DNA from: Usitatibacter palustris
GTDB taxonomy: Bacteria > Pseudomonadota > Gammaproteobacteria > Burkholderiales > Usitatibacteraceae
Direction of reading: 5' to 3'
Length of the DNA: 64,000 bases
Assembly (NCBI RefSeq): GCF_013003985.1
Contig: NZ_CP053073.1
Location: forward strand, 1,054,001-1,118,000
In this document: positions 1 to 64,000 of the stretch, one piece after another
Layout: every line of letters begins with the position of its first letter
Numbering within the stretch: the stretch's first letter is position 1
Notes under the pieces: generated by a model
Told to the model about the DNA's origin: nothing
Databases searched by the model: none
What the model saw: the letters and a program-made list of their open reading frames with translations, nothing else
Made by a program: the position numbers and the translations under genes

Positions 1-265
1 GCTCGCCGTAGGAGTTGCTGGGGCGGCGCTCGAGCACCTTCACGCGGATGGGCGGAGTCTTCAGCTGCGCGTTGATCGCATCGACGAGCACTTGTGACGC
101 CCGCTGCACGGCCGCACGGTTCGCTTCGATGAGCACGGGTTCGATGGCGACCGCGAGGGGGCCGAGGGCGGCGATGTCCGGCAGATCGATGCGCAGGATC
201 GCGTCGCTCGCGCGGTAGATCTTCTTGTCGCGGGCGGAGAGGCGGTCGTAGTAGGAGAAGGGCAT
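1..265 (-). CDS. Conserved hypothetical protein, N-terminal part only
   Basis: An open frame starts at an ATG at 265 and runs off the left edge of the window, giving 88 N-terminal residues. It begins MPFSYYDRLSARDKKIYRAS and continues with an amphipathic, alanine-rich helical stretch, ending near VLERRPSNSYGE. There is no signal peptide and no membrane segment in the visible part. Codon use is typical of the neighbours. I do not recognise the family securely from the N-terminus alone; the part that would carry any catalytic motif lies outside the window. It is on the same strand as the Nudix gene and separated from it by a palindromic repeat. Confidence 0.6.
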   Translation of the reverse strand, partial: MPFSYYDRLSARDKKIYRASDAILRIDLPDIAALGPLAVAIEPVLIEANRAAVQRASQVLVDAINAQLKTPPIRVKVLERRPSNSYGE

Positions 266-273
266 GGCAAAAC

Positions 274-377
274 TGTCATCCTGAGGGCCGCAGGCCCGAA
301 GGACCTGCTTGAACAGTGCAGCGGATTTGTTAACCCCCTACAGCAGGTCCTTCGTCGCTGCGCTCCTCAGGATGACA
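274..377. repeat. Palindromic intergenic repeat, TGTCATCCTGAG family, copy 1
   Basis: The two ends are imperfect inverted copies of about 37 bases: the left begins TGTCATCCTGAGG and reads into GAAGGACCTGCTT, and the right ends with the complement, AGCAGGTCCTTCG through CTCAGGATGACA. The middle is variable and AT-richer. Further copies lie at 47364-47470 and 49068-49181, with a half copy at 11755-11804. All are intergenic. It could fold into a long hairpin. No open reading frame is associated, so it looks like a non-autonomous REP or MITE-like element. Confidence 0.8.
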
Positions 378-382
378 AATCC

Positions 383-925
383 TTATCTTTCCGGAGGCAC
401 GATGTCGCCGAAGCGCGTGATGAAGTTCCCGGTCTTCCTATCCTCGAGATAGTGCTTGAGCGTCCGACGCGCCATCGTGAACGCGAGTTCGTCCCACGGA
501 ATCTCGTCCTCGGTGACGAGCTTCACCTCCAGGCTTTCGATGCCGGGCGAGACATCGCGGTCGAGCAATCGCGCGCGGAACATCATGTAGACCTGGCTGA
601 TGTGCGGGATCGAATACACGGTGTAGAGGTCGGTGATCTCGACGCGCGCATTCGCTTCTTCCATGGCCTCGCGCGCCGCACCTTCGGCGGCGGTCTCGCC
701 GTTCTCCATGAAGCCGCCGGGCAGCGTCCACAGTCCACGGCGCGGCTCGATCGCGCGTTTACACAGGAGGATCTTGTCCTCCCACACGGGGAGGCAGCCG
801 ACGACGATCTTGGGATTGAGGTACTGGATCGTGCCGCAGGCATCGCACACCGCGCGTTCGCGGTTGTCGCCTTCGGGGATGCGCTGGGAGGCGTTGGCGC
901 CGCAGCGATTGCAGAAGAAGATCAC
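383..925 (-). CDS. Nudix hydrolase with N-terminal zinc ribbon
   Basis: The 180-residue protein starts at a GTG and opens with a zinc ribbon formed by C5, C8, C27 and C30, as seen in NADH-pyrophosphatase-like Nudix proteins. The Nudix box follows at about residues 66-88 ([19 protein letters not shown], then EEANA), with the metal-binding REAMEE core intact; the final glycine of the consensus is asparagine, a change common in this subgroup. Nudix enzymes cleave X-linked nucleoside diphosphates in the cytoplasm; the substrate here is not predictable. The gene diverges from the YVTN propeller gene with only 22 bases between start codons. Confidence 0.9.
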
Positions 926-930
926 CGGTC

Positions 931-942
931 TATGTTAACATA
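931..942. promoter_or_regulatory. Perfect 12-bp palindrome between divergent starts
   Basis: TATGTTAACATA reads the same on both strands and sits between the Nudix start (925) and the YVTN start (948). TATGTT resembles a -10 hexamer in both directions, so the palindrome could be a shared bidirectional -10 region or an operator. The resulting leaders would be very short. No good -35 element is visible in either direction. Confidence 0.35.
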
Positions 943-947
943 AGCCT

Positions 948-1916
948 ATGAAATTACTTGCAAAAACCCTGCTTTTGGCCGCGCTGGCAGTCCTTCCCGC
1001 CGCCGCTTCCTTCACGGCCGGCGAACGCGTGATCGTCCTCAATTCCGGTGACGGAACGGTGTCCATCGTCGACCCGGCCACCATGAAGGAAGTGAAGCGC
1101 ATTCCCGTGGGCAAGGAGCCGCACCACCTGATGGCCACGCCCGACGACAAGGAACTCATCGTCGCCAACGCCGCGAGCAATGACCTCGTGTTCCTCAACC
1201 CGCTGTCGGGCGAAGTGCTGCGCCGCGTGGAGCGCATCAGCGATCCGTACCAGATCGGCTACTCACCCGACCGCAAGTGGTTGGTGAGCGCGTCCAATCG
1301 CCTCGACCGCGTGGACCTCTACAACGCGTCCGACCTCAAGCTCGTGAAGCGCTTCGAGCTGCCCAAGGTGCCGAGCCACGTCGCGTTCAATGCCGCGAGC
1401 TCGCTCGCGTTCGTCACGCTGCAGGATTCGAACGAGATCGCCGCGATCGATCTCGTCGCGCACACGATCAAGTGGAAGATGGCGGTGGGCAAGCAGCCCG
1501 CGGGCATCTGGATGACGCCCGACGACAAGCACCTGCTGGTCGGCATGACGGGCGAGAACCACGTGGAAGTGATCGACTGGCGCACCGCGAAGAGCGTGAA
1601 GAAGATCGTCACCGGTGCGGGCGCGCACAACTTCCTCGCCATGGGCGACGGGCGCCACCTGCTCATTTCCAACCGCGTCTCGAACACCGTCTCGGTGATC
1701 GACCAGCAGAAGCTGGAAGTGAAGGAGTCCTTCGCGGTGCCGGGCGGCCCGGACTGCATGGAACTCACCAAGGACGGCAAGCAGCTCTGGGTGACTTCGC
1801 GCTGGATCCGGCAGGTGACCGTGATCGACATGGCCACGCGCAAGGTCGTCGGCAAGGTCCCCGTCGGCAAGTCGCCGCACGGCATCTATTTTCATTCCCA
1901 CGCCGCGCGCCAGTAG
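948..1916 (+). CDS. Exported YVTN-type beta-propeller protein
   Basis: The 322-residue protein begins with a Sec signal peptide (MKLLAKTLLLAALAVLPAAA) and then consists of repeated 40-45 residue units containing motifs such as VLNSGDGTVSIVDPATMKEV and VSVIDQQKLEV, the pattern of YVTN/lactonase-like seven-bladed propellers. No catalytic site is recognisable, so a binding or scaffold role in the periplasm is more likely than an enzymatic one. The next gene (polysaccharide deacetylase) starts 5 bases after the stop codon, which suggests co-transcription. Confidence 0.85.
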   Translation: MKLLAKTLLLAALAVLPAAASFTAGERVIVLNSGDGTVSIVDPATMKEVKRIPVGKEPHHLMATPDDKELIVANAASNDLVFLNPLSGEVLRRVERISDPYQIGYSPDRKWLVSASNRLDRVDLYNASDLKLVKRFELPKVPSHVAFNAASSLAFVTLQDSNEIAAIDLVAHTIKWKMAVGKQPAGIWMTPDDKHLLVGMTGENHVEVIDWRTAKSVKKIVTGAGAHNFLAMGDGRHLLISNRVSNTVSVIDQQKLEVKESFAVPGGPDCMELTKDGKQLWVTSRWIRQVTVIDMATRKVVGKVPVGKSPHGIYFHSHAARQ

Positions 1917-1921
1917 ATTCC

Positions 1922-2638
1922 GTGCCGGCTGCCTCGCTCCTGCTTGCCCTGGCCGCGTGCCGCGCCACCGTGTTCCTCACGATCGATACGGGGAACATGG
2001 AGCCCGCTGAAGCGATGGCGGCAATACTCCGCAAGCACGATGTGAAGGCGACGTTCTTCCTCGCCAACGAAAAAACGAAGCGCGGTGACGCTTCGCTCGA
2101 TGCGAGCTGGGCTCCCTTCTGGAAACAGCTCGCGGCCGAGGGCCATGCGTTCGGCACGCACACGTGGCGCCACTGGTACGTGCGCGGCGATGCGCCGGGC
2201 GGCAAGGTGAGCTACGTGCCCTGGGGCGCGAAGCAGGGCGAGTCACTCGATCGCGAGGCGTTCTGCGCGGAGCTGCGCAAGCCCGAGGAAGCATTCAAGG
2301 CGATGACGGGCCGCGGCTTCGACGGCCTGTGGCGCGCGCCGGGCGGCAAGACCACGCCGCGCGCGATCGAATTCGCGAAATCCTGCGGCTACACGCACGT
2401 CGGCTGGTCGCCCGCCGGATTCAGCGGTGACGAACTGCCCTCCGACAAGTTTCCCGGCGACGCGCTTCTCGCGAGACAATTGCGCGACATCCGTAACGGT
2501 GACGTTCTTCTCTGGCACCTGGGCATCTGGTCGCGGCAGGAACCGATGTGGCCGAAACTCGATGAACTGATCGCCGGATTGAAGGACAAAGGATTCTGCT
2601 TCGCGCGCATTCCGGAGGGCGCCGCTTGGAAACGTTGA
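1922..2638 (+). CDS. Polysaccharide deacetylase family protein (NodB fold)
   Basis: The 238-residue protein starts at a GTG directly after the YVTN gene; a longer upstream extension would run across that gene in another frame and is rejected. A hydrophobic N-terminus (about residues 3-13) suggests export. NodB motifs are visible in order: LTIDTG (motif 1), GTHTWRH (motif 2, metal-binding histidines), WRAPGG (motif 3) and LLWHLG (motif 5). Motif 1 normally reads TFDDG; the second aspartate is threonine here. The family de-N-acetylates or de-O-acetylates polysaccharides. The 3' end overlaps the next gene by 13 bases. Confidence 0.85.
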   Translation: MPAASLLLALAACRATVFLTIDTGNMEPAEAMAAILRKHDVKATFFLANEKTKRGDASLDASWAPFWKQLAAEGHAFGTHTWRHWYVRGDAPGGKVSYVPWGAKQGESLDREAFCAELRKPEEAFKAMTGRGFDGLWRAPGGKTTPRAIEFAKSCGYTHVGWSPAGFSGDELPSDKFPGDALLARQLRDIRNGDVLLWHLGIWSRQEPMWPKLDELIAGLKDKGFCFARIPEGAAWKR

Positions 2639-3633
2639 CCGCAGCCTGGGCGTCCCTGCACGGATGGGTGTTCGAGAAGCTCGTCGAACCCGTCGTGTTC
2701 GCGCTCGGCCTGTCGACCTACATGGAGCAGGCCTTCGACGCGACCGAGCTCTTCCTCATCGGCGCGTTCGAGGTCGCTACGCTGGCACTCGTGCTCTCGG
2801 CCGTGGAGCGCTGGAAGCCGATCGAGGTGTGGGCCGATCGCAGCCCCGTGCGCACCGACGTGATCTACACGCTCCTGCAGCGCCTGGGCATCGTGCCGCT
2901 GGCCATCTTCATCGCGCTCACGCCCGCCGTGGATGCGCTCGACGGCTGGCTTCGCCTGCACGACATCGTGCCGTGGAAGCTCGAGGACGCCGTGCCCGCG
3001 CTCCACACGCAACCGCTCGCGTCGTTCCTCGTGTATCTCGTGATTCTCGATTTCGTCGCCTACTGGCTGCACCGCGCGCAGCATCGCTTCGAGGCATGGT
3101 GGGCGCTGCACAGCCTGCACCACAGCCAGCGCGAGATGACGTTCTGGACCGACGATCGCAACCACCTGCTCGATGACCTCATCGTCGATGGCTGCTTCGC
3201 GCTGGTCGCGCTCGCCATCGGCGTGCCGCCGATGCAGTTCGCGATGATCCTCGTCGCGACGCGGATCGTGGAGAGCTTCTCGCACGTGAATGCGCGCATC
3301 CATTTCGGCCGGATCGGCGAATGGTTGTTGGTGAGCCCTCGTTTCCACCGCATCCACCACGCCATCGGCCTCGGCCATGAAGGCCGGGTGCGCGGCTGCA
3401 ACTTCGCCACGCTGTTTCCCATCTGGGACCGGCTCTTCGGCACGGCCAATACGGACAATGTGTACCCCGCCACCGGGATCCGCGACCAACTGCACGGCGC
3501 GGACTACGGGGTGGGCTTCTGGCGCCAGCAGGGCCTCGGCCTCGCGCGCCTCGTGCGGGCCTTGCGCGGCGCCGCCACGACTCCCCCCGCGTACCCACGC
3601 GCAACTTCCAATCTTCCGGAATCGACCCCATGA
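2626..3633 (+). CDS. Sterol desaturase / fatty acid hydroxylase family membrane protein
   Basis: This 335-residue membrane protein starts with TTG inside the end of the deacetylase gene (13-base overlap). It has several hydrophobic segments in the first 200 residues and the histidine clusters of the family: HRAQH near residue 148, HSLHH near 162 and HRIHHA near 242, which would bind a di-iron centre. Members hydroxylate or desaturate lipids using oxygen. Which lipid is modified cannot be read from the sequence. It is translationally coupled to both neighbours, since the next gene starts at its stop codon. Confidence 0.87.
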   Translation: METLTAAWASLHGWVFEKLVEPVVFALGLSTYMEQAFDATELFLIGAFEVATLALVLSAVERWKPIEVWADRSPVRTDVIYTLLQRLGIVPLAIFIALTPAVDALDGWLRLHDIVPWKLEDAVPALHTQPLASFLVYLVILDFVAYWLHRAQHRFEAWWALHSLHHSQREMTFWTDDRNHLLDDLIVDGCFALVALAIGVPPMQFAMILVATRIVESFSHVNARIHFGRIGEWLLVSPRFHRIHHAIGLGHEGRVRGCNFATLFPIWDRLFGTANTDNVYPATGIRDQLHGADYGVGFWRQQGLGLARLVRALRGAATTPPAYPRATSNLPESTP

Positions 3634-6119
3634 CCCGCCATCGCCTCCCGCTCGCCGTCGTCTTCGCGGCCGCCGCCTTGTTGCTGCACGTCCCGGGCGC
3701 TGTCGCCTCGGCGCAGGAGATGCCTCCCCGAGCCGCGCTGCCCATCGCGCAGGCGCCGCAGGCATTCCGCCTGCCCAATGCCGCGCCGGCCGAAGCGATC
3801 ACGCTGGGCCGCAACCTGCACAAGGCCACGGGTGCGGCGATGTATCCGGGCGGCCCGCAGTGGGTCGCCACCGTGCGGGCTGCCCCCGTGCCATTCAAGC
3901 TCGCGAGCTGGCGCGCGGTCGACGGCGGCTACGTCACGCGCTTCCGGCTGAGCGCTGAAGGCGCCGAAGGCCTGCGCGCGCGCTTCGACCTGGGCACGGT
4001 GCCCGGCGCAATGGAAGTGCGCGCCGCCGGCGACGACGGCCGCGTGTTCACGATGACGCTCGATCCGATGCTCGGCAACGAAGCCTGGGGACCGTGGACC
4101 GACGGCGCGACGCAGGTCGTTGAAGTGTTCAGCACGGTGCGGCCTTCGGCGGAGGCGCTCACGGTCGGCGCGCTTCTCAACTTCGACGTGGGTCCGACCA
4201 CCAAGGCCGCTGCGAGCTGCACGGTGTCCACACTTTGCTCCACCGGCAACACCGGGACCGATGCCGCGATCGCCGAAGCGAAGAAATCCATCATGCGCAT
4301 CAACGGCGTGGTGGATGGCCGCGGCTTCAACTGCTCGGCCACGCTCATCAACACGGCGAAGTTCCCCGCGGCCTACGTGCTCACCGCGAACCACTGCGTG
4401 AGCACAACCGCCACCGCGGCGAGCCTCACGACGCGCTGGTTCTGGGAAACGACGGCGTGCGACGTCGCCGACGCTTCGACCAGCTTCCAGCAAGTCGCGG
4501 GCGGCATGCAGCTCATCTTCACGAACTTCAACGTCGACTCGACGCTGATGCTCATGAACAGCCCGCCGCCCACCGGCGCGGTGTACTCCGGCTTCAGCAC
4601 GGGCCGCTTGAACGACGGCACGGCCGTGGTGAGCCTCAGCCATCCGGCGGCCGATGCCGCCCGGCAGGCGCGCGGTTCGATGACGGGCCTGATCCGTCCG
4701 AGCACCGAGACGGTGTCGTATCCGCAGGACATGTACGAGGTGATCTTCACCGTCGGAGCAACCGAAGGCGGCTCGAGCGGCTCGGGCCTCTTCGTGCAGC
4801 TGGGCGGCTCGTTGCGCCTCACGGGCATCCTGTTCGGCGGCACGATCGGAGACTCCTGCACGAACCCGCGCGACGGCATCTATTCGCGCTTCGAGATCTT
4901 CCATCCGCAGATTGATCCGTACATCAGCCTCGCCTCGGTGCCCGTCGACGATGCGCCCAACCGCGCGCTCGACATCATCGGCACGCCGCTCGATCCGGTC
5001 GCGGACCTCCCGCTCAACCAGCGCTCCGGCCCGCTCGTGATCGCGGGCAAGCAGATCGGCGCCGCGGGCGATATCGACGTCTATCGCTTCACGCTCTCGC
5101 AGGAGCGCGCGGTCGCGCTCTGGTCGGAAAGCTCGATCGACACGATCGGCACGCTGCTCAACCAGTTCGGTACGGGCCTCGAGTCGAACGACGACGGCCA
5201 GACGAGCAGCCTCGATTTCGGCATCACCCGCTTGCTGCAGGCCGGCACTTACTTCGTGCAGGTTGCGCACTTCGACGGGGACGGTACCGGCGGCTATACG
5301 GTGAAAGCGCAGGCGTACGACGTCGGCTCGAACAACTACTCCGACCTCTGGTGGAATGCCAACGAATCGGGCTGGGGCATCAACCTGAGCCACCAGGGCA
5401 CGGTGATCTTCGCCACGCTCTACACGTACGACACCGACGGCACGCCGATGTGGCTGGTGATGTCCAACGGCGATCGCCAGGCCGACGGCTCCTTCACGGG
5501 CATTCTCTACCGCGTGACCGGCCCCGCGTTCAACGCGAGCCCCTGGGGCCCGATCAACGCCGTGCAGGTGGGCACGATGAGGCTCCGGTTCGACAACGCG
5601 GACCTTGGAACCCTCACGTACACCGTGAACGGCGCGAGCGTCTCGAAGCAGATCAACCGCTATTCCTTCGGCACGGCGCCCACGTGCAAGTGGTCGGTGT
5701 TCGATCGCAGCTTCGCCAACAACGTGCAGGACCTCTGGTGGAATCCCGCCGAGAATGGCTGGGGCATCAACCTCGTGCACCAGGGCAACACGATCTTCGC
5801 GACGCTCTACACCTACGGTCCGGATGGCAAGGCGATGTGGTACGTGATGTCCGCGGGCGCACGCCAGGCCGACGGCACGTTCCGCGGCGCGCTCTATCGC
5901 ACGACAGGCCCCGCGTTCAACGCGAACCCGTGGACGGCGATCAGCAATTTCGAGGTCGGCACGATGACGCTCAAGTTCTACTATCGCGACGACACCACGA
6001 TCTACCCGGGCGGCGGCGGCAACCGCGCGACCCTCACCTATACCGTGAACGGCGTTTCGGTCACCAAGCAGATCCAGCGCTTCGACTTCGCGAACCCGAA
6101 GACCGAGTGCGAACGCTAG
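3630..6119 (+). CDS. Secreted trypsin-like serine protease with PPC domain and tandem Trp-rich repeats
   Basis: The 829-residue protein has a signal peptide (residues 1-29). The protease domain resembles lysyl endopeptidases: catalytic H255 in LTANHC, D303 in NFNVDSTL and S383 in GGSSGSGLF. A PPC-like beta domain spans about 465-560. The C-terminus has two copies of a repeat of about 130 residues starting at about 572 (DLWWNANESGWGINLSHQG) and 701 (DLWWNPAENGWGINLVHQG), each with IFATLYTY and a following W-V-M motif. A variant of this repeat pair is found in the proteins at 58376 and 60471. The start overlaps the preceding stop (ATGA). It is probably a secreted or surface-attached endopeptidase. 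Confidence 0.88.
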   Translation: MTRHRLPLAVVFAAAALLLHVPGAVASAQEMPPRAALPIAQAPQAFRLPNAAPAEAITLGRNLHKATGAAMYPGGPQWVATVRAAPVPFKLASWRAVDGGYVTRFRLSAEGAEGLRARFDLGTVPGAMEVRAAGDDGRVFTMTLDPMLGNEAWGPWTDGATQVVEVFSTVRPSAEALTVGALLNFDVGPTTKAAASCTVSTLCSTGNTGTDAAIAEAKKSIMRINGVVDGRGFNCSATLINTAKFPAAYVLTANHCVSTTATAASLTTRWFWETTACDVADASTSFQQVAGGMQLIFTNFNVDSTLMLMNSPPPTGAVYSGFSTGRLNDGTAVVSLSHPAADAARQARGSMTGLIRPSTETVSYPQDMYEVIFTVGATEGGSSGSGLFVQLGGSLRLTGILFGGTIGDSCTNPRDGIYSRFEIFHPQIDPYISLASVPVDDAPNRALDIIGTPLDPVADLPLNQRSGPLVIAGKQIGAAGDIDVYRFTLSQERAVALWSESSIDTIGTLLNQFGTGLESNDDGQTSSLDFGITRLLQAGTYFVQVAHFDGDGTGGYTVKAQAYDVGSNNYSDLWWNANESGWGINLSHQGTVIFATLYTYDTDGTPMWLVMSNGDRQADGSFTGILYRVTGPAFNASPWGPINAVQVGTMRLRFDNADLGTLTYTVNGASVSKQINRYSFGTAPTCKWSVFDRSFANNVQDLWWNPAENGWGINLVHQGNTIFATLYTYGPDGKAMWYVMSAGARQADGTFRGALYRTTGPAFNANPWTAISNFEVGTMTLKFYYRDDTTIYPGGGGNRATLTYTVNGVSVTKQIQRFDFANPKTECER

Positions 6120-7408
6120 CCTTCATCGAGTCCGTCGACCACGAAGGCGTCGGCGTCGCGCATGTCGACGGCAAGGTCGCGTTCATCGACGGCGGCGTGA
6201 CCGGGGAAACCGTCGCCTATTCGAAACGCCGCAGCAAGGGCAACTACGACCTGGGCACCGTCACCGAGGTCGTGGGGCGCGAAAGCTCGATGCGCGTGAC
6301 GCCGCGCTGCAGCTACTTCGGCAATTGCGGCGGCTGCGCGATGCAGCACATCGAAGGCAGCGCGCAGGTCGCGGCCAAGCAACGCGTGCTCGAGGACAAC
6401 CTCGCGCGCATCGGCAAGGCGCCCGCGGAGATGATGCTTCCGCCGATCTTCGGTCCGGCCTGGGGCTACCGCACGCGCGCGCGCCTCTCCGTCCACTACG
6501 TGCACAAGAAGGGCGGCGTGCTCGTGGGCTTCCACGAGAAGCGCTCGAGCTTCGTCGCGGACACTTTCTCGTGCGAGGTGCTCACCCCCGCGGTCTCGGC
6601 GATGATCCCGGCGCTGCGCGAGATGTTCACGTCGCTGGCAACGCGGGACCGCCTGCCGCAGATCGAGCTCGCGGTGGGCGAGGACGTCACCGCGTTGGTG
6701 CTGCGCCACCTCGATCCCATTCCCGAGGAGGACCAGGAGAAGCTGCGCGCGTTTGCCGACACGCACGGCATCCAGTGGTGGCTGCAGCCCAAGGGTCCGG
6801 AGACCGCGCACCCGTGGTATCCGAAGGATGCGCCGGAGCTCGACTACCGCCTGCCGGAGTTCGGCCTCTCGCTCGCCTTCGGGCCGACGGAGTTCACGCA
6901 GGTCAACCCCGGCGTGAATCGCACGCTCGTCTCGCGCGCCGTCAAGATGCTCGATCCGCGTCCGGGCGAACGCGTCGGCGACCTCTTCTGCGGGCTGGGC
7001 AACTTCTCGCTGGCGATCGCCGCGCGCGGCGCCGACGTGATCGGCATGGAGGGCGCGCCGTCGCTCGTCGCGCGGGCGCAGGCCAACGCGCGCCGCAACG
7101 GCCTCGAAGCGCGCGCGAAGTTCGTCTCGTTCGATCTCTACAAGAACGCCGAGGGCGCGATCGAGAATCTGGGACACGTCGACAAGCTGCTCATCGATCC
7201 GCCGCGCGATGGCGCATTGGACATCTGCAAGGCGCTGCCGGAGCCGGGGCCCGAGCGCATCGTCTACGTGTCATGCAGTCCGTCGACGCTCGCGCGCGAT
7301 GCGGGCGTGCTCGTGCATGTGAAGGGCTATCGCCTGATGGCCGCCGGCGTGGTGAACATGTTCCCGCACACCGGGCACGTGGAATCGATCGCGCTGTTCC
7401 AGCGCTAA
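6107..7408 (+). CDS. rlmD: 23S rRNA (uracil-5-)-methyltransferase, RlmD type
   Basis: The best start is GTG at 6107, overlapping the protease gene by 13 bases; upstream frame extension is a shadow of the protease gene. The 433-residue protein has an N-terminal TRAM domain, four cysteines for a [4Fe-4S] cluster (C68, C74, C77, C156), the SAM-binding motif GDLFCGLGNFSL, IDPPRDGA and the catalytic cysteine C390 in YVSCSPSTLARDA. These identify the RumA/RlmD-TrmA family, which makes 5-methyluridine in RNA; RlmD (U1939 of 23S rRNA) is the most likely member, but the RlmC alternative cannot be excluded from motifs only. Confidence 0.88.
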   Translation: MRTLAFIESVDHEGVGVAHVDGKVAFIDGGVTGETVAYSKRRSKGNYDLGTVTEVVGRESSMRVTPRCSYFGNCGGCAMQHIEGSAQVAAKQRVLEDNLARIGKAPAEMMLPPIFGPAWGYRTRARLSVHYVHKKGGVLVGFHEKRSSFVADTFSCEVLTPAVSAMIPALREMFTSLATRDRLPQIELAVGEDVTALVLRHLDPIPEEDQEKLRAFADTHGIQWWLQPKGPETAHPWYPKDAPELDYRLPEFGLSLAFGPTEFTQVNPGVNRTLVSRAVKMLDPRPGERVGDLFCGLGNFSLAIAARGADVIGMEGAPSLVARAQANARRNGLEARAKFVSFDLYKNAEGAIENLGHVDKLLIDPPRDGALDICKALPEPGPERIVYVSCSPSTLARDAGVLVHVKGYRLMAAGVVNMFPHTGHVESIALFQR

Positions 7409-7441
7409 CGTCACGTTGCTCGCGGTCCAAGGCAGCACCAT

Positions 7442-7595
7442 GCCATCGCCGAAGGGTTGATCCCGACCCGGCCCCATCCTCTCCCGCAAACGCCGCCGAT
7501 CTCGCTACCCAAACTTGCGCTCGAAATTCCTGGCGCACCGGCGATCCTGCAGCGAGCGGTGGGGGGCCTCTCGTGATCAACCCTTCGTCGATGGC
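7442..7595. repeat. Imperfect inverted repeat, 21-base arms
   Basis: GCCATCGCCGAAGGGTTGAT at 7442 is mirrored by the complement of ATCAACCCTTCGTCGATGGC ending at 7595, with one mismatch in the 21-base arms and about 112 bases between them. The outermost flanks (GGGGCC-type runs) also pair partly. Confidence 0.6.
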
Positions 7596-7760
7596 CCAGC
7601 GCCGGAACCATCGGGGCGTCTCCAACAGCGGGGCGGCGCTGATCGCAACTGAGAGCGTGTGCCAGTCATGTCGAGCGCCATTCATCGACGAGGGCGGCAC
7701 CAGCCACCGCCTGCACCGTCAAATTATCTACGGGGCTCACCGGAGCGGTAATGCCACAAG

Positions 7761-7940
7761 CCTCCCGCGACCTTCGACAGCGATGGGTGTGGGTCGAGAG
7801 GGGGTGTCACCGATCGCTGCAGAACGGCGGTGCGCAAGGAATCTCGAGCGACATATGAAGTAGCGAGATCGATCCTCTCCCCGACGTAGCAAGGTCCCCC
7901 GGTTCGACCCCACCCATCGATGGCGAAGGTCGCGGGAAGG
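7761..7940. repeat. Imperfect inverted repeat, about 37-base arms
   Basis: The arm 7761-7797 (CCTCCCGCGACCTTCGACAG and onward) is the approximate complement of 7904-7940 (GACCCCACCCATCGATGGCG and onward to CGCGGGAAGG), with a few mismatches. The arms enclose about 106 bases without coding signal. It resembles the ends of a small non-autonomous element. Confidence 0.6.
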
Positions 7941-7946
7941 AAGGGC

Positions 7947-7978
7947 AAAAAAAAAGGGCGGCCGAGGCCGCCCTTTTT
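7947..7978. terminator. Bidirectional rho-independent terminator
   Basis: A GC-rich hairpin (AGGGCGGCC-GA-GGCCGCCCT) is flanked by a run of nine A on the left and five T on the right, so it can stop transcription in both directions. It lies 16 bases beyond the stop codon of the minus-strand Bax-inhibitor-like gene, which it most likely serves. Confidence 0.9.
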
Positions 7979-7993
7979 CGTGACGCGGGAACG

Positions 7994-8692
7994 TCAGTCC
8001 CTGTCGCCGCCAAAGATGCCGAGCAGCATGAGCAGGTTCTGGAAGATCTGGAACAGGTCGATGTAGACCGCCAGCGTCGCCGTGATGTAGTTCGTCTCGC
8101 CGCCGACCATGATCCGGTTGAGGTCATAGAGCAGGTAGGCCGAGAAGATCCCGATGGCGATCACGGAGATCGCGATCATCAACCCCGGCAACTGCAGGAA
8201 GATGTTCGCGAAGCTCGCGACGATCAGCATGATCACGCCGATGAAGAGGACCTTGCCCATGCCGGACAGGTCCTTCTTGATCGTTGATGCCCATGCGGCC
8301 ATGCCGGCGAAGATCGCCGCCGTGCCGCCGAAGGCGAGGCCGATCAACTGGGCGCCGTTCTTGTAGCTGAGGATGTACGTCAACATTCCCGAGAGCACCA
8401 GCCCCATGAAGAACGTGAAGCCCAGCAGGATCGGGATGCCGGCCGCGCTGTTCTTGTTCTTCTCGATGGCCCAGATGAAGCCCATGGCCGCCGCGATGAA
8501 CACGATGAAGCCGATGGCCGGATGCCCCAGCCTGAAGAGATTGAAACCGGTCGCCACGCCGATCCATGCGCCGGCGATCGTCGGCACCATCGACAGGGCG
8601 AGCAGCATGTAGGTGTTGCGCAGAACCCGGTTCTGGCCGAGCGCAATCGGTTGCGCCGGGTTACGGGCCGTCATCGGGGTTTGGGATTCCAT
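7994..8692 (-). CDS. Bax inhibitor-1 / YccA family membrane protein
   Basis: The 232-residue protein has about seven transmembrane helices after a soluble N-terminus of some 25 residues and ends with a short charged tail (GGDRD). The segments NTYMLLALSMVPTIAGAW and LYDLNRIMVGGETNYITA match the conserved first helix and the late DxxxI region of BI-1 proteins. Bacterial members (YccA, YbhL, YetJ) are inner-membrane proteins linked to FtsH modulation or calcium leak. A ribosome binding site AGGAA lies a few bases upstream. It is a single-gene unit with its own terminator. Confidence 0.88.
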   Translation of the reverse strand: MESQTPMTARNPAQPIALGQNRVLRNTYMLLALSMVPTIAGAWIGVATGFNLFRLGHPAIGFIVFIAAAMGFIWAIEKNKNSAAGIPILLGFTFFMGLVLSGMLTYILSYKNGAQLIGLAFGGTAAIFAGMAAWASTIKKDLSGMGKVLFIGVIMLIVASFANIFLQLPGLMIAISVIAIGIFSAYLLYDLNRIMVGGETNYITATLAVYIDLFQIFQNLLMLLGIFGGDRD

Positions 8693-8809
8693 GGTTTTCC
8701 TCTAGCGTTGTCGGATCGAAATCGACCCACAGTTAGAGTAGGGGAGGAGGGGGTCAGTTTCAAGGCCCTGCATACAATCTCTCCGGCGGCGCCGCCCGGA
8801 AAAGCCCTT

Positions 8810-8831
8810 TAAAATCAATAACAAATATAAT
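8810..8831 (+). promoter_or_regulatory. AT-rich promoter candidate
   Basis: TAAAAT (8810-8815) and TATAAT (8826-8831) stand out in a GC-rich surrounding just before the lipoprotein gene at 8851, which has the ribosome binding site GGGAGG. Neither hexamer has a convincing -35 element at 16-18 bases. Confidence 0.35.
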
Positions 8832-8850
8832 TGGTTCGGGAGGACAGGCA

Positions 8851-9657
8851 ATGAAGGCGATTCAGGGAGCGGCTCTGGTGGCTGCGCTCGCGCTGGTGGC
8901 GGGTTGCGGCAAGTTCGGCATCGGCGGCCCCAAGACCTCCGAGGAAGCCCTGAAGGGCGCGAAGGCCGCGCTTGCCACGGGCGACGTGAAGTCGGTCTAC
9001 GACCTGTGCGGCCGCGCGATCGAGCTCGCCGACAAGGTCGGTAACGGCATGCACGCGATCCTGGCCCTCGAGTGCTACGCGGATTCGGCCGCGCGCCTGG
9101 GAAAGACGGCCTCCACGCTTCCCGCCTACGCGAAGGTGATCGGCACCTATCCGACGGACATGCTCAACGCGGCGGGCCGATTCCGCCTTCGCAACGACTA
9201 CGGCGTGGCGCTCTACCAGGCCGGCAAGGAAGACGAGGCCATCGCGGCGTTGAACGAAGCGCTCACCGTGTACAAGGGCACGGGCCGCGCCGGCTACAAC
9301 ACGGTGCGCGATCGCATGTACATCGTCCGCAACCTCGGGAAGATCTACAAGAAGAAGGGCGTGACGCCGGCGGCCACCGAGTTCGCCATCGAGTGGGCCG
9401 ACGAAATCGAGGCCGACATCAGTCGCAACGGCCCCCATCCGGCCCTGCGCATGGGATCAGGCTCCGCGCTCGAGGTGCTTGCCGACATCATTTCCGCGAC
9501 GGACTCCACGCGCGCTGGGCAGGCGCGCGAGGTCGCGACCGCGGAGAAGGAATCGGAAGCCGCCTATGCCGCCGCCAATCCAGGCTCGGACCGGCGTTGC
9601 CACAACATGGGCATCTATGGCGCGCAGATGCAGCGCTGCTTCGTGGACTTGCCGTGA
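8851..9657 (+). CDS. TPR-like lipoprotein
   Basis: The 268-residue protein has a lipoprotein signal peptide with lipobox LVAGC (acylated C19). The mature part is helical with tetratricopeptide-like units, for example around YGVALYQAGKEDEAIAALNE near residues 111-130, so a scaffold role at the inner or outer membrane is likely. No enzymatic motif is visible. The C-terminus has two cysteines (RRCHNMG and QRCFVD) that could form a disulfide. The gene overlaps the next lipoprotein gene by 4 bases (GTGA), so the two products are probably made together. Confidence 0.75.
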   Translation: MKAIQGAALVAALALVAGCGKFGIGGPKTSEEALKGAKAALATGDVKSVYDLCGRAIELADKVGNGMHAILALECYADSAARLGKTASTLPAYAKVIGTYPTDMLNAAGRFRLRNDYGVALYQAGKEDEAIAALNEALTVYKGTGRAGYNTVRDRMYIVRNLGKIYKKKGVTPAATEFAIEWADEIEADISRNGPHPALRMGSGSALEVLADIISATDSTRAGQAREVATAEKESEAAYAAANPGSDRRCHNMGIYGAQMQRCFVDLP

Positions 9658-10445
9658 GGACCGTCGCGCTGCTGGCACTGCTGGCAATTGCCGCGGCTTG
9701 CACGCGTGAAGATCCGCGCAAGCCCCACCAGGTGCTCGAGGCGGGGATCGCAGCCCTCACGGCCGGCGATCTCGTGAAGGCCGAGTCCGAGCTGGAACTC
9801 GCACTGGCCAAGGCCGACAAGGCGCAAATCCATTGGGTGCAGATCAAGATGTACGCGGCGCCGCTCTTCCAGGCGTACGCCCTGCAGGGAAAGCTCGAGC
9901 AAGCGGCGAAGGCGTTCGATCGCGCCAACCGGCCCGGCGAAAAGTTCTACCTGTATCCGCGTGAAGCCAACAACCTGATGGCGTTGTACGTGCAGGCCGG
10001 TCGCAACGACGATGCGCTGCGCATCGCGGAAATGCTTGCGACCACGCTCAAGACCTCGACCGCGGGCGACGACATGACGTTCAGGCTCATCGCCTGGGCC
10101 AACATGGATCGCACGCTGTACACCGCGGGCGAGCACGAGGGCGCGAAGGCCGCCGGCGAGCGGGCGCTGGCGGAGTTGAAATCCCTCGAGCAGTTTCGCG
10201 CGGGCCAATACTGGCCGCTCAAACCCGGGATGAAGGATTGGCTGGCGCGCTACTCGTCATACCTCAAGGTCACGTCGCGCCCCGACGAAGCCGAGCAGGT
10301 GGACGCGCTCACCGCAAAGATCGAGGCGAACAGCCCGTCGCCCGCGGCCGCGCCGGGCTGCGTTGCCGTGTTGGCCCCGCCGATGCTCGGCTGCATCCTC
10401 GACGTTCCGGTCCGCGCGCTGGCCGCGCCGGGACCTCGGTCGTAG
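9654..10445 (+). CDS. TPR-like lipoprotein, partner of the preceding gene
   Basis: The start is a GTG that overlaps the stop codon of the previous gene; longer in-frame extensions are shadows. The 263-residue product has lipobox AIAAAC (C16) and helical repeats such as GIAALTAGDLVKAESELELA and YALQGKLEQAAKAFDRA, typical of TPR units. Its C-terminus has a pair of cysteines (PGCVAVLAPPMLGC) like its neighbour, which suggests the two are paralogs or partners. Function is unknown. It is the last gene before tRNA-Ser. Confidence 0.75.
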   Translation: MRTVALLALLAIAAACTREDPRKPHQVLEAGIAALTAGDLVKAESELELALAKADKAQIHWVQIKMYAAPLFQAYALQGKLEQAAKAFDRANRPGEKFYLYPREANNLMALYVQAGRNDDALRIAEMLATTLKTSTAGDDMTFRLIAWANMDRTLYTAGEHEGAKAAGERALAELKSLEQFRAGQYWPLKPGMKDWLARYSSYLKVTSRPDEAEQVDALTAKIEANSPSPAAAPGCVAVLAPPMLGCILDVPVRALAAPGPRS

Positions 10446-10487
10446 GAGAACCGGCGGCGGCTTCGTCTAAACTAGCCGCGTTTCCGG

Positions 10488-10577
10488 GGAAGGTTGGCCG
10501 AGCGGTTTAAGGCACCGGTCTTGAAAACCGGCAGGGGTGCAAGCCCCTCGTGAGTTCGAATCTCACACCTTCCACCA
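10488..10577 (+). tRNA. tRNA-Ser (anticodon TGA)
   Basis: The 90-base gene has a 7-bp acceptor stem (GGAAGGT with ACCTTCC), the D arm TGGCCGAGCGGTTTAAGGC, anticodon loop CTTGAAA with anticodon TGA, the long variable arm of serine tRNAs, and T loop GTTCGAATC. The CCA end is encoded. The discriminator base is A, not the usual G of serine tRNAs. A -10-like TAAACT lies about 15 bases upstream. Confidence 0.95.
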
Positions 10578-10604
10578 ACACTGCACGACAAGGAGAAAAC
10601 CCTC

Positions 10605-11567
10605 ATGCGCACGACCTGGATCTTCGCGGTGCTCGCCGCCCTGCCTGCCACTGCCTTCGCGCAGGACTTCAAGTCATGGGTCGAAGCCCAGGGCCTGGAG
10701 ACGACCGAGACCAAGGCCGCGGGCGATTTCGAGGTAGGCCTCGTGCGCACGAAGGGCACCAAGGAGCTCGAGCGCGTCGTGGTGTTCACCAAGGGCAAGC
10801 CCGCGTGGCAGTCGGGTCCCAAGGACCTACCCGAGGACGTGAAGAAGATCCACATCCACGCCTTCGGCAGCGACCTCGATGGCGATGGCGGACCCGAGCT
10901 GCACTTCTCGACATTCTCCGGCGGCGCGCATTGCTGCACGACGCACTACGTCTACAAGGTGAAGCCGCAGGTGAAGCGCCTCGCGGTCTATCCGGCCAAC
11001 AACGTGGGGGGCGGCGATTTCCTCGAAGTCCCCGGGCGCAAGACGCCGATCATGGTCACGGCCGACGATTCCTCGGCGACGTTGTTCGCGCCCTATGCGA
11101 ATTCATACTTCCCCGCGATGATTCTCGAGGTGAGCCCGAAGGGCCGCTTCCAGTTCGCCGCGGACCTCATGCGCTCGAAGCTCCCGGGCCAGCCGCCGCC
11201 GGTGTGCGCGCAGCCCGCGGCCATCGCCAATCCCTGGCTCAAGCAGCGTTGCGATGAATACCAGAGCGCGCGGCGCAACGCGCGCATCGGCGAGATCAAG
11301 GCGAAGCTCGCCGAGATCAAGCAGGGCCGCTCGAGCCAGCAGTTGGGTTGGGACGATTACTACGGCACGGGCGTGCTCGCGGCCGTTTCCGCGGAGCTCA
11401 ATCGCTACGCGTACACCGGGCACTCGGCCGCGGGCCTCAACTGGCTCGAAGGCATCTGGCCCGGCAACGACGCGGTGAAGCTGAAGATGCTCGCGAACCT
11501 CAAGCAATCGTGGGCGAAGAGCGCCTTCGCCGAGGACCTCAAGGGCCTCGTGTCCGACTACAAGTAA
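10605..11567 (+). CDS. Periplasmic protein of unknown function
   Basis: The 320-residue protein has a clear Sec signal peptide (MRTTWIFAVLAALPATAFAQ) and the ribosome binding site AAGGAG. The mature protein contains DLDGDGGPELHFSTFSGG near residues 88-105, a calcium-loop-like DxDxDG motif of the type found in FG-GAP repeats, followed by a CC pair (GAHCCTTHY). The C-terminal third is helical and charged. I do not recognise the family. It stands alone between a tRNA and a large inverted repeat. Confidence 0.7.
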   Translation: MRTTWIFAVLAALPATAFAQDFKSWVEAQGLETTETKAAGDFEVGLVRTKGTKELERVVVFTKGKPAWQSGPKDLPEDVKKIHIHAFGSDLDGDGGPELHFSTFSGGAHCCTTHYVYKVKPQVKRLAVYPANNVGGGDFLEVPGRKTPIMVTADDSSATLFAPYANSYFPAMILEVSPKGRFQFAADLMRSKLPGQPPPVCAQPAAIANPWLKQRCDEYQSARRNARIGEIKAKLAEIKQGRSSQQLGWDDYYGTGVLAAVSAELNRYAYTGHSAAGLNWLEGIWPGNDAVKLKMLANLKQSWAKSAFAEDLKGLVSDYK

Positions 11568-11580
11568 AAGCCAAGTAGAG

Positions 11581-11733
11581 GGGTCAGATCCTTTAACGTT
11601 TTTGGTTTTCTTTCCTTGTAAAAAAACCGTTCCACTGGACCAGTTGCGCGGGGTGGGGCCCCTTCAGCAACTGGTCCAGTGGAACGGTTTTTTTACAAGG
11701 AAAGAAAACCAAAAACGTTAAAGGATCTGACCC
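11581..11733. repeat. Perfect 67-bp inverted repeat with 19-base loop
   Basis: The arm 11581-11647 (beginning GGGTCAGATCCTTTAACG) is an exact complement of 11667-11733, with the G-rich loop GCGGGGTGGGGCCCCTTCA between. The arms contain a seven-base A/T run and read out to GGTCTGACCC-like ends, a pattern known from elements mobilised by REP-associated tyrosine transposases. No open reading frame is inside. It would form a very stable cruciform or RNA hairpin and may also terminate transcription from both flanking genes, which converge here. Confidence 0.9.
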
Positions 11734-11754
11734 TCCCGGGGTCGCTCAAGTAAG

Positions 11755-11804
11755 AGCAGGTCCTTCGCAGGCTCAGGATGACAACTTACAGGCTCGGGAT
11801 GACA
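11755..11804. repeat. Partial copies of the TGTCATCCTGAG-type repeat
   Basis: AGCAGGTCCTTCGCAGGCTC through AGGATGACA (11755-11783) equals the right end of the palindromic repeat at 274-377, followed by a second degenerate end, GGCTCGGGATGACAA (11790-11804). The left half is missing. It directly follows the 67-bp inverted repeat. Confidence 0.65.
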
Positions 11805-11813
11805 AGTTGCGGG

Positions 11814-14800
11814 CTAGGCCGCGGCAGCCGCGGCCCCCAGTAACTTGTCGATATCTCGCGCGGACATCGGGCGGCCGAGCAGGAAGCCCTGGGCGCGATG
11901 ACATCCGAGGCGCTGCAGCGCCTCGAGTTGCTCCTGCGTTTCCACTCCTTCGGCGACGACATCGATCCCCAGTGACTTGGCCATCGCGACGATCGCGGTG
12001 ACGATCGCCGCGTCGTCAGGATCGACCGTGAGATCGCGGATGAAGGACTGGTCGATCTTCACCGTGTCGATCGGGAATCGTTTCAGGTACGCGAGGCCCG
12101 AGTAGCCCGTGCCGAAGTCGTCGATCGCGATGCCCACGCCGAGGGCCGCCACCTGGTCGAGCGTGGAGCGCGATTCGCCGACCCCTTCGACGATCACGCG
12201 TTCGGTGAGCTCGAGCTCCACCAGCGCCGGATCGATGCCCGTGTGGTGGAGCATGTGGCGCAGGCGCTCGACGAAGCTCGAGCGCGCGAGCTGCGAAGCC
12301 GATACGTTCACAGCGATGAACAGCGGCCGGCCCGCGGACTGCCAGGCCTTCGCCTGCTTGAGTGCTTCGCGCAGCACCCATTCGCCGATGGGCACGATGA
12401 GTCCCGATTCCTCGGCGGCCGGGATGAAATCCGACGGCGGCACTGAATCGCGTCCGGGTGGATGCCAGCGAAGCAGCGCTTCGAGGCCGGTGATCGAGCG
12501 GTCGCGCAGGTCGTAGATCGGCTGGTAGTGCAGCTCGAATTCCCCGTTGTCGATCGCACGGCGTAGCGCGTTCTCGAGCATGAGGCGCTGCTGCGCGGCG
12601 ACGTTCATGTGCGGCGTGAAGAACTGGAAGTTGCCGCGGCCCGAATCCTTCGCGTGGTACATCGCGGTGTCGGCGTTGCGCATGAGCGTCTCGGCGTCCA
12701 GGCCGTCGGACGGATACAGGCTGATGCCGACCGAGGCCGCCACGTGCAGGTCGTTGCCGTGCAGATGGAAGGGGTCGCCAAGCACTTCGAGGATCTTCGC
12801 GGCCACGTGCGACGCATCCGATGCGCCGTTGATGCTGGGCACGACGATCACGAACTCGTCACCGCCGAGGCGCGACACGGTGTCGCCTTCGCGCAGGCAC
12901 ACCAGGATGCGGCTCGCGACCGACTGCAGCAGGCGATCGCCCAGCGCGTGGCCGAGCGAATCGTTGATGGTCTTGAAGCGGTCGAGGTCGATGAAGAGCA
13001 CCGCGAGCTGCGCGCTCGAGCGGTGCGCCTGCGCGATGGCCTGGCGGATGCGGTCGTGCAGCAGCACGCGGTTGGGCAGCCCCGTGAGCGCATCGTGGTG
13101 CGCCATGTGCGCGATGCGCTGCTCGGCGATCTTGCGTTCGGTGATGTCCATCGCCACACCCACCACGCTGATCGCGCGGCCGTTGGGGCCGCGATGCACC
13201 TGCCCGCGGTTGGCCACCCAGTGCACGGTGCCGTCGGGCCACACGGTGCGGTAGTCGATCTGGAAATCCTGGCCGTGCTTCACCGCGTGGCGCAGCGTGG
13301 CCACGAGCAGCGCACGATCGTCGGGGTGCAGCATGTCCTGCAGCGCGCGGTAGTCCGTGTGCGGCGCATCGATCGGGCGACCGAAGAGCGGGTTGAGTCC
13401 GTCGGAATACGTGACGTCATCGGTGACCGCCGACCAGTACCACAGGCCCATGTGCGCGGCCTCCATCGCGAGCTTGAGGCGGCCTTCGCTTTCGCGCAGC
13501 GCGCGCTCGGCTTCCTTGCGCGGGCGGATGTCGGCGATGGTCACCATCGTGCCGTCGCATGCACCGGCGGCATCGTAGAGCGGCGCGATCGTCATCGAGC
13601 AGTCGATGAAGGTGCCGTCGCGATGCATGCGCTGCGTTTCCTCGAGCAGGATGATGCCGCCGCGCATCGCCTTCTGCCGGTGCGATTCGGTCTCGGTGCG
13701 CATGTGTGGCGGGACGATCGAGACGCGCTTGCCGATCACCTCGTCCTCGCGCCAGCCGAAAAGGCGCTCGGCCGCGGGGTTCCACATGCGGATGTTGAGA
13801 TCGAGGTCGCGCGCGATGATCGCGACTGGCGCGGCCTCGATGACGGCGCGCAGGCGGTGGTGCGAACGCAGCGTCTCCGCTTCGAGCGCCTTGCGGTCGG
13901 TGACATCGATCGCGAGGCCGACGATGCCCGCCGCGGAGCCGTCGGCGTTGCGGAACACGGCCTTGCTGAACATGACGTCCGTGGGCCGCCCGTGCGACGG
14001 GTGCGGCACGCGCGCTTCCATGGTTCGCGAGGCGCCGGTGCGCAGCAGGTCCTGGTCGTCGGCATCGAAGCGCTCGGCAAACTCGCCCGGGAAGAGGTCG
14101 GGCGCGGTGCGGCCGATCAGCCGGTCGCGCGTGATGCCGATGCCGCGCTCGAAGCTCTGGTTGCAGCCGATGTAGCGGCCCTTCGGATCCTTGAAGTACA
14201 CGGGATACGGAATGGCCTCGATCAGCTCCTTGTTGAGCGACAGTTGCGCGCGCAGGTCGCGCGTGGCGCGCTGCGCGAGCTCGACCGCTTCGCTGCGCGT
14301 GCTTGCCAGCGCGCGCAGGATCCCAAAGAGCAGCAGGCTCACGATGAGGCCCGCGCCGAGCGTGAGGAGGGCGAGCGGGCGCAGCCAAGCGTTCACCGGT
14401 GCCGGATCGGCGTTGAACTGAAGCCGCCAATGGCGTCCCGCGATCTCGAGGTCGATGTCGTGGGCGAGGTCCATCGTGAAGGCACTGCGCTCGGGAGGGC
14501 GGCCCGCGCCCGGATGCGAGCGGTAGAAGATCGTGTCGTCCGCGGCCGTTGCGCGGGTGGGCCAGTGCGTGGCCCCCAGGTCGTGGACGGCGAGCCGCAG
14601 GCCCGCCAGCAAGGGGCCCGACACGGACTCGGCGAAGGCGTCATCGATGCGCAGCACGACGTTCACCCAGGCGCGCACGCGCACGCGCCGTTCAGCGATC
14701 GTGCGCGGGGTGCCGCCGTCGTAGATCGGCAGGTAGAGCACGGTGCCGAAGCTGTCCGACCTTTCCTGCACGAGCCGATAGCGGCCGGTCGATACGGGCT

Positions 14801-15323
14801 CGGCCGAATCGCGCGAGCGCTCCATCGCCAGTCGTGGCGCCTCGCGGCTTTGCAGGTCCAACCCGAAGGCAGCTTCGTTGCCCTCCATCGGTTCGACGTA
14901 ATCGATCACCCAATACTCGGAGCGCATTTCGCCGGGCTTGATCGTGAAGGCCGGGTAGCCGTCCTTGCGAACCCCTTGCACGAATGCTTCTCGTTCGCCG
15001 GCCGGGACGCGGCGGATGAACTGGACGGCCTGCACGCCCGGAAATCGCTGGGCGGCCGCGAGGGCGGAGACATGCCGGTGGAATTCGCGCCGCGACAGGT
15101 CGGGCCGATTGGCGGTCAGGCCCTCCATGCCGTAGAGCAGGTCGACATAGCGCTGGACGCGGCGTTCGACGAGGTTCGCGGCGAGGATCGCCTGGTTCGC
15201 GAAGTCAGCGCGCGCTTCGCGATCGGCCTGCCGCCCGACGAAAAACCACGCCGCGACGCTCACGAGCACCCCGCAGGCGAGGGTGATCAGTGCAACGGTC
15301 TGCGGCCGGAGGTAGTTTTTCAT
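11814..15323 (-). CDS. CHASE-PAS-GGDEF-EAL signalling protein
   Basis: The 1169-residue protein has a transmembrane helix at about 9-29, a periplasmic CHASE domain to about 310, a second membrane helix near 320-340, three PAS domains (roughly 365-480, 485-610, 610-735), a GGDEF domain with intact RLGGDEF at about 818-824 and an inhibitory RxxD site (REGD) five residues before the GGDEF motif, and an EAL domain with intact EALLRW near 948, DDFGTGYS and EGVET. Both cyclic di-GMP synthesis and hydrolysis look possible, with an external ligand sensed by CHASE. It diverges from lysC with 55 bases between starts. Confidence 0.93.
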   Translation of the reverse strand: MKNYLRPQTVALITLACGVLVSVAAWFFVGRQADREARADFANQAILAANLVERRVQRYVDLLYGMEGLTANRPDLSRREFHRHVSALAAAQRFPGVQAVQFIRRVPAGEREAFVQGVRKDGYPAFTIKPGEMRSEYWVIDYVEPMEGNEAAFGLDLQSREAPRLAMERSRDSAEPVSTGRYRLVQERSDSFGTVLYLPIYDGGTPRTIAERRVRVRAWVNVVLRIDDAFAESVSGPLLAGLRLAVHDLGATHWPTRATAADDTIFYRSHPGAGRPPERSAFTMDLAHDIDLEIAGRHWRLQFNADPAPVNAWLRPLALLTLGAGLIVSLLLFGILRALASTRSEAVELAQRATRDLRAQLSLNKELIEAIPYPVYFKDPKGRYIGCNQSFERGIGITRDRLIGRTAPDLFPGEFAERFDADDQDLLRTGASRTMEARVPHPSHGRPTDVMFSKAVFRNADGSAAGIVGLAIDVTDRKALEAETLRSHHRLRAVIEAAPVAIIARDLDLNIRMWNPAAERLFGWREDEVIGKRVSIVPPHMRTETESHRQKAMRGGIILLEETQRMHRDGTFIDCSMTIAPLYDAAGACDGTMVTIADIRPRKEAERALRESEGRLKLAMEAAHMGLWYWSAVTDDVTYSDGLNPLFGRPIDAPHTDYRALQDMLHPDDRALLVATLRHAVKHGQDFQIDYRTVWPDGTVHWVANRGQVHRGPNGRAISVVGVAMDITERKIAEQRIAHMAHHDALTGLPNRVLLHDRIRQAIAQAHRSSAQLAVLFIDLDRFKTINDSLGHALGDRLLQSVASRILVCLREGDTVSRLGGDEFVIVVPSINGASDASHVAAKILEVLGDPFHLHGNDLHVAASVGISLYPSDGLDAETLMRNADTAMYHAKDSGRGNFQFFTPHMNVAAQQRLMLENALRRAIDNGEFELHYQPIYDLRDRSITGLEALLRWHPPGRDSVPPSDFIPAAEESGLIVPIGEWVLREALKQAKAWQSAGRPLFIAVNVSASQLARSSFVERLRHMLHHTGIDPALVELELTERVIVEGVGESRSTLDQVAALGVGIAIDDFGTGYSGLAYLKRFPIDTVKIDQSFIRDLTVDPDDAAIVTAIVAMAKSLGIDVVAEGVETQEQLEALQRLGCHRAQGFLLGRPMSARDIDKLLGAAAAAA

Positions 15324-15378
15324 CTGGGTCGGGGACGCCGGTTCCTATAAAATAGCGCCTTTTGCCCAAAGACTGCCC

Positions 15379-16638
15379 GTGGCACTGATCGTCCAGAAGT
15401 ATGGCGGCACCTCGATGGGGAGCCCCGAACGCATCCGCGAGGTCGCAAAACGCGTCGCGCGCTTCGTGAAGGAAGGCCACCAGGTGGTGGTGGTTCCTTC
15501 GGCGATGGCCGGCGAGACCAATCGCCTGCTCGGCCTTGCGAGAGAACTCAATCCCGAGCCCAGCCCGCGCGAACTCGACGTGATCGCCTCGACCGGCGAA
15601 CAGGTGTCGATCGGCCTGCTGTCGGTCGCGCTGCACGCGATCGGCGTGAAGGCGAAGAGCTACACGGGCTTCCAGGTGAAGATCCTCACGGACGACGCCC
15701 ACACCAAGGCGCGCATCCTGTCGATCGACGACGCGAATATCCGCAAGGACCTCGTCGCCGGCAACGTCGTGGTGGTTGCGGGCTTCCAGGGCATCGAAGC
15801 CAACGGCAACATCACCACGCTCGGCCGCGGCGGTTCGGATACGACGGGTGTTGCCCTCGCGGCCGCGCTCAATGCCGACGAGTGCCAGATCTACACCGAC
15901 GTCGACGGCGTCTACTCGACCGATCCGCGCGTCGTGCCCGAGGCGCGCCGGCTCGCGACCGTCACCTTCGAGGAAATGCTCGAGCTCGCTTCGCTCGGCT
16001 CGAAGGTGCTCCAGATCCGCTCGGTGGAGTTCGCCGGGAAGTACAAAGTGAAGCTGCGGGTGCTGTCGTCGTTCACGGACGTGAATTCGACCGACATGGG
16101 TACCCTCATCACCTTCGAGGAAGACGAGAACATGGAACAGGCCATCATCAGCGGCATCGCGTTCAACCGCGACGAAGCCAAGATCACCGTGCTGGGCGTC
16201 CCCGACAAGCCGGGCATCGCGTATTCGATCCTGGGCCCCGTGGCCGACGCGAACATCGACGTGGACATGATCATCCAGAACGCCTCCACCGAGGGCCTCA
16301 CGGACTTCTCCTTCACGGTCCACCGCGCCGAGTACAAGCGCACGATGGAAATCCTCGAGTCCAAGGTGAAGCCCGCCATCAAGGCGCGCGGCGTCGTGGG
16401 CGACGACAAGATCGCGAAGGTGTCGCTGGTGGGCATCGGCATGCGCACGCACGCGGGCATTGCCGCCAAGATGTTCGGCGCGCTCGCCGGCGACGGCGTC
16501 AACATCCAGATGATTTCCACTTCCGAGATCAAGACCTCGGTCGTGGTCGACGAGAAATACATGGAGCTCGCGGTGCGGGTGCTGCACAAGGCCTTCGAGC
16601 TCGACAAGGAACCGACGCAGGAGAACATGAAGCCATGA
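15379..16638 (+). CDS. lysC: Aspartate kinase
   Basis: The 419-residue protein starts at GTG and carries the kinase motif [13 protein letters not shown] at its N-terminus, the ATP-site [15 protein letters not shown] near 155-169 and [12 protein letters not shown] near 173-184. Two C-terminal ACT domains follow from about residue 265 ([15 protein letters not shown] and [14 protein letters not shown]), which normally bind lysine and threonine for feedback control. It phosphorylates aspartate, the first step toward lysine, threonine, methionine and diaminopimelate. A TATAAAAT box lies about 25 bases upstream. Its stop overlaps the next start (ATGA). Confidence 0.96.
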
Positions 16639-18701
16639 AGCGAATCGTTGCCGCTGCCCTGATGACACTCTCGACCATGACCTTCGCACAGGACGACCCC
16701 TACATCTGGCTCGAAGAGGTGCAGGGCGAAAAGGCGCTCTCGTGGGCGAAGGCCGAGAACGCCAAGACGCTGCCGGCGCTGGAAGCCAAGCCGCAATTCA
16801 AGGCGATCCACGAAAAGCTGCTCGCCGTGTACAACTCGCGCGAGCGCATCCCCAACGTCTCCAAGCGCGGCGCCTGGTACTACAACTACTGGCAGGACGC
16901 GGCCAACCCGCGCGGCATCCTGCGCCGCACGACGCTCGAGGAATTCCGCAAGGCCGAGCCCAAGTGGGATCTCGTGCTCGATGTGGGCAAGCTCTCCGAC
17001 GAAGAGAAGGAGAAGTGGGTCTACAAGGGTTCGTCGTGCCTCTATCCCGACTACAACCGCTGCCTGATCTCGCTCTCGCGCGCCGGCGCGGATGCCGTGG
17101 TCGTGCGCGAGTTCGACATCGCGAAGAAGGAGTTCGTGAAGGGCGGCTTCGAGATGGTCGAATCGAAGGGCTACTTCGCCTGGAAGGACGCCGACACGCT
17201 CTACGTCGCGCGCGACTTCGGACCGGGCACGCTCACCAAGTCGGGCTACCCGCGGCAGATCAAGGTGTGGAAGCGCGGCACGCCGATGGCGGACGCGAAG
17301 CTCCTGTTCGAAGGCATCGAGAACGACGTGAGCGTCTGGCCCATCGTGGACAACGAGAAGGGCCGCACCTACGAGCGCTACAGCCGCCACGTGGACTTCT
17401 TCAACAGCGAGGAATACATCAAGCAGGGCGATCGCTGGGTGAGGCTCGCCACGCCGAGCGATTCCGCGCTCACGACCGCCAACGGGCTGCTCTTCGTGCG
17501 CCTGAAGGCCGAATGGAAACCCGCGGCGACCGCGTTCAAGTCCGGTTCGCTCATCGCGATCGACCTCGACAAGTTCCTCGCCGGCGGCCGCGATTTCGAG
17601 CTCGTCTTCGAGCCCGGTGCGCGCGTCTCGCTGCAGAGCTACACGGTCACGAAGAACCTCGTCGTCCTCGACATCCTCGACAACGTGAAGGGGCGCGTGA
17701 GCGAAGCGCGCCGCGAAGGCGGCAAGTGGGTCCTGCGCGACGTGCCGGTGCCTCCGGCGGCCAGCGTGGGCGTGAGTGCGGTGGAGCGTGACGATGGCGA
17801 CGATTACTGGATGACCGTCACGAGCTTCCTAGAGCCCACCACGCTGTACTACGCGAAGGGCGGCACGGCGCAGCGCGAGAAACTGAAATCGCTCCCGAGC
17901 TTCTACGACGCCAAGGGCCTCAAGGTCGTGCAGTACGAAGCGACCTCGAAGGACGGCACGAAGATCCCGTACTTCCTCGTCATGCGCGAGGACGCGAAGC
18001 TCGACGGCACGAACCCGACGATCCTCTACGGCTACGGCGGCTTCGAGATCTCGATGACGCCCAGCTACAGCGGCACGATCGGCTCGGCGTGGCTGGAGAA
18101 GGGCGGCGTCTGGGCGCTCGCGAACATTCGCGGCGGCGGCGAGTTCGGCCCGCAGTGGCACAAGACGGCGCAGCGCGAGGGACGCGCGAAGACGCACGAC
18201 GACTTCATCGCGGTCGCCGAGGACCTCATCACGCGCAAGGTCACGACACCGCGCCACCTGGGAATCATGGGTGGCAGCCAGGGCGGCCTGCTCGTGGGCT
18301 CGGCCTTCACGCAGCGTCCGGAGCTCTTCCGCGCGGTGTCGTGCCAGGTTCCGCTGCTCGACATGAAGCGCTACAACAAGCTGCTCGCGGGCGCGTCGTG
18401 GCAGGGTGAGTACGGCAATCCGGATGTTCCCGCCGACTGGGAATTCATCTCGACCTACTCGCCGTACCAGAAGGTCAAGCGCGGGACCGCGTACCCGAAG
18501 GTCTTCTTCTACACGTCGACGCGCGATGACCGCGTGCACCCCGGCCACGCGCGCAAGATGGTGGCCCGGATGCAGGAGCAGGGCCACGACGTCCTCTACT
18601 ACGAGTACATGGAGGGCGGCCACGCGGCGGGGACCAACCCGACGCAGCAGGCCTACACCTGGGCGCTGACCTACACGTTCTTCTGGGACCAGCTGCGCTA
18701 G
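16635..18701 (+). CDS. Exported prolyl oligopeptidase family serine peptidase (S9A)
   Basis: The 688-residue protein has a signal peptide ([19 protein letters not shown]) and begins its mature part with DDPYIWLEEVQGEKALSWAK, the hallmark N-terminus of prolyl oligopeptidases. A propeller domain fills the middle. The catalytic triad is visible: S548 in MGGSQGG, the DDRVHPGH segment at about 631-638 and H663 in GGHAAG. It should cleave short proline-containing peptides in the periplasm. It is translationally coupled to lysC by a 4-base overlap, an unusual partner with no obvious functional link. Confidence 0.92.
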   Translation: MKRIVAAALMTLSTMTFAQDDPYIWLEEVQGEKALSWAKAENAKTLPALEAKPQFKAIHEKLLAVYNSRERIPNVSKRGAWYYNYWQDAANPRGILRRTTLEEFRKAEPKWDLVLDVGKLSDEEKEKWVYKGSSCLYPDYNRCLISLSRAGADAVVVREFDIAKKEFVKGGFEMVESKGYFAWKDADTLYVARDFGPGTLTKSGYPRQIKVWKRGTPMADAKLLFEGIENDVSVWPIVDNEKGRTYERYSRHVDFFNSEEYIKQGDRWVRLATPSDSALTTANGLLFVRLKAEWKPAATAFKSGSLIAIDLDKFLAGGRDFELVFEPGARVSLQSYTVTKNLVVLDILDNVKGRVSEARREGGKWVLRDVPVPPAASVGVSAVERDDGDDYWMTVTSFLEPTTLYYAKGGTAQREKLKSLPSFYDAKGLKVVQYEATSKDGTKIPYFLVMREDAKLDGTNPTILYGYGGFEISMTPSYSGTIGSAWLEKGGVWALANIRGGGEFGPQWHKTAQREGRAKTHDDFIAVAEDLITRKVTTPRHLGIMGGSQGGLLVGSAFTQRPELFRAVSCQVPLLDMKRYNKLLAGASWQGEYGNPDVPADWEFISTYSPYQKVKRGTAYPKVFFYTSTRDDRVHPGHARKMVARMQEQGHDVLYYEYMEGGHAAGTNPTQQAYTWALTYTFFWDQLR

Positions 18702-18705
18702 CCGG

Positions 18706-19248
18706 TCAGTCGTCGTCCTTGTCGTCCGCCGCCGCCGCGGCGGCCTTGGCTTCAGCCTTCGTCGCGGCGCGCTCTTCCTCCTCGTGGGGATCCTTGTAGC
18801 CCGCGGGCGTCGCGGTCTTCACGAGGTACTGGTAGACGAAGGCCTCGGGCGCGAGGGCGCCGGGCGCGACCATCATCGAGTTGGTGAGGCTCGGCCCCGT
18901 GTTCGGCTGGACCTTCATCATCGCGACCTGGCCGGCGGCGACGTTCTTGATCCCGCCGCTGTGGGCCTTGGTCCCGACGACCCAGTATTCGCGATCGTTG
19001 GGGGCCTTGAGCCGGAAGTACGCGCCGGCCTCGTTGTGCGTGACGCGCGTCACCGTGCCTTCGAGGTAGTAGCTCGCGCCCGACTTGTGCGACTCCGTCG
19101 AGAAGTCCGGGAGCGACGTGTCGATCTTGGTGGGGTCATCAACGGGGCGGCCGCGGTAGTAGTTCGCTGCGATCACCAGTCCGCAGATGACGACCAGCGT
19201 GACCATGATGTCGATCAGTCCGAAACCTCGTGCATTGCGGAGCGGCAT
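18706..19248 (-). CDS. Membrane-anchored protein with prepilin-like N-terminus
   Basis: The start at 19248 (MPLRNARGFGLIDIMVTL) is chosen because longer frames run through the antisense of the tRNA-Ser gene. The 180-residue protein has a short positively charged leader, then RG/FGLIDIMVTLVVICGL, which resembles a class III (prepilin) signal: cleavage after G8, phenylalanine next, and aspartate in place of the usual glutamate at +5. The remaining part has a soluble beta-rich domain and an acidic alanine-rich tail ending KDDD. A simple N-terminal anchor is the alternative. The family is not recognised. Its 3' end is 4 bases from the converging peptidase gene. Confidence 0.7.
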   Translation of the reverse strand: MPLRNARGFGLIDIMVTLVVICGLVIAANYYRGRPVDDPTKIDTSLPDFSTESHKSGASYYLEGTVTRVTHNEAGAYFRLKAPNDREYWVVGTKAHSGGIKNVAAGQVAMMKVQPNTGPSLTNSMMVAPGALAPEAFVYQYLVKTATPAGYKDPHEEEERAATKAEAKAAAAAADDKDDD

Positions 19249-19356
19249 CCCCGTTTTCCTCGAAAGTGGCGACCGGGGCGAGGATATCGGCTTTGGGCAG
19301 GCGGGGCCACCGGGCCACGAGCCTCGGCAGGCCAGTTCCTGTAAAATTGCGGCACC

Positions 19357-19450
19357 GGAGAGATGACCGAGTGGCCGAAGGTGGCGCCCTGCTAAGGCGT
19401 TATACGGGCTTAAACCTGTATCGAGGGTTCGAATCCCTCTCTCTCCGCCA
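19357..19450 (+). tRNA. tRNA-Ser (anticodon GCT)
   Basis: The 94-base gene has acceptor stem GGAGAGA with TCTCTCC, anticodon loop CTGCTAA with anticodon GCT, the long variable arm (TATACGGGC-TTAA-ACCTGTATC) and T loop GTTCGAATC, ending in discriminator G and encoded CCA. A TAAAAT -10 box lies 10 bases before the gene. Proximity of lysC and a serine tRNA is a familiar arrangement in betaproteobacteria. Confidence 0.97.
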
Positions 19451-19530
19451 AGATGCAAATGAACGCCCGCCTCGCGCGGGCGTTTCTACTATCGGCTAAC
19501 ATGCCCGCCTCACCGCGATGGAGGCCCGCA

Positions 19531-21924
19531 ATGCGACCGTATCTCGCCGCCGCGATTTCGTTGTTCGCCCTGGGCTCCTTCGCTCAACCTGTCCCCGAGT
19601 ACAAGAACCCGCCGGAGTCGATCCGCGCCGTCCTCGATGCGAAGCCGCTACCCGCGCGGTTCATCGACCCGGCCGGGAAGACGCTTGCGGTTGTCGAGGC
19701 GCGTCGCTACCCGAGCATCGAGGAACTGTCGCGCCCCTTCGCGGCGCTCGCGGGCAACCGCATCGATGTCGCCGCAAACGGGCCGCATCGCGTGGGGCAC
19801 ATCGATCGCATCACCTTTCGTGATCTCACGGATGCCGCGGCTACCGAGCGCGCCGTAGCGATCCCCCCCGAAGGCGACTTCTACGGGATTGCGCTCTCGC
19901 CCGACGGAAAGCGCTTCACGCTCCGTCGCCGCACGTCCACTTCCACCGAGCTCTGGCTGGGTGACGTAGCGAGCGCGCGCATGGCACAGGTGCCCGGCAT
20001 CGCCCTCCAGAACGCCACGGGCGGCTCCCTCGACTGGATGGGTTCGGATGCGCTGCTCGCGCTCATCGTCCCTCGGAACCGCGCAAAGGTAGCCGATGCG
20101 GGCGCGCCGACCGGCCCCGTCGTGCAGGAGAGCTTTGGCCGGCGATCGCCCGAGCGCACCTTCCAGGACCTGCTGCGCAATCCGGCCGACGAAGCGCGCT
20201 TCGAGCATGTCGTGACCGCGGAGCTCGTGCGCATCAACCTCGCCAGCGGGGCAACGAAGGTGATCGGACCGGCCGCGATGTACGAGAGCGTCGTCGTGGG
20301 CGGCGACGGCAAGCACATCCTGGTGCAGAAGCTCGCGCGACCCTTCAGCTACGCCGTGACCCACCAGTCGTTCGGCCGCGAGGTATCGCTCATCGATTTG
20401 GACGGCGCGCTCATCCGGAATCTCCCCAACGTGGCGTTGCGCGTCAACGTTCCCGTCCAGGGTGTGGTCCAGGGACCGCGTTCCTATATTTCCTCGGCGA
20501 CGGCCGATGGCAACGTCTACTGGCTCGAAGCGCTCGACGAGGGCGATCCGCGCAAGAGGGTTTCGCACCGCGACCGTTTGATGAAGCTCGCACCGCCCTA
20601 CACGGGCGAGCCGGTCGAGGTCCTGCGCGTGCCGCAGCGCGCCACGGGTCTCTTCCCGTTGGACGACGGCCGCCTGCTGGTGCAGGAACTCGACCGCGAT
20701 CGCGTCTGGGTGAAGGTCTTCCTCGTCGACCCCGCCAAGCCGGGCGCGGAGCTCAACACGCTGTTCGATCTCAACGCACGCGACCGCTACAACAACCCCG
20801 GAGCGCCGGTCACGCAGGTGCTGCCCAATGGCCGCAGCGCCGCCAGGGTGAGCGAAGGCCAGGTCTTCTTCGTCGGCACGGGTGCGACACCCACCGGCGA
20901 CCGCCCCTTCCTCGATCGCTGGAACCTCGAGGACAAGAGCAAGAAGCGGCTCTTCCACTCGACCGAGACGCACTACGAGTCGGTGGTGAGGTTGCTGGAT
21001 GCGCGCGGCGAGCGCTTCGTGACTTCGCGCGAAAGCAATTCCGAGCCGCCGAACCTTTTCTTGCATGACGGAACGGCAGCCCCGAAGCCGCTCACTGCCT
21101 TTGCCGATCCGACGCCGCAGGTCCGGGCCATCAAGCGCGAGCTGGTGAAATTCAAGCGCAAGGACGGAGTGGACCTGTCTTTCTGGTTGTACAAGCCAGG
21201 CGACCTGAAGCCCGGCGAGAAGCGGCCCGCTTTCCTGTGGGCGTACCCGCTCGAGTACACGGATCCGGCCCTGGCCGGACAGGTGTCCGGCTCGGTCAAC
21301 CGCTTCGAGCAGATTGCCGGCACGAGCCCGCTGTTCCTGGTGCTCGACGGGTTCGTGGTGCTCAATGACGCGACGATGCCCGTCGTGGGTGATCCGGAGA
21401 AGGTGAACGACACTTTCATCGAGCAGATCACGATGAACGCGGAGGCTGCGGTCGCCAAGGCCGCGGAGCTGGGCTTCGTGGATCCGGCGCGCGTGGCCGT
21501 GGGTGGCCACAGCTACGGCGCCTTCATGACCGCAAACCTGCTTGCCCACACCGACATCTTCAAGGCAGGGATCGCGCGCAGCGGCGCCTACAACCGGACG
21601 CTCACGCCTTTCGGCTTCCAGGCCGAGCGGCGCAACCTGTGGGAGGCGCAGTCGGCATACCTCAAGCTGTCACCGTACCTGGTCGCCGACAAGCTGAAGG
21701 AGCCGCTGCTCCTCATCCACGGGCAGGCGGACAACAACTCCGGGACATTTCCCGAGCAGAGCGATCGCCTCTTCGCCGCGCTGGCAGGTACCGGCGGGAA
21801 CGTGCGCTACGTGCAACTGCCGGCGGAATCGCATGGCTACGCGGCGCGCGAATCCGTCGGACATACGCTCTGGGAAATGAGCACTTGGCTCAGGAAGCAC
21901 CTCGGAGACCCGCGAGCGCCTTAG
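19531..21924 (+). CDS. Exported S9 family peptidase, glutamyl endopeptidase-like
   Basis: The start at 19531 is preferred over one 30 bases upstream because it has the ribosome binding site GGAGG at good spacing and gives a clean signal peptide (MRPYLAAAISLFALGSFAQ). The 797-residue product has a propeller domain and a C-terminal alpha/beta hydrolase domain with S661 in GGHSYGAFM, D734 in HGQADNNSGTFP and H768 in ESHGYAAR. The segments YNRTLTPFGFQ and RRNLWEA are characteristic of the glutamyl endopeptidase branch of S9. It probably degrades peptides in the periplasm. Confidence 0.9.
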   Translation: MRPYLAAAISLFALGSFAQPVPEYKNPPESIRAVLDAKPLPARFIDPAGKTLAVVEARRYPSIEELSRPFAALAGNRIDVAANGPHRVGHIDRITFRDLTDAAATERAVAIPPEGDFYGIALSPDGKRFTLRRRTSTSTELWLGDVASARMAQVPGIALQNATGGSLDWMGSDALLALIVPRNRAKVADAGAPTGPVVQESFGRRSPERTFQDLLRNPADEARFEHVVTAELVRINLASGATKVIGPAAMYESVVVGGDGKHILVQKLARPFSYAVTHQSFGREVSLIDLDGALIRNLPNVALRVNVPVQGVVQGPRSYISSATADGNVYWLEALDEGDPRKRVSHRDRLMKLAPPYTGEPVEVLRVPQRATGLFPLDDGRLLVQELDRDRVWVKVFLVDPAKPGAELNTLFDLNARDRYNNPGAPVTQVLPNGRSAARVSEGQVFFVGTGATPTGDRPFLDRWNLEDKSKKRLFHSTETHYESVVRLLDARGERFVTSRESNSEPPNLFLHDGTAAPKPLTAFADPTPQVRAIKRELVKFKRKDGVDLSFWLYKPGDLKPGEKRPAFLWAYPLEYTDPALAGQVSGSVNRFEQIAGTSPLFLVLDGFVVLNDATMPVVGDPEKVNDTFIEQITMNAEAAVAKAAELGFVDPARVAVGGHSYGAFMTANLLAHTDIFKAGIARSGAYNRTLTPFGFQAERRNLWEAQSAYLKLSPYLVADKLKEPLLLIHGQADNNSGTFPEQSDRLFAALAGTGGNVRYVQLPAESHGYAARESVGHTLWEMSTWLRKHLGDPRAP

Positions 21925-21951
21925 GTGGCAGCGCGCCTGTAGAATTCGCGC

Positions 21952-22323
21952 ATGGCGCGCATCCTGGTTATCGACGACAACGAAGACATCCGCATGGTCG
22001 TCGCGGACGTGCTTGAAGCCGCCGGGCACGAGGTCGCGCAAGCCGCCGATGGCGCGTCGGGCATCCAGCTCCAGCGCACCCGGCCCGCGGCCGTCGTCGT
22101 GACCGACATCGTGATGCCCGAGAAGGAAGGCATCGAGACGATCCGCGACCTGCGCGCCGAATTTCCCGATCTCAAGATCATCGCGATGTCGGGCGCGCTC
22201 AAGAGCTCGACGCACCTCTACATGGCCAGGGAGCTGGGTGCCCACAAGGTGCTCCACAAGCCCTTCGGTCCGGGCATCCTCGTCGAGTACGTGAACGCCC
22301 TGCTCAGGGCGCCTGCGGGGTGA
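21952..22323 (+). CDS. Single-domain response regulator (CheY-like)
   Basis: The 123-residue protein is only a receiver domain: acidic pocket D8-D9, phosphorylated aspartate D52 in VTDIVMP, the S/T position in AMSGALK and the conserved lysine in HKPFG. There is no output domain. It overlaps the following hybrid kinase gene by 4 bases (GTGA), so it is very likely the cognate phosphoacceptor or a competing sink for that kinase. Confidence 0.93.
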   Translation: MARILVIDDNEDIRMVVADVLEAAGHEVAQAADGASGIQLQRTRPAAVVVTDIVMPEKEGIETIRDLRAEFPDLKIIAMSGALKSSTHLYMARELGAHKVLHKPFGPGILVEYVNALLRAPAG

Positions 22324-24518
22324 GTCGCGGCACGCGCGCCTTGTGGCTCGGACTGGCCCTCATCGTGCTGGCGAGCCTGGGCCACCTGTGGCTCGAGATC
22401 GATCGCGGCACGCGGGTCGCCCCCCAGCTGCGCGCCGGGCCGGAAGTCATCGCGCACACCTTCGAGGTCATCACGACGGCGCAGGCCTTGCGCCGCTCGC
22501 TGCAGGATGCCGAGCGCGGCCAGCGTGGCTATCTCCTCTCGCGGGATCCGTCGTACCTCGAGCCGTTTCGCAAGGCCGAGGGCGAAGTCCCGGTGCTCTT
22601 CGCGAAGCTGAAGGAGCTCACGCTCGACAACCCCGAGCAGCAGCGCCGCTGGCCCATCCTCGCGCAACAGATCGACATCAAGATGTCGGAGCTGCACGAG
22701 TCGCTCGCGGCCAACGATCGCGGCAACCCGGCCGAAGCGCTGAAGATCATGAAGACGCACGTCGGGCGCGAGGCGATGGACAGCGTCAACACGATCCTCC
22801 AGGCCGCGCTGCAGGCTGAGAGGGCGCTGGCTTCCGAGCGCCTCGCAAGGGCGGCCGAGTTCGAACGGGAGGGCTCGCGCGCCGCGGTCCTGGGCGGCAT
22901 CCTCACGTTCGGCGTGCTCATGGCCGGCGTGGGGGTTCTCCTGTTCGCGATCCGCAGCTTGCGGGCCGCCGAGTCCGCGCGCCAAAGGGTCGACGAACGG
23001 TTCCGTTTGCTGGTGCAGGGCGTATCCGACTACGCGGTCTACATGCTCGACCCGGAGGGCGTGGTCGTCGAGTGGAATCCCGGCGCGGAGCGCATCAAGG
23101 GATATCGCGCGGAGGAGATCATCGGCCAGCACTTCTCGCGCTTCTACACGGACGAGCAACGAGCGGCGGGCGATCCGCAGCGCGCGCTCGAGCGCGCCGT
23201 GGCCGAAGGGCGCTTCGAGGAAGATGCCGAGCGCGTGCGCAAGGACGGTACCCGCTTCCTCGCGAGCATCGTGATCAACCCGCTGCGCGACCGCAATGGA
23301 CGGCTCCTCGGCTTCGCCAAGATCACGCGCGACATCGACGAGCGCGTGCGCCGCGACCAAGCGCTCGCCCAGTACCAGAAGATGGATGCGATCGGGCAGC
23401 TCACCGGTGGCATTGCCCACGACTTCAACAACCTGCTGCACGTGATCCGCAACGCCCTCGAGTTGCTCGAGAAGCGCCTCGGACAGGTCCCGCCCGAAGC
23501 GCGCCAGTACTTCGACATGCTCAAGCGCAACGCCGAGCGCGCGACAAGCCTCACCCATCGCCTGCTCGCGTTCTCGCGCAGGCAGGTGCTCGATCCCAAG
23601 CCGATCAACCCGAACACGCTCATCGTGGACGTCACCACCTTGCTGCAGCAGGCCCTGGGCGAAAGCGTGGAGGTGGAGACGGTCCTGGGCGCGGGCGTCT
23701 GGTGGATCATGGCCGACGCCAACCAGCTCGAGACCGCGATCCTCAACCTCGCGCTCAACGCGCGCGACGCGATGTCCGGTGGCGGAAAGCTCACGGTCGA
23801 GATCTCGAATGCGTACCTCGATGAGACCTATGCCGGGGCGCATACCGAGGTCAAGGCGGGCCAGTACGTGATGGTCGCGGTGAGCGACACCGGCACGGGC
23901 ATGACGCCGGAGGTCGCCGCCAAGGCATTCGAGCCTTTCTTCACCACGAAGGAAGTCGGTCGCGGGACCGGCCTGGGACTCTCGCAGGTGTACGGCTTCG
24001 TGAAGCAGTCGGGTGGCCACGCGAAGATCTATTCGGAACCGGGTGAAGGGACGACCGTGAAGCTCTACCTGCCGCGACTCACCGGCAGCGGCGTCCCGCA
24101 AGCCGAGACGCGCGCACCTTCAGTGGTTCACGGCAAGGGACAGGGGACCATCCTCCTGGTCGAGGACGACGAGGACGTGCGTGAATTCACGACGGCAGTG
24201 CTCCGCGAGATGGGATACGACATCCTGTCGGCCGGAGAAGCGGTGACGGCGCTGCGGCTTCTCGACGAGCACCCCCGCGTCGACCTGCTGTTCACCGACA
24301 TCGGGCTTCCCGGGGGCGTCAACGGCCGGCAGCTCGCGGATGCGGCGCTCGACCGGCGCCCCGGCCTGCGCGTCCTTTTCATGACCGGGTACACCCGCAA
24401 CGCCGTCATCCACCACGGCCGGCTCGATCCGGGCGTGGACCTCCTCGTGAAACCCTTCACGCAGACGAGCCTCGCCGACAAGGTGAAGCGGATGCTCGAA
24501 AGTGTCGATCCGGCCTGA
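22320..24518 (+). CDS. Hybrid sensor histidine kinase (CHASE3-PAS-HisKA-HATPase-REC)
   Basis: The 732-residue protein starts at GTG and has two membrane helices (about 7-24 and 190-212) around a helical CHASE3-type sensor. A PAS domain follows (about 225-340). The phosphorylated histidine is H367 in GGIAHDFNNLL; N, G1 and G2 boxes are LNLALNARDAM, VSDTGTGM and GRGTGLGLSQVYG. A C-terminal receiver domain carries D660 in FTDIGLPGG. It is the partner of the CheY-like protein encoded just upstream; the pair forms a short phosphorelay. The output is not encoded nearby. Confidence 0.93.
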   Translation: MSRGTRALWLGLALIVLASLGHLWLEIDRGTRVAPQLRAGPEVIAHTFEVITTAQALRRSLQDAERGQRGYLLSRDPSYLEPFRKAEGEVPVLFAKLKELTLDNPEQQRRWPILAQQIDIKMSELHESLAANDRGNPAEALKIMKTHVGREAMDSVNTILQAALQAERALASERLARAAEFEREGSRAAVLGGILTFGVLMAGVGVLLFAIRSLRAAESARQRVDERFRLLVQGVSDYAVYMLDPEGVVVEWNPGAERIKGYRAEEIIGQHFSRFYTDEQRAAGDPQRALERAVAEGRFEEDAERVRKDGTRFLASIVINPLRDRNGRLLGFAKITRDIDERVRRDQALAQYQKMDAIGQLTGGIAHDFNNLLHVIRNALELLEKRLGQVPPEARQYFDMLKRNAERATSLTHRLLAFSRRQVLDPKPINPNTLIVDVTTLLQQALGESVEVETVLGAGVWWIMADANQLETAILNLALNARDAMSGGGKLTVEISNAYLDETYAGAHTEVKAGQYVMVAVSDTGTGMTPEVAAKAFEPFFTTKEVGRGTGLGLSQVYGFVKQSGGHAKIYSEPGEGTTVKLYLPRLTGSGVPQAETRAPSVVHGKGQGTILLVEDDEDVREFTTAVLREMGYDILSAGEAVTALRLLDEHPRVDLLFTDIGLPGGVNGRQLADAALDRRPGLRVLFMTGYTRNAVIHHGRLDPGVDLLVKPFTQTSLADKVKRMLESVDPA

Positions 24519-24566
24519 TCCCGTTCGACTAGGCAGGGTAGCCCCCCTACGAACAAGGAGACGGAC

Positions 24567-25043
24567 ATGGCAAGCAAGAAACCGAAGGTCGATCCCATTC
24601 CCGAAGGCATGCATACGGTGACCCCGCACCTGGTGTGCGCGGGCGCGGCCGATGCGATCGAGTTCTACAAGAAGGCGTTCGGCGCGAAGGAAGAAGCGCG
24701 CATCCCCGCACCCGACGGCAAGCTGATGCACGCGATGGTTCGCATCGGCGACTCGAGCGTGATGCTGGTCGACGAGAATCCGGCGTGGAACATCATCGGA
24801 CCCAAAGGGCTCAAGAGCTCGCCGGTCACGATCCATCTGTACGTGAAGGACGTCGATGCGGTGGTGGCGCAGGCGGTGAAAGCCGGCGCGACGGTCTCGA
24901 TGCCCGTGGCCGACCAGTTCTGGGGCGACCGCTATGGCGTGATCCGCGATCCGTTCGGCCACTCCTGGTCGGTGGCCACGCACGTGCGCGACATGAGCCC
25001 GGCCGAAATGAAAGCCGCGATGAAGGCGATGGCTCCCGGGTAA
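24567..25043 (+). CDS. VOC family protein (PhnB/glyoxalase-like)
   Basis: The 158-residue cytoplasmic protein has the ribosome binding site AAGGAG and the two beta-alpha-beta-beta-beta modules of the vicinal oxygen chelate superfamily. PHLVCAGAADAIEFYKKAFG and RYGVIRDPFGHSWSVATH are typical of the PhnB-like subgroup, which is annotated as glyoxalase/bleomycin-resistance-like but usually has no proven activity. The metal-binding histidine and glutamate pattern is only partly present. It follows the hybrid kinase by 48 bases. Confidence 0.85.
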   Translation: MASKKPKVDPIPEGMHTVTPHLVCAGAADAIEFYKKAFGAKEEARIPAPDGKLMHAMVRIGDSSVMLVDENPAWNIIGPKGLKSSPVTIHLYVKDVDAVVAQAVKAGATVSMPVADQFWGDRYGVIRDPFGHSWSVATHVRDMSPAEMKAAMKAMAPG

Positions 25044-25052
25044 ACTCCCGCG

Positions 25053-25652
25053 ATGCTCTACGTCGCGATCTTCAGCGTTCCCTTCTTCGCCGGCCTCCTG
25101 CCGGCGATGTTCTTTGGGGCGCGCAATGTTGCGATCATCGGGGGCATCACGCTCGGTGCGGTCATCCTCGGCGCGATGGCTTCGGGCAACGCGGGCGATT
25201 CCGGTTCGATCCTGCTCATCGCGCTGGTCGGGATTCCGCTCGTGGCCCTCGCCTTCGGCCTCGGCGTGGCGATCGGCAACGCCATCCGCATCAAGACCCA
25301 GGGCCAGCCTGCGAAGCGCCTGCAGGCTGTTGGCGCAAGCGTGCTCGTGCTCGCGGCGGGTGTCGGGCCCATCGCCTACGCCGCGTGGCAAAACGCGAGC
25401 GACAGCCGGCAGGACAAGGAAGCGGCCATGGCCTTCGTCGCGCAACAGGCCAACGTCACGGCGCTGATCGGCCCGGTGACCGCGCAGGTGGTGACCTCCA
25501 GCCAGGAGAACGCCCTGGCGGCCCCGCCGACCAAGGGCTACACGCTGCTCGTCACCGGGGAGCGCGGCGAGGCCCTCGTGACGGTGACCTTCCAGGGGGA
25601 AAAACCGGCCCGCCGGATCACGCTGGACAAGGTCGCGGCGCAGCGCCGCTAG
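25053..25652 (+). CDS. Small membrane protein of unknown function
   Basis: The 199-residue protein has about four hydrophobic segments in the first 120 residues (for example MLYVAIFSVPFFAGLLPAMF and a later LVLAAGVGPIAYAAW) followed by a soluble C-terminal domain of about 80 residues. No family motif is recognised. It begins 9 bases after the VOC gene and may be co-transcribed. The next feature is a tRNA gene with its own promoter. Confidence 0.65.
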   Translation: MLYVAIFSVPFFAGLLPAMFFGARNVAIIGGITLGAVILGAMASGNAGDSGSILLIALVGIPLVALAFGLGVAIGNAIRIKTQGQPAKRLQAVGASVLVLAAGVGPIAYAAWQNASDSRQDKEAAMAFVAQQANVTALIGPVTAQVVTSSQENALAAPPTKGYTLLVTGERGEALVTVTFQGEKPARRITLDKVAAQRR

Positions 25653-25664
25653 GCCGGCCCGGCA

Positions 25665-25693
25665 TTGGGTTTCGGGCGAAAAAGCTATATAAT
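25665..25693 (+). promoter_or_regulatory. Sigma-70-type promoter of tRNA-Arg
   Basis: TTGGGT (25665-25670) and a perfect TATAAT (25688-25693) are 17 bases apart and end 12 bases before the tRNA gene, a good fit to a housekeeping promoter. Confidence 0.7.
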
Positions 25694-25705
25694 TCCGGCT
25701 CTTTT

Positions 25706-25782
25706 GCGCCCGTAGCTCAGTTGGATAGAGTACCTGGCTACGAACCAGGGGGTCGTGGGTTCGAATCCTGCCGGGCGCGCCA
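25706..25782 (+). tRNA. tRNA-Arg (anticodon ACG)
   Basis: The 77-base gene has acceptor stem GCGCCCG with CGGGCGC, D arm TAGCTCAGTTGGATAGAGTA, anticodon loop CTACGAA with anticodon ACG, T loop GTTCGAATC, discriminator G and encoded CCA. The A34 is expected to be edited to inosine by TadA so that it reads CGU, CGC and CGA. Confidence 0.97.
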
Positions 25783-25790
25783 GAATCAGG

Positions 25791-25828
25791 AAAAGGGGCC
25801 AGTCGAGAGACTGGCCCCTTTTCATTTT
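25791..25828. terminator. Rho-independent terminator after tRNA-Arg
   Basis: AAAAGGGGCCAGTC-GAGA-GACTGGCCCCTTTT is a near-perfect hairpin with a T-rich tail (TTTTCATTTT) on the plus strand and AAAA on the other side. It ends the tRNA transcript and could also end the minus-strand gene that converges on it. Confidence 0.9.
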
Positions 25829-25838
25829 CGGGTGCGGT

Positions 25839-26174
25839 TCAGTCCTGCTCCCAGGATGGGATGAACCACTCGCTCAGGGCGCGCGCGGCGGCCGCACGCG
25901 TATAGAAGAAGCCCCGGCGCTCGAATCCCGCCACGAGCGAAGGCTTCGCTTCGATGACGCGCCCGTTCGCGTCGCGAGTGATCACGACTTCGTCGGGCAG
26001 GCCGTCGAGGATGTGGAAGGGCGCGAGCGTGCCGTTGGCAAGCCGCGACGGATAGATCGTCATGGTCGACTTGTCGAGGAACGCAGGCCGGAAGCCCAGG
26101 CCGCTATTGCGCTCGCTGGTCCCGCCCGTTCCCGCGTGGGCGTCGCTTCCGAGTTTCAGCCGCTGTTCGTTCAC
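25839..26174 (-). CDS. Small conserved protein, paralog of 32321-32647
   Basis: The start chosen is GTG at 26174 because GGAGG lies 5 bases upstream of it and because the paralog starts at the same alignment position. The 111-residue product contains GTGGTSERNSGLGFRPAFLD, FHILDGLPDEVVITRD and LVAGFERRGFFYTRAAAARA, which align along the whole length with the protein at 32321-32647. There is no signal peptide and no membrane segment. Function is unknown; the pattern of short beta strands around a conserved LDGLPDEVV core is all that can be described. Confidence 0.8.
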   Translation of the reverse strand: MNEQRLKLGSDAHAGTGGTSERNSGLGFRPAFLDKSTMTIYPSRLANGTLAPFHILDGLPDEVVITRDANGRVIEAKPSLVAGFERRGFFYTRAAAARALSEWFIPSWEQD

Positions 26175-26388
26175 GAGCGCCTCCGGTGATGGCCTGTCCT
26201 GATGCAACCATCGTCGCAGGGGGCGGCAGCGGGGGCTGTGAGGAAGTTGGCATTTCACGCGCGCGCGGCGCTACGAACGCAACCGGATCACCAACAGTTG
26301 CAATAATTACGCGTACGCACGGAGTCGCGAACGGGCGCGAGCGACCGATGTCCATCACCTGAGGTCCCAAAGAGTGAAGGAGTCCCGC

Positions 26389-26718
26389 ATGAAAGCATCC
26401 TGGATCCCCGCAGTGCTCGTCGCGGGAATCGCCGCAGGTTCGGCGCTCGCGCAGTTACCTGAAGTCCAGCCGCAGCCCGCGCCCAAAGGCACCGTGGCGC
26501 AATCGATCGACGACGCGACCATCACCACCAAGGTGAAGGAAGCGATCGCTGCCGATCCCCTCCTGAAGGACGTGAAGGTCACGGTGGACACCAACAATGC
26601 GGTGGTGATCCTCAATGGCACCGCACCTGCCGCCGACGTGATCGCGCGCGCCGTGGCGGTCGCGAGGGCCGTCCCGGGCGTGAAGTCCGTGACCAACGTG
26701 ATTGGCAAGCCTTCCTAG
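26389..26718 (+). CDS. Periplasmic BON-domain protein
   Basis: The ATG at 26389 has AAGGAG 6 bases upstream and gives a signal peptide (MKASWIPAVLVAGIAAGSAL-AQ); a GTG 15 bases earlier is less likely. After a proline-rich linker the 109-residue protein has one BON domain (DDATITTKVKEAIAADPLL, then VTVDTNNAVVILNGTA and VPGVKSVTNVI). BON domains bind phospholipids or peptidoglycan-related surfaces and occur in OsmY-like envelope stress proteins. It is a single-gene unit. Confidence 0.9.
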   Translation: MKASWIPAVLVAGIAAGSALAQLPEVQPQPAPKGTVAQSIDDATITTKVKEAIAADPLLKDVKVTVDTNNAVVILNGTAPAADVIARAVAVARAVPGVKSVTNVIGKPS

Positions 26719-26732
26719 GACGAGCCAATGAA

Positions 26733-26761
26733 AAAGCCCCGCGGGTTCTCCGCGGGGCTTT
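26733..26761. terminator. Bidirectional terminator between converging genes
   Basis: AAGCCCCGCGG-GTTCT-CCGCGGGGCTT is a perfect 11-bp stem. The minus strand continues into a run of five T, so it best serves the S9 peptidase gene; the plus strand has only three T. Confidence 0.85.
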
Positions 26762-26777
26762 GAAAAACTGCCGGGGC

Positions 26778-28829
26778 CTAGAGACCCTTCGCGCCGCAGT
26801 CCTTCAGCAGGTAGTCCTCGATGATCTTCAACTGGTCGCCCATGATCTTGCGCGTCCATGCCGGGCCGTGGGCATAGTCGGCGATCTCGTGATAGACCAC
26901 CGGCTGCTTCGAGCTCTTGGCCTTCGAGACGAACCAATCCGATTGCTCGAGAGGCACCGTCTGGTCGCGGTCTCCGTGGTACACCATGATCGGAATCTCG
27001 ATCGCGTTCGCCTTGTCGATCGGGTTCAACCCGTTGACCGTCGCCGACTGCCGCTCGCGGAAGAACGGGTTGGTGTAGAACTGCGCCCAGATCCGCTTGT
27101 GGTCGGAGACACCCGCACCCGCGATCGCGCACTTGTAGAGCCCGTTGGGGCGCACCGATGCGGCCATGGCGGAGTAACCACCGTACGAGAACCCGAACAT
27201 CGCAATGCGGCCCTTCTGCGCGATGCCCTGGTCGACCAGCCACTTCGCGCCGTCGTCCTTGTCATCCTGCATCTTCTGGCCCCACTCCGCGTCGCCCGCC
27301 TTCCAGAGCTTGCGGCCCCAGCCATTGGAGCCGCGGAACTGCGGCTGCAGCACGGCCATGCATCGTGAGGTCATGAGCGGAACCCACATCGAGCCGTCGA
27401 ATTCCATCCCGTCGCGCGCCCAGGGGCCACCGTGCGGATGCACGACCGCGGGCCACGGCGCAGGTCCGCACAGGTCCGTGCTGGGCGTGGTGACGAACGC
27501 GGGAATATCCAGGCCGTCACGGGCCTTGTAGTAGACCAGGCGGGCCTTGCCCAGCGATGCCGTATCGACTTCGGGATACGCCTTCGCGAGCATCGTGAGC
27601 TTGCCGTTGCGCAGCAGGTAGTACTCCGGCGGGCGCGCGGCGCCATCGACGGCGAAGACCACGTTGGCGAGGTCGGCCGTGGACGAGAGGATCCGGTAGC
27701 TTGCGTCGAGGTCGTACTCCATCTCGGCGCTCTGTCCGTTCTCGGTGTCGGTCACCTTGAGCGGCCGCCGCTTGAGCCCCAGCGCGTCGCGAATTCCCTT
27801 GTCGCGCGCCTGGGCCTTGGGGGAGGTCCATTGCACGTCGTAGAGATCGCTGCGCGGGCCGTCGTACGTGACCCCGAGGATCTCGCCGAACGGGACGTCG
27901 CCCGAGTTCTTGCTGCGGTTGATGAGTACGCCCGACGCGTCGAAGAAGCGGTGCTGGAACAGGATTTCCTTGCGCTTGCGCGCGGCGACGTCGTATTCGT
28001 AGATGACGGCCTTGTCGAGGCCGACGTTGCTGACCACGAACGCGATGTTGGGATCCTTGGCGAAGCCGGCGATCCGGACCTCGTCGCGCTCCTTCACGTA
28101 CGAGCGGAAGTGCTCGACCCAGTTGCCGCTCGGCTCCTTGATCTCCGCGACGACATACGCACCCGTCGTGTCGACGTCGGCCCGCTCGCGCGCGCGGATA
28201 TTTCCGTCGAGGTCCGTCACGTAACCGGCGATCTTCTCGTCGGCGCGGTGGACGCGTTCGGCGCGATTGTTGCGGACGTTCACCTTGAAGACGTCGCCCG
28301 CGCTGCCGCGAACGTCGTTCACCACGAGGATGTGGTCCGGGTCATCGACCAGCCGGTCGAGCACGGTCGGGTTCGAGAGCGCGATCAGCTTTTCCTCGAT
28401 GCGGCTCATCCCGCGATCCTGGGGGATGGGCTCGTTCCAGTTCTTGCCCCCGAGGTCGGTGATGAAGAGCTTGTTGACGAACGTCTTCGTGAGCTTGTCG
28501 AGGCGCGCGTCGTAGGGCTGCCACATGGAGACCGCGAGCAGATCGTTCTTGATGAACTGCACGCCGGTGATCTTCATCCGCTGCGAGCCGATCGTCACGG
28601 GCGGCTTGTCGAGGGCATCGGTGCCCCAGACCAGGATGACGCGTTCCTCGCCACGGCTCTCGAGCCCGGCGATGTGCTTGCCGTCGGGCGAGATCGTGAA
28701 GCCCGACATCTTGGGGAACGCCGCAAGTTGCTGGATCGTCGGCGGCGTAGGTTTGGCTTGGACAGCCACCGCGGCCATCGCAAGGACGAAGGCGAGGGCG
28801 GACATCCGGAGACGGGACATTGTCCACAT
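26778..28829 (-). CDS. Exported S9 family peptidase (dipeptidyl/acylaminoacyl type)
   Basis: The start at 28829 is supported by AGGAGGTG 8 bases upstream. The 683-residue protein has a signal peptide (residues 1-25) and begins its mature part with PTIQQLAAFPKMSGFTISPD, typical of this branch of S9. The hydrolase domain carries S548 in GFSYGGYS, D622 in HGDRDQTVP and H654 in DYAHGP. It lies directly downstream of a TonB-dependent receptor with an attenuating hairpin between, an arrangement that points to uptake and digestion of peptides in the periplasm. Confidence 0.92.
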   Translation of the reverse strand: MWTMSRLRMSALAFVLAMAAVAVQAKPTPPTIQQLAAFPKMSGFTISPDGKHIAGLESRGEERVILVWGTDALDKPPVTIGSQRMKITGVQFIKNDLLAVSMWQPYDARLDKLTKTFVNKLFITDLGGKNWNEPIPQDRGMSRIEEKLIALSNPTVLDRLVDDPDHILVVNDVRGSAGDVFKVNVRNNRAERVHRADEKIAGYVTDLDGNIRARERADVDTTGAYVVAEIKEPSGNWVEHFRSYVKERDEVRIAGFAKDPNIAFVVSNVGLDKAVIYEYDVAARKRKEILFQHRFFDASGVLINRSKNSGDVPFGEILGVTYDGPRSDLYDVQWTSPKAQARDKGIRDALGLKRRPLKVTDTENGQSAEMEYDLDASYRILSSTADLANVVFAVDGAARPPEYYLLRNGKLTMLAKAYPEVDTASLGKARLVYYKARDGLDIPAFVTTPSTDLCGPAPWPAVVHPHGGPWARDGMEFDGSMWVPLMTSRCMAVLQPQFRGSNGWGRKLWKAGDAEWGQKMQDDKDDGAKWLVDQGIAQKGRIAMFGFSYGGYSAMAASVRPNGLYKCAIAGAGVSDHKRIWAQFYTNPFFRERQSATVNGLNPIDKANAIEIPIMVYHGDRDQTVPLEQSDWFVSKAKSSKQPVVYHEIADYAHGPAWTRKIMGDQLKIIEDYLLKDCGAKGL

Positions 28830-28848
28830 GGTCGATTCACCTCCTAGA

Positions 28849-28886
28849 AAGAAAAAGCGCCACGTCACCGGTCGGCGACGTGGCGC
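28849..28886 (-). terminator. Terminator or attenuator between TonB receptor and peptidase
   Basis: GCGCCACGTC at 28857-28866 pairs with GACGTGGCGC at 28877-28886, and the minus strand continues into TTTTTCTTTC. The hairpin lies only 20 bases before the start codon of the downstream peptidase, so full termination would require a promoter inside this short gap; partial readthrough seems more likely. Confidence 0.75.
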
Positions 28887-28898
28887 GATGCTGCGGAC

Positions 28899-31800
28899 TT
28901 AGAACGTGAACTGAGCGTTCACGAACCAGGTACGGCCGACATAGTCGAAGCCGCTGTAGAGCGGAGCATTGCCAACGCGGTTGGCGAAGCCCTGCGAGAT
29001 GGGCGGAGGCGTCTCGTCTTCGAGGTTCCGCACGCCAACGATGATCGACCACTTGTCAGCCTTGTACTCGGCCGACAGGTTGTGGCGATAGTAGCTGGGC
29101 GTTGCCATCTGGTACGTGCTGGTCGCCGGATCTTCCTCGAAGAACTCGTAGCTCGACATCTTGTCGATCCACTCCAGGCCGTAACGAACGCGCCAGGCCT
29201 TCCACGTGTAGCTGAAGTCGAACACACCGGTCTTCTCCGGCGCGCCGTGGGCGATGGAGCCGTTGAAGCTGACGAGCGGATCATCCGGGAACAGCTTGTT
29301 GGCCTGCTCCTTGTACTTCGTGAACACGCCGTTCAGGCGGAACGTGCCCGGTCCGATGTTCTGGACGTAGCGCACGGTGAGGTCGTAGCCCTTCACGACG
29401 TCCGTCGAAACGTTCACGTAGCTGTTGTTCACGCTGAGCTGGCGGTTGGTGCCCGCCGGAGAGCGCGTCACCAGGCGGCAGTACTGCGAGGCGAAGTTCT
29501 GCTGGGCGTAGCAGAGGCTCAGGATGTTGCCCGTGCCAATGCGGTCCACGCCGTTGTCGACCTTGATGTCGTAGTAGTCGACCGCGAACGACGCATCGCC
29601 CCAACCCGTCGGCATCTCGGGCTGGAAGATCACGCCGTAGGTCTTGTTCTTCGACGTTTCGGCCTTCAAGCCCGCTTCTGCGCCGCCGATCGTGATGCTG
29701 GTGATGCTGCTCGTGGCGAGGAAGTTGGTCGGCAGGCCTTCGCTCGCGCAGTTGCGGGCGCGTGCGGAGGTCTGGTCCAGGGCTCCGTAGTTGTTGCAGG
29801 GGTCACCCGTGGACGCCAGGAAGCCCGTCGTTGCGCCGACGAACTGCTCGAACAGCGCCGGAGCGCGATACGACGTGCCCTGCGCCGCACGGAACGACAG
29901 CGACTTGATCGGGGAGTACAGCGCTCCGATCTTGTACGTGGTGTCGCTGCCGTAGGACTTGTAGTCCGTGTAGCGGCCGGAGATGTTGGCCGTGAGTTCC
30001 TCGGCACCCGGGACGCCGCGGAGGAACGGAATTTCCGCTTCGCCGTAGAGTTCCCAGACGTTGTCCTTGCCGCGGGTAGGCGTGGCGGAGGTGAGGTTGT
30101 ACAGGTTGCCGGTCTGCGAATCGAGCGACGGCGTGTCGTTGATTTCCGACTTGCGATACTCGATACCGATGGCGCCACGGATATCACCGTGCGGCATGGA
30201 GAACAGCGTGCCGTTGGTGTTGAGGGTGGTCGCGTACTCCTTGTACTTCGTGTAGCCCGTGTCGTTCACGAACGTGTAGTCGATCCAGTCCTGCGGGAGC
30301 TGGCCGCCTACGACCGCGGGCGTGAGCACCGGTGCGGCCACGCAGCCGCCGCTCGTGTCGCGGCAGGTGATCGTCCCGTTCGCGTTCTGGACGACGTCCA
30401 GGCTGCGGGCGAGGCGGTCGGTCAGCCACGATTGGCGCATGTAGCTTGCGTCGGAGTACGAGTAGTTGAAGACACCGTCGTACTTCCAGTCGGAGAAGGG
30501 CAGGTTGCCTTTCAGGCCGCCGGTGAACTTGGTGTAGTCGACCTGCTGCTCGCCCTTGTCGTTGCCGAAGCCGATGAAGCCGCGGATCTGCAGCGGTTGC
30601 CCGTTGGTGAGGGCAGTCGGCGCGGCCTGGAGGTTCGGGGCGTTGCGCAGCGCGAGCGGGATCAGCGGGCTGCCGCGAGCGTAGTCGAGCGACAGCTGGC
30701 GATAGCCCGTCTGCTCGGATTCGCGACGGCTGAGGAGCGCCTCGAAATACAATTCCGCGTTGCCGAGGACGCCCGTGTCGTATCCACCCTGGAAGAACCC
30801 GGTGCTCACCGTGGCCGGTGACACCAGCGATCGATTGCCCATCCGCGGCTCGTACGTGTCGCGCGCGTTGAGGTTGTTGGTGCCGCCGCCCACACCTTCG
30901 TAGCCGGGAAGGCCCGTGGTGATGGAGGCGTTCGGACGCCAACGGTTGAACGTGGTGCCCACGGTGCCAGCGCCGCCGACGCCGACGATGTTGCCGGTGC
31001 CGATCGTGTTGATCGTGACGCCCTGGTTGCCGGTGCCCGTGATGCCATAGCACTTGGGCTTGCCGGTGCGCGGGTCGATGTAGTCAGCGCTGCCCCACTC
31101 GCCGACGACGCCGTTGACGGAAGTGCGACGGTAGTCCGTTTCGCAGTTCAGCCAGTCGCGGTCCTTCTGGGCGAGCTCCTTGCGGTCGTAGACCTCGAGC
31201 GAGCCGCTGAAGTAACCCTTGTCGGCCGTGTAGCCAAACGTGCCCGACGCGCGGAATTCTTCGCCGCCGCCGTCTTCAGGCTTGTTGTATTGCGCTTCGA
31301 TCGTCACGCCCTTGATGTTCTTGCGCGTGATGACGTTCACGACACCAGCGACAGCGTCCGAGCCGTAAATCGACGAGGCACCGTCCTTCAGCACTTCGAT
31401 GCGGTCGACAACGGCGGTCGGGAACACGTTGAGGTCGGCGGAACCCACCGAGCCGCGCGTACCGGCCGGCGCGATGCGACGGCCGTTGAGCAGGACCAGG
31501 GTGCGCGTGGCACCGAGGCCGCGCAGGCCGACGGTGTTGGCACCCGGGCCGCCGTCGGTGACGAAGCCGCCGAACGTGTTGTTGATCTGGCCGCCGCCCG
31601 CCGTGACGCCCGTGCCCTGGAGGGCTGCGGTCGTCGAGTTGAAGCCCGACATGAGCGTCTCGTCGCGCGTGATCACGAGGACCGGCGAGGTCGAGTTGAA
31701 GGTGTCGCGCTGGATGCGCGAACCGGTGACCGTCACCTTGTCCACCACCGAGGATTCGAGCGAAACGCGGGAATCCACGCCGGCAGCGACCGCGACGTCG

Positions 31801-32054
31801 CGGGTTTGACCATCTGCGGAAACCTTGTAGTTGCCCGGAGGCACCTTGGCAAACGAGAACGTTCCGTCCGAACGGGCCGTAGCCGTGGACGTGGCGCCCG
31901 AGGGCGTCGTCAGCGTGACGGTTGAACCAGCTTTGGCGGAACCCAGGATGTTTCCATCCACGGACTGAGCATGCACGGCGCCCGCGATGCACATGCCAAT
32001 GGCGACAGAAATCGCTGTGCGGCGGAATGCCGCAGCGGCATTTCGATTCTTCAT
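28899..32054 (-). CDS. TonB-dependent receptor with N-terminal carboxypeptidase-regulatory-like domain
   Basis: The start at 32054 gives a signal peptide ending AGAVHAQ; a longer frame upstream has no such signal. The 1051-residue protein has a CarboxypepD-regulatory-like beta domain (about 30-105), a plug domain with LRGLGATRTLVLLNGRRIAP and IEVLKDGASSIYGSDAVAGV (about 120-250), and a long barrel ending VNAQFTF with the C-terminal phenylalanine of outer-membrane proteins. Receptors of this class import large substrates such as peptides or glycans; the adjacent S9 peptidase supports peptides. The substrate is inferred, not shown. Confidence 0.93.
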   Translation of the reverse strand: MKNRNAAAAFRRTAISVAIGMCIAGAVHAQSVDGNILGSAKAGSTVTLTTPSGATSTATARSDGTFSFAKVPPGNYKVSADGQTRDVAVAAGVDSRVSLESSVVDKVTVTGSRIQRDTFNSTSPVLVITRDETLMSGFNSTTAALQGTGVTAGGGQINNTFGGFVTDGGPGANTVGLRGLGATRTLVLLNGRRIAPAGTRGSVGSADLNVFPTAVVDRIEVLKDGASSIYGSDAVAGVVNVITRKNIKGVTIEAQYNKPEDGGGEEFRASGTFGYTADKGYFSGSLEVYDRKELAQKDRDWLNCETDYRRTSVNGVVGEWGSADYIDPRTGKPKCYGITGTGNQGVTINTIGTGNIVGVGGAGTVGTTFNRWRPNASITTGLPGYEGVGGGTNNLNARDTYEPRMGNRSLVSPATVSTGFFQGGYDTGVLGNAELYFEALLSRRESEQTGYRQLSLDYARGSPLIPLALRNAPNLQAAPTALTNGQPLQIRGFIGFGNDKGEQQVDYTKFTGGLKGNLPFSDWKYDGVFNYSYSDASYMRQSWLTDRLARSLDVVQNANGTITCRDTSGGCVAAPVLTPAVVGGQLPQDWIDYTFVNDTGYTKYKEYATTLNTNGTLFSMPHGDIRGAIGIEYRKSEINDTPSLDSQTGNLYNLTSATPTRGKDNVWELYGEAEIPFLRGVPGAEELTANISGRYTDYKSYGSDTTYKIGALYSPIKSLSFRAAQGTSYRAPALFEQFVGATTGFLASTGDPCNNYGALDQTSARARNCASEGLPTNFLATSSITSITIGGAEAGLKAETSKNKTYGVIFQPEMPTGWGDASFAVDYYDIKVDNGVDRIGTGNILSLCYAQQNFASQYCRLVTRSPAGTNRQLSVNNSYVNVSTDVVKGYDLTVRYVQNIGPGTFRLNGVFTKYKEQANKLFPDDPLVSFNGSIAHGAPEKTGVFDFSYTWKAWRVRYGLEWIDKMSSYEFFEEDPATSTYQMATPSYYRHNLSAEYKADKWSIIVGVRNLEDETPPPISQGFANRVGNAPLYSGFDYVGRTWFVNAQFTF

Positions 32055-32289
32055 TGAAAGTACCCTTTCGTATTGTGAAACCGGATGCCGGACACCGGCT
32101 CGCCGTCGCTTTCGATCGGGCCCCAGAATGCAACCAATCCCGTCGAAATCGAGCGCCGTCCCCCAAATGCCCGACTGCGCGTCGAGTTTAGCTACAAATA
32201 GGGGTGCGGTGAAACATCTTTGCAACAACTAAGGGTATGTGTTGCGTCGTGGCAACGGAGGGGGTTGCCAAGGGCTGCGGAATGCTCTA

Positions 32290-32309
32290 GCCGCCCGCGA
32301 CGGGGCGGC
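32290..32309. terminator. GC-rich hairpin downstream of a small gene
   Basis: GCCGCCC-GCGACG-GGGCGGC forms a 7-bp stem 12 bases after the stop codon of the minus-strand gene at 32321. There is no clear T run, so it may only stabilise the transcript end. Confidence 0.35.
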
Positions 32310-32320
32310 GGAGGGGAAAT

Positions 32321-32647
32321 CTAGCTCGCTGCGGGCGTCCACTGCACGACCGCGCGGGCTGCGGCAGTGCGTGTGAAAAAGTAGCCGCCGCGCTCAAATC
32401 CTGCGATCAGCGTCGATTTGGTGGAAACGACACGTCCGGAAAGGGTCCGGTCGATCACGACTTCGTCGGGCAGGCCATCGAGGACGTGGAACGGAGCGGG
32501 GCGGCCATCGGCGAAGCGCGAGACGTAGACGGCCATCGTGGCGCAGTCGAGGAAGGCGGGACGGAAGCGGAGTTCGCGGTTTTCCTGGCTGCGGCCGCCC
32601 GTGCCGGTGAAGGTTTCGTTTTCCTGCCGGAGTCTTTGCTCGTCCAT
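32321..32647 (-). CDS. Small conserved protein, paralog of 25839-26174
   Basis: The ATG at 32647 follows GGGAGG at ideal spacing. The 108-residue protein reads MDEQRLRQENETFTGTGGRS, then LRFRPAFLDCATMAVYVSRF, FHVLDGLPDEVV and LIAGFERGGYFFTRTAAARA, and aligns end to end with the protein at 25839-26174. Both end close after a tryptophan (EWFIP or QWTPA). No signal peptide or known domain is seen. The two copies flank the BON, S9 peptidase and TonB receptor block on the same strand. Function is unknown. Confidence 0.8.
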   Translation of the reverse strand: MDEQRLRQENETFTGTGGRSQENRELRFRPAFLDCATMAVYVSRFADGRPAPFHVLDGLPDEVVIDRTLSGRVVSTKSTLIAGFERGGYFFTRTAAARAVVQWTPAAS

Positions 32648-32850
32648 GGCGCACCTCCCAAAGGGTTTTGCCCGCCTGCTTGTGGGACAGTCTCCATGAG
32701 CGCGTTGCGCAGGACCATTGGAGGAAGCCCCCGATCGGACGTAGAAAGGACCGGCATCCGCGAGTGAGATAGTTGGCAGGTCCGCTGTAGGAATCGCGGT
32801 GCCCCGGCGCATAATCCGGGCGTCCTGAAAGGGCCAAACCGGGGGGAACG

Positions 32851-34503
32851 ATGAGCGGCGGGACCGAAACGCTGATTCCACAGCGATATTGGGCATGGGG
32901 CGCCTGCATTCTTGCTTCGGCGGCCTGCTTCGCGATGGTGCCCGCATGGTTTCACTGGGTCTGGCCCGCGGCCGTCTTCGGCGTCCTCGCCCTCGTGGGC
33001 CTCTGGGACTTCACCCAGTCGCGCGTGGCCATCCGGCGCAACTACCCGGTCATAGGCCACCTGCGCTTCTTCTTCGAGTTCATCCGGCCCGAGATCCGCC
33101 AGTACTTCCTCGAGGCCGACCGCGACGAGCTGCCGTTCTCGCGGGCACAGCGCTCGATCGTCTACCAGCGCGCCAAGGGAGTCGTCGACAAGCGCCCCTA
33201 CGGCACGCAGCTCGACCTCTACGAAGCGCAATACGAGTGGATCAACCATTCGATCGCGCCGGTCGACATCGAAAGCCACGATTTCCGCATCACGCTCGGC
33301 GAAGGGCGGTGCGCGAAGCCCTATTCGGCAAGCGTGTTCAACATTTCAGCGATGAGCTTCGGCGCGCTCTCGTCGAATGCGGTGCTGGCGCTCAACGAAG
33401 GCGCGCGCCGCGGCAACTTCTATCACGACACCGGCGAAGGCTCGATCTCGAAGTGGCATCGCGAGCGCGGCGGCGACCTCGTTTGGGAAATCGGCAGCGG
33501 GTACTTCGGTTGCCGCGATGCCCAGGGTCGTTTCGACGAAGCGCGCTTCCGCGAGAACGCCGCCTCCGACCAGGTGAAGATGATCGAGGTGAAGCTGTCC
33601 CAGGGTGCGAAGCCCGGACACGGCGGCGTCCTGCCCGGCGCGAAGGTCACCGAGGAGATCGCGAGGGCCCGCGGCGTGCCGATCGGTGTCGATTGCATCT
33701 CGCCCGCGCGTCACTCGGCGTTCTCCACGCCGGTCGGGTTACTCCAATTCGTCGCGCGCCTTCGCGAGGCCTCGGGCGGCAAGCCCACCGGCATCAAGCT
33801 CGCCATCGGCCATCCGTGGGAATGGTTCGGCATCGTGAAGGCGATGGTGGAGACGGGCATCGTCCCGGACTTCATCGTCGTCGATGGCGGCGAGGGCGGC
33901 ACCGGTGCCGCACCGCTCGAGTTCACCGACCACGTTGGCGCGCCGTTGCGCGAGGGCCTCATGCTCGTGCACAACTCGCTCGTCGGCACGAACCTGCGCG
34001 ACAAGGTGCGCGTGGGCGCGAGCGGCAAGATCGTCACGGCCTTCGATGTGGCGCGCACGATGGCGATCGGCGCGGACTGGTGCAATTCGGCGCGCGGCTT
34101 CATGTTCGCGTTGGGTTGCCTGCAGGCGCAGACCTGCCACACGGGCCTGTGTCCCACGGGCGTGACGACGCAGGATCCGGCGCGCATGCGCGCGCTTGCG
34201 ATTCCCGACAAGGCGCAGCGCGTCTACAACTTCCACCTCAACACCATGAAGGCGTTGAAGGAGCTGCTCGGTGCCGCGGGACTTTCGCACCCGGCCGACC
34301 TCGGACCCGAGCACGTGATCCGCCGCGTGTCCTCGAACGAGGTGCGTTCGCTCGCGACGCTGCATCACTGGCTCGCGCCGGGTGAATTGCTCGCGGGCGT
34401 TCCCTCGAGCCCGGTCTACAAGGTCTTCTGGGCTGCCGCGAGCGCCGACAGCTTCGACGAGCCCGAGTCGATTCGCGGACTGCGCGCTTCGAAGAGTCGC
34501 TAG
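32851..34503 (+). CDS. FMN-binding glutamate synthase family protein, membrane-anchored
   Basis: The 550-residue protein begins with two membrane helices (about 15-32 and 36-52), followed by a GltS-type FMN barrel: FNISAMSFGALSSNAVLALN, KPGHGGVLPGAKV, VDGGEGGTGAAPLEF and the cysteine cluster CLQAQTCHTGLCP that binds a 3Fe-4S centre in glutamate synthase. The amidotransferase domain of true glutamate synthase is missing, so it cannot use glutamine directly in the known way. Proteins of this type are common but their reaction is unproven. It follows the divergent small gene by about 200 bases. Confidence 0.88.
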   Translation: MSGGTETLIPQRYWAWGACILASAACFAMVPAWFHWVWPAAVFGVLALVGLWDFTQSRVAIRRNYPVIGHLRFFFEFIRPEIRQYFLEADRDELPFSRAQRSIVYQRAKGVVDKRPYGTQLDLYEAQYEWINHSIAPVDIESHDFRITLGEGRCAKPYSASVFNISAMSFGALSSNAVLALNEGARRGNFYHDTGEGSISKWHRERGGDLVWEIGSGYFGCRDAQGRFDEARFRENAASDQVKMIEVKLSQGAKPGHGGVLPGAKVTEEIARARGVPIGVDCISPARHSAFSTPVGLLQFVARLREASGGKPTGIKLAIGHPWEWFGIVKAMVETGIVPDFIVVDGGEGGTGAAPLEFTDHVGAPLREGLMLVHNSLVGTNLRDKVRVGASGKIVTAFDVARTMAIGADWCNSARGFMFALGCLQAQTCHTGLCPTGVTTQDPARMRALAIPDKAQRVYNFHLNTMKALKELLGAAGLSHPADLGPEHVIRRVSSNEVRSLATLHHWLAPGELLAGVPSSPVYKVFWAAASADSFDEPESIRGLRASKSR

Positions 34504-34605
34504 CGCTCGCTTCGTCGCCAAAGGGCGACACTTTCTCCTGATTTGTTTTGGTTTTTTTGTGCGCTGCTGCACAGCGGAGCCCAAACTTCCGGCCGTAGGA
34601 TGTGT

Positions 34606-34635
34606 CTACTGCAGTAGTCCCGGAAGTTTCGGGAC
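34606..34635 (+). promoter_or_regulatory. Two adjacent palindromes before a ribosome binding site
   Basis: CTACTGCAGTAG (34606-34617) is a perfect 12-base palindrome, and GTCCCG-GAAGTTT-CGGGAC (34617-34635) is a 6-bp hairpin sharing its first base; AGGAGG follows at once. The arrangement could be an operator next to a hairpin that controls access to the ribosome binding site of the gene at 34649. Confidence 0.4.
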
Positions 34636-34648
34636 AGGAGGTTGGGCG

Positions 34649-35017
34649 ATGAAACGGTTGGCGTGCATCCTCGGTATGGCCGCGGGATTTTGCGGCAGCC
34701 AGGCTTTTGCCCTCGACCTCGACCCCAATGCGAAGGCGAAAGCCATCGCTGCCACCGCCCCCGCGGTGTCCGCTGCTTCCCCCGCAGCGAACACCGCGCG
34801 CATCCAGTTGCCCGAACTGCAGGGCGGCGTGGATGGCGACGGGCGCTTGCTCTCCGGCGCGTGCGACGCGCGCAGCACGGAGCTCTGCTACGACGCCAAG
34901 TCGGGCCGCATCGTCTACAAGGGCACGAAGAACTGGATGCCTGAAATCAGCGGCATGAAGCCAGAGCACATTTCCGTGCGCAAGGATCGCGTGGAGTTCC
35001 GCTACTCCTTCCGGTAG
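34649..35017 (+). CDS. Small secreted protein of unknown function
   Basis: The start at 34649 has AGGAGG upstream and gives a signal peptide (MKRLACILGMAAGFCGSQAF-A). The 122-residue product has an alanine-rich low-complexity stretch (about 29-50) and then a compact domain with two cysteines (SGACDARSTELCYDAKSGRI) and a basic C-terminus ending YSFR. I do not recognise the family. It is a single-gene unit, preceded by two palindromes that may regulate it. Confidence 0.7.
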   Translation: MKRLACILGMAAGFCGSQAFALDLDPNAKAKAIAATAPAVSAASPAANTARIQLPELQGGVDGDGRLLSGACDARSTELCYDAKSGRIVYKGTKNWMPEISGMKPEHISVRKDRVEFRYSFR

Positions 35018-35115
35018 TCCGTCGTCCCTTCTTCCCCCAAAGCACCGCAGGCGGTGTTGTGGCACTCTATTCGCCGGATCGCCTCACGCGATTCGCAATG
35101 CGAAAAGGAGGAGTC

Positions 35116-35724
35116 ATGCGCTCGCGTTCCTATTTCCGAAACACTATTGCCACGCTCGCCGCGCTGGTTGTCGTCTTCGGTTGCTCCACGGCCGCGGTGA
35201 AGGACACATGGAAGGATCCGGCACACGCCGGCGCCTTCAAGCAGATTCTCGTCGTCGGCGTGAGCAAGAGCGATTCGAGCCGCCGCGTGTTCGAGGACGG
35301 GTTCTCGGCGGCATTGCGCGCCTCGGGAACGGGCGCCTCGCCGAGCTATGCGGTGTTGCCGGAGACCGGACAGGTCTCCAACGAGCGTCTCGACGAGGCG
35401 GTCAAGAAGGCCGGCGCCGATGCGGTGCTCGTCACGCGCTTGCTGCGCGTGAAGAAGGACGTGAACGTCTCGCCCGGCTACATGGCCCCCGGCTTCTACG
35501 GCCGCGGATACCGTGGTTTCTACGGCGGCGCGTACATGGCGATGCCGCCGGACGTGAACGTCTACGAAATCATGACGATCGAGCTGACGCTCTTCAACAT
35601 GAAGACCGACAAGCCGGCCTGGTCGGGCACGAGCGAGGTCACCGAGCCCGGTAGCGTCGCGAAGGCGACCGAGGACTTGGCGAAGGTGATGATCGCGAAG
35701 ATGAAGGCCGACGGCGTGATCTGA
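35116..35724 (+). CDS. Lipoprotein of unknown function
   Basis: The start at 35116 has AAGGAGGAG upstream. The 202-residue protein has a lipobox VVFGC (C23) after a hydrophobic stretch, then CSTAAVKDTWKDPAHAGAFK and an alpha/beta domain that recalls DUF4136-like envelope lipoproteins. A glycine- and tyrosine-rich loop (GFYGRGYRGFYGGAYM) at about 138-153 is distinctive. Its stop overlaps the GltS start codon by one base (TGATG), the first of four tightly coupled genes. Confidence 0.75.
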   Translation: MRSRSYFRNTIATLAALVVVFGCSTAAVKDTWKDPAHAGAFKQILVVGVSKSDSSRRVFEDGFSAALRASGTGASPSYAVLPETGQVSNERLDEAVKKAGADAVLVTRLLRVKKDVNVSPGYMAPGFYGRGYRGFYGGAYMAMPPDVNVYEIMTIELTLFNMKTDKPAWSGTSEVTEPGSVAKATEDLAKVMIAKMKADGVI

Positions 35725-36914
35725 TGACCCTCGACCCTCTCGAGTCGTTGCTTGCCGCGCTCGCGTGCCTGCTGATCGGCGCGGCGATCAACCGGAAGGT
35801 CTGGTTCCTCTCCAAGTACAACATCCCGGATCCCATTACCGGGGGACTGCTGTTCGCGGCCGTCATCTCGATCCTGATGGCGGTCTCCGAGTTCAAGTTC
35901 TCGCTCAACGCGACGATGAAGCCCACGCTCCTGCTCATGTTCTTCGCGGGCGTGGGCATGAGCGCCGACCTGCGGCTGCTCAAGCAGGGCGGGAAGGCGC
36001 TCGCGATCTTCCTCGTGGTCCTCTTTCCGTTCATCCTCCTGCAGAACGTCACCGGAATCTTCGTGGCGAAGGCGCTCGACCTGCATCCGCTCTACGGGAT
36101 CATCGTGGGCTCGATCACGCTGGTCGGAGGCCATGGAACGGGTGCGGCCTACGCCGAGCGCTTCGCGGAGGTGAACAACCTCCAGTCGGTCATGGAACTG
36201 TCCATGACCTCGGCCACGTTCGGCTTGATCCTCGGCGGCATCGCCGCCGGCCCCGTGGCGCAGTACCTGATCAGCAAGCACAAGCTCAAGTCGGAGGCGA
36301 AGGCGGGTGGCGAACTGCAGGCCACGGCCAACACGCCACCGATCTCCACCCTCGGAACGATCGGTGCGTTCATGGGCATCGTCGCCGCGGTGATCGCCGG
36401 CCAGTGGCTCGGGCAGAACGTGAAGCTGCCGATCACGATCCCGAGCTTCCTGTGGTGCATGGTGATCGGCGTTGCGATCCGCAACCTCGTGCCGTTCGCG
36501 GGACTCAAGCTCGACGACCGCGCCTCCGACCTCATCTCCGGCGTTTCGCTCTCGCTCTTCCTCGTGATGACGATGATGGCGCTGAACCTGGTCGAGGTTG
36601 CGCTCTCCGCCGGCCCGCTGCTCCTGATCCTCGTGGCGCAGGTCGCCATGATCTCGGCGTACACGATCTTCGTGACGTTCCGCCTCATGGGCCGGGATTA
36701 CGAAGCCGCGGTGACTTCCGCCGCGTTCATCGGCTTCAGCATGGGTTCGACGGCCACTGCGATCGCGAACATGCAGGCGATTGTCGCGAAGTATGGTCCC
36801 GCGCCCCAGTCGTTCCTGATCGTGCCGCTTGCAGGCGCGTTCTTCGTGGACCTGATGAACGCGCTGATCCTCACCGGTTTCCTGTCACTGGGATTCATGG
36901 GAGGCGGGCCATGA
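35724..36914 (+). CDS. gltS: Sodium/glutamate symporter family transporter
   Basis: The 396-residue protein has ten or more membrane helices in two inverted halves. Segments such as KYNIPDPITGGLLFA, VGGHGTGAAYAERFAE and GFSMGSTATAIANMQAI match the conserved pore loops of GltS. The family imports glutamate with sodium. It is embedded in an operon with two lipoproteins and a FUSC-like protein rather than with glutamate metabolism genes, so the real substrate may differ. The start overlaps the previous stop (TGATG) and its stop overlaps the next start (ATGA). Confidence 0.9.
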   Translation: MTLDPLESLLAALACLLIGAAINRKVWFLSKYNIPDPITGGLLFAAVISILMAVSEFKFSLNATMKPTLLLMFFAGVGMSADLRLLKQGGKALAIFLVVLFPFILLQNVTGIFVAKALDLHPLYGIIVGSITLVGGHGTGAAYAERFAEVNNLQSVMELSMTSATFGLILGGIAAGPVAQYLISKHKLKSEAKAGGELQATANTPPISTLGTIGAFMGIVAAVIAGQWLGQNVKLPITIPSFLWCMVIGVAIRNLVPFAGLKLDDRASDLISGVSLSLFLVMTMMALNLVEVALSAGPLLLILVAQVAMISAYTIFVTFRLMGRDYEAAVTSAAFIGFSMGSTATAIANMQAIVAKYGPAPQSFLIVPLAGAFFVDLMNALILTGFLSLGFMGGGP

Positions 36915-38383
36915 GAATCCTTGCGGCGTTGCTCGTGGCCACGTTGGTCGCGGCGTGTGGAGGCGGGCCCGACTCGGATGCGCTCAAGAAGGATGTCGTC
37001 GCCCGCGTGGGTGAGGCAATGCCCGAGGGGCTCGTGTCGATCCAGGACATCCATCGCCGCGGCTCGCAGAACGACGTGAAGGCGCCGGCGGGTGAAACGC
37101 GGCGCGTCATCTACTTCGACGCGGACCTGAAGCTCGCGAAGGACTACGACTTCGGCGCGTGGGATTCACCGGGCGTGGCCGGGTTGGTCAGCGGATTCGG
37201 CACGGGTCCGCGCGGCCTCTCCGGCATCACCACCGGTGGCAACAAGGCGGGCGACGTGATTCGCGCGCACGGCTCGGCCATCTACAAGAAGGAAGGCGAC
37301 AAGTGGTCGCCCGTGGCGCCGCAGGGTTACCGCGCGGTGGCCGCGCCCGAGGTCGGGAGCGGCGGGCCGCGCCCCACGCCCGAGAAGCTCATCGAGGCGA
37401 TGAAGAAATCGATCGAGACGGCGCCACCGGAAACGTCGGCGCTCGCTCGCGAGGTGATCGCCGAGGAGCTCGAGTCCGCGCACGCCGCGATCCGCGCGCG
37501 CCTGGCGCGAGCTTCCGAGGGCTATGCGATCGCCGCGGGGCCGCTCAATGGGCAGTACCTTCGGTTCATCCAGGCCTTCCCCGCCGCGCGGGCTCGCACC
37601 GTCGCGCTCATCACGCCGGGCGGCGAAGAGAACCTGAGAATGCTCCGCGACGGCCGCGTCGTGCTCGCGATGTCGCAATCGGATGCGGCCCTCGATGCGC
37701 TCGAGGGCAAGGGGTCGTTCGCCCAGGATGGCGCGTATCCGTCGCTTCGCGCCGTCGGCGCGCTCTACCCCGAGGCGGTGCATGTGCTCGTGCGCAACGA
37801 CAGCCCGATCAAGTCGTTCTCCGAATTGCGCGGCAAGCGCGTCGCGATCGGCGTGCCCGGCGCGGCTTCACGCACCACGGCGATCGCGGTGCTCGCGGCT
37901 CACGACATCGGCTTGAAGGATCTCGGCAAGGCGGCGGAGCTTCCGCTCGGTGACGCGCTCGTGGCCTTGCGCCAGAAGGAAGTCGATGCCGTGATCCAGG
38001 TGATCGGATTCCCGGCCGACAGCGTTCGCGACGCCGCCGCCGCGGTGCCCCTGCGTTTGGTTCCGCTCGAGGAAAGAGTCGTTCGCGCGATGGCGGCGAA
38101 GAGCCCGGCCTACTTCGAGCTCACGCTCCCGAAGGGAACGTACGCGAGCCAGGCGACCAATGTGCGCACCGTGGCGACCTCCGCAATCCTCGCGGTGGGT
38201 CCGGACATGACGGACCTCGAGGTGGCGGCCATCACCCGGGTCGTCTACGGCCGCGGGGCGGACCTCGTGGCGCGCGGCAGTGCGCAGGGCGCTCAGCTTT
38301 CGGCGGCCAATGCCCGACGGGGCCTCGCGGTCCCGCAGCACACGGCGGCCGCGCGCGCGATCGAGGAGATGGCGAAGCCTTGA
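36911..38383 (+). CDS. Lipoprotein with TAXI-type solute-binding domain
   Basis: The 490-residue protein has lipobox LVAAC (C16). Residues 20-185 form an N-terminal region I do not recognise. From about 195 a TAXI/NMT1-like binding domain follows: GYAIAAGPLNGQYLRFIQAF, the recurring LRDGRVVLAMSQSDAAL, SFSELRGKRVAIGVPGAASR and EVDAVIQVIGFPADSVRDA. TAXI proteins normally feed TRAP transporters, but no DctQ or DctM gene is in the window; the neighbours are a GltS symporter and a FUSC-like protein. It may act as a ligand-binding sensor or feed one of these. Confidence 0.85.
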   Translation: MRILAALLVATLVAACGGGPDSDALKKDVVARVGEAMPEGLVSIQDIHRRGSQNDVKAPAGETRRVIYFDADLKLAKDYDFGAWDSPGVAGLVSGFGTGPRGLSGITTGGNKAGDVIRAHGSAIYKKEGDKWSPVAPQGYRAVAAPEVGSGGPRPTPEKLIEAMKKSIETAPPETSALAREVIAEELESAHAAIRARLARASEGYAIAAGPLNGQYLRFIQAFPAARARTVALITPGGEENLRMLRDGRVVLAMSQSDAALDALEGKGSFAQDGAYPSLRAVGALYPEAVHVLVRNDSPIKSFSELRGKRVAIGVPGAASRTTAIAVLAAHDIGLKDLGKAAELPLGDALVALRQKEVDAVIQVIGFPADSVRDAAAAVPLRLVPLEERVVRAMAAKSPAYFELTLPKGTYASQATNVRTVATSAILAVGPDMTDLEVAAITRVVYGRGADLVARGSAQGAQLSAANARRGLAVPQHTAAARAIEEMAKP

Positions 38384-39159
38384 CCGGCTCGCAGCTGCGC
38401 TACTGCGCGAAGGTCGGGATCGCCGCGGCCCTCGCGTACCTGCTCACCCTGGGCAACTACAACCAGTACGCGGTCTACGGCGCGTTCACGGCCGCACTCG
38501 TCGTCGGTTCCAACGTCGGCGAGGATCTCGGCTCGTCGCTGAACCGCGTAAAGGGGACGCTCGCAGGGATCGCGGCCGGCGTCGGCATCGCCCTGCTTGC
38601 CGGACCCAACGTGCTCACGGTCGGACTCGCGGCACTGCTTACGGCGGCAATTTCATTGGGCAGCGGATGGGGCGTCGCGGTGGCGCGCATCGGCGTGTCG
38701 GTGTGCCTCGTCACGCTCGTGATGCACGACGCCAATGCGCTCGAGTACGACCTCTATCGAATCGTCAATACGCTGGTGGGCGTGGTGGTCGGGCTCGCGG
38801 TGAGCCTCTTCGTGTTTCCGGTGCACGGCAAGGACGAGGTCGAGCGGTGCACCGGGGACGTCGTCGCCGCCGCGCAGAAGCTGCTCGCCGCCCTCGAACG
38901 CGGCGAATCCGACCGCAAGGTCCTGCGCAAGCTCGAAGGCAAGCTCCACGATGGGATGGCGGCGACCGTGAAGGCCTGGCGGGACCACGACGTGGAACGC
39001 CGGCTCGGCCACGAGGTCACAGCAGAAGAGGATCGCGTTGTCGCCGCCCTGCAACTGGGGCTCGATACGCTCTCGCAGGCGCTGCGCGGGCCCGACGCGG
39101 AGGCCCTGAAGCGCTTGCGGGTGCGCCTCGACGAGCTGGCGGGCGCGATCGCGAAATGA
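38380..39159 (+). CDS. FUSC / aromatic-acid-exporter-like membrane protein
   Basis: The 259-residue protein starts at a TTG overlapping the previous stop (TTGA). It has about six helices in the first 150 residues (for example KVGIAAALAYLLTLGNYNQY and VNTLVGVVVGLAVSLFVFP), then a helical cytoplasmic domain of about 110 residues. This is the N-terminal half-architecture of FUSC/ArAE proteins, which export aromatic acids. Four genes in a row overlap by 1-4 bases, so they are almost certainly one operon with a common substrate. Confidence 0.8.
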   Translation: MTGSQLRYCAKVGIAAALAYLLTLGNYNQYAVYGAFTAALVVGSNVGEDLGSSLNRVKGTLAGIAAGVGIALLAGPNVLTVGLAALLTAAISLGSGWGVAVARIGVSVCLVTLVMHDANALEYDLYRIVNTLVGVVVGLAVSLFVFPVHGKDEVERCTGDVVAAAQKLLAALERGESDRKVLRKLEGKLHDGMAATVKAWRDHDVERRLGHEVTAEEDRVVAALQLGLDTLSQALRGPDAEALKRLRVRLDELAGAIAK

Positions 39160-39190
39160 ACGGCATTTCTTGTCACCGGAGGTGAGAACC

Positions 39191-39766
39191 ATGTTGAAAC
39201 TTCAAAGGGCATTCCTGGCATTCCTGTTCATTGCATTCGCGTCGGCGTCCGCCTGGGCCGACGAGTACACGGACACGATCAACGTCTTCAAGAAAGCGGG
39301 CGAGAGCGGAAGGATGTTCGACTCCGCGTACGGCTATGCCGTGTTCCCGACGGTGGGCAAGGGCGGCGTCGGTGTTGGCGGCGCGTACGGCAAGGGCCGC
39401 GTCTACGCCCAGGGCAAGCACGTCGGCGATTCATCGATGACGCAGCTCAGCGTCGGCTTCCAGCTCGGCGGCCAGGCCTACAGCCAGATCATCTTTTTCC
39501 AGGATGAGCGCTCGTTCAAGGAATTCACCGGCGGCAACTTCGAGTTCGGCGCCGAAGCCTCGGCCGTGGCGATCACCGCGGCGGCGGGTGCGAAGGGCAG
39601 CACCGCGGGTTCCTCCGCGGGTGCGAGCGCAGGCAAGAACGACGCGAAGACGGTAGGCCCGGGCTACAACAAGGGCATGGCGACCTTCACCGTCGCCAAG
39701 GGTGGCCTGATGTACGAAGCGAGCGTCAGCGGCCAGAAGTTCAAGTACAAGGCGCTCAAGACCTGA
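39191..39766 (+). CDS. SYLF (Ysc84-like) domain lipid-binding exported protein
   Basis: The start follows GGAGGTGAG. The 191-residue protein has a signal peptide (about 1-23, ending SAWA-D). The mature part contains the Ysc84/SYLF pattern: GYAVFPTVGKGGVGVGGAYG, then VSVGFQ-like LSVGFQLGGQAYSQIIFF, a serine/alanine-rich loop and GMATFTVAKGGLMYEASVSG. SYLF domains bind phosphoinositides or other lipids; in bacteria the role is unknown. It ends the rightward block and is followed by a strong terminator. Confidence 0.9.
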   Translation: MLKLQRAFLAFLFIAFASASAWADEYTDTINVFKKAGESGRMFDSAYGYAVFPTVGKGGVGVGGAYGKGRVYAQGKHVGDSSMTQLSVGFQLGGQAYSQIIFFQDERSFKEFTGGNFEFGAEASAVAITAAAGAKGSTAGSSAGASAGKNDAKTVGPGYNKGMATFTVAKGGLMYEASVSGQKFKYKALKT

Positions 39767-39786
39767 GGATCGCAGCGCTGTAAATG

Positions 39787-39817
39787 ATCGGGGGAGCCCA
39801 AGGGCTCCCCCGATTTA
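39787..39817. terminator. Bidirectional rho-independent terminator
   Basis: ATCGGGGGAGCCC-AA-GGGCTCCCCCGAT is a perfect 13-bp stem followed by TTACTT on the plus strand and ATTTA on the minus strand. It separates the SYLF gene from the converging antiporter gene. Confidence 0.88.
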
Positions 39818-39835
39818 CTTACGACATCCGCACCG

Positions 39836-41536
39836 TCACTTCGCTAGAACCATCGCGAAGTAACCGAACACGGTGATCAGCACGCCCGACACCGCGTAAC
39901 CCACCGGGAATCCGATCCACGGCACGGTGCTCTTGATCTCGTGCGCGGCTTCGCGGCACGGCCCGGAGTGGCTGCGCGCACCTGCCACGCCGCCCATGAG
40001 GATTGCCGGGTTGATCTTGAAGTAGTGCAGGCCGATGGCCCACACGACGATCGGCGGGATGCTGCAGGCGATGAAGCCCACGATGAAGATCTTCAGCGCG
40101 ATCGCACCCGTGAGCTGCGTGAGGAGCGAGTTGCCCGAGTTGATCCCCACGATGCACACGAAGACGATCAGGCCCATGTCCTCGAGGATGTTGCGCGCGG
40201 CATTCGGCGTGTTGCCGAAGAAGCGCAGCCGCGACTGCAGCGAGGACACGATCACGCCGGAGACGAGCAGCCCACCCGCGTTGCCCAGGCCGACCTGCGA
40301 ACCGAAGGCCGGGAACTGGATGAGGCCGATCAGGAAGCCCAGGATCATGCCGACCGACAGCGTGAGCAGGTCGGTGGCCGTGCTCGGGCGCGCGATGCGG
40401 CCGACGAGGTCGCCCACGCGTTGCACCGCGTCCTTCAGGCCCGCGACGAACACCACGTCCATGCGCTCGAGCTTCATCTCGGGTGCGAGCGGGATCGGAT
40501 TGCCGGCACGTTCGATCTTCGTGATCTGGAGCTGGCCCGCCGCGTCCGTGTTGCGGAACTCCTTCAGCGGCTTGTCGACGAACTCCTTGTTGGTGACGAG
40601 GATCTCGGCCTGGTCGAGCGGGATGTCGAGCACCTTGGCGTCATCGACTTCCGGACCGATGAGGCCCATCTTGTCGGTGAGCGCCTTGCGATGGCCCCCC
40701 AGCGCGATCGAGTCGCCGACCTTCAGCGTGAGCGACGGATCGGCTCCGAGCAGCTCGCCGCCGCGGCGCACGTTGACGATGCGGTATTCCGGGTTCTCCG
40801 CGCGGAAGTCCTTGATCGACTTCCCGTCCCACTTCGCGTTCTCGAGCTTGTAGGCACGCAGGCTGAACTGCTGGTAGCCCGTGAGGCCCGCGTCGTCCAC
40901 GCTCTTCACGCCGTGCTCTTCCTCGTACTTGCGCGCGGCGGCGGCGGCATCGATGCCCCACCACTTCGGCAGGTACTTGCAGATGAGGATGATGCCGACC
41001 GTGCCCCAGATGTAGGTGATGCCGTAGGAGAGCGCGATCATCGCCGACACCTGCTCGGCCGTCGTGCCATCCGCGAGCTTCACCGCGCCTTGCGTCACCG
41101 CCTGTTCGGCCGAGCCGATCGCCGCGGACATCGTCTGCGAGCCGGCGAGCATGCCGCCCGCGGCCCCCATCGGGAGCTCGAACAGCTTCGCACCGACGAC
41201 CACCAGGAAGAGGCCGATGATGCTCGAGACGAACGCGAGGAAGGTGAACTTGAGGCCGTCACCCTTCAGGCTGTTGATGAACGAGGGGCCGACCCGCAGG
41301 CCCACGCCGTACATGAACAGGTAATAGAAGAGGCTCTTGGCGAAGTTGTTGAGCTCGAGCTTCACGCCATAGACGGACGCCCACACCGACAGGGCGCAAC
41401 CCACGACGATCGACGCAGCCACCGCGCCGAGCCCGTAGCCCTTGACCGAGAACTTCCCGATCCAGACCGCGAGCCCGACCGTGACGAACAACAGCATGAA
41501 CGGATTGGCTGCGAGGAACTTGAAAAGCGATTCCAT
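39836..41536 (-). CDS. AspT-type (aspartate:alanine exchanger family) antiporter
   Basis: The 566-residue protein has two membrane halves of about five helices each, separated by a cytoplasmic region with two RCK-C/TrkA-C-like domains (about 205-390; motifs RRGGELLGADPSLTLKVGDS and ERMDVVFVAG). Conserved half-repeat motifs are GGMLAGSQTMSAAIG and GGVAGARSHSGP. The family includes the aspartate:alanine antiporter AspT. Here it lies 31 bases downstream of an amino-acid decarboxylase gene, so it probably exchanges the decarboxylase substrate for its amine product, a proton-consuming cycle. The actual substrate pair is inferred from the neighbour. Confidence 0.85.
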   Translation of the reverse strand: MESLFKFLAANPFMLLFVTVGLAVWIGKFSVKGYGLGAVAASIVVGCALSVWASVYGVKLELNNFAKSLFYYLFMYGVGLRVGPSFINSLKGDGLKFTFLAFVSSIIGLFLVVVGAKLFELPMGAAGGMLAGSQTMSAAIGSAEQAVTQGAVKLADGTTAEQVSAMIALSYGITYIWGTVGIILICKYLPKWWGIDAAAAARKYEEEHGVKSVDDAGLTGYQQFSLRAYKLENAKWDGKSIKDFRAENPEYRIVNVRRGGELLGADPSLTLKVGDSIALGGHRKALTDKMGLIGPEVDDAKVLDIPLDQAEILVTNKEFVDKPLKEFRNTDAAGQLQITKIERAGNPIPLAPEMKLERMDVVFVAGLKDAVQRVGDLVGRIARPSTATDLLTLSVGMILGFLIGLIQFPAFGSQVGLGNAGGLLVSGVIVSSLQSRLRFFGNTPNAARNILEDMGLIVFVCIVGINSGNSLLTQLTGAIALKIFIVGFIACSIPPIVVWAIGLHYFKINPAILMGGVAGARSHSGPCREAAHEIKSTVPWIGFPVGYAVSGVLITVFGYFAMVLAK

Positions 41537-41567
41537 GCGATGCCTCCTCTAAAGGTTGATGGGCTGC

Positions 41568-44369
41568 TTACTTGCGAGCCTTCTTGGTCTTGCGCGCTGC
41601 CTTCGCGGGTTTGGCCCGCGAAGCGGCTGCCTTCTTCGACTTCATGCCCAGCGCCGCAGGGGCGATGAGCTTGAGGCCCAGGTTCTTGTCGTACCCGTGG
41701 ATCTCCTTCACGTCGAGCTTGCGCATGAATTCGATCGTGTCGGGCTTGATCACCTGGCCCGGCACCATGATCGGGAAGCCCGGCGGATACGGAATCACGA
41801 AGTTCGCCGAGACCAGCGGCGGGCCGGAACGCGCACGCTTGTCCGCCTCCGAGCTGAAGAGCTTCACGTGCTCGCAGCCGTCGTGGTCGTAGGCCATGTA
41901 GAACGCTTCGCGCATGTGGCCCTCGAGCGTCGTGCCCTTCGGGTTGTCGCGGAACTTGTCGTGGAAGTAGCTGAAGTTCGGCAGGTCCGGCACGTCCTCC
42001 ATCAGCGACTTCACGCGCGCGGCAAAAGCCTTGCGCCCGGTGTCGTCGCCGCTCATGAGCTTCTTGTCGATCTTCTGGGCGATCTCGACGAGGACCTTCA
42101 TCAGGTTGGCGACGTCGCTGCGGGTGTTGTTGATGTTGGTCTGGAAGAGCACCGAGTTGCGCGAAGTCTTGTTGAGCTGGATCTCGTACTCGGAGGCGAG
42201 GATGCCCTTGAATTGCGTGCCGTCGAAGCCCGCCGTGCCGCACACGAGTGTCAGGCGCGTGGGGTCGAGGATGAACTCGTCCTCGCGGATGGCCTTGAGC
42301 GCGTCGGCCCAGGTGATCCCGTCCTCGATGTAGCTGCGCAATCCCGAGCCGCGGTACGAGGCGGGGATCATCTCTTCCACGTTGAGCATGCGGAAATACT
42401 TCGAGACGAGCGGGTGGTTATTGACCTCGCGCCGCAGTTCCAGCGCGAGCTGGATGGAGCGCATCACCAGCTCGTAGCCCTCGAGCTCCATCTGCCGGCG
42501 CGCGACGTCGAGCGAGGCGATGATCTGCTGGTTGGGCGAGGTCGAGGCGTGCGTGAACACCGCTTCGTGGAAGTTCTCCACGACCAGGTGGAAGTCCTCG
42601 TCGCCCACGCCGACCATCGAACCCTGGCGCAGCGCCGACATCGACTTGTGGGTCGACGTGGTCATGTAGACGCGCAGCTTCGCCTTCTTCGGATCCGGAT
42701 ACAGGCGCGTGTCGAGCACGCGCTTGTCCTTCGGGTTGAGGTCCTTGCCGAGCTTCGCGACCTGCGCCTTGTAGTGTTCGGCGTAAGCGGGATTGGCGAA
42801 GTCTTCCTTGAGTGCGGCGCGCGCGCCCATGCCCGTGCGGCCGCGGTAGAAAGGCGACCAGCGCGCGAAGCCGAACCAGGCTTCGTCCCAGAGGAAGATC
42901 ATGTCGGGCTTGATGGCGAGGCACTCCTCCATCACGCGCTTGGTGTTGTAGACGTGGCCGTCGAACGTGCAGTTGGTGAGAACGACCATCTTCACCTTGT
43001 GGAGGCGCCCCGCGGCCTTCAGGTCCATCAGCGCCTTCTTGATCCCGCGCAGCGGCACGCCGCCATACATCGAGTACTCCGTCATCGGGTACGCCTCGAC
43101 GTAGTACGGTTGCGCGCCGGCGAGGACACAGCCGTAGTGGTGCGACTTGTGGCAGTTGCGGTCGACGATGACGATGTCGCCCGGCTGCAGCAGCGCCTGC
43201 TCGACCATCTTGTTCGAGGTCGAAGTGCCGTTGGTGACCCAGAACACTTCGTCGCAGCCGAACGCGCGCGCGCATTTCTCCTGCGCTACCTTGATGTTGC
43301 CCGTGGGCTCGAGGAGGCTGTCGAGGCCGCCGGTGGTGGCCGACGATTCCGCGAGGAACAGCGTGGGCCCGTAGAACTCGCCCATGTCGCGGATCCAGTT
43401 CGACTTGAAGATCGACTTGCCGCGCGCAACGGGCAGCGCATGGAAGGTGCCCACCGGTTTCTGCGCGTACTTCACGAGGTTGTCGAAGAAGGGCGTCGAG
43501 TAGCGGTCCTGCACGCCCTGGAGGATGCACAGGTGGATTTCCAGCGGCTCCTCGACGTCGTAGAAGACGCGCGATATGCAGGCGGCGGCTGGATCGGCGG
43601 CGATCACCTCGGCATTGCGGTCGGAGAGCAGGATGATGTCGAGCTCGGGGCGGATCTTCTTCACCGCCTGCGCGAGGCGCAGGCCGTAGTCATGGGGCGC
43701 GAGGTCGTCGTTCTTGATGTCGAGCGTGGCCATCAGGAACTGGCGCATCACGGGCGCGTTGTGCGTGGAGGCGAACGGGAAGCCGTCATAGATCAGCACC
43801 GTCTGCACGTCGGTGTTGAGCATGACGCCGAGGATCGCGTCCTCGAAGGAGCCCACGACCACGGGTTCGTAGATGAACGCATCGAGGTTGCGGCGCAGCT
43901 TGCGCATGTTCTGGATCTGGCCGGGCCACTTCGTGCTGGGCGAGGGCGAAACCACCAGCACTTCGAAGTACGGGCGCGCCTTCGGGTCGCCTGCCGCCGT
44001 GGGCATCTGCCGCTCGCCGCCGCCGGAGGATTCGTCCTCGGGTTCCCATTCACCGGAGTCGGAGCGATAGCTGCGCGACATGAGCGCGGAGGAGATGCGC
44101 TGCACGAGGCGGGCCGCACCCATGGCGTCGCCGCCCTTGATGCGATCCTTCAGCGCGGCGAGCAAACGATGGCCGGGGAATGCCTGGAAATCCTCGAACG
44201 AGACGAGTTCGGAGAGCGCGGTGCTGACGGCTGATCGCGCATTGGCATCGGAGCCGGTGCGGGCCTTCGCGGCCCAGACCTGGGTCGCGCGATGCAGTTC
44301 GCGCCAGCGATCCAGGCGCGCTTCGGCGCCTGAGAAGAAATGGTCGATTCTCGTTGCGGGTGCGGGCAT
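41568..44369 (-). CDS. Orn/Lys/Arg-type PLP-dependent decarboxylase with basic C-terminal tail
   Basis: The ATG at 44369 follows GGAGA; a GTG 42 bases upstream is less likely. The 933-residue protein is longer than typical members (about 710-760). It has an N-terminal wing domain (about 115-240), the PLP fold with the Schiff-base lysine K575 in TTSTHKSMSALRQGS, the PLP-contacting DEAWFGFA and the C-terminal domain. It ends in a 20-residue lysine/alanine tail (KAAASRAKPAKAARKTKKAR) resembling histone H1-like tails. It removes the carboxyl group of a basic amino acid; which one is not readable. It is co-transcribed with the antiporter, as in acid-resistance pairs. Confidence 0.9.
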   Translation of the reverse strand: MPAPATRIDHFFSGAEARLDRWRELHRATQVWAAKARTGSDANARSAVSTALSELVSFEDFQAFPGHRLLAALKDRIKGGDAMGAARLVQRISSALMSRSYRSDSGEWEPEDESSGGGERQMPTAAGDPKARPYFEVLVVSPSPSTKWPGQIQNMRKLRRNLDAFIYEPVVVGSFEDAILGVMLNTDVQTVLIYDGFPFASTHNAPVMRQFLMATLDIKNDDLAPHDYGLRLAQAVKKIRPELDIILLSDRNAEVIAADPAAACISRVFYDVEEPLEIHLCILQGVQDRYSTPFFDNLVKYAQKPVGTFHALPVARGKSIFKSNWIRDMGEFYGPTLFLAESSATTGGLDSLLEPTGNIKVAQEKCARAFGCDEVFWVTNGTSTSNKMVEQALLQPGDIVIVDRNCHKSHHYGCVLAGAQPYYVEAYPMTEYSMYGGVPLRGIKKALMDLKAAGRLHKVKMVVLTNCTFDGHVYNTKRVMEECLAIKPDMIFLWDEAWFGFARWSPFYRGRTGMGARAALKEDFANPAYAEHYKAQVAKLGKDLNPKDKRVLDTRLYPDPKKAKLRVYMTTSTHKSMSALRQGSMVGVGDEDFHLVVENFHEAVFTHASTSPNQQIIASLDVARRQMELEGYELVMRSIQLALELRREVNNHPLVSKYFRMLNVEEMIPASYRGSGLRSYIEDGITWADALKAIREDEFILDPTRLTLVCGTAGFDGTQFKGILASEYEIQLNKTSRNSVLFQTNINNTRSDVANLMKVLVEIAQKIDKKLMSGDDTGRKAFAARVKSLMEDVPDLPNFSYFHDKFRDNPKGTTLEGHMREAFYMAYDHDGCEHVKLFSSEADKRARSGPPLVSANFVIPYPPGFPIMVPGQVIKPDTIEFMRKLDVKEIHGYDKNLGLKLIAPAALGMKSKKAAASRAKPAKAARKTKKARK

Positions 44370-44539
44370 GGTCTTCTCCGAAAAACGGGGGAATTGTTGA
44401 GCAAAAGTCACGAGGAGCAGTCGCGGGAATGTGCCAAGCGCAGATCAGTTTATACCTTGCAAATGGTGGTCCTCCAACCTGCGTATCCATTGATTCATGT
44501 CAAACCGCCACGCGCGCGCCAAGCCCCTAGAATGAGCGA

Positions 44540-45604
44540 ATGATTCGTGCCACCTCCGGTTTCACGTTCGCCGGCTCGCCTGCGGGCGAGGGCGTGCCCG
44601 CCGCGCCGCGCGCGGTGGCATGGTGGTTGCTCGCTTGCTGCGCGCTCGTGTTCGCCATGGTCGTCGTCGGCGGCATCACGCGACTGACACATTCCGGACT
44701 TTCGATCGTCGAGTGGCAACCGATCCTGGGCGCGCTGCCGCCGCTCGACGACGCGCAGTGGGCCGAGACTTTCGCGAAGTACCGGAAAACACCGGAGTTC
44801 CGCCTGAAGAACTTCGACATGACGCTCGCAGGCTTCAAGGAAATTTTCTGGTGGGAGTACATCCACCGAAACCTCGGCCGCGTGATCGGCCTCGCGTTCT
44901 TCGCGCCCTTCATGTATTTCCTGCTGCGGCGAAAGCTCGACAAGCCGCTTGCCTGGAAGCTCGCCGGCATCTTCGCGCTCGGTGCGCTCCAGGGTTTCAT
45001 GGGTTGGTACATGGTCGCGAGCGGGCTCGTGGACGATCCGCGTGTAAGCCAGTTTCGCCTCGCAGCACACCTCACGCTCGCGTTCGTGATCTACGCGGCG
45101 ATGTTCTGGGTTGCACTCGGGATCCTATTTCCGCAGCGTTATTGGACGCCGGCCGGGCTGCGATCGCATGGCTCCATCCTGGTGGTGCTCGTGTTCGCGA
45201 TGGTCGTGACCGGCGGCCTCGTGGCCGGCATTCGCGCGGGCTATGCGTACAACACGTTTCCGCTCATGAACGGACACGTGATCCCGCCGGAAATCCTGAT
45301 GATCGAGCCGTGGTGGAAGAACTTCGGCTACAACATGGCGACGGTGCAGTTCGACCATCGCGTGGTCGCGTGGCTGCTGATCTTCCTCGTGCCGTGGTTG
45401 TGGTGGCGTACGCGCCGCGCCGCGGAGCTCGATCCGCGTGCGTACTTCGCCGCGCACCTGTTGCTCGCGATGCTCGCCATCCAGGTGGCGCTCGGGATCA
45501 GCACGCTATTGCTGCGCGTGCCGGTGGTGCTGGGTGTGTTGCACCAGGGTGTGGCGGTGCTCGTGCTGACGGCCGCGCTCTGGATGCGGCACGCGTTGCG
45601 CTAG
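44540..45604 (+). CDS. ctaA: Heme A synthase (COX15/CtaA family)
   Basis: The 354-residue inner-membrane protein has eight helices in two similar halves. Conserved features are GGITRLTHSGLSIVEW with the family glutamate, EYIHRNLGR, RLAAHLTLAF, FDHRVVAWLL and VLHQGVAVL, whose histidines bind the two hemes. The enzyme oxidises the C8 methyl of heme O to make heme A for aa3-type cytochrome oxidase, so the organism respires aerobically. No other cox genes are in the window. It diverges from the decarboxylase gene. Confidence 0.95.
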   Translation: MIRATSGFTFAGSPAGEGVPAAPRAVAWWLLACCALVFAMVVVGGITRLTHSGLSIVEWQPILGALPPLDDAQWAETFAKYRKTPEFRLKNFDMTLAGFKEIFWWEYIHRNLGRVIGLAFFAPFMYFLLRRKLDKPLAWKLAGIFALGALQGFMGWYMVASGLVDDPRVSQFRLAAHLTLAFVIYAAMFWVALGILFPQRYWTPAGLRSHGSILVVLVFAMVVTGGLVAGIRAGYAYNTFPLMNGHVIPPEILMIEPWWKNFGYNMATVQFDHRVVAWLLIFLVPWLWWRTRRAAELDPRAYFAAHLLLAMLAIQVALGISTLLLRVPVVLGVLHQGVAVLVLTAALWMRHALR

Positions 45605-45607
45605 GCG

Positions 45608-46741
45608 CTAGCGCCAGGCGTTGCCCACCTGGATGTAGAACGCGTCGTCCTCGGGGCCGCGCGCGACGTCCATGCCGATGTACAGACCCAGGCGCCGCGC
45701 AATCAGGTACCGGAATCCCACGCCCTTCGCGACGGCCGTGCCCGCATCCTTGAAGTTCGTGTCCTTGCCCCACGCGCGTGAAGCGCCGATGAAACCGACG
45801 AGCGACCAGCGCGGCGTCACGTTCCAGCGGACTTCGGTTTCGAGCACGCCCGTGTTCTCGTCCTGGTAGCGCGCGGCGGGAATGCCGCGCATGTCGATGA
45901 AGGGCAACTGGTAGAAGGGCACGTCACCGCGGGCCGCGCGTCCGTCGATGCGCGCGCCGATCACGAACTTCTTCTCGATCGGGAAGTACGCGAAGATCTT
46001 CCCGCGATACGCCTGGTACGTGTGGTCGCTGCCGACGTCGGGCGAATAGAAGGTCGTGTCGAAGGTTCCGGTCCAGCCGCTGTTGGGCGTGAAGATGTTG
46101 TCGCGCGAGTCGTGCTCGAACGACAGGCCGACGCCGGAGCTCGTTTCGGCGCGCGAGAACGCGGGAAGCTCGGCCGCCTCGCTCGCGAGGTTGAAGCGAT
46201 TCTTCAGGTCGAGATAGATCCAGCGCAGGGCGATGAAGTTGCTGCTCTCGCCCAGGCGATAGAGCACCTGCTGCATCGACATGATGCCGTCGAGGTTGTA
46301 TCCGAGCGCGCGGTCCTTGCCGCCGATGCCGTAGAAGTCGAGGTTCACGTCGACCTTGGCCACGCCGCCCCGGTAACGCCAGCGGTCGTCCGCGAACGAG
46401 AACATGCCGCCGCCGCCGTATCCCTTCGTGCCGTTCTCCGTTCCGAAGACCATCCCGCCGAAGATGTCGGGCGGGGTCACGTGGCCCGGCGTGGCGCCTT
46501 TGGTGACTTCACGGATCGACTCGCGGATGAAAAGAAGCGCTACGCCACCGCCATAGCCGACGGCGGGCTCGGTGATGATGATCGGGACCGGCAGGAAACC
46601 CTTGCGGTCGATGAGCCACTCCGAGCCATCGAAGTAGCCGTCGTCGGGATCGATGAAGATGCTGCGTTTTTCATCGGCCGCAAAGGCCGGCGCGGCGAAA
46701 CAGGCTGCGGCGAGCGCGACCTTCGGGAGGAGGTGGGGCAT
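45608..46741 (-). CDS. Outer-membrane beta-barrel protein (BamA/Omp85 surface-antigen domain)
   Basis: The 377-residue protein has a signal peptide (ends AAPAFA-A). The rest alternates beta strands, with SSGVGLSFEHDSRDNIFTPN and GWTGTFDTTFYSP corresponding to the typical first strands of Omp85 surface-antigen domains, and GIPAARYQDENTGVLETEVRW carried later. No POTRA domain is present, so it is a barrel-only relative that does not assemble proteins in the BamA manner. It ends VQVGNAWR, without a terminal phenylalanine. It converges on ctaA with 3 bases between stops. Confidence 0.87.
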   Translation of the reverse strand: MPHLLPKVALAAACFAAPAFAADEKRSIFIDPDDGYFDGSEWLIDRKGFLPVPIIITEPAVGYGGGVALLFIRESIREVTKGATPGHVTPPDIFGGMVFGTENGTKGYGGGGMFSFADDRWRYRGGVAKVDVNLDFYGIGGKDRALGYNLDGIMSMQQVLYRLGESSNFIALRWIYLDLKNRFNLASEAAELPAFSRAETSSGVGLSFEHDSRDNIFTPNSGWTGTFDTTFYSPDVGSDHTYQAYRGKIFAYFPIEKKFVIGARIDGRAARGDVPFYQLPFIDMRGIPAARYQDENTGVLETEVRWNVTPRWSLVGFIGASRAWGKDTNFKDAGTAVAKGVGFRYLIARRLGLYIGMDVARGPEDDAFYIQVGNAWR

Positions 46742-46782
46742 GCGTCGATGATAACCGACGCCGTCTTGAAGCTAGGGGAGGC

Positions 46783-47259
46783 TCAGCCTTCGCGGCGATC
46801 GTGCGTGCGTGCAACGACGGGCGCTTCGTTGATCTCGGCGTGCGCCTGCATGCGCGCGTGGGCTTTCTGCGCGTGTGCGGCGATCAGGCAGTTGTCGCGC
46901 CCCGCGCCCGAGAGGAGGAAGCACTTCGAGCGGGCGACCTGATAGGCCGCGTCGATGCGGGCCAGGTGAACATTGTTGGCCGCGGAAACCGTGCCGCGGT
47001 AACGCACTTCGAGCTCCGCGAGTTGCACCGATTCGCTCGCGCGCGCTTCGGCGAGGCATTCGCCGCGCGCCACGGGCTTCATCGTTTCGCAGGCCGCGAA
47101 GTCATCCGCGGTCGTCTTGGCGATCGCATCCCGGAGCGACTGGTAGTCACTGCGTGACATCAGGGAAGGCTCGGACGTGGCCGAGGCGCCGATGCCCAGG
47201 CCGGCGGCTCCAAGGAGGCCGGCGGCGGTGATCGCGATGAGGACGGTGCGCTGTTTCAT
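46783..47259 (-). CDS. Small exported protein of unknown function
   Basis: The 158-residue protein starts with a signal peptide (MKQRTVLIAITAAGLLGAAG and on to SATS). The mature part is helical with four cysteines (AACETM, GECLAE, SKCFLL, DNCLIA) that could form two disulfides, and a histidine-rich C-terminus (AAHAQKAHARMQAHAE). Similar alanine-rich exported proteins with paired cysteines exist in many betaproteobacteria, but no function is known. It lies 41 bases upstream of the beta-barrel gene on the same strand. Confidence 0.7.
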   Translation of the reverse strand: MKQRTVLIAITAAGLLGAAGLGIGASATSEPSLMSRSDYQSLRDAIAKTTADDFAACETMKPVARGECLAEARASESVQLAELEVRYRGTVSAANNVHLARIDAAYQVARSKCFLLSGAGRDNCLIAAHAQKAHARMQAHAEINEAPVVARTHDRREG

Positions 47260-47363
47260 GGGGGCTATCGTGCCGTGCCACCCCGCAACGCTCTATCGGA
47301 TATTCCGAACGGTTCGTAAGGATTACGCCGAAACCTGTGTGGGAAAAGTCCTACCCCGGAGAC

Positions 47364-47470
47364 TGTCATCCTGAGGAGCGAAGCGACGAAGGACCTGCTT
47401 GAGGGTTTTGACAGCAGATCCTTCGCGCGCTCAGGAGGTCCTTCTTTCCGCTTCGCTCCTCAGGATGACA
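47364..47470. repeat. Palindromic intergenic repeat, TGTCATCCTGAG family, copy 2
   Basis: The left end TGTCATCCTGAGGAGCGAAG and the right end CTTCGCTCCTCAGGATGACA are exact complements over 20 bases. The interior has a further internal AGGTCCTTC copy. It lies 5 bases beyond the stop codon of the SDR gene at 47476 and may serve as a transcript end. Confidence 0.85.
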
Positions 47471-47475
47471 ATTTT

Positions 47476-48255
47476 CTACTGAGTCGCCGTAATCCCGCCA
47501 TCCAGGTAGAGCACCTGCCCCGTCACGAAGTCCGAGGCCGGCGCGCAGAAGAAGAGCGTTGCTCCGACGATGTCGCGCGGTTGCGCCACGCGCCCCAGCG
47601 GGATGCGCGCGAGCAGCGCTTCCCAGCGGCCTGGATCCTTCTTCCAGTTGCCCGCCATCGCGGTCTCCACGACCGTGGGGGCCACGCCGTTCACCTGGAT
47701 GTTGTTGGCCGCGAGCTCGAGCGCGTGCTGCTTCACCAGCATCACCAGCGCGCCCTTGGTCGAGCAGTACGCCGAATAGCCGTAGCCGCGCATGCCGAGC
47801 ATGGAACGCACGGAGAGCATTTGCACCTGCTTGCCGCCGCGCTTGCCCTCGACCTGGTACTTCGCCGCCTGCTGCGCGAGGAACATCGCGGACCGGAGGT
47901 TCACGCGGTAGATCTCGTCGAACTGCTCCTCGGTGACGTCGGCGATCTTCTGCTCGCGGTTCATGCCGATGCAGTTCACGAGGATGTCGAGCCGGCCCAT
48001 GTGCTGGGCGGCCTTGTCCGTTGCTTCGCGAATGCTTGCAACCTTGTTCGCGTCCATGGCGACGCCGAAGGCACGCTGGCCCGCCGCCGTGAGTTCCTTC
48101 CCGAGCGCATCGGCCTTGCTGCCGTCGCGCCCGGCCACCGTGACAGTGGCCCCGGCCGCCGCCAGCCCGCGCGCCACGGCTTCGCCAATGCCGCCGTAGC
48201 CGCCGGGAATGAAGGCCGCCTTGCCCTTGAGGTCGAAGAGGTTATCTGTGTCCAT
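47476..48255 (-). CDS. SDR family dehydrogenase
   Basis: The 259-residue protein has the Rossmann motif GGYGGIGEAVARG at about 18-30, NCIG (NNAG-like) and the catalytic YCSTK of classical short-chain dehydrogenases, with a serine in the preceding LSVRSM strand. It reduces or oxidises a hydroxyl or keto group with NAD(P). The start codon lies inside a 10-base-period repeat, so the first five residues (MDTDN) are repeat-encoded and no Shine-Dalgarno sequence is seen. It is the second SDR of a pair in the IolC-Liv locus. Confidence 0.9.
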   Translation of the reverse strand: MDTDNLFDLKGKAAFIPGGYGGIGEAVARGLAAAGATVTVAGRDGSKADALGKELTAAGQRAFGVAMDANKVASIREATDKAAQHMGRLDILVNCIGMNREQKIADVTEEQFDEIYRVNLRSAMFLAQQAAKYQVEGKRGGKQVQMLSVRSMLGMRGYGYSAYCSTKGALVMLVKQHALELAANNIQVNGVAPTVVETAMAGNWKKDPGRWEALLARIPLGRVAQPRDIVGATLFFCAPASDFVTGQVLYLDGGITATQ

Positions 48256-48271
48256 CTGTGTTCATCTGTGG
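48241..48271. repeat. Ten-base-period repeat, ACAGATGAAC type
   Basis: Read on the minus strand this is CACAGATGAA-CACAGATGGA-CACAGATAAC, three tandem units of ten bases. It contains the start codon of the SDR gene ending at 47476. Related units with CGCAGATAAA lie at 51429-51459 and 51528-51560. Confidence 0.8.
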
Positions 48272-48279
48272 TTCCAGCC

Positions 48280-49020
48280 TTAGTCCATCTGCAAGCCGCC
48301 GTTCACGTCGAGAATCTCGCCCGTGATGAATCCCGCGAGAGGTGACGCGAGGAAGCGCACCGCATGCGCGAATTCCTCGGGCTCGCAGAACCGGCCGACC
48401 GGTATTTGCGTGAGGAGCTGCCTGCGCTGCTGCTCGTTGAGCCCCTCCGTGATCATCGGAGTCTTCACGTAGGCGGGCGAAATGCCGTTCACCGTCACGC
48501 CGTGGGCCGCGGCCTCGCGCGCGAGGGAGAAGGTGAGCGAGGTGAGCGCACCCTTCGAAGTCGAGTACGCCGTGCCGGCCGTGAGCCCGCCGGTCTTCGC
48601 GGCGAGCGAGCAGACATTGATGATGCGGCCCCACTGGCGCGCCTTCATCCCGGGCAGGACCGCACGCGACCAAAAGAATGCCCCATCGAGGTTCACGCCC
48701 ATCACGCGCTTCCACTCGTCGTCGAGCGTGCCTTCGGACTTGTTGTTGGAGAGGATTCCGGCGTTGTTCACCAGGATGTCGACGGGACCCAGCTCAGCCG
48801 CGATCTTCTGGTGCGCCTGGCGCACCGCCATCGAATCCGAGATGTCGCACGACACCGCGAGCGTCGTGCCACGCAGGAAGCGGCCCACGTTGTCGAGCCG
48901 CAGCATGTCCACGTCGACGAGCGCGACCTTCGCGCCGTCCTCGAGGAGGAACTTCGCCGCGGCCAGGCCCATCGTGCCTGCCGCACCGGTTACTACGGCT
49001 ACTTTGTCTTTGAGGACCAT
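48280..49020 (-). CDS. SDR family dehydrogenase
   Basis: The 246-residue protein has TGAAGTMGLAAAKF (coenzyme loop), NNAGIL and the catalytic YSTSK, with the serine in VCSLAAKTG. It is a classical SDR of the FabG/glucose-dehydrogenase type. It lies 24 bases upstream of the second SDR gene on the same strand, separated by the ten-base-period repeat, and 174 bases downstream of the livH gene with a palindromic repeat in between. A role in oxidising or reducing a sugar or polyol intermediate is inferred from the locus. Confidence 0.92.
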   Translation of the reverse strand: MVLKDKVAVVTGAAGTMGLAAAKFLLEDGAKVALVDVDMLRLDNVGRFLRGTTLAVSCDISDSMAVRQAHQKIAAELGPVDILVNNAGILSNNKSEGTLDDEWKRVMGVNLDGAFFWSRAVLPGMKARQWGRIINVCSLAAKTGGLTAGTAYSTSKGALTSLTFSLAREAAAHGVTVNGISPAYVKTPMITEGLNEQQRRQLLTQIPVGRFCEPEEFAHAVRFLASPLAGFITGEILDVNGGLQMD

Positions 49021-49067
49021 GGCTGGAGATACTACTGTCTTCGTGAGTAGCGCGGTCGCGCGCCCAC

Positions 49068-49181
49068 TGTCATCCTGAGGGCCGCAGGCCCGAAGGACCT
49101 GCTTGAGTGTTTTGACTGCAAAAAACAGATCCTTCGTACGCTCAGGAGGTCCTTCTCGCCGCTGCGCTCCTCAGGATGACA
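49068..49181. repeat. Palindromic intergenic repeat, TGTCATCCTGAG family, copy 3
   Basis: The left end TGTCATCCTGAGGGCCGCAG matches copy 1 and the right half (AGATCCTTCGTACGCTCAGG and on to TCCTCAGGATGACA) matches copy 2, so the copies have exchanged segments. It lies between the LivH gene and the first SDR gene. Confidence 0.85.
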
Positions 49182-49194
49182 AAGTGCGGATTGC

Positions 49195-50085
49195 TCAGTT
49201 ATCGAGCGCCGACTTCCGCCCGAACAATCCCCGGGCCCGGAACGTCACGACGAGAATGAAGAGCAGGTACATCGAAAGGAGCGACCACTCGGAGGCATAC
49301 GCGCCGGTGAGACCCACCACGAGTCCCACCATGAGGCCCGCGACCACCGCGCCCCAGAAACTGCCGACGCCTCCGAGCACGATAATCAGGAACGCCGGAA
49401 CCACGGCATCCACCCCGACGTGCGGTCGGATTCCCCAGATGGGCGCCATCACGATGCCCGCGATCGCCGCGAGCGCGGTGCCGAGCGCGAAGACGCCCAG
49501 GCGCAGCCTTGAAAGGTTATAGCCGAGCGCGCGCACCATCTCGCTGTCATGCGCGCCGGCCTTGATGATCGCGCCGTAGCGCGTCTTCTCGATGAAGAGC
49601 CAGAGCATCACGATGAGTCCGCTCGCAAGCGCGCAAGCGAAGAACCGGTACTTCGCGTAGATCAGGTCGCCTATGAGCACCGCGCCCGAGATCGCCTCGG
49701 GAAGCTTGAGCTGCTGCTCGCGCGAACCCCAGACCACGCGGATCAGCTCCTCGATCACGAGCGCCGCGCCGAACGTGAGCAGGAGCCCGTAGAGCGGATC
49801 CTTGCCGTAGGTGCGCCGCATGCAAAGCTCGATCAGCATCCCGAAGAGCCCGACCAGGAAAGGTGCGAGGGCGAGCACCAGCGCGTAGCGGATGCCGATC
49901 GGGATGCCGTCGAAGAAGCCCATCAGGAACAGGGCGACGTACGCACCCAGCGCAAAGAGCGACCCGTGCGCGAGGTTGATGACCTCCATCACGCCCACGA
50001 TGAGCATGAAGCCCAGCGCGATGAGCGCGAACAGCAGCCCCAACGACAGCCCGTTGAGGACGTGAGGGAGGAAGTTGGCCAGCAA
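49195..50085 (-). CDS. livH: Branched-chain-type ABC transporter permease (LivH)
   Basis: The 296-residue protein has about eight helices, beginning NGLSLGLLFALIALGFMLIV and with the signature MEVINLAHGSLFALGAYVAL. The ATPase-contacting loop is GAHDSEMVRALGYN. It is the LivH subunit of an ABC importer of the hydrophobic/branched-chain amino acid family, which also handles amides, sugars acids and other ligands. The binding protein gene is 3 bases upstream. Its partners LivM and the ATPases are on the other strand at 55253-58273. Confidence 0.92.
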   Translation of the reverse strand: MLANFLPHVLNGLSLGLLFALIALGFMLIVGVMEVINLAHGSLFALGAYVALFLMGFFDGIPIGIRYALVLALAPFLVGLFGMLIELCMRRTYGKDPLYGLLLTFGAALVIEELIRVVWGSREQQLKLPEAISGAVLIGDLIYAKYRFFACALASGLIVMLWLFIEKTRYGAIIKAGAHDSEMVRALGYNLSRLRLGVFALGTALAAIAGIVMAPIWGIRPHVGVDAVVPAFLIIVLGGVGSFWGAVVAGLMVGLVVGLTGAYASEWSLLSMYLLFILVVTFRARGLFGRKSALDN

Positions 50086-50088
50086 GGA

Positions 50089-51390
50089 CTACACCTCGTA
50101 CGTCGGCGTCGCCTCGTAGCTCTCCAGCTTGCACGCACCGGCGGCGTCCTTGTCCTGGACGTCCTTCGGGTCGGCCTGCGTGAGGATCGTGAAGATGTCG
50201 TCCTTCTCCGCGGGCTTGCTGTTGTACGTCGCCATGTAGATCGTCTGCTGCACCTGGTGGGTCACGGGATCGATCCACGCATCGTGGTGCTGCATGCGGT
50301 CGAGCGCACTCATCTTGCGGCCCTCGAGCTTCTTGATGACCGCGATGTTGTTCGTGGTGCCCGCTTCCTCGACGCAGCGCAGCAGCTCGCGCGTGGCCAT
50401 GTAGCCGTTGTGATAGACGTTGCCCGGATTGCGAATCGCCATGCCCGGGTACTGCTTCTGGTACGCGGCGACGAATTCCTTCACGCCGGGCAGGTCGAGG
50501 CGGTAGTACCACGTGGTGCCGAACACGCCGAAGATCGACTCCGGGCCCAGGCCGTACACGTCGGGCCAGTCCTGCTGGTTGTTGACCCACGCCGCGGACT
50601 GGTTGAGCTTCAGCTGCACGACCTGCTGGCGCAGGGCCTTGATGTCGTCGCCGCCGACCGCGGTCGCCACGACGTTGGGCTTCAGCTGCTGCACCTTGAG
50701 GAGATACGAGGAGAAGTCGCGCGTGTTCTGCGGGACCATCAGCTCCTCGATGATCTTGCCGCCGTTGGCCTCGACGATCTGGCGCATCGACTTCGCGGTG
50801 TTGTGGCCCCACACGTAGTCGTTGGTGAGCATCACCCAGTTCTTGCCGTTCACGGCGATCGCGTTCTTCACGATCGCGTGGGCGAAGTTCGTGCCGTTGC
50901 CGTCCCACACGAACTTCGTGCGGTGGCAATCCTTGCCGGCTTCGGTGGGCGAGCTGGAGTTGGTGTTGAGGAAGATGCAGCCGTACTTCTGCGCGACCTG
51001 GCTGATCGCGTTGGCGACACCCGAATGCAGCGCGCCGATGAGGAACGCGGCTTCGTTGCGCGTGATCAGGCGCTCGGCAACGCGCGAGCCGGTGGCGGGC
51101 GTCGTTTCCGTGTCCATGTGCAGCGCTTCGATGCGCCGCCCGAGGACACCGCCCTTGTCGTTGAACTCCTTGATGGCCATCATCGCGCCCAGGCGTTCCT
51201 CGACGCCGCTCGCGCCGTACTGGCCGCTCGCGTCCATCGTGAGGCCGATCACCAGCGGTTTCTTCTGCGCGGTTTGCGCCCACGCGTGATTCACCGCCCA
51301 CGGGCCGAAGAACGAGGTGGCCGAACCGGCGGCGATGGCTTGCATGAGGCTGCGGCGTTTCTGCGATGCGACTTTGTTGTCGTCATTCAT
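50089..51390 (-). CDS. ABC transporter substrate-binding protein, Tat-exported
   Basis: The 433-residue protein has a twin-arginine signal (SQKRRSLMQAIAAGSATSFF) and mature sequence beginning PLVIGLTMDASGQYG. The two-lobed periplasmic fold of the Leu/Ile/Val-binding class is seen in GAMMAIKEFNDKGGVLGRRI and FLIGALHSGVANAIS. The ligand cannot be told; the neighbouring IolC-type enzymes suggest a sugar or polyol derivative rather than an amino acid. It is 3 bases upstream of livH. Confidence 0.92.
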   Translation of the reverse strand: MNDDNKVASQKRRSLMQAIAAGSATSFFGPWAVNHAWAQTAQKKPLVIGLTMDASGQYGASGVEERLGAMMAIKEFNDKGGVLGRRIEALHMDTETTPATGSRVAERLITRNEAAFLIGALHSGVANAISQVAQKYGCIFLNTNSSSPTEAGKDCHRTKFVWDGNGTNFAHAIVKNAIAVNGKNWVMLTNDYVWGHNTAKSMRQIVEANGGKIIEELMVPQNTRDFSSYLLKVQQLKPNVVATAVGGDDIKALRQQVVQLKLNQSAAWVNNQQDWPDVYGLGPESIFGVFGTTWYYRLDLPGVKEFVAAYQKQYPGMAIRNPGNVYHNGYMATRELLRCVEEAGTTNNIAVIKKLEGRKMSALDRMQHHDAWIDPVTHQVQQTIYMATYNSKPAEKDDIFTILTQADPKDVQDKDAAGACKLESYEATPTYEV

Positions 51391-51428
51391 GGTTTTCTCC
51401 TCCTAATTTGAAGCAACTAAAGCGTTCG

Positions 51429-51560
51429 TCCGCAGATAAACGCAGATAAACGCGGATGGGGTGAGAGTGGTTGAGACTTCTCCATTTGAATCAGCGTCGC
51501 GGTTTCAGCTACCAATGTCTTCTTGCTCTTATCTGCGTTTATCCGCGTTTATCTGCGGAT
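51429..51560. repeat. Ten-base-period repeats in inverted orientation
   Basis: The left set at 51429-51459 reads CGCAGATAAA-CGCAGATAAA-CGCGGATGGG. The right set at 51528-51560 is the inverse: on the minus strand CGCAGATAAA-CGCGGATAAA-CGCAGATAAG. They flank about 70 bases without a gene. The right set overlaps the 3' end of the dehydrogenase gene at 51549 and supplies its last codons and stop (ATC CGC AGA TAA). Confidence 0.8.
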
Positions 51561-52451
51561 GATTTGTTGTTTGGTTAGTTGTTCCTGCGCCTCGATCATC
51601 GAGGCCATGAGCTTGTCGCCGAGCCCGAGGGCCACGGCCTGTTCATACGATTGGTGAACCGCCTCGCCCACGAACGAGGGCACGGGCAGCGATTCGGCGA
51701 GGTGCGTGTAGTAGCGCATGTCCTTCGCGGCGTTCCGGATCGCGAACTTCATCCGCGTGAGGTCGCCCGCGACCGCACCACCCGCGACCATCTGGAAGAT
51801 CGGCGAGTTGAGCGCGCCCATCGACACCACCTCGAAGAGCTTGTCCAACTTCACGCCGGCCTTGTTGGCCACCGAGAAGGCTTCGGCGATGCTCGCGACG
51901 ATCGTCATCGCCATGAAGTTGTTCACGAGCTTCAACGTGTGACCCGCACCCGCGGGCCCGACGTGGAAAATGTTTTCGCAGAAGGCCGCCATCACCGGCT
52001 TCACCTTCGCGAAGAGCGCGTCGTCGGCGCCGACCATCGTGTTGAGGCGGCCTTCCTCGGCTTCCTTGGGCGTGCGGGCGAGCGGGGCATCGGCGAGATC
52101 CGCGCCCTTGGCCAGCAGTGCTTCGCGCACCTTGGCGGTGGAGCCGGGCTCGGCGGTCGAGGTCTCGATGACGATGAGGCCCTTGTGCGCGCCTTCGAGC
52201 AGGCCGCCCTTGCCGAGGATCACTTCCTCGACCTGCGGCGAGCCCGTCACGCACACGATCACGAAATCGGAGTCCGCGGCGAGCTTGGCGTACGAATCGA
52301 CTTCCTTCGCGCCGGCCGCGATGAGGTCCTCGAGCCGCGAGCGGTCGCGATTGACCTTGAACGTCACGGGGAAGCCCTTGGCGAGCAGGTTCTTCACCAT
52401 GCCGTGGCCCATCATGCCGATGCCGACGAATCCGATGCGGGGGTTGCTCAT
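51549..52451 (-). CDS. 3-hydroxyisobutyrate dehydrogenase family NAD(P)-dependent oxidoreductase
   Basis: The start at 52451 follows AAGGAG; upstream frame extension is a shadow of iolC. The 300-residue protein has GFVGIGMMGHGMVKNL (coenzyme loop), a substrate-site variant LARTPKEAEEGRL, and the catalytic lysine in GHTLKLVNNFMAM. The family acts on beta-hydroxy acids such as 3-hydroxyisobutyrate, tartronate semialdehyde and sulfolactaldehyde. Its start overlaps the iolC stop (ATGA), so both act in one pathway. Confidence 0.9.
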   Translation of the reverse strand: MSNPRIGFVGIGMMGHGMVKNLLAKGFPVTFKVNRDRSRLEDLIAAGAKEVDSYAKLAADSDFVIVCVTGSPQVEEVILGKGGLLEGAHKGLIVIETSTAEPGSTAKVREALLAKGADLADAPLARTPKEAEEGRLNTMVGADDALFAKVKPVMAAFCENIFHVGPAGAGHTLKLVNNFMAMTIVASIAEAFSVANKAGVKLDKLFEVVSMGALNSPIFQMVAGGAVAGDLTRMKFAIRNAAKDMRYYTHLAESLPVPSFVGEAVHQSYEQAVALGLGDKLMASMIEAQEQLTKQQIIRR

Positions 52452-54388
52452 GCGCTCTCCTTGAGTCCTTGTTGTGCGGCTTCCCACAGCGCGATCACTT
52501 CGCGGTAGCGGGCAGAAATGGAGGTGACGACCTGCGCGTTGCTCGCGCGCCCGGCGAACCAGTCGGCGGCGGCATCGGCAAAGATGGAACGGCCCACGGC
52601 GAAGCCGCGGACCCAGGGGCTGCGCGCCGCGACCGCGAAACTTTCGCGAAGCGCATCGGCGCCGGCTTCCATGCCGAGCACGAGCACGCCGCGGCACAGC
52701 GGATCGTGGCGCTCGATGGAAGCGCCGATCGCGTCCCACGCCGCGCCGTCGGCGCTGGGCGGGAGCTTCCACCAATCGGGACGGATCCCGGCGGAGTAGA
52801 TCGCGTCGAGCGCGCGCGCGACGACGAAGTCGGCGGTTCCCTCGCGCGCGGGGGGAATGATTTCGAGCAGCAGCTCGTGGCCGGTGAGCGCGCAGGCTTC
52901 CGCGAGGTCGCGCATGCGGCCGAGCTGCGTCCCCGAGGCTTCGGGCGGATCGTCCGGATGGAAGAACGCGAGGCACTTCACGACGTGCGACGCGGGCCAC
53001 GTGCGCAGTGCGAGCCCCAGGTTCGCGCCCGGCTCGAACTCGACCGGATTGGAGCCGGGGACTTCCACGGGGCGCGCGACCCAGGCCGGCGTGCCTTCGA
53101 AGCGCGGCAGGATCGAAGCGCCATAGCGGTCGTCGAGGAGCACGCCGTAACCCGCGCGGCCGCGGCTCACGGATTCGAACGCCTGGGCGACCAGCGACTT
53201 GAATTGCACGATGCGGGTGTTGTCCGCACCGTGGGCGCGTGCGACCGATTCGAGCTGCGAGCGGTGATCGAAGGCGAGCACATAGAGAAGCTCATGCTTG
53301 CCGCTGCGACGCGTGGTGGCGCGATGCACGTGCTCGAGGTCGCGGTCTTCGCGAAGGCGCGGCGTGGTCACGCCCTTCAAGAGGAAATGGGCAAGCTCGG
53401 CGGACGTTGCCATCGCCGGCGCGCAGCCATGGCGCGAGACCACGATGGCGCCGCACGCGTTGGCGTACGTGCAGCAGCGTTCGATCGGCTCGCCGCGCAG
53501 CCACCCGCTGAGGAAGCCCGCCATGAACGCGTCGCCCGCGCCGAGGACGTTGAAGACTTCCACCGCGAAACCCGGACCGGCGCGGCCTTCGTCGAGGCTC
53601 GCGGGAATGGGACCGTCGAAGGCGACGCAGCCCATCGGCCCGCGCTTGACGACGATGAGCGCCTTGGACGCGTTGCGGATGTGTGCGAGTGCGGTGAGCG
53701 TATCGCCCGAGCCGCCGGCCACGCGAATCTCTTCCTCGGTGCCGACGATGAGCGCGCAATCGGCCAGCATCGCCTGCATGTGCCCGGTCACGTGGTCGGA
53801 GGCGACGTAGCGCGCATCGCCCTCGGCGGGCTTCGCGAGGCCCCAGAGCACGGGACGGTAGTCGATGTCGAGGATCACGCGCGTGCCTGCCGCGCGTGCC
53901 GCCGCGACGGCCTTCACGCAAGCCGCGCGCGGGCCCTCCTGCGAGAGGTGCGTGCCCGAGATGAGCAGGGCGCCGCAGGAGGCGATGAATGCGGGATCGA
54001 TGTGGGACGCGTCGAGCGCCATGTCCGCGCAACGATCGCGATAGAAGACGTGCGGGAAGGTGTCCTGGTCGCGCAGCGCGAGGAAAACCAGCGCGGTGAG
54101 GCGCTCGGGATCCGTGGAGACCTGGGAGACATCCACGCCTTCGCGCACGAGCGTCTCGCGCACGAAGCCGCCGTTGGGTTCGTTGCCGACGCGCGAGATC
54201 ATCGCCGCGCGCAGGCCCAGCCGCGACGCGCCGACGGCGGTGTTCGCGGGCGAGCCGCCGAGATACTTCGCGAACGTCGCGACGTTCTCCAGCCGCACGC
54301 CGACCTGCTCGCCATAGAGATCGACGGCCGCGCGGCCGAGGCAGGCGACGTCGAAGAGGCGGTCAGTGCTTGCCACGGGTGATCTCAT
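52448..54388 (-). CDS. iolC: 5-dehydro-2-deoxygluconokinase-type kinase fused to DUF2090 domain
   Basis: The 646-residue protein has a PfkB sugar-kinase domain (1 to about 330): CLGRAAVDLYGEQ, KYLGGSPANTAVGASRLGL and the catalytic NVLGAGDAFMAGFLSG. From about 345 a DUF2090 domain follows (LLYVLAFDHRSQLESVA, DRYGASILPRF, KCLAFFHPDD), related to class I LacD-type aldolases. This two-domain architecture is widespread in Proteobacteria and is usually named IolC. In inositol breakdown it phosphorylates 5-dehydro-2-deoxygluconate, and the DUF2090 part may cleave the product. No iolB, iolD, iolE or iolG is in the window, so another sugar acid is possible. The start overlaps the RpiR gene by 26 bases. 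Confidence 0.88.
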   Translation of the reverse strand: MRSPVASTDRLFDVACLGRAAVDLYGEQVGVRLENVATFAKYLGGSPANTAVGASRLGLRAAMISRVGNEPNGGFVRETLVREGVDVSQVSTDPERLTALVFLALRDQDTFPHVFYRDRCADMALDASHIDPAFIASCGALLISGTHLSQEGPRAACVKAVAAARAAGTRVILDIDYRPVLWGLAKPAEGDARYVASDHVTGHMQAMLADCALIVGTEEEIRVAGGSGDTLTALAHIRNASKALIVVKRGPMGCVAFDGPIPASLDEGRAGPGFAVEVFNVLGAGDAFMAGFLSGWLRGEPIERCCTYANACGAIVVSRHGCAPAMATSAELAHFLLKGVTTPRLREDRDLEHVHRATTRRSGKHELLYVLAFDHRSQLESVARAHGADNTRIVQFKSLVAQAFESVSRGRAGYGVLLDDRYGASILPRFEGTPAWVARPVEVPGSNPVEFEPGANLGLALRTWPASHVVKCLAFFHPDDPPEASGTQLGRMRDLAEACALTGHELLLEIIPPAREGTADFVVARALDAIYSAGIRPDWWKLPPSADGAAWDAIGASIERHDPLCRGVLVLGMEAGADALRESFAVAARSPWVRGFAVGRSIFADAAADWFAGRASNAQVVTSISARYREVIALWEAAQQGLKESA

Positions 54389-55193
54389 GGCCGACGCTCA
54401 CCACGAGCGCCTGCGCGAGGCAAAGCGGTTCGACGAGCGAACGGAAGGGCCGCTCGCTGTGGTCGCCAAGGTCGAAGGCGATGGTGGCGCTGCGATTGAG
54501 CGGGGAGACGGCGCTGTCCGTGATGACGATCACCGGCACGCCGCGGCGCTTGCAGTCGGCGGCGAGCTCGATCACGTCGGGCGAATAGTTGCGGAAGCTC
54601 ACGGCGACCAGTACGTCGTCGTCGCGGAAGCCGCGCGCCTGCTCGCGCACCATGCCGCCGACGCCATCCATCAGCGTCACGGGAAGGTCGAGCTGGGCGA
54701 GCGCATAAGAAAGGTAGCAGGCGACCGGAAAGGCGCGCCGCTGGGCGAGCAGGTGAATGCGCCCGGCCTTGGCAAGGAGCTTCACCGCGGCGGAGAGGCG
54801 CTCGGCATCCACGTGCTCTTCGAGATTCGACAGGTTGGCGATCGAATCGGCCACGAAGTCGCGCAGCACGGCCTTGGGCCTGGACTCGGCGGCCTTGCCG
54901 CGGCGCATGCGCGCGATGCGCTCCTTATAACTGCCGCTGCGCTCGACCAGCCGCTCGCGGAAGACGCGCTGCATGTCCGAGTAACCGTCGTAGCCAAGGG
55001 CCTGGGCGAAGCGCACCATGGCCGAAGGCTGCACCTCGATCTTGGCGGCGGCCGCGGCGACCGTATCCAGCGCGACATCGTGGGGCCGCTCGAGCGCGAA
55101 GCGCGCGATGGCCTGCAGCTGGCGCGAGAGGCCAGGGAAGCGCCGGCCGATCTCGGCCTGCAGCTCGTCGTAGGTGCCAGCGGGCGTGGGCAT
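54363..55193 (-). CDS. RpiR family transcriptional regulator
   Basis: The start at 55193 (MPTPAGTYDELQ) is preferred to an upstream one at 55229 that would lie within the control region. The 276-residue protein has an N-terminal HTH (about 30-75, PHDVALDTVAAAAAKIEVQP and SAMVRFAQALGYDGYSDMQR) and a C-terminal SIS sugar-phosphate-binding domain (about 125-255, with GRIHLLAQRR and VAVSFRNYSPDVIELA). It probably regulates the IolC and LivM operons in response to a sugar phosphate and would bind the palindrome between it and livM. Confidence 0.9.
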   Translation of the reverse strand: MPTPAGTYDELQAEIGRRFPGLSRQLQAIARFALERPHDVALDTVAAAAAKIEVQPSAMVRFAQALGYDGYSDMQRVFRERLVERSGSYKERIARMRRGKAAESRPKAVLRDFVADSIANLSNLEEHVDAERLSAAVKLLAKAGRIHLLAQRRAFPVACYLSYALAQLDLPVTLMDGVGGMVREQARGFRDDDVLVAVSFRNYSPDVIELAADCKRRGVPVIVITDSAVSPLNRSATIAFDLGDHSERPFRSLVEPLCLAQALVVSVGHEITRGKH

Positions 55194-55203
55194 GGGCAAG
55201 ATT

Positions 55204-55239
55204 AGAACAAATGTTCTTGCCCATTGCAATCTTAGAACG
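55204..55239. promoter_or_regulatory. Candidate operator in the rpiR-livM control region
   Basis: AGAACA-AA-TGTTCT (55204-55217) is an inverted repeat of 6-base arms with a 2-base centre. TTAGAAC recurs at 55232-55238, 30 bases after its first occurrence, about three helical turns. The sites sit between divergent genes and are likely binding sites of the RpiR protein encoded next door. Confidence 0.6.
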
Positions 55240-55252
55240 TATATTTCCCCGC

Positions 55253-56224
55253 GTGAATCCGTCCCTGGCCCGCACCCCGCTCGTCACGCCCGCGCACCTC
55301 GTCGCGTTCGCGATCCTCGCGAGCGCCCCGCTCTGGGTGAACAAGGTCGGGCTCTACCCGTATCTCGCGGTCGAGATCATGGTGTGGATGATCTTCGCGC
55401 TGGGCTACAACCTCCTGCTCGGGCAGGCGGGGCTCCCCTCGTTCGGGCATGGCGCGTTCTTCGGCGTGGGCGCCTATGCCTTCGGGCTCGCGCAGCTCAA
55501 GCTGGGCGCCGGCCTCTGGGGCGCCTTCGGAATCGCGATTCTCGCCGCGGCGCTCGCGGGAGCGCTCGTCGCAGCCTTCATCTCGCATCGGCGCGGCATC
55601 TACTACGCGCTACTCACGATCGCCTTCGGCCAGGTGTTCTGGTTCATCTCGATCAAGTGGCACAGCGTCACCGGCGGGGAGGACGGGCTGCTCAACATCA
55701 AGCGGCCGCCGCTCGACCTGGGCTTCGCGCAATTCTCGCTCGCCTCGAACGAGGCGCTTCTTTACTTCACGCTCGGCGCGTTCGTCTTCGTCACGCTCTT
55801 CCTTTATCGCCTGATCCATTCGCCGTACGGCCGCGTGCTGCTCGCGGTGAAGCAGAACGAGACGCGCGCGGCCTTCGTGGGCCACAACACCTGGCTCTAC
55901 AAATGGAGCGCCTTCACGATCTCGTGCGCGATCGCGGGCATCGCGGGTGCCATCTTCGCGATGGCGCAGCAGTCGGCCTATCCCAACGTGATGAGCCTGC
56001 ACAACTCCGGCTACGTCGTGATGATGGTGCTGATCGGCGGCGGCCTCGTGAGCTTCTGGGGGCCGGTGATCGGCGCGGCGTTCTTCATCCTCGCACGCGA
56101 CCTGCTGGGCGCGTACACCGAGACGTGGCTCCTCTGGTACGGCCTGCTCTTCATGGCGATGGTGCTGTTCAAGCCGGAGGGTATCTCGGGCATGTGGCAA
56201 AGCTGGAGAGGCACCGCGAAATGA
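55253..56224 (+). CDS. livM: Branched-chain-type ABC transporter permease (LivM)
   Basis: The GTG at 55253 (VNPSLARTPLV) is preferred; an in-frame ATG at 55211 lies inside the operator palindrome. The 323-residue protein has about ten helices with the LivM signatures GYNLLLGQAGLPSFGHGAFF and the loop VKQNETRAAFVGHNTW. Together with livH it forms the membrane part of the importer; its gene is separated from livH by the regulator block and is on the opposite strand. The stop overlaps the livG start (ATGA). Confidence 0.9.
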   Translation: MNPSLARTPLVTPAHLVAFAILASAPLWVNKVGLYPYLAVEIMVWMIFALGYNLLLGQAGLPSFGHGAFFGVGAYAFGLAQLKLGAGLWGAFGIAILAAALAGALVAAFISHRRGIYYALLTIAFGQVFWFISIKWHSVTGGEDGLLNIKRPPLDLGFAQFSLASNEALLYFTLGAFVFVTLFLYRLIHSPYGRVLLAVKQNETRAAFVGHNTWLYKWSAFTISCAIAGIAGAIFAMAQQSAYPNVMSLHNSGYVVMMVLIGGGLVSFWGPVIGAAFFILARDLLGAYTETWLLWYGLLFMAMVLFKPEGISGMWQSWRGTAK

Positions 56225-56967
56225 CGGCGCTCTTCTCCGCCCAGGGCCTCGCCAAGCGCTTCGGCGATCGCGTCGTGCTGCAGGACGTGAGCTTCGACGT
56301 GGAGGAGGGCGAGATCCACGGAATCATGGGACCGAACGGCGCGGGCAAGACGACGTGCTTTCACGTCCTCACCGGTCACCATCGCCCGGACGCCGGGCGC
56401 GTCACGTTCGCGGGGCAGGACATCACGGGGCGCAAGCCGCGCGAGATCTCGCGGCTGGGCATCGCGCGTTCCTTCCAGGTGATGAACCTGTTCGACGACT
56501 ACACCGCGCTCGAGAACGCGATGATCGCGACGCCCGAGCTGCGTGCCCGCGCGTTCAATGCCATCAAGGATGCCGCGGTGCTGCGCGAAGCGACCGACCG
56601 CGCCGCGCAAACGCTCGCGGCGGTGGGACTCGCCGGCAAGGAATCGACGCGCGCGAAGAGTCTCTCGTACGGGGATCGCCGCGCGCTGGAGATCGGCGTC
56701 GCACTGGCCTCGAACCCGCGCCTCCTGTTTCTCGACGAACCGACATCCGGCCTCGGAGCGGAGGGTGTCGAACGCCTCACGCAACTCGTCGCGAGCCTCA
56801 AGGGCAAGGTCACGATGGTGCTGATCGAGCACGACATGCGTTTCCTTTTCGGATTGGCCGATCGCATCGCGGTCGTGCACTGGGGGCAGGTGATCGCGCG
56901 CGGCACGCCCGCGGAGCTGAAGGGCAATCCCTGGGTGCAGCGCTCGAACCTCGGGGCGCTCGCATGA
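56221..56967 (+). CDS. livG: Liv-type ABC transporter ATPase (LivG)
   Basis: The 248-residue protein has Walker A GPNGAGKTT, the signature-like SLSYGDRR in place of LSGGQ (usual for LivG), Walker B LLFLDEPTSGLG and the H-loop IEHDM. The start overlaps the livM stop and the stop overlaps the livF start, so all subunits are translated together. Confidence 0.95.
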   Translation: MTALFSAQGLAKRFGDRVVLQDVSFDVEEGEIHGIMGPNGAGKTTCFHVLTGHHRPDAGRVTFAGQDITGRKPREISRLGIARSFQVMNLFDDYTALENAMIATPELRARAFNAIKDAAVLREATDRAAQTLAAVGLAGKESTRAKSLSYGDRRALEIGVALASNPRLLFLDEPTSGLGAEGVERLTQLVASLKGKVTMVLIEHDMRFLFGLADRIAVVHWGQVIARGTPAELKGNPWVQRSNLGALA

Positions 56968-57668
56968 GCGCGCTCCTCGACGTCGCCGGCATCGATACCT
57001 TTTATGGCGAGACGCAGGCGCTCTTCGGCGTGTCGCTCGCGGTGGCTGCCGGCGAAGTCGTGGCACTCCTGGGTGCGAACGGCGCGGGCAAGACCACGAC
57101 GCTGCGTTCCATCCTCGGTCTCACGCGTCCCAAGCGCGGCACCGTGAGCTTCGACGGCCGCGACGTCACGCGAGACGCCACCCACGAGATCGCGCGCTCA
57201 GGCGTGGGCTGGGTGCCCGACGACCGGCGCATCTTTCCCACGCTGACGGTCGCACGCAACCTCGCGATCGCCGAGAAGGCCACGCGCTTTCGCCGCTGGT
57301 CGCTCAAGGAATGCTTCGAGGTGTTCTCGGCGGTCGAGCACCTGATGAATCGCGAGTGCGAGAACCTCTCGGGCGGCGAGATGCAGATGGTGGCCATCTC
57401 GCGCGTGCTCCTTGGCGCCCCGGGCCTCGTGCTCCTCGACGAACCGAGCCAGGGCCTGGCACCGAAGGTCGTGCAGGACGTGATGCGCGTGATCCGCCGA
57501 TTGAGGGACGAAGGTGTCGGCGTGCTGGTCGTCGAGCAGAACGTGCAGACCGCGCTCGAAGTCGCTGACCGCGCCTACGTGCTCGACCGCGGCGTGCTCG
57601 TTCACGCCGGCCCCGCAGCCGAGCTGCGTGACGATGCCGGCCTTCGCCGGCGCCTTCTCGGAGCCTGA
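56964..57668 (+). CDS. livF: Liv-type ABC transporter ATPase (LivF)
   Basis: The 234-residue protein has Walker A GANGAGKTTTLR, signature NLSGGEMQM, Walker B LVLLDEPSQGL and the glutamine-type H-loop VEQNVQ. It forms the ATPase pair with livG. The next ATPase-like gene starts 2 bases after its stop. Confidence 0.95.
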   Translation: MSALLDVAGIDTFYGETQALFGVSLAVAAGEVVALLGANGAGKTTTLRSILGLTRPKRGTVSFDGRDVTRDATHEIARSGVGWVPDDRRIFPTLTVARNLAIAEKATRFRRWSLKECFEVFSAVEHLMNRECENLSGGEMQMVAISRVLLGAPGLVLLDEPSQGLAPKVVQDVMRVIRRLRDEGVGVLVVEQNVQTALEVADRAYVLDRGVLVHAGPAAELRDDAGLRRRLLGA

Positions 57669-57670
57669 CG

Positions 57671-58273
57671 ATGCTGCGCGTCGACAATCTCTCCAAGGTC
57701 TACACCCGCGGCCGGTGGGACAAGACACCGACCTTCACGCTGGAGGCCGACTTCGCCATCGACAAGCCTTGCATCGTCGGCGTGATGGGTCCGAACGGCT
57801 CGGGCAAGACCACGCTCTTCGAGTTGATCACCGGCAACAACCAGCCGACCTCGGGCCGCGTGACCGTCGCGGGCCAGGACATCCACCAGGTCCGCTACAG
57901 CGAGCGTGCGCAGCTCGCGATGCATTACCACCAGAGCTACCAGGTGCGCTCGTTCCGCCGCACGCGCCCCGAATTCACGATGGAGCGCGCGAGCTCGCAG
58001 CGGCCGATGATCCATCTCTTCGACGAGCCGCAATTCAATCCGCAGGACGGCTACATCGGCTTCATGCTCGATTTCTTCCGGCGGCTCAAGGGCGAGGGGC
58101 GCATCGTGTTCGTGTGCCTGCATCCGAACGAGCCCTACCACCTCGAGCTGCTCAACGAAGTGTGCGAGCGATTCGTCTTCGTGAACAAGGGACGGCTCGC
58201 GCAGGGCGAATCGCTCTCCGCGCTGGCCGCCCACGACGCCTTCAGGACCTACCTGGGCAAGCTCGCCGTCTGA
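57671..58273 (+). CDS. ABC ATPase-like protein lacking a recognisable signature motif
   Basis: The 200-residue protein begins like an ABC ATPase (MLRVDNLSKVYTRGRWD) and has Walker A GPNGSGKTTLFELI at about 38-51. Between Walker A and the Walker-B-like MIHLFDEP (about 113-120) only some 60 residues remain, rich in basic residues (YQVRSFRRTRPEF), with nothing resembling LSGGQ. A C-terminal RIVFVCLHPNEP could replace the H-loop. As the fifth gene of the Liv operon it may be a regulatory or degenerate partner rather than a transport motor. Confidence 0.75.
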   Translation: MLRVDNLSKVYTRGRWDKTPTFTLEADFAIDKPCIVGVMGPNGSGKTTLFELITGNNQPTSGRVTVAGQDIHQVRYSERAQLAMHYHQSYQVRSFRRTRPEFTMERASSQRPMIHLFDEPQFNPQDGYIGFMLDFFRRLKGEGRIVFVCLHPNEPYHLELLNEVCERFVFVNKGRLAQGESLSALAAHDAFRTYLGKLAV

Positions 58274-58375
58274 CGCCCGCAGATATTCCCGGTGCTGGGC
58301 GTGAGTATTACCGCTCCAGGTACTGTTCGCGTGCGATGTCCGGGTGCTAGTCTGGGTGCACTTCGAGACTCAAAA

Positions 58376-60364
58376 ATGAGCCTATACATGCGCACACTTA
58401 CTAGCCTGGTCCTGGCGCTTTGCCTCGCGTACATGAGCGAGTCTGCAGCGCAAATTTCCCACGTTACGGTCAGCAAGGTCATCGAGCACATACAGACCTC
58501 GGCGACCAACGTCATCGTCGATCCGACACCGCCAGGGCCCAACTACGGCGGGCCTTATGGTTTCCACGCCCAGGTCATCGGCCAGAACATCGCCGGAATT
58601 ACCGTTCCCACGTTCAACGGGCCCGTCAACTTCGGCGCGGTGGGCTCCTGGTACAACATGGGGAAGCTCGTCTACGTGGCCGACGAAGGGATCTGGCGCG
58701 CCGGCACCAACGGAAACGACTGGGGATCGCCCAACCAGGCCGACCTCAACTCGAAGTTTCCCAATGGCACCTACACGATGACCGTCAACGGGACGACGGT
58801 TCCGTTGCCGTTGACGGGAGACGCGTATCCCAATGCCCCGGTGCTCACGCTCTCGAGTCCCGGAGGCGCCTGGTCCAACGGCAAGTACGTGTTCGATCCC
58901 AGCCAGCCGCTCACCATCACGACCAGCGGATTCAACGCGTACTCATCGAACATCAATGGCGTCATGGTGATGGGCGGCGACCACATCAACCTGATCGTCC
59001 AGGGCCGCGATGCAACGCCCTCGCCGAACTTCCTCACGAAGACCGTGCCGGCCGGTACCTACACCGCGGGCCAGGAATACGAAGTCGGTGCCGGATTCCA
59101 GGCCATCGTCGGCCTGAACACGAACGCGCTGCCGGGCATCTACAGCTCGGCGCGCTATGAGGTCTACACGAACGTCGCGATCAAGGCGGAGTCTTCGGCA
59201 GCCCCGGTCTTCCCGATGGCGGTCACGAGCACGATCAACGCGACCACGGCCAACGCGACGGCGACGTTCCAGCCGCGTCCCCAGGACGCCGGCACCACGC
59301 GGAGCATCTATGTCTTCGCACTCGCCCCGGCGCCGCGCGTGCTCGGTGTCACCGCGACCACACTGAAAATCGGCGAGACGAAACGCACGGACGGATTGAA
59401 GACCGATGCGGTGCCCTGCGTGCTCGCGCAGCTCAACCAGGCAGGACAGCTCGTCGCCGCTACGGCTTCGTCGCTGGCCGCCTTGAGCACCGGCGTGATC
59501 ACCGCGGCGGGGCAGACGGTGCAGGTGCTCAACAACGTGAGCACGCCCAACGTCGCCGGCGCCACGGTTTACCTCGGCTACGGCCAGACCTCGACGGGCA
59601 TGATCAACGACGGCATCAACCGCAGCGTGGTCACGGTGCCCGGCACGGTCGAGTGCCGCCCCGAGGGTCCGCAAACCGGCTGGTGGTGGAACACCGTCGA
59701 AGGTGGACGCGGCTATTCGATCGAAAAGCAGGGCCGCAACATCTTCATGGCCGCGTACTTCTACGACGCCACGGGTCGCGCGACGTGGCAGGTGGCTTCG
59801 GGGCCGACGTCGTTCGACGGCGCGTACTTCACCGCGCCGCTCTATTCGTGCACGGGTGGGGTCACGCTCGCGGGCGCGTATCGCCCCAACAGCTGCGCCA
59901 CCGCCGGCAACGTGACGCTCTCCTTCAACAACGCGAGCCGCGGCGCGATGATCTGGCCCGGTGGCACGGTCGGCATCGAGCGCTTCAACATCGTCGACAA
60001 CGGGCTGAACGTCGCCCCGCTCGCGAACCAGCCCGAGAACGGCTGGTGGTGGAGCACGGCGGAGAACGGCCGCGGGTACTTCATCGAATGGCAGGGCGGC
60101 ACCGCGGACATCGCGGGCTACATGTACGACGACGTGGGCAATCCGATCTGGTACATCACCGTGATCGCTACGCCCAACCCGCTCGCCATGAATGGTGCCT
60201 GGTGGCAATTCGCCAATGGCATGACCCAGGCGGGTCCCTATCGCGCGGCGACGCGCACCAACGACAACGTGGGTGCGGCGACGATCTCGTTCCAGAGTGC
60301 CACCACTGCCACGATGACGCTGCCGGGCGGGCGGCAGATCGCGCTCACGCGCTTCCGTTTCTAG
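58376..60364 (+). CDS. Secreted protein with C-terminal tandem Trp-rich repeats
   Basis: The 662-residue protein has a signal peptide (starting MSLYMRTLTSLVLALCLAYM; ATG at 58388 is an alternative start). Residues 30-320 are beta-rich with many Asn/Thr/Gly and no known domain. From about 320 to the end it shares a module of some 330-360 residues with the protein at 60471: PCVLAQLNQAGQL, then GWWWNTVEGGRGYSIEKQG at about 435 and GWWWSTAENGRGYFIEWQG at about 556, ending LTRFRF. These repeats relate to those of the protease at 3630. A surface or extracellular role is likely. Confidence 0.8.
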   Translation: MSLYMRTLTSLVLALCLAYMSESAAQISHVTVSKVIEHIQTSATNVIVDPTPPGPNYGGPYGFHAQVIGQNIAGITVPTFNGPVNFGAVGSWYNMGKLVYVADEGIWRAGTNGNDWGSPNQADLNSKFPNGTYTMTVNGTTVPLPLTGDAYPNAPVLTLSSPGGAWSNGKYVFDPSQPLTITTSGFNAYSSNINGVMVMGGDHINLIVQGRDATPSPNFLTKTVPAGTYTAGQEYEVGAGFQAIVGLNTNALPGIYSSARYEVYTNVAIKAESSAAPVFPMAVTSTINATTANATATFQPRPQDAGTTRSIYVFALAPAPRVLGVTATTLKIGETKRTDGLKTDAVPCVLAQLNQAGQLVAATASSLAALSTGVITAAGQTVQVLNNVSTPNVAGATVYLGYGQTSTGMINDGINRSVVTVPGTVECRPEGPQTGWWWNTVEGGRGYSIEKQGRNIFMAAYFYDATGRATWQVASGPTSFDGAYFTAPLYSCTGGVTLAGAYRPNSCATAGNVTLSFNNASRGAMIWPGGTVGIERFNIVDNGLNVAPLANQPENGWWWSTAENGRGYFIEWQGGTADIAGYMYDDVGNPIWYITVIATPNPLAMNGAWWQFANGMTQAGPYRAATRTNDNVGAATISFQSATTATMTLPGGRQIALTRFRF

Positions 60365-60409
60365 GGTCGCCGTCGAATATTCGGCATTTCGGGCGTGAAT
60401 GCGTGAGGT

Positions 60410-60430
60410 CAGGCGTGGGAACCACGCCTG
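60410..60430. repeat. Nine-bp-stem hairpin between two secreted-protein genes
   Basis: CAGGCGTGG-GAA-CCACGCCTG folds into a perfect 9-bp stem with a 3-base loop. It lies about 45 bases after the stop codon of the 58376 gene. There is no T run, so it is a weak or rho-assisted terminator or a transcript stabiliser. Confidence 0.6.
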
Positions 60431-60470
60431 TTGAGGCCAGTCACGCCGACCTGCGACAATGGGTCCTCCC

Positions 60471-63400
60471 ATGCGCACTCCCATCCTCTTCCTAGCGCTC
60501 GCACTGAGCGCCATGCCCGCCTTTGGCGCGACGCCCGCCGTGCGCGCCGGCGCCTTCCACAGCCTGGCGCTCGATGCCGGGGGAACCGTGCGCGCATGGG
60601 GTGACGATTCATCCGGGCAGCTCGGCCAGGGCCGCACGCTGCTCACCGCCTCCGCCGTGACGGTCAGTGGAATCACCGGTGTCGCGAAGATTTCCGCGGG
60701 CGCGAACCACGTCCTCGCGTTGATGAACGACGGCACCGTGCGTTCCTGGGGCCGCAACAGCCAGGGACAGCTCGGCGACGGCACGAACACCAATCGCTCG
60801 ACGCCCGCGCCGGTTTCGGGTCTCACGGGCGTGATCGCGATCGCCGCGGCCACGAATCATTCCATCGCGCTGAAATCCGATGGCACCGTATGGGCCTGGG
60901 GCGTGAACTGGCAGGGCCAACTGGGCAGCGACGCGATCCAGGCCGACGTGCCCGTGCGCGTGAACGGCATCAGTGACGTGGCGAAGATTTCATCGACAGG
61001 CGATCACGTGCTGGTCCTCAAGAACGACGGGACCGTGTGGACGTGGGGGCGCAACGATCTCGGGCAACTGGGCACCGGGACCCCGAGCGACGCTCGCGCG
61101 ACACCCGCGGCCGTGCCCGGACTCACCGGCATCGTCGACATCAGCGCCGGCACGCAGCACAGCATGGCCGTCACGGCCGCGGGCGCGGTGCTCACGTGGG
61201 GCTACAACTACGGCGGCCAGCTCGGCCACAACGAGTCTTCGCAATTCCGCGCGGTGCCGACCGTCGTTCCCGGCATCACCGACGCGGCCGCGGCATCCGG
61301 TGGCATCTATCACTCGTTGGTTCGCGCGCGCGACGGCACCGTGTGGGCATGGGGCATGGGTTACTCGGGCGAGCTCGGCGATGGCCGCTTCACGCCTTCG
61401 ATCACGCCGGTCAAGGTCAGTGGCCTCGCGAACGTCACCGACATTTCCGCCGCCGCGTTCTTCTCGCTTGCGCGCACGAGCGACGGCGCGCTGTGGGCGT
61501 GGGGCAGCAATGCCAGCGGCCAGATCGGCGACGGCACGTCCGAGAATCGCGGCACGCCGGTGCGAGTGATCAGCATTCCCGCGATCGTCGCGATGTCGGC
61601 GGGCGGGGGCCACGGCTTCGCGGTCCCTGCGGACGGCACGGTGCGCGCGTGGGGCGCCAACGATTTCGGCGAGCTGGGCGACGGCGCCAAGCCGCTGCGC
61701 ACGACGCCCGCGCTCGTTCCCGGCGCAACCGGCATCGAAAAGATCGCGGCGGGCGGATTGCACACGCTGGCCGTGAAGGCGGATGGCACCGTCATCGCCT
61801 GGGGCAGCAATTCGCAGGCGCAGCTCGGCGACGGCACGCAGAACTCGCGTTCCACGGCGGGCGCGGTGCGCGTGCTCACGGGTGTGCGCGACGTTGCCGC
61901 CGGCTTCTTCAACTCGTTCGCGCTCAAGACCGACGGCACCGTTTGGTCCTGGGGCTATGCGTGGCAAGGCCTGCTGGGCCACGGCGACGAGGAGCAGCAG
62001 AACGAACCCAAACGAATCGCCGCACTCTCGGGCATCAGCGCGCTCGCCGCGGGCGACTCGCACACGCTCGTGCTCGAGTCCAACGGCGGCGTGCAGTCGT
62101 GGGGCGCCAACGATTCGGGACAACTGGGCAGCGGCAACACCGCGAATCGCTCGTCGCCCGGATTCGTGAACGGACTGACCAGCGTGACCCGGATCGCCGC
62201 GGGCGGCGCGCACTCGCTCGCGTTGCGCACCGACGGCACCGTGTGGGCGTGGGGCAGCAACTACTCGGGCCAGCTCGGAGATGGCACCAACACCGACCGG
62301 CTGGTGCCGGTGCAAGTCCCGGGACTGACGGGCGTCGTTTCCATCGCGGCGGGCAGCTCTTCGTCGTTCGCGATTCGCCAGGACGGCACCGTGTGGGCGT
62401 GGGGCGCGAACTACACCGGGCAGCTCGGCGACGGCGAAGGCTTCGAGCAAGTGCGTCCGGTGCAAGTCACCGGCGTGCGTGGCGTGGCCGAAGTCACCGG
62501 CGGCAGTGTCCACGGCCTGGCGCGCACGACCGACGGCGCCGTGTACGCATGGGGTTTCAGTCCGGATGGACGCGTCGGCGACGGCACGGTCGCCACGCGG
62601 CTCTCGCCGGTGGTCGTCCTGCGCGAAGGCGGCGCGGGTTCGATCGAAGCGAACAACTGGTTCCTCGATCTCGACCCGGCGGTGGCCACGAGCATTCCGG
62701 GCGATAAGGTTCCGGTGTTCCTGCTGGTGACGTCGCGCGGGGGTGCCACGCTCGATGCGAACGTTCGCGCGCGCGCCTCCGACGTCGGCACCAACGCGAG
62801 CTACTTCGTTTTCGTCGTTGCGCCGCAAGCATCGGTGCTCGGTGCCACGAGCTCGATGAAAGTCGTGGGCTACGCGAAGCGCCGCGACGGCAAGGCGGAT
62901 CCCGTGCCGTGCGTGCTCGCGCAATTGAATTCGAACGGCCAGTTGCAGCAGGTCAGTGCCTCGAGCCTCGCGGCCCTGCTCTCGGGGACGCTCACCGCGC
63001 AGGGCCAGACGGTCGCGGTGCTCAACAGTGCCAGCACGGCGCAACTGACGGGCTCGACGGTCTACGTCGGCTACGGCACGAACGCCGCCGCGATGCTCAA
63101 CAGCGGCACGAACCGCAGCGTGGTCTCGGTTCCGGGCAGCGTCGAGTGCAAGCCGCAGCCGCCGCAAACGGGCTGGTGGTGGAACACGGCGGAGGGCGGC
63201 CGGGGCTACTCGATCGAGCAGCAGGGCAACAACCTCTTCATGGCGGCGTACTTCTACGAAGCCGACGGCCGCGCGACGTGGCTGGTTGCCTCCGGTCCTT
63301 CGTCGATCGATGGTTCGCTCTTCACCGCGCCCCTGTATCGCTGCACCGGCGGCGTGACGCTCGCGGGCGCGTACAAGACCAACAACTGCACGGCCAACGG

Positions 63401-63857
63401 TTCGGTGACGCTCGGGTTCACGAGCGCCTCGACGGGAACGATGGTCTGGCCGGGTGGCAACGTCGCGATCGAGCGCTTCGACATCGTGCCCGGGGGCCTC
63501 GCCGCCGCGCCGCAGGCCGGCGTTCCGGAGAGCGGCTGGTGGTGGAGTGCGGCCGAGAACGGCCGCGGCTTCTTCATCGAATGGCAGAACGGGTCGGCCA
63601 ACATCGCGGGCTACATGTACGACGATGCCGGCAATCCCATCTGGTACATCACGGTCGCGCCGACGCCGACCGCGCTCGCGCTCAACAGCACCTGGTGGCA
63701 GTACGCCAACGGACAGACGCAGGGCGGCCCGTACAAGGCGCCGACGCAGGTGAACGGCAACGTCGGGCCGACGACCATCCAGTTCCACGATACGACGACC
63801 GCCACGATGACGATGCCCGGCGGCCGGCAGGTGCCGCTCACGCGCTTCCGTTTCTGA
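60471..63857 (+). CDS. Secreted RCC1-repeat protein with tandem Trp-rich repeats
   Basis: The start at 60471 gives a clean signal peptide (MRTPILFLALALSAMPAFGA); 60459 is an alternative. The 1128-residue protein has 14 RCC1-type repeats of about 50 residues (residues 25 to about 715), each with a core like HSLALRTDGTVWAWGSN followed by GQLGDG, enough for two seven-bladed propellers. The C-terminus from about 790 is the same module as in the 58376 protein, with repeats at about 901 (GWWWNTAEGGRGYSIEQQG) and 1022 (GWWWSAAENGRGFFIEWQN), ending LTRFRF. It probably binds proteins or glycans outside the cell. Confidence 0.87.
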   Translation: MRTPILFLALALSAMPAFGATPAVRAGAFHSLALDAGGTVRAWGDDSSGQLGQGRTLLTASAVTVSGITGVAKISAGANHVLALMNDGTVRSWGRNSQGQLGDGTNTNRSTPAPVSGLTGVIAIAAATNHSIALKSDGTVWAWGVNWQGQLGSDAIQADVPVRVNGISDVAKISSTGDHVLVLKNDGTVWTWGRNDLGQLGTGTPSDARATPAAVPGLTGIVDISAGTQHSMAVTAAGAVLTWGYNYGGQLGHNESSQFRAVPTVVPGITDAAAASGGIYHSLVRARDGTVWAWGMGYSGELGDGRFTPSITPVKVSGLANVTDISAAAFFSLARTSDGALWAWGSNASGQIGDGTSENRGTPVRVISIPAIVAMSAGGGHGFAVPADGTVRAWGANDFGELGDGAKPLRTTPALVPGATGIEKIAAGGLHTLAVKADGTVIAWGSNSQAQLGDGTQNSRSTAGAVRVLTGVRDVAAGFFNSFALKTDGTVWSWGYAWQGLLGHGDEEQQNEPKRIAALSGISALAAGDSHTLVLESNGGVQSWGANDSGQLGSGNTANRSSPGFVNGLTSVTRIAAGGAHSLALRTDGTVWAWGSNYSGQLGDGTNTDRLVPVQVPGLTGVVSIAAGSSSSFAIRQDGTVWAWGANYTGQLGDGEGFEQVRPVQVTGVRGVAEVTGGSVHGLARTTDGAVYAWGFSPDGRVGDGTVATRLSPVVVLREGGAGSIEANNWFLDLDPAVATSIPGDKVPVFLLVTSRGGATLDANVRARASDVGTNASYFVFVVAPQASVLGATSSMKVVGYAKRRDGKADPVPCVLAQLNSNGQLQQVSASSLAALLSGTLTAQGQTVAVLNSASTAQLTGSTVYVGYGTNAAAMLNSGTNRSVVSVPGSVECKPQPPQTGWWWNTAEGGRGYSIEQQGNNLFMAAYFYEADGRATWLVASGPSSIDGSLFTAPLYRCTGGVTLAGAYKTNNCTANGSVTLGFTSASTGTMVWPGGNVAIERFDIVPGGLAAAPQAGVPESGWWWSAAENGRGFFIEWQNGSANIAGYMYDDAGNPIWYITVAPTPTALALNSTWWQYANGQTQGGPYKAPTQVNGNVGPTTIQFHDTTTATMTMPGGRQVPLTRFRF

Positions 63858-63913
63858 GCCTGCGCGTGAGAACGGTTTGCAGGAAGAGTCCGGATTCCAG
63901 AAAGGACCGAGTC

Positions 63914-64000
63914 ATGCGCGCGCACACATCCTGGTCATCACGCTTCACCTCCCTGGCGGCCATGCTCGTGCTGGGCGTGGCGGCGCTCGTGCAATCGGCG
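63914..64000 (+). CDS. Exported protein, N-terminal part only
   Basis: An open frame starts at an ATG preceded by AAAGGA and gives 29 residues (MRAHTSWSSRFTSLAAMLVL, then GVAALVQSA) before the window ends. It reads as a signal peptide. It may belong with the two secreted proteins upstream, but nothing of the mature protein is visible. Confidence 0.6.
   Translation, partial: MRAHTSWSSRFTSLAAMLVLGVAALVQSA

Follow-up and report, generated by a model that had tools for sequence, protein, structure and literature searches.

Unrelated heads on one common tail: a tandem array of predicted exported proteins in Usitatibacter palustris whose C-terminal modules appear to be homogenised by gene conversion

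Introduction

The closest described parallel to the locus reported here is found in Helicobacter pylori, where segment 3 of babA/babB and of homA/homB evolves in concert (PMC2795765). The 5' parts of these genes are divergent and the 3' parts cluster by strain, which has been explained by intragenomic gene conversion (PMC2795765). The carriage of a single C-terminal module by many different exported proteins is also a property of the T9SS C-terminal domains, PEP-CTERM and IPTL-CTERM. RCC1 repeats (PF00415, PF13540, PF25390), which form two of the heads described below, are present in the Legionella RCC1 effectors, which act on Ran (PMC7157520).

Here, we analysed a window of 64,000 nucleotides (G000:C1:1054001-1118000) from the genome of Usitatibacter palustris (G000; 3.96 Mb, one contig), the last part of which holds the beginning of an array of genes for secreted proteins with different N-terminal heads and a common C-terminal tail. 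We refer to these proteins as P1 (head A), P2 (14xRCC1, or R14), P3 (head B) and P4 (7xRCC1), and we compared them with their counterparts in two congeneric species, G002 and G004, the latter being Betaproteobacteria bacterium GR16-43 (CP019169.1). As in H. pylori, the tails cluster by genome in trees and AU tests, and the heads, together with the first tail domain of R14, follow orthology. In contrast to babA/babB, however, the heads are unrelated instead of being diverged versions of one, three or four paralogues are involved, the divergence is that between species, and the shared module was no outer-membrane barrel by any test run. The T9SS, PEP-CTERM and IPTL-CTERM tails also differ from the tail described here, which has no family match, is long and folded, and occurs N-terminally as well.

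Results

The coordinates of the features in the window are collected in Table 1. The start of P2 is either 60459 or, likelier, 60471, and P3 (556 aa) runs past the window to genome position 1119584. The array thus extends beyond P2, with P3 next and P4 8 kb further on, and its members are closely spaced neighbours on one strand with a common tail, that of P4 (seven RCC1 repeats) being 53% identical. A gene for a FecR-TPR-outer-membrane-barrel protein, followed by one for a CHASE2 adenylate/guanylate cyclase, lies directly downstream of P3 (genome 1119589-1124897) and ahead of P4, and this pair is kept beside the array in three species of the genus. A functional tie between the pair and the tail genes was set aside, as the two lie next to each other in this genus alone and the tail genes of genus g3 lack such neighbours.

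Table 1. Features of the tail-gene array in the window
Feature	Position	Strand	Basis
P1, secreted protein, head A and tail, 662 aa	58376..60364	+	ORF; Sec-type signal peptide by eye
Head A of P1, about 250 aa, domain without family match	58454..59203	+	orthologues in other genomes
P1 tail domain 1, about 155 aa, conserved Cys pair C348/C427	59204..59668	+	alignment, AlphaFold2, Cys positions
P1 tail GWWW repeat 1, 8 predicted strands	59669..60031	+	alignment, AlphaFold2
P1 tail GWWW repeat 2, LTRFRF end	60032..60361	+	alignment, AlphaFold2
Palindrome CAGGCGTGG-GAA-CCACGCCTG, between P1 and P2	60410..60430	.	palindrome search of genome
P2, secreted protein, 14 RCC1 repeats and tail	60459..63857	+	ORF, Pfam
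14 RCC1 repeats of P2 (propeller head)	60582..62618 (genome 1114582-1116618)	+	PF00415, 436.7 bits, 14 stretches
P2 tail domain 1	62712..63161	+	BLASTP, alignment
P2 tail GWWW repeat 1	63162..63524	+	BLASTP, alignment
P2 tail GWWW repeat 2	63525..63854	+	BLASTP, alignment
P3 start (signal peptide and beginning of head B)	63914..64000	+	tail 81% identical to P1's

When P1 (58376-60361) was compared with P2 (60459-63854) by BLASTP, residues 267-662 of the former aligned with residues 742-1132 of the latter at 249 of 396 identical positions (63%, 486 bits), and the top score against shuffled P2 sequences (n=200) was 33.9 bits. The first-pass annotation had described the proteins at 58376 and 60471 as nearly colinear over their last 330-360 residues; the colinearity is real and not limited to short motifs, but the common module is longer than stated, comprising 386 residues from about residue 277 of P1 (nt 59204). 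The WWW triplets and identical LTRFRF ends that it had pointed out are present in both proteins, with the triplets at residues 436 and 557 of P1 and 906 and 1027 of P2, a spacing of 121 in each case.

The tail is built of one domain of about 155 aa (domain 1) and two beta-rich repeats of about 110 aa that open with GWWW. The two repeats of P1 are identical at 41 of 103 positions, a level of about 40% that holds for P1 to P3 and falls to 33% in P4. Judged from the sequences, the conserved cysteine pairs would suit an oxidising compartment, and the conserved aromatic residues of the GWWW repeats (W160-162, Y187, W195 and their counterparts) could form the lining of a putative binding site.

Searches with the tail returned nothing from Pfam, with P1 examined to E <= 1 and P3 to E <= 0.1, and P1 hit none of the NCBIfam families at E <= 1, the named sorting tails (T9SS CTD, PEP-CTERM, IPTL-CTERM) included. 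No PHROGs match was found for the tail or for heads A and B, and a sequence profile of the tail gave no match in the PDB up to E 10. AlphaFold2 modelled the tail from 66 sequences with high confidence (mean pLDDT 95.4, pTM 0.91) and with eight strands in each GWWW repeat, and no PDB chain matched this full-tail model at E <= 0.001. Since the predicted fold matches no solved structure, a function for the tail cannot be borrowed from one. The first AlphaFold model, made from four sequences (pLDDT 69), matched DNA sliding clamps and, weakly, nitrophorins and was discarded, and one marginal match of the confident model among viral models (TM 0.12) was set aside. The GWWW repeat resembles calycin-like eight-strand barrels (lipocalin/nitrophorin, APCDD1) in its eight strands over about 110 aa and in the GxW motif at its start, and the low-confidence model gave weak Foldseek matches to such barrels, but the confident full-tail model gives no significant PDB match, and this possible resemblance serves only as a lead. 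We rejected a reading of the LTRFRF C-terminus as an outer-membrane barrel signal, given that repeat 1 ends in the same strand (IERFNIV) and that distant copies run on past it.

The tail module was found by profile search in 25 of 100 relatives, nearly all of them in the same family, and the genomes of several of these carry it at 10-20 places each. It was present in 2 of 274 genomes in an even sample of the class, and scattered copies occur in other Proteobacteria, such as Undibacterium and Andreprevotia. A 3.2-kb contig from a MAG labelled Gemmatimonadota has two tandem tail-bearing ORFs that are 56% identical to the query, and it may be mis-binned betaproteobacterial DNA. The search for further paralogues in the genome, recommended by the first-pass annotation, yielded P3 and P4 as well as about 20 further places with distant GWWW-like repeats. 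The carriers of GWWW repeats include trypsin-like, subtilase, M23, M12B-like, FG-GAP, Ig-like and DUF1800 proteins. There is a second place in the window as well, a secreted trypsin-like protease (3630-6119, + strand) with two distant GWWW-type repeats at its C-terminal end (about 5340-6071). In 96 distinct proteins, a sample biased by the way in which the loci were fetched, the repeats were C-terminal behind a head of >120 aa in 66 cases, near the N-terminus in 27 and internal in 3. The near-N-terminal repeats mostly stand right after the signal peptide and have >60 aa following them.

The N-terminal halves had been read as unrelated, and indeed no BLAST match was obtained between the heads of P1 and P2. 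Searches of Pfam, NCBIfam and PHROGs gave nothing for the head of P1 or for head B of P3. The 14 RCC1 repeats claimed for P2 were recovered by Pfam, as were the seven of P4, which exceed the cut-off at 152.8 bits, and the proposal of exchangeable heads on a shared C-terminal module is borne out by a 386-aa tail on different heads. P2 and P4 resemble the RCC1 family in the repeats themselves, which lie over the Pfam cut-offs, and differ from it in being secreted bacterial propellers fused to a GWWW tail. Unlike for the Legionella effectors (PMC7157520), there is no hint that P2 or P4 acts on Ran, and the signal peptide makes guanine exchange on Ran inside a cell unlikely. A literature search for RCC1 repeats combined with shared secreted C-terminal domains returned nothing apparently related.

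Other secreted RCC1 proteins of the same genome (3054000-3060000 and 3457000-3473000) have a different double-repeat tail, STRGQV...GPSL...NDNW...GVYEV, and at the latter locus this tail is also found on a protein without RCC1 repeats. Like the GWWW tail, it is a C-terminal pair carried by secreted proteins of the RCC1 type and others, but by eye its sequence does not resemble that of the GWWW tail. RCC1 heads are hence joined to two different tails in one genome, a case of mix-and-match building.

Heads A, B and 14xRCC1 have orthologues at the same locus in G002 and G004, where the genes for 14xRCC1, B and A (and 7xRCC1 in G002) are flanked by an ABC-transporter gene on one side and by the FecR-TPR-barrel and CHASE2-cyclase genes on the other. 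The identity of the G000 heads to these orthologues is about 57% for 14xRCC1 and just about 28-36% for B. Orthologues of head A are found in G004 (about 60-62%) and G002, further members of the family, and in a single genome from a different family, G078 (57%). In G078 (contig C222, 1117-1842), head A is part of a 357-aa open frame that is too short for a full tail, and horizontal transfer or a tailless form is possible. Because the same heads are orthologous at the same locus, the head/tail combinations must predate the congeneric species. The order of the heads is A-R14-B in G000 and R14-B-A in G002 and G004, a permutation that could have resulted from recombination between tails.

The tails have another history. 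In trees, the tails of A, B and R14 from G000 form one group apart from their orthologues, and forcing the tails to group by head was rejected for A (AU p 3e-41), B (7e-9) and R14 (1e-8). For R14, the two parts of the tail differ: in domain 1, G002 groups with G004 (97/99) and an R14 clade is not rejected (p 0.21), whereas the GWWW pair follows the genome and an R14 clade is rejected (p 7e-46), with R14 of G004 joining A of G004 and R14 of G002 joining B of G002. Along A and R14 of G004, DNA identity in 40-codon windows reaches 94-95% in repeat 1 compared to 46-71% before it. Gene conversion between tandem tails would be expected to leave just such a mosaic, in which the GWWW pair is the most homogenised unit. 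The clustering of tails by genome and the orthology of the heads are in line with old tails that gene conversion has made alike.

The age of this process was judged from four-fold sites. When the tail of P1 was compared with that of P3, 42/74, 34/62 and 34/53 of these sites were identical, with about 51% expected, at a protein identity of 86-92% in the repeats. Most other tail comparisons were close to the random expectation as well, and a clear excess, of about 3 s.d., was seen mainly for repeat 1 between A and R14 of G004 (49/64, expected 56%) and between A and B of G002 (43/57, expected 54%). With four-fold sites this close to chance, the resemblance of the P1 tail to that of P3 is no recent one in terms of DNA, and the homogenisation in G000 is therefore old. 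With these sites near saturation, conversion in G000 follows from the proteins and not from fresh identical tracts.

Discussion

On balance, we lean towards an explanation in which four exported proteins with different heads carry one common tail that is homogenised by conversion and has a docking or binding role. Heads A, 14xRCC1, B and 7xRCC1 are fused to the same C-terminal module in P1, P2, P3 and P4, and the trees and the mosaic argue strongly for intragenomic gene conversion between the tandem tails. We are less firm about the remaining steps. The signal peptides, recognised by eye, suggest that the inner membrane is crossed by Sec, and exit by a type II system is conceivable, as GspD secretins are found over the cut-off at two places in the genome. 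The GWWW pair may fold into a module for docking or binding, by which the different heads are held at one and the same target outside the cell, candidates being a surface polymer, the outer membrane or the matrix, and such a role would keep the tail copies alike while the heads diverge. As a tentative extension, which we regard as possible more than probable, the GWWW pair might be an uncatalogued, widely dispersed docking domain through which unrelated exoproteins reach one target, with conversion keeping the array copies alike in specificity.

The first-pass annotation had instead proposed a recent C-terminal duplication with domain swapping, in which a tail-coding segment was copied not long ago onto a different head. 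Tandem genes with unrelated heads and tails that are 63-81% identical would agree with this, but two congeneric species hold the same head/tail combinations, and these orthologous pairs in G002 and G004 largely refute the idea. It would further require a separate tail exchange by all three head types in each lineage, and at four-fold sites the identity of the tails is close to that expected by chance, making a recent event very improbable. Tails could also become alike within a genome through co-adaptation to one lineage-specific partner, without any exchange of DNA. This could mimic part of the pattern, and the combination of mostly near-saturated four-fold sites and high protein identity in the P1/P3 repeats is in its favour. 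However, the four-fold excess in repeat 1 of G004 A/R14 and G002 A/B, the switch in the R14 phylogeny at the border between domain 1 and the GWWW pair, and the windows of up to 94-95% DNA identity between A and R14 of G004 speak for an exchange of DNA, and we find co-adaptation by itself quite unlikely.

Two further alternatives concern what the tail does. It might be a C-terminal sorting or secretion signal read by a dedicated apparatus that perhaps also cleaves it, in a role like that of a T9SS CTD or PEP-CTERM. The C-terminal position behind a head in 66 of the 96 proteins and the many unrelated types of cargo fit such a signal, but the GWWW module occurs at either end of proteins, with 27 of the 96 bearing it near the N-terminus, and a C-terminal sorting signal is therefore unlikely. 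The tail is also a confidently predicted folded module of 386 aa instead of a short signal, it matches none of the NCBIfam sorting tails, and RCC1 heads in the same genome are found on a different double-repeat tail too. Alternatively, the tail could serve for multimerisation or as a stalk, by which the different heads would be brought together in mixed complexes at the surface. Self-association would suit the homogenised repeats, and the array does place genes with a common tail close together on one strand, yet many single copies lie outside arrays, and we give this reading a low probability. The docking or binding role stays the one that we prefer for the homogenised tail, and the surface display or binding module suggested by the first-pass annotation would be plausible.

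What is new here is an uncatalogued domain, set in a modular architecture of a familiar kind. The domain family has no match in Pfam, NCBIfam or solved structures and recurs on many secreted proteins of one betaproteobacterial family, and its fold is predicted with high confidence. The array is also a clear case in which genes with unrelated heads have a common half that is made uniform within each genome and heads that are retained, and trees made from whole sequences of such proteins mix two histories. If the docking reading is true, the tail would be a shared plug with interchangeable tools.

The palindrome between P1 and P2 (60410-60430) is perfect, with 9-bp arms, and is the sole such place in the genome. 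It is a candidate attenuator or regulator site.
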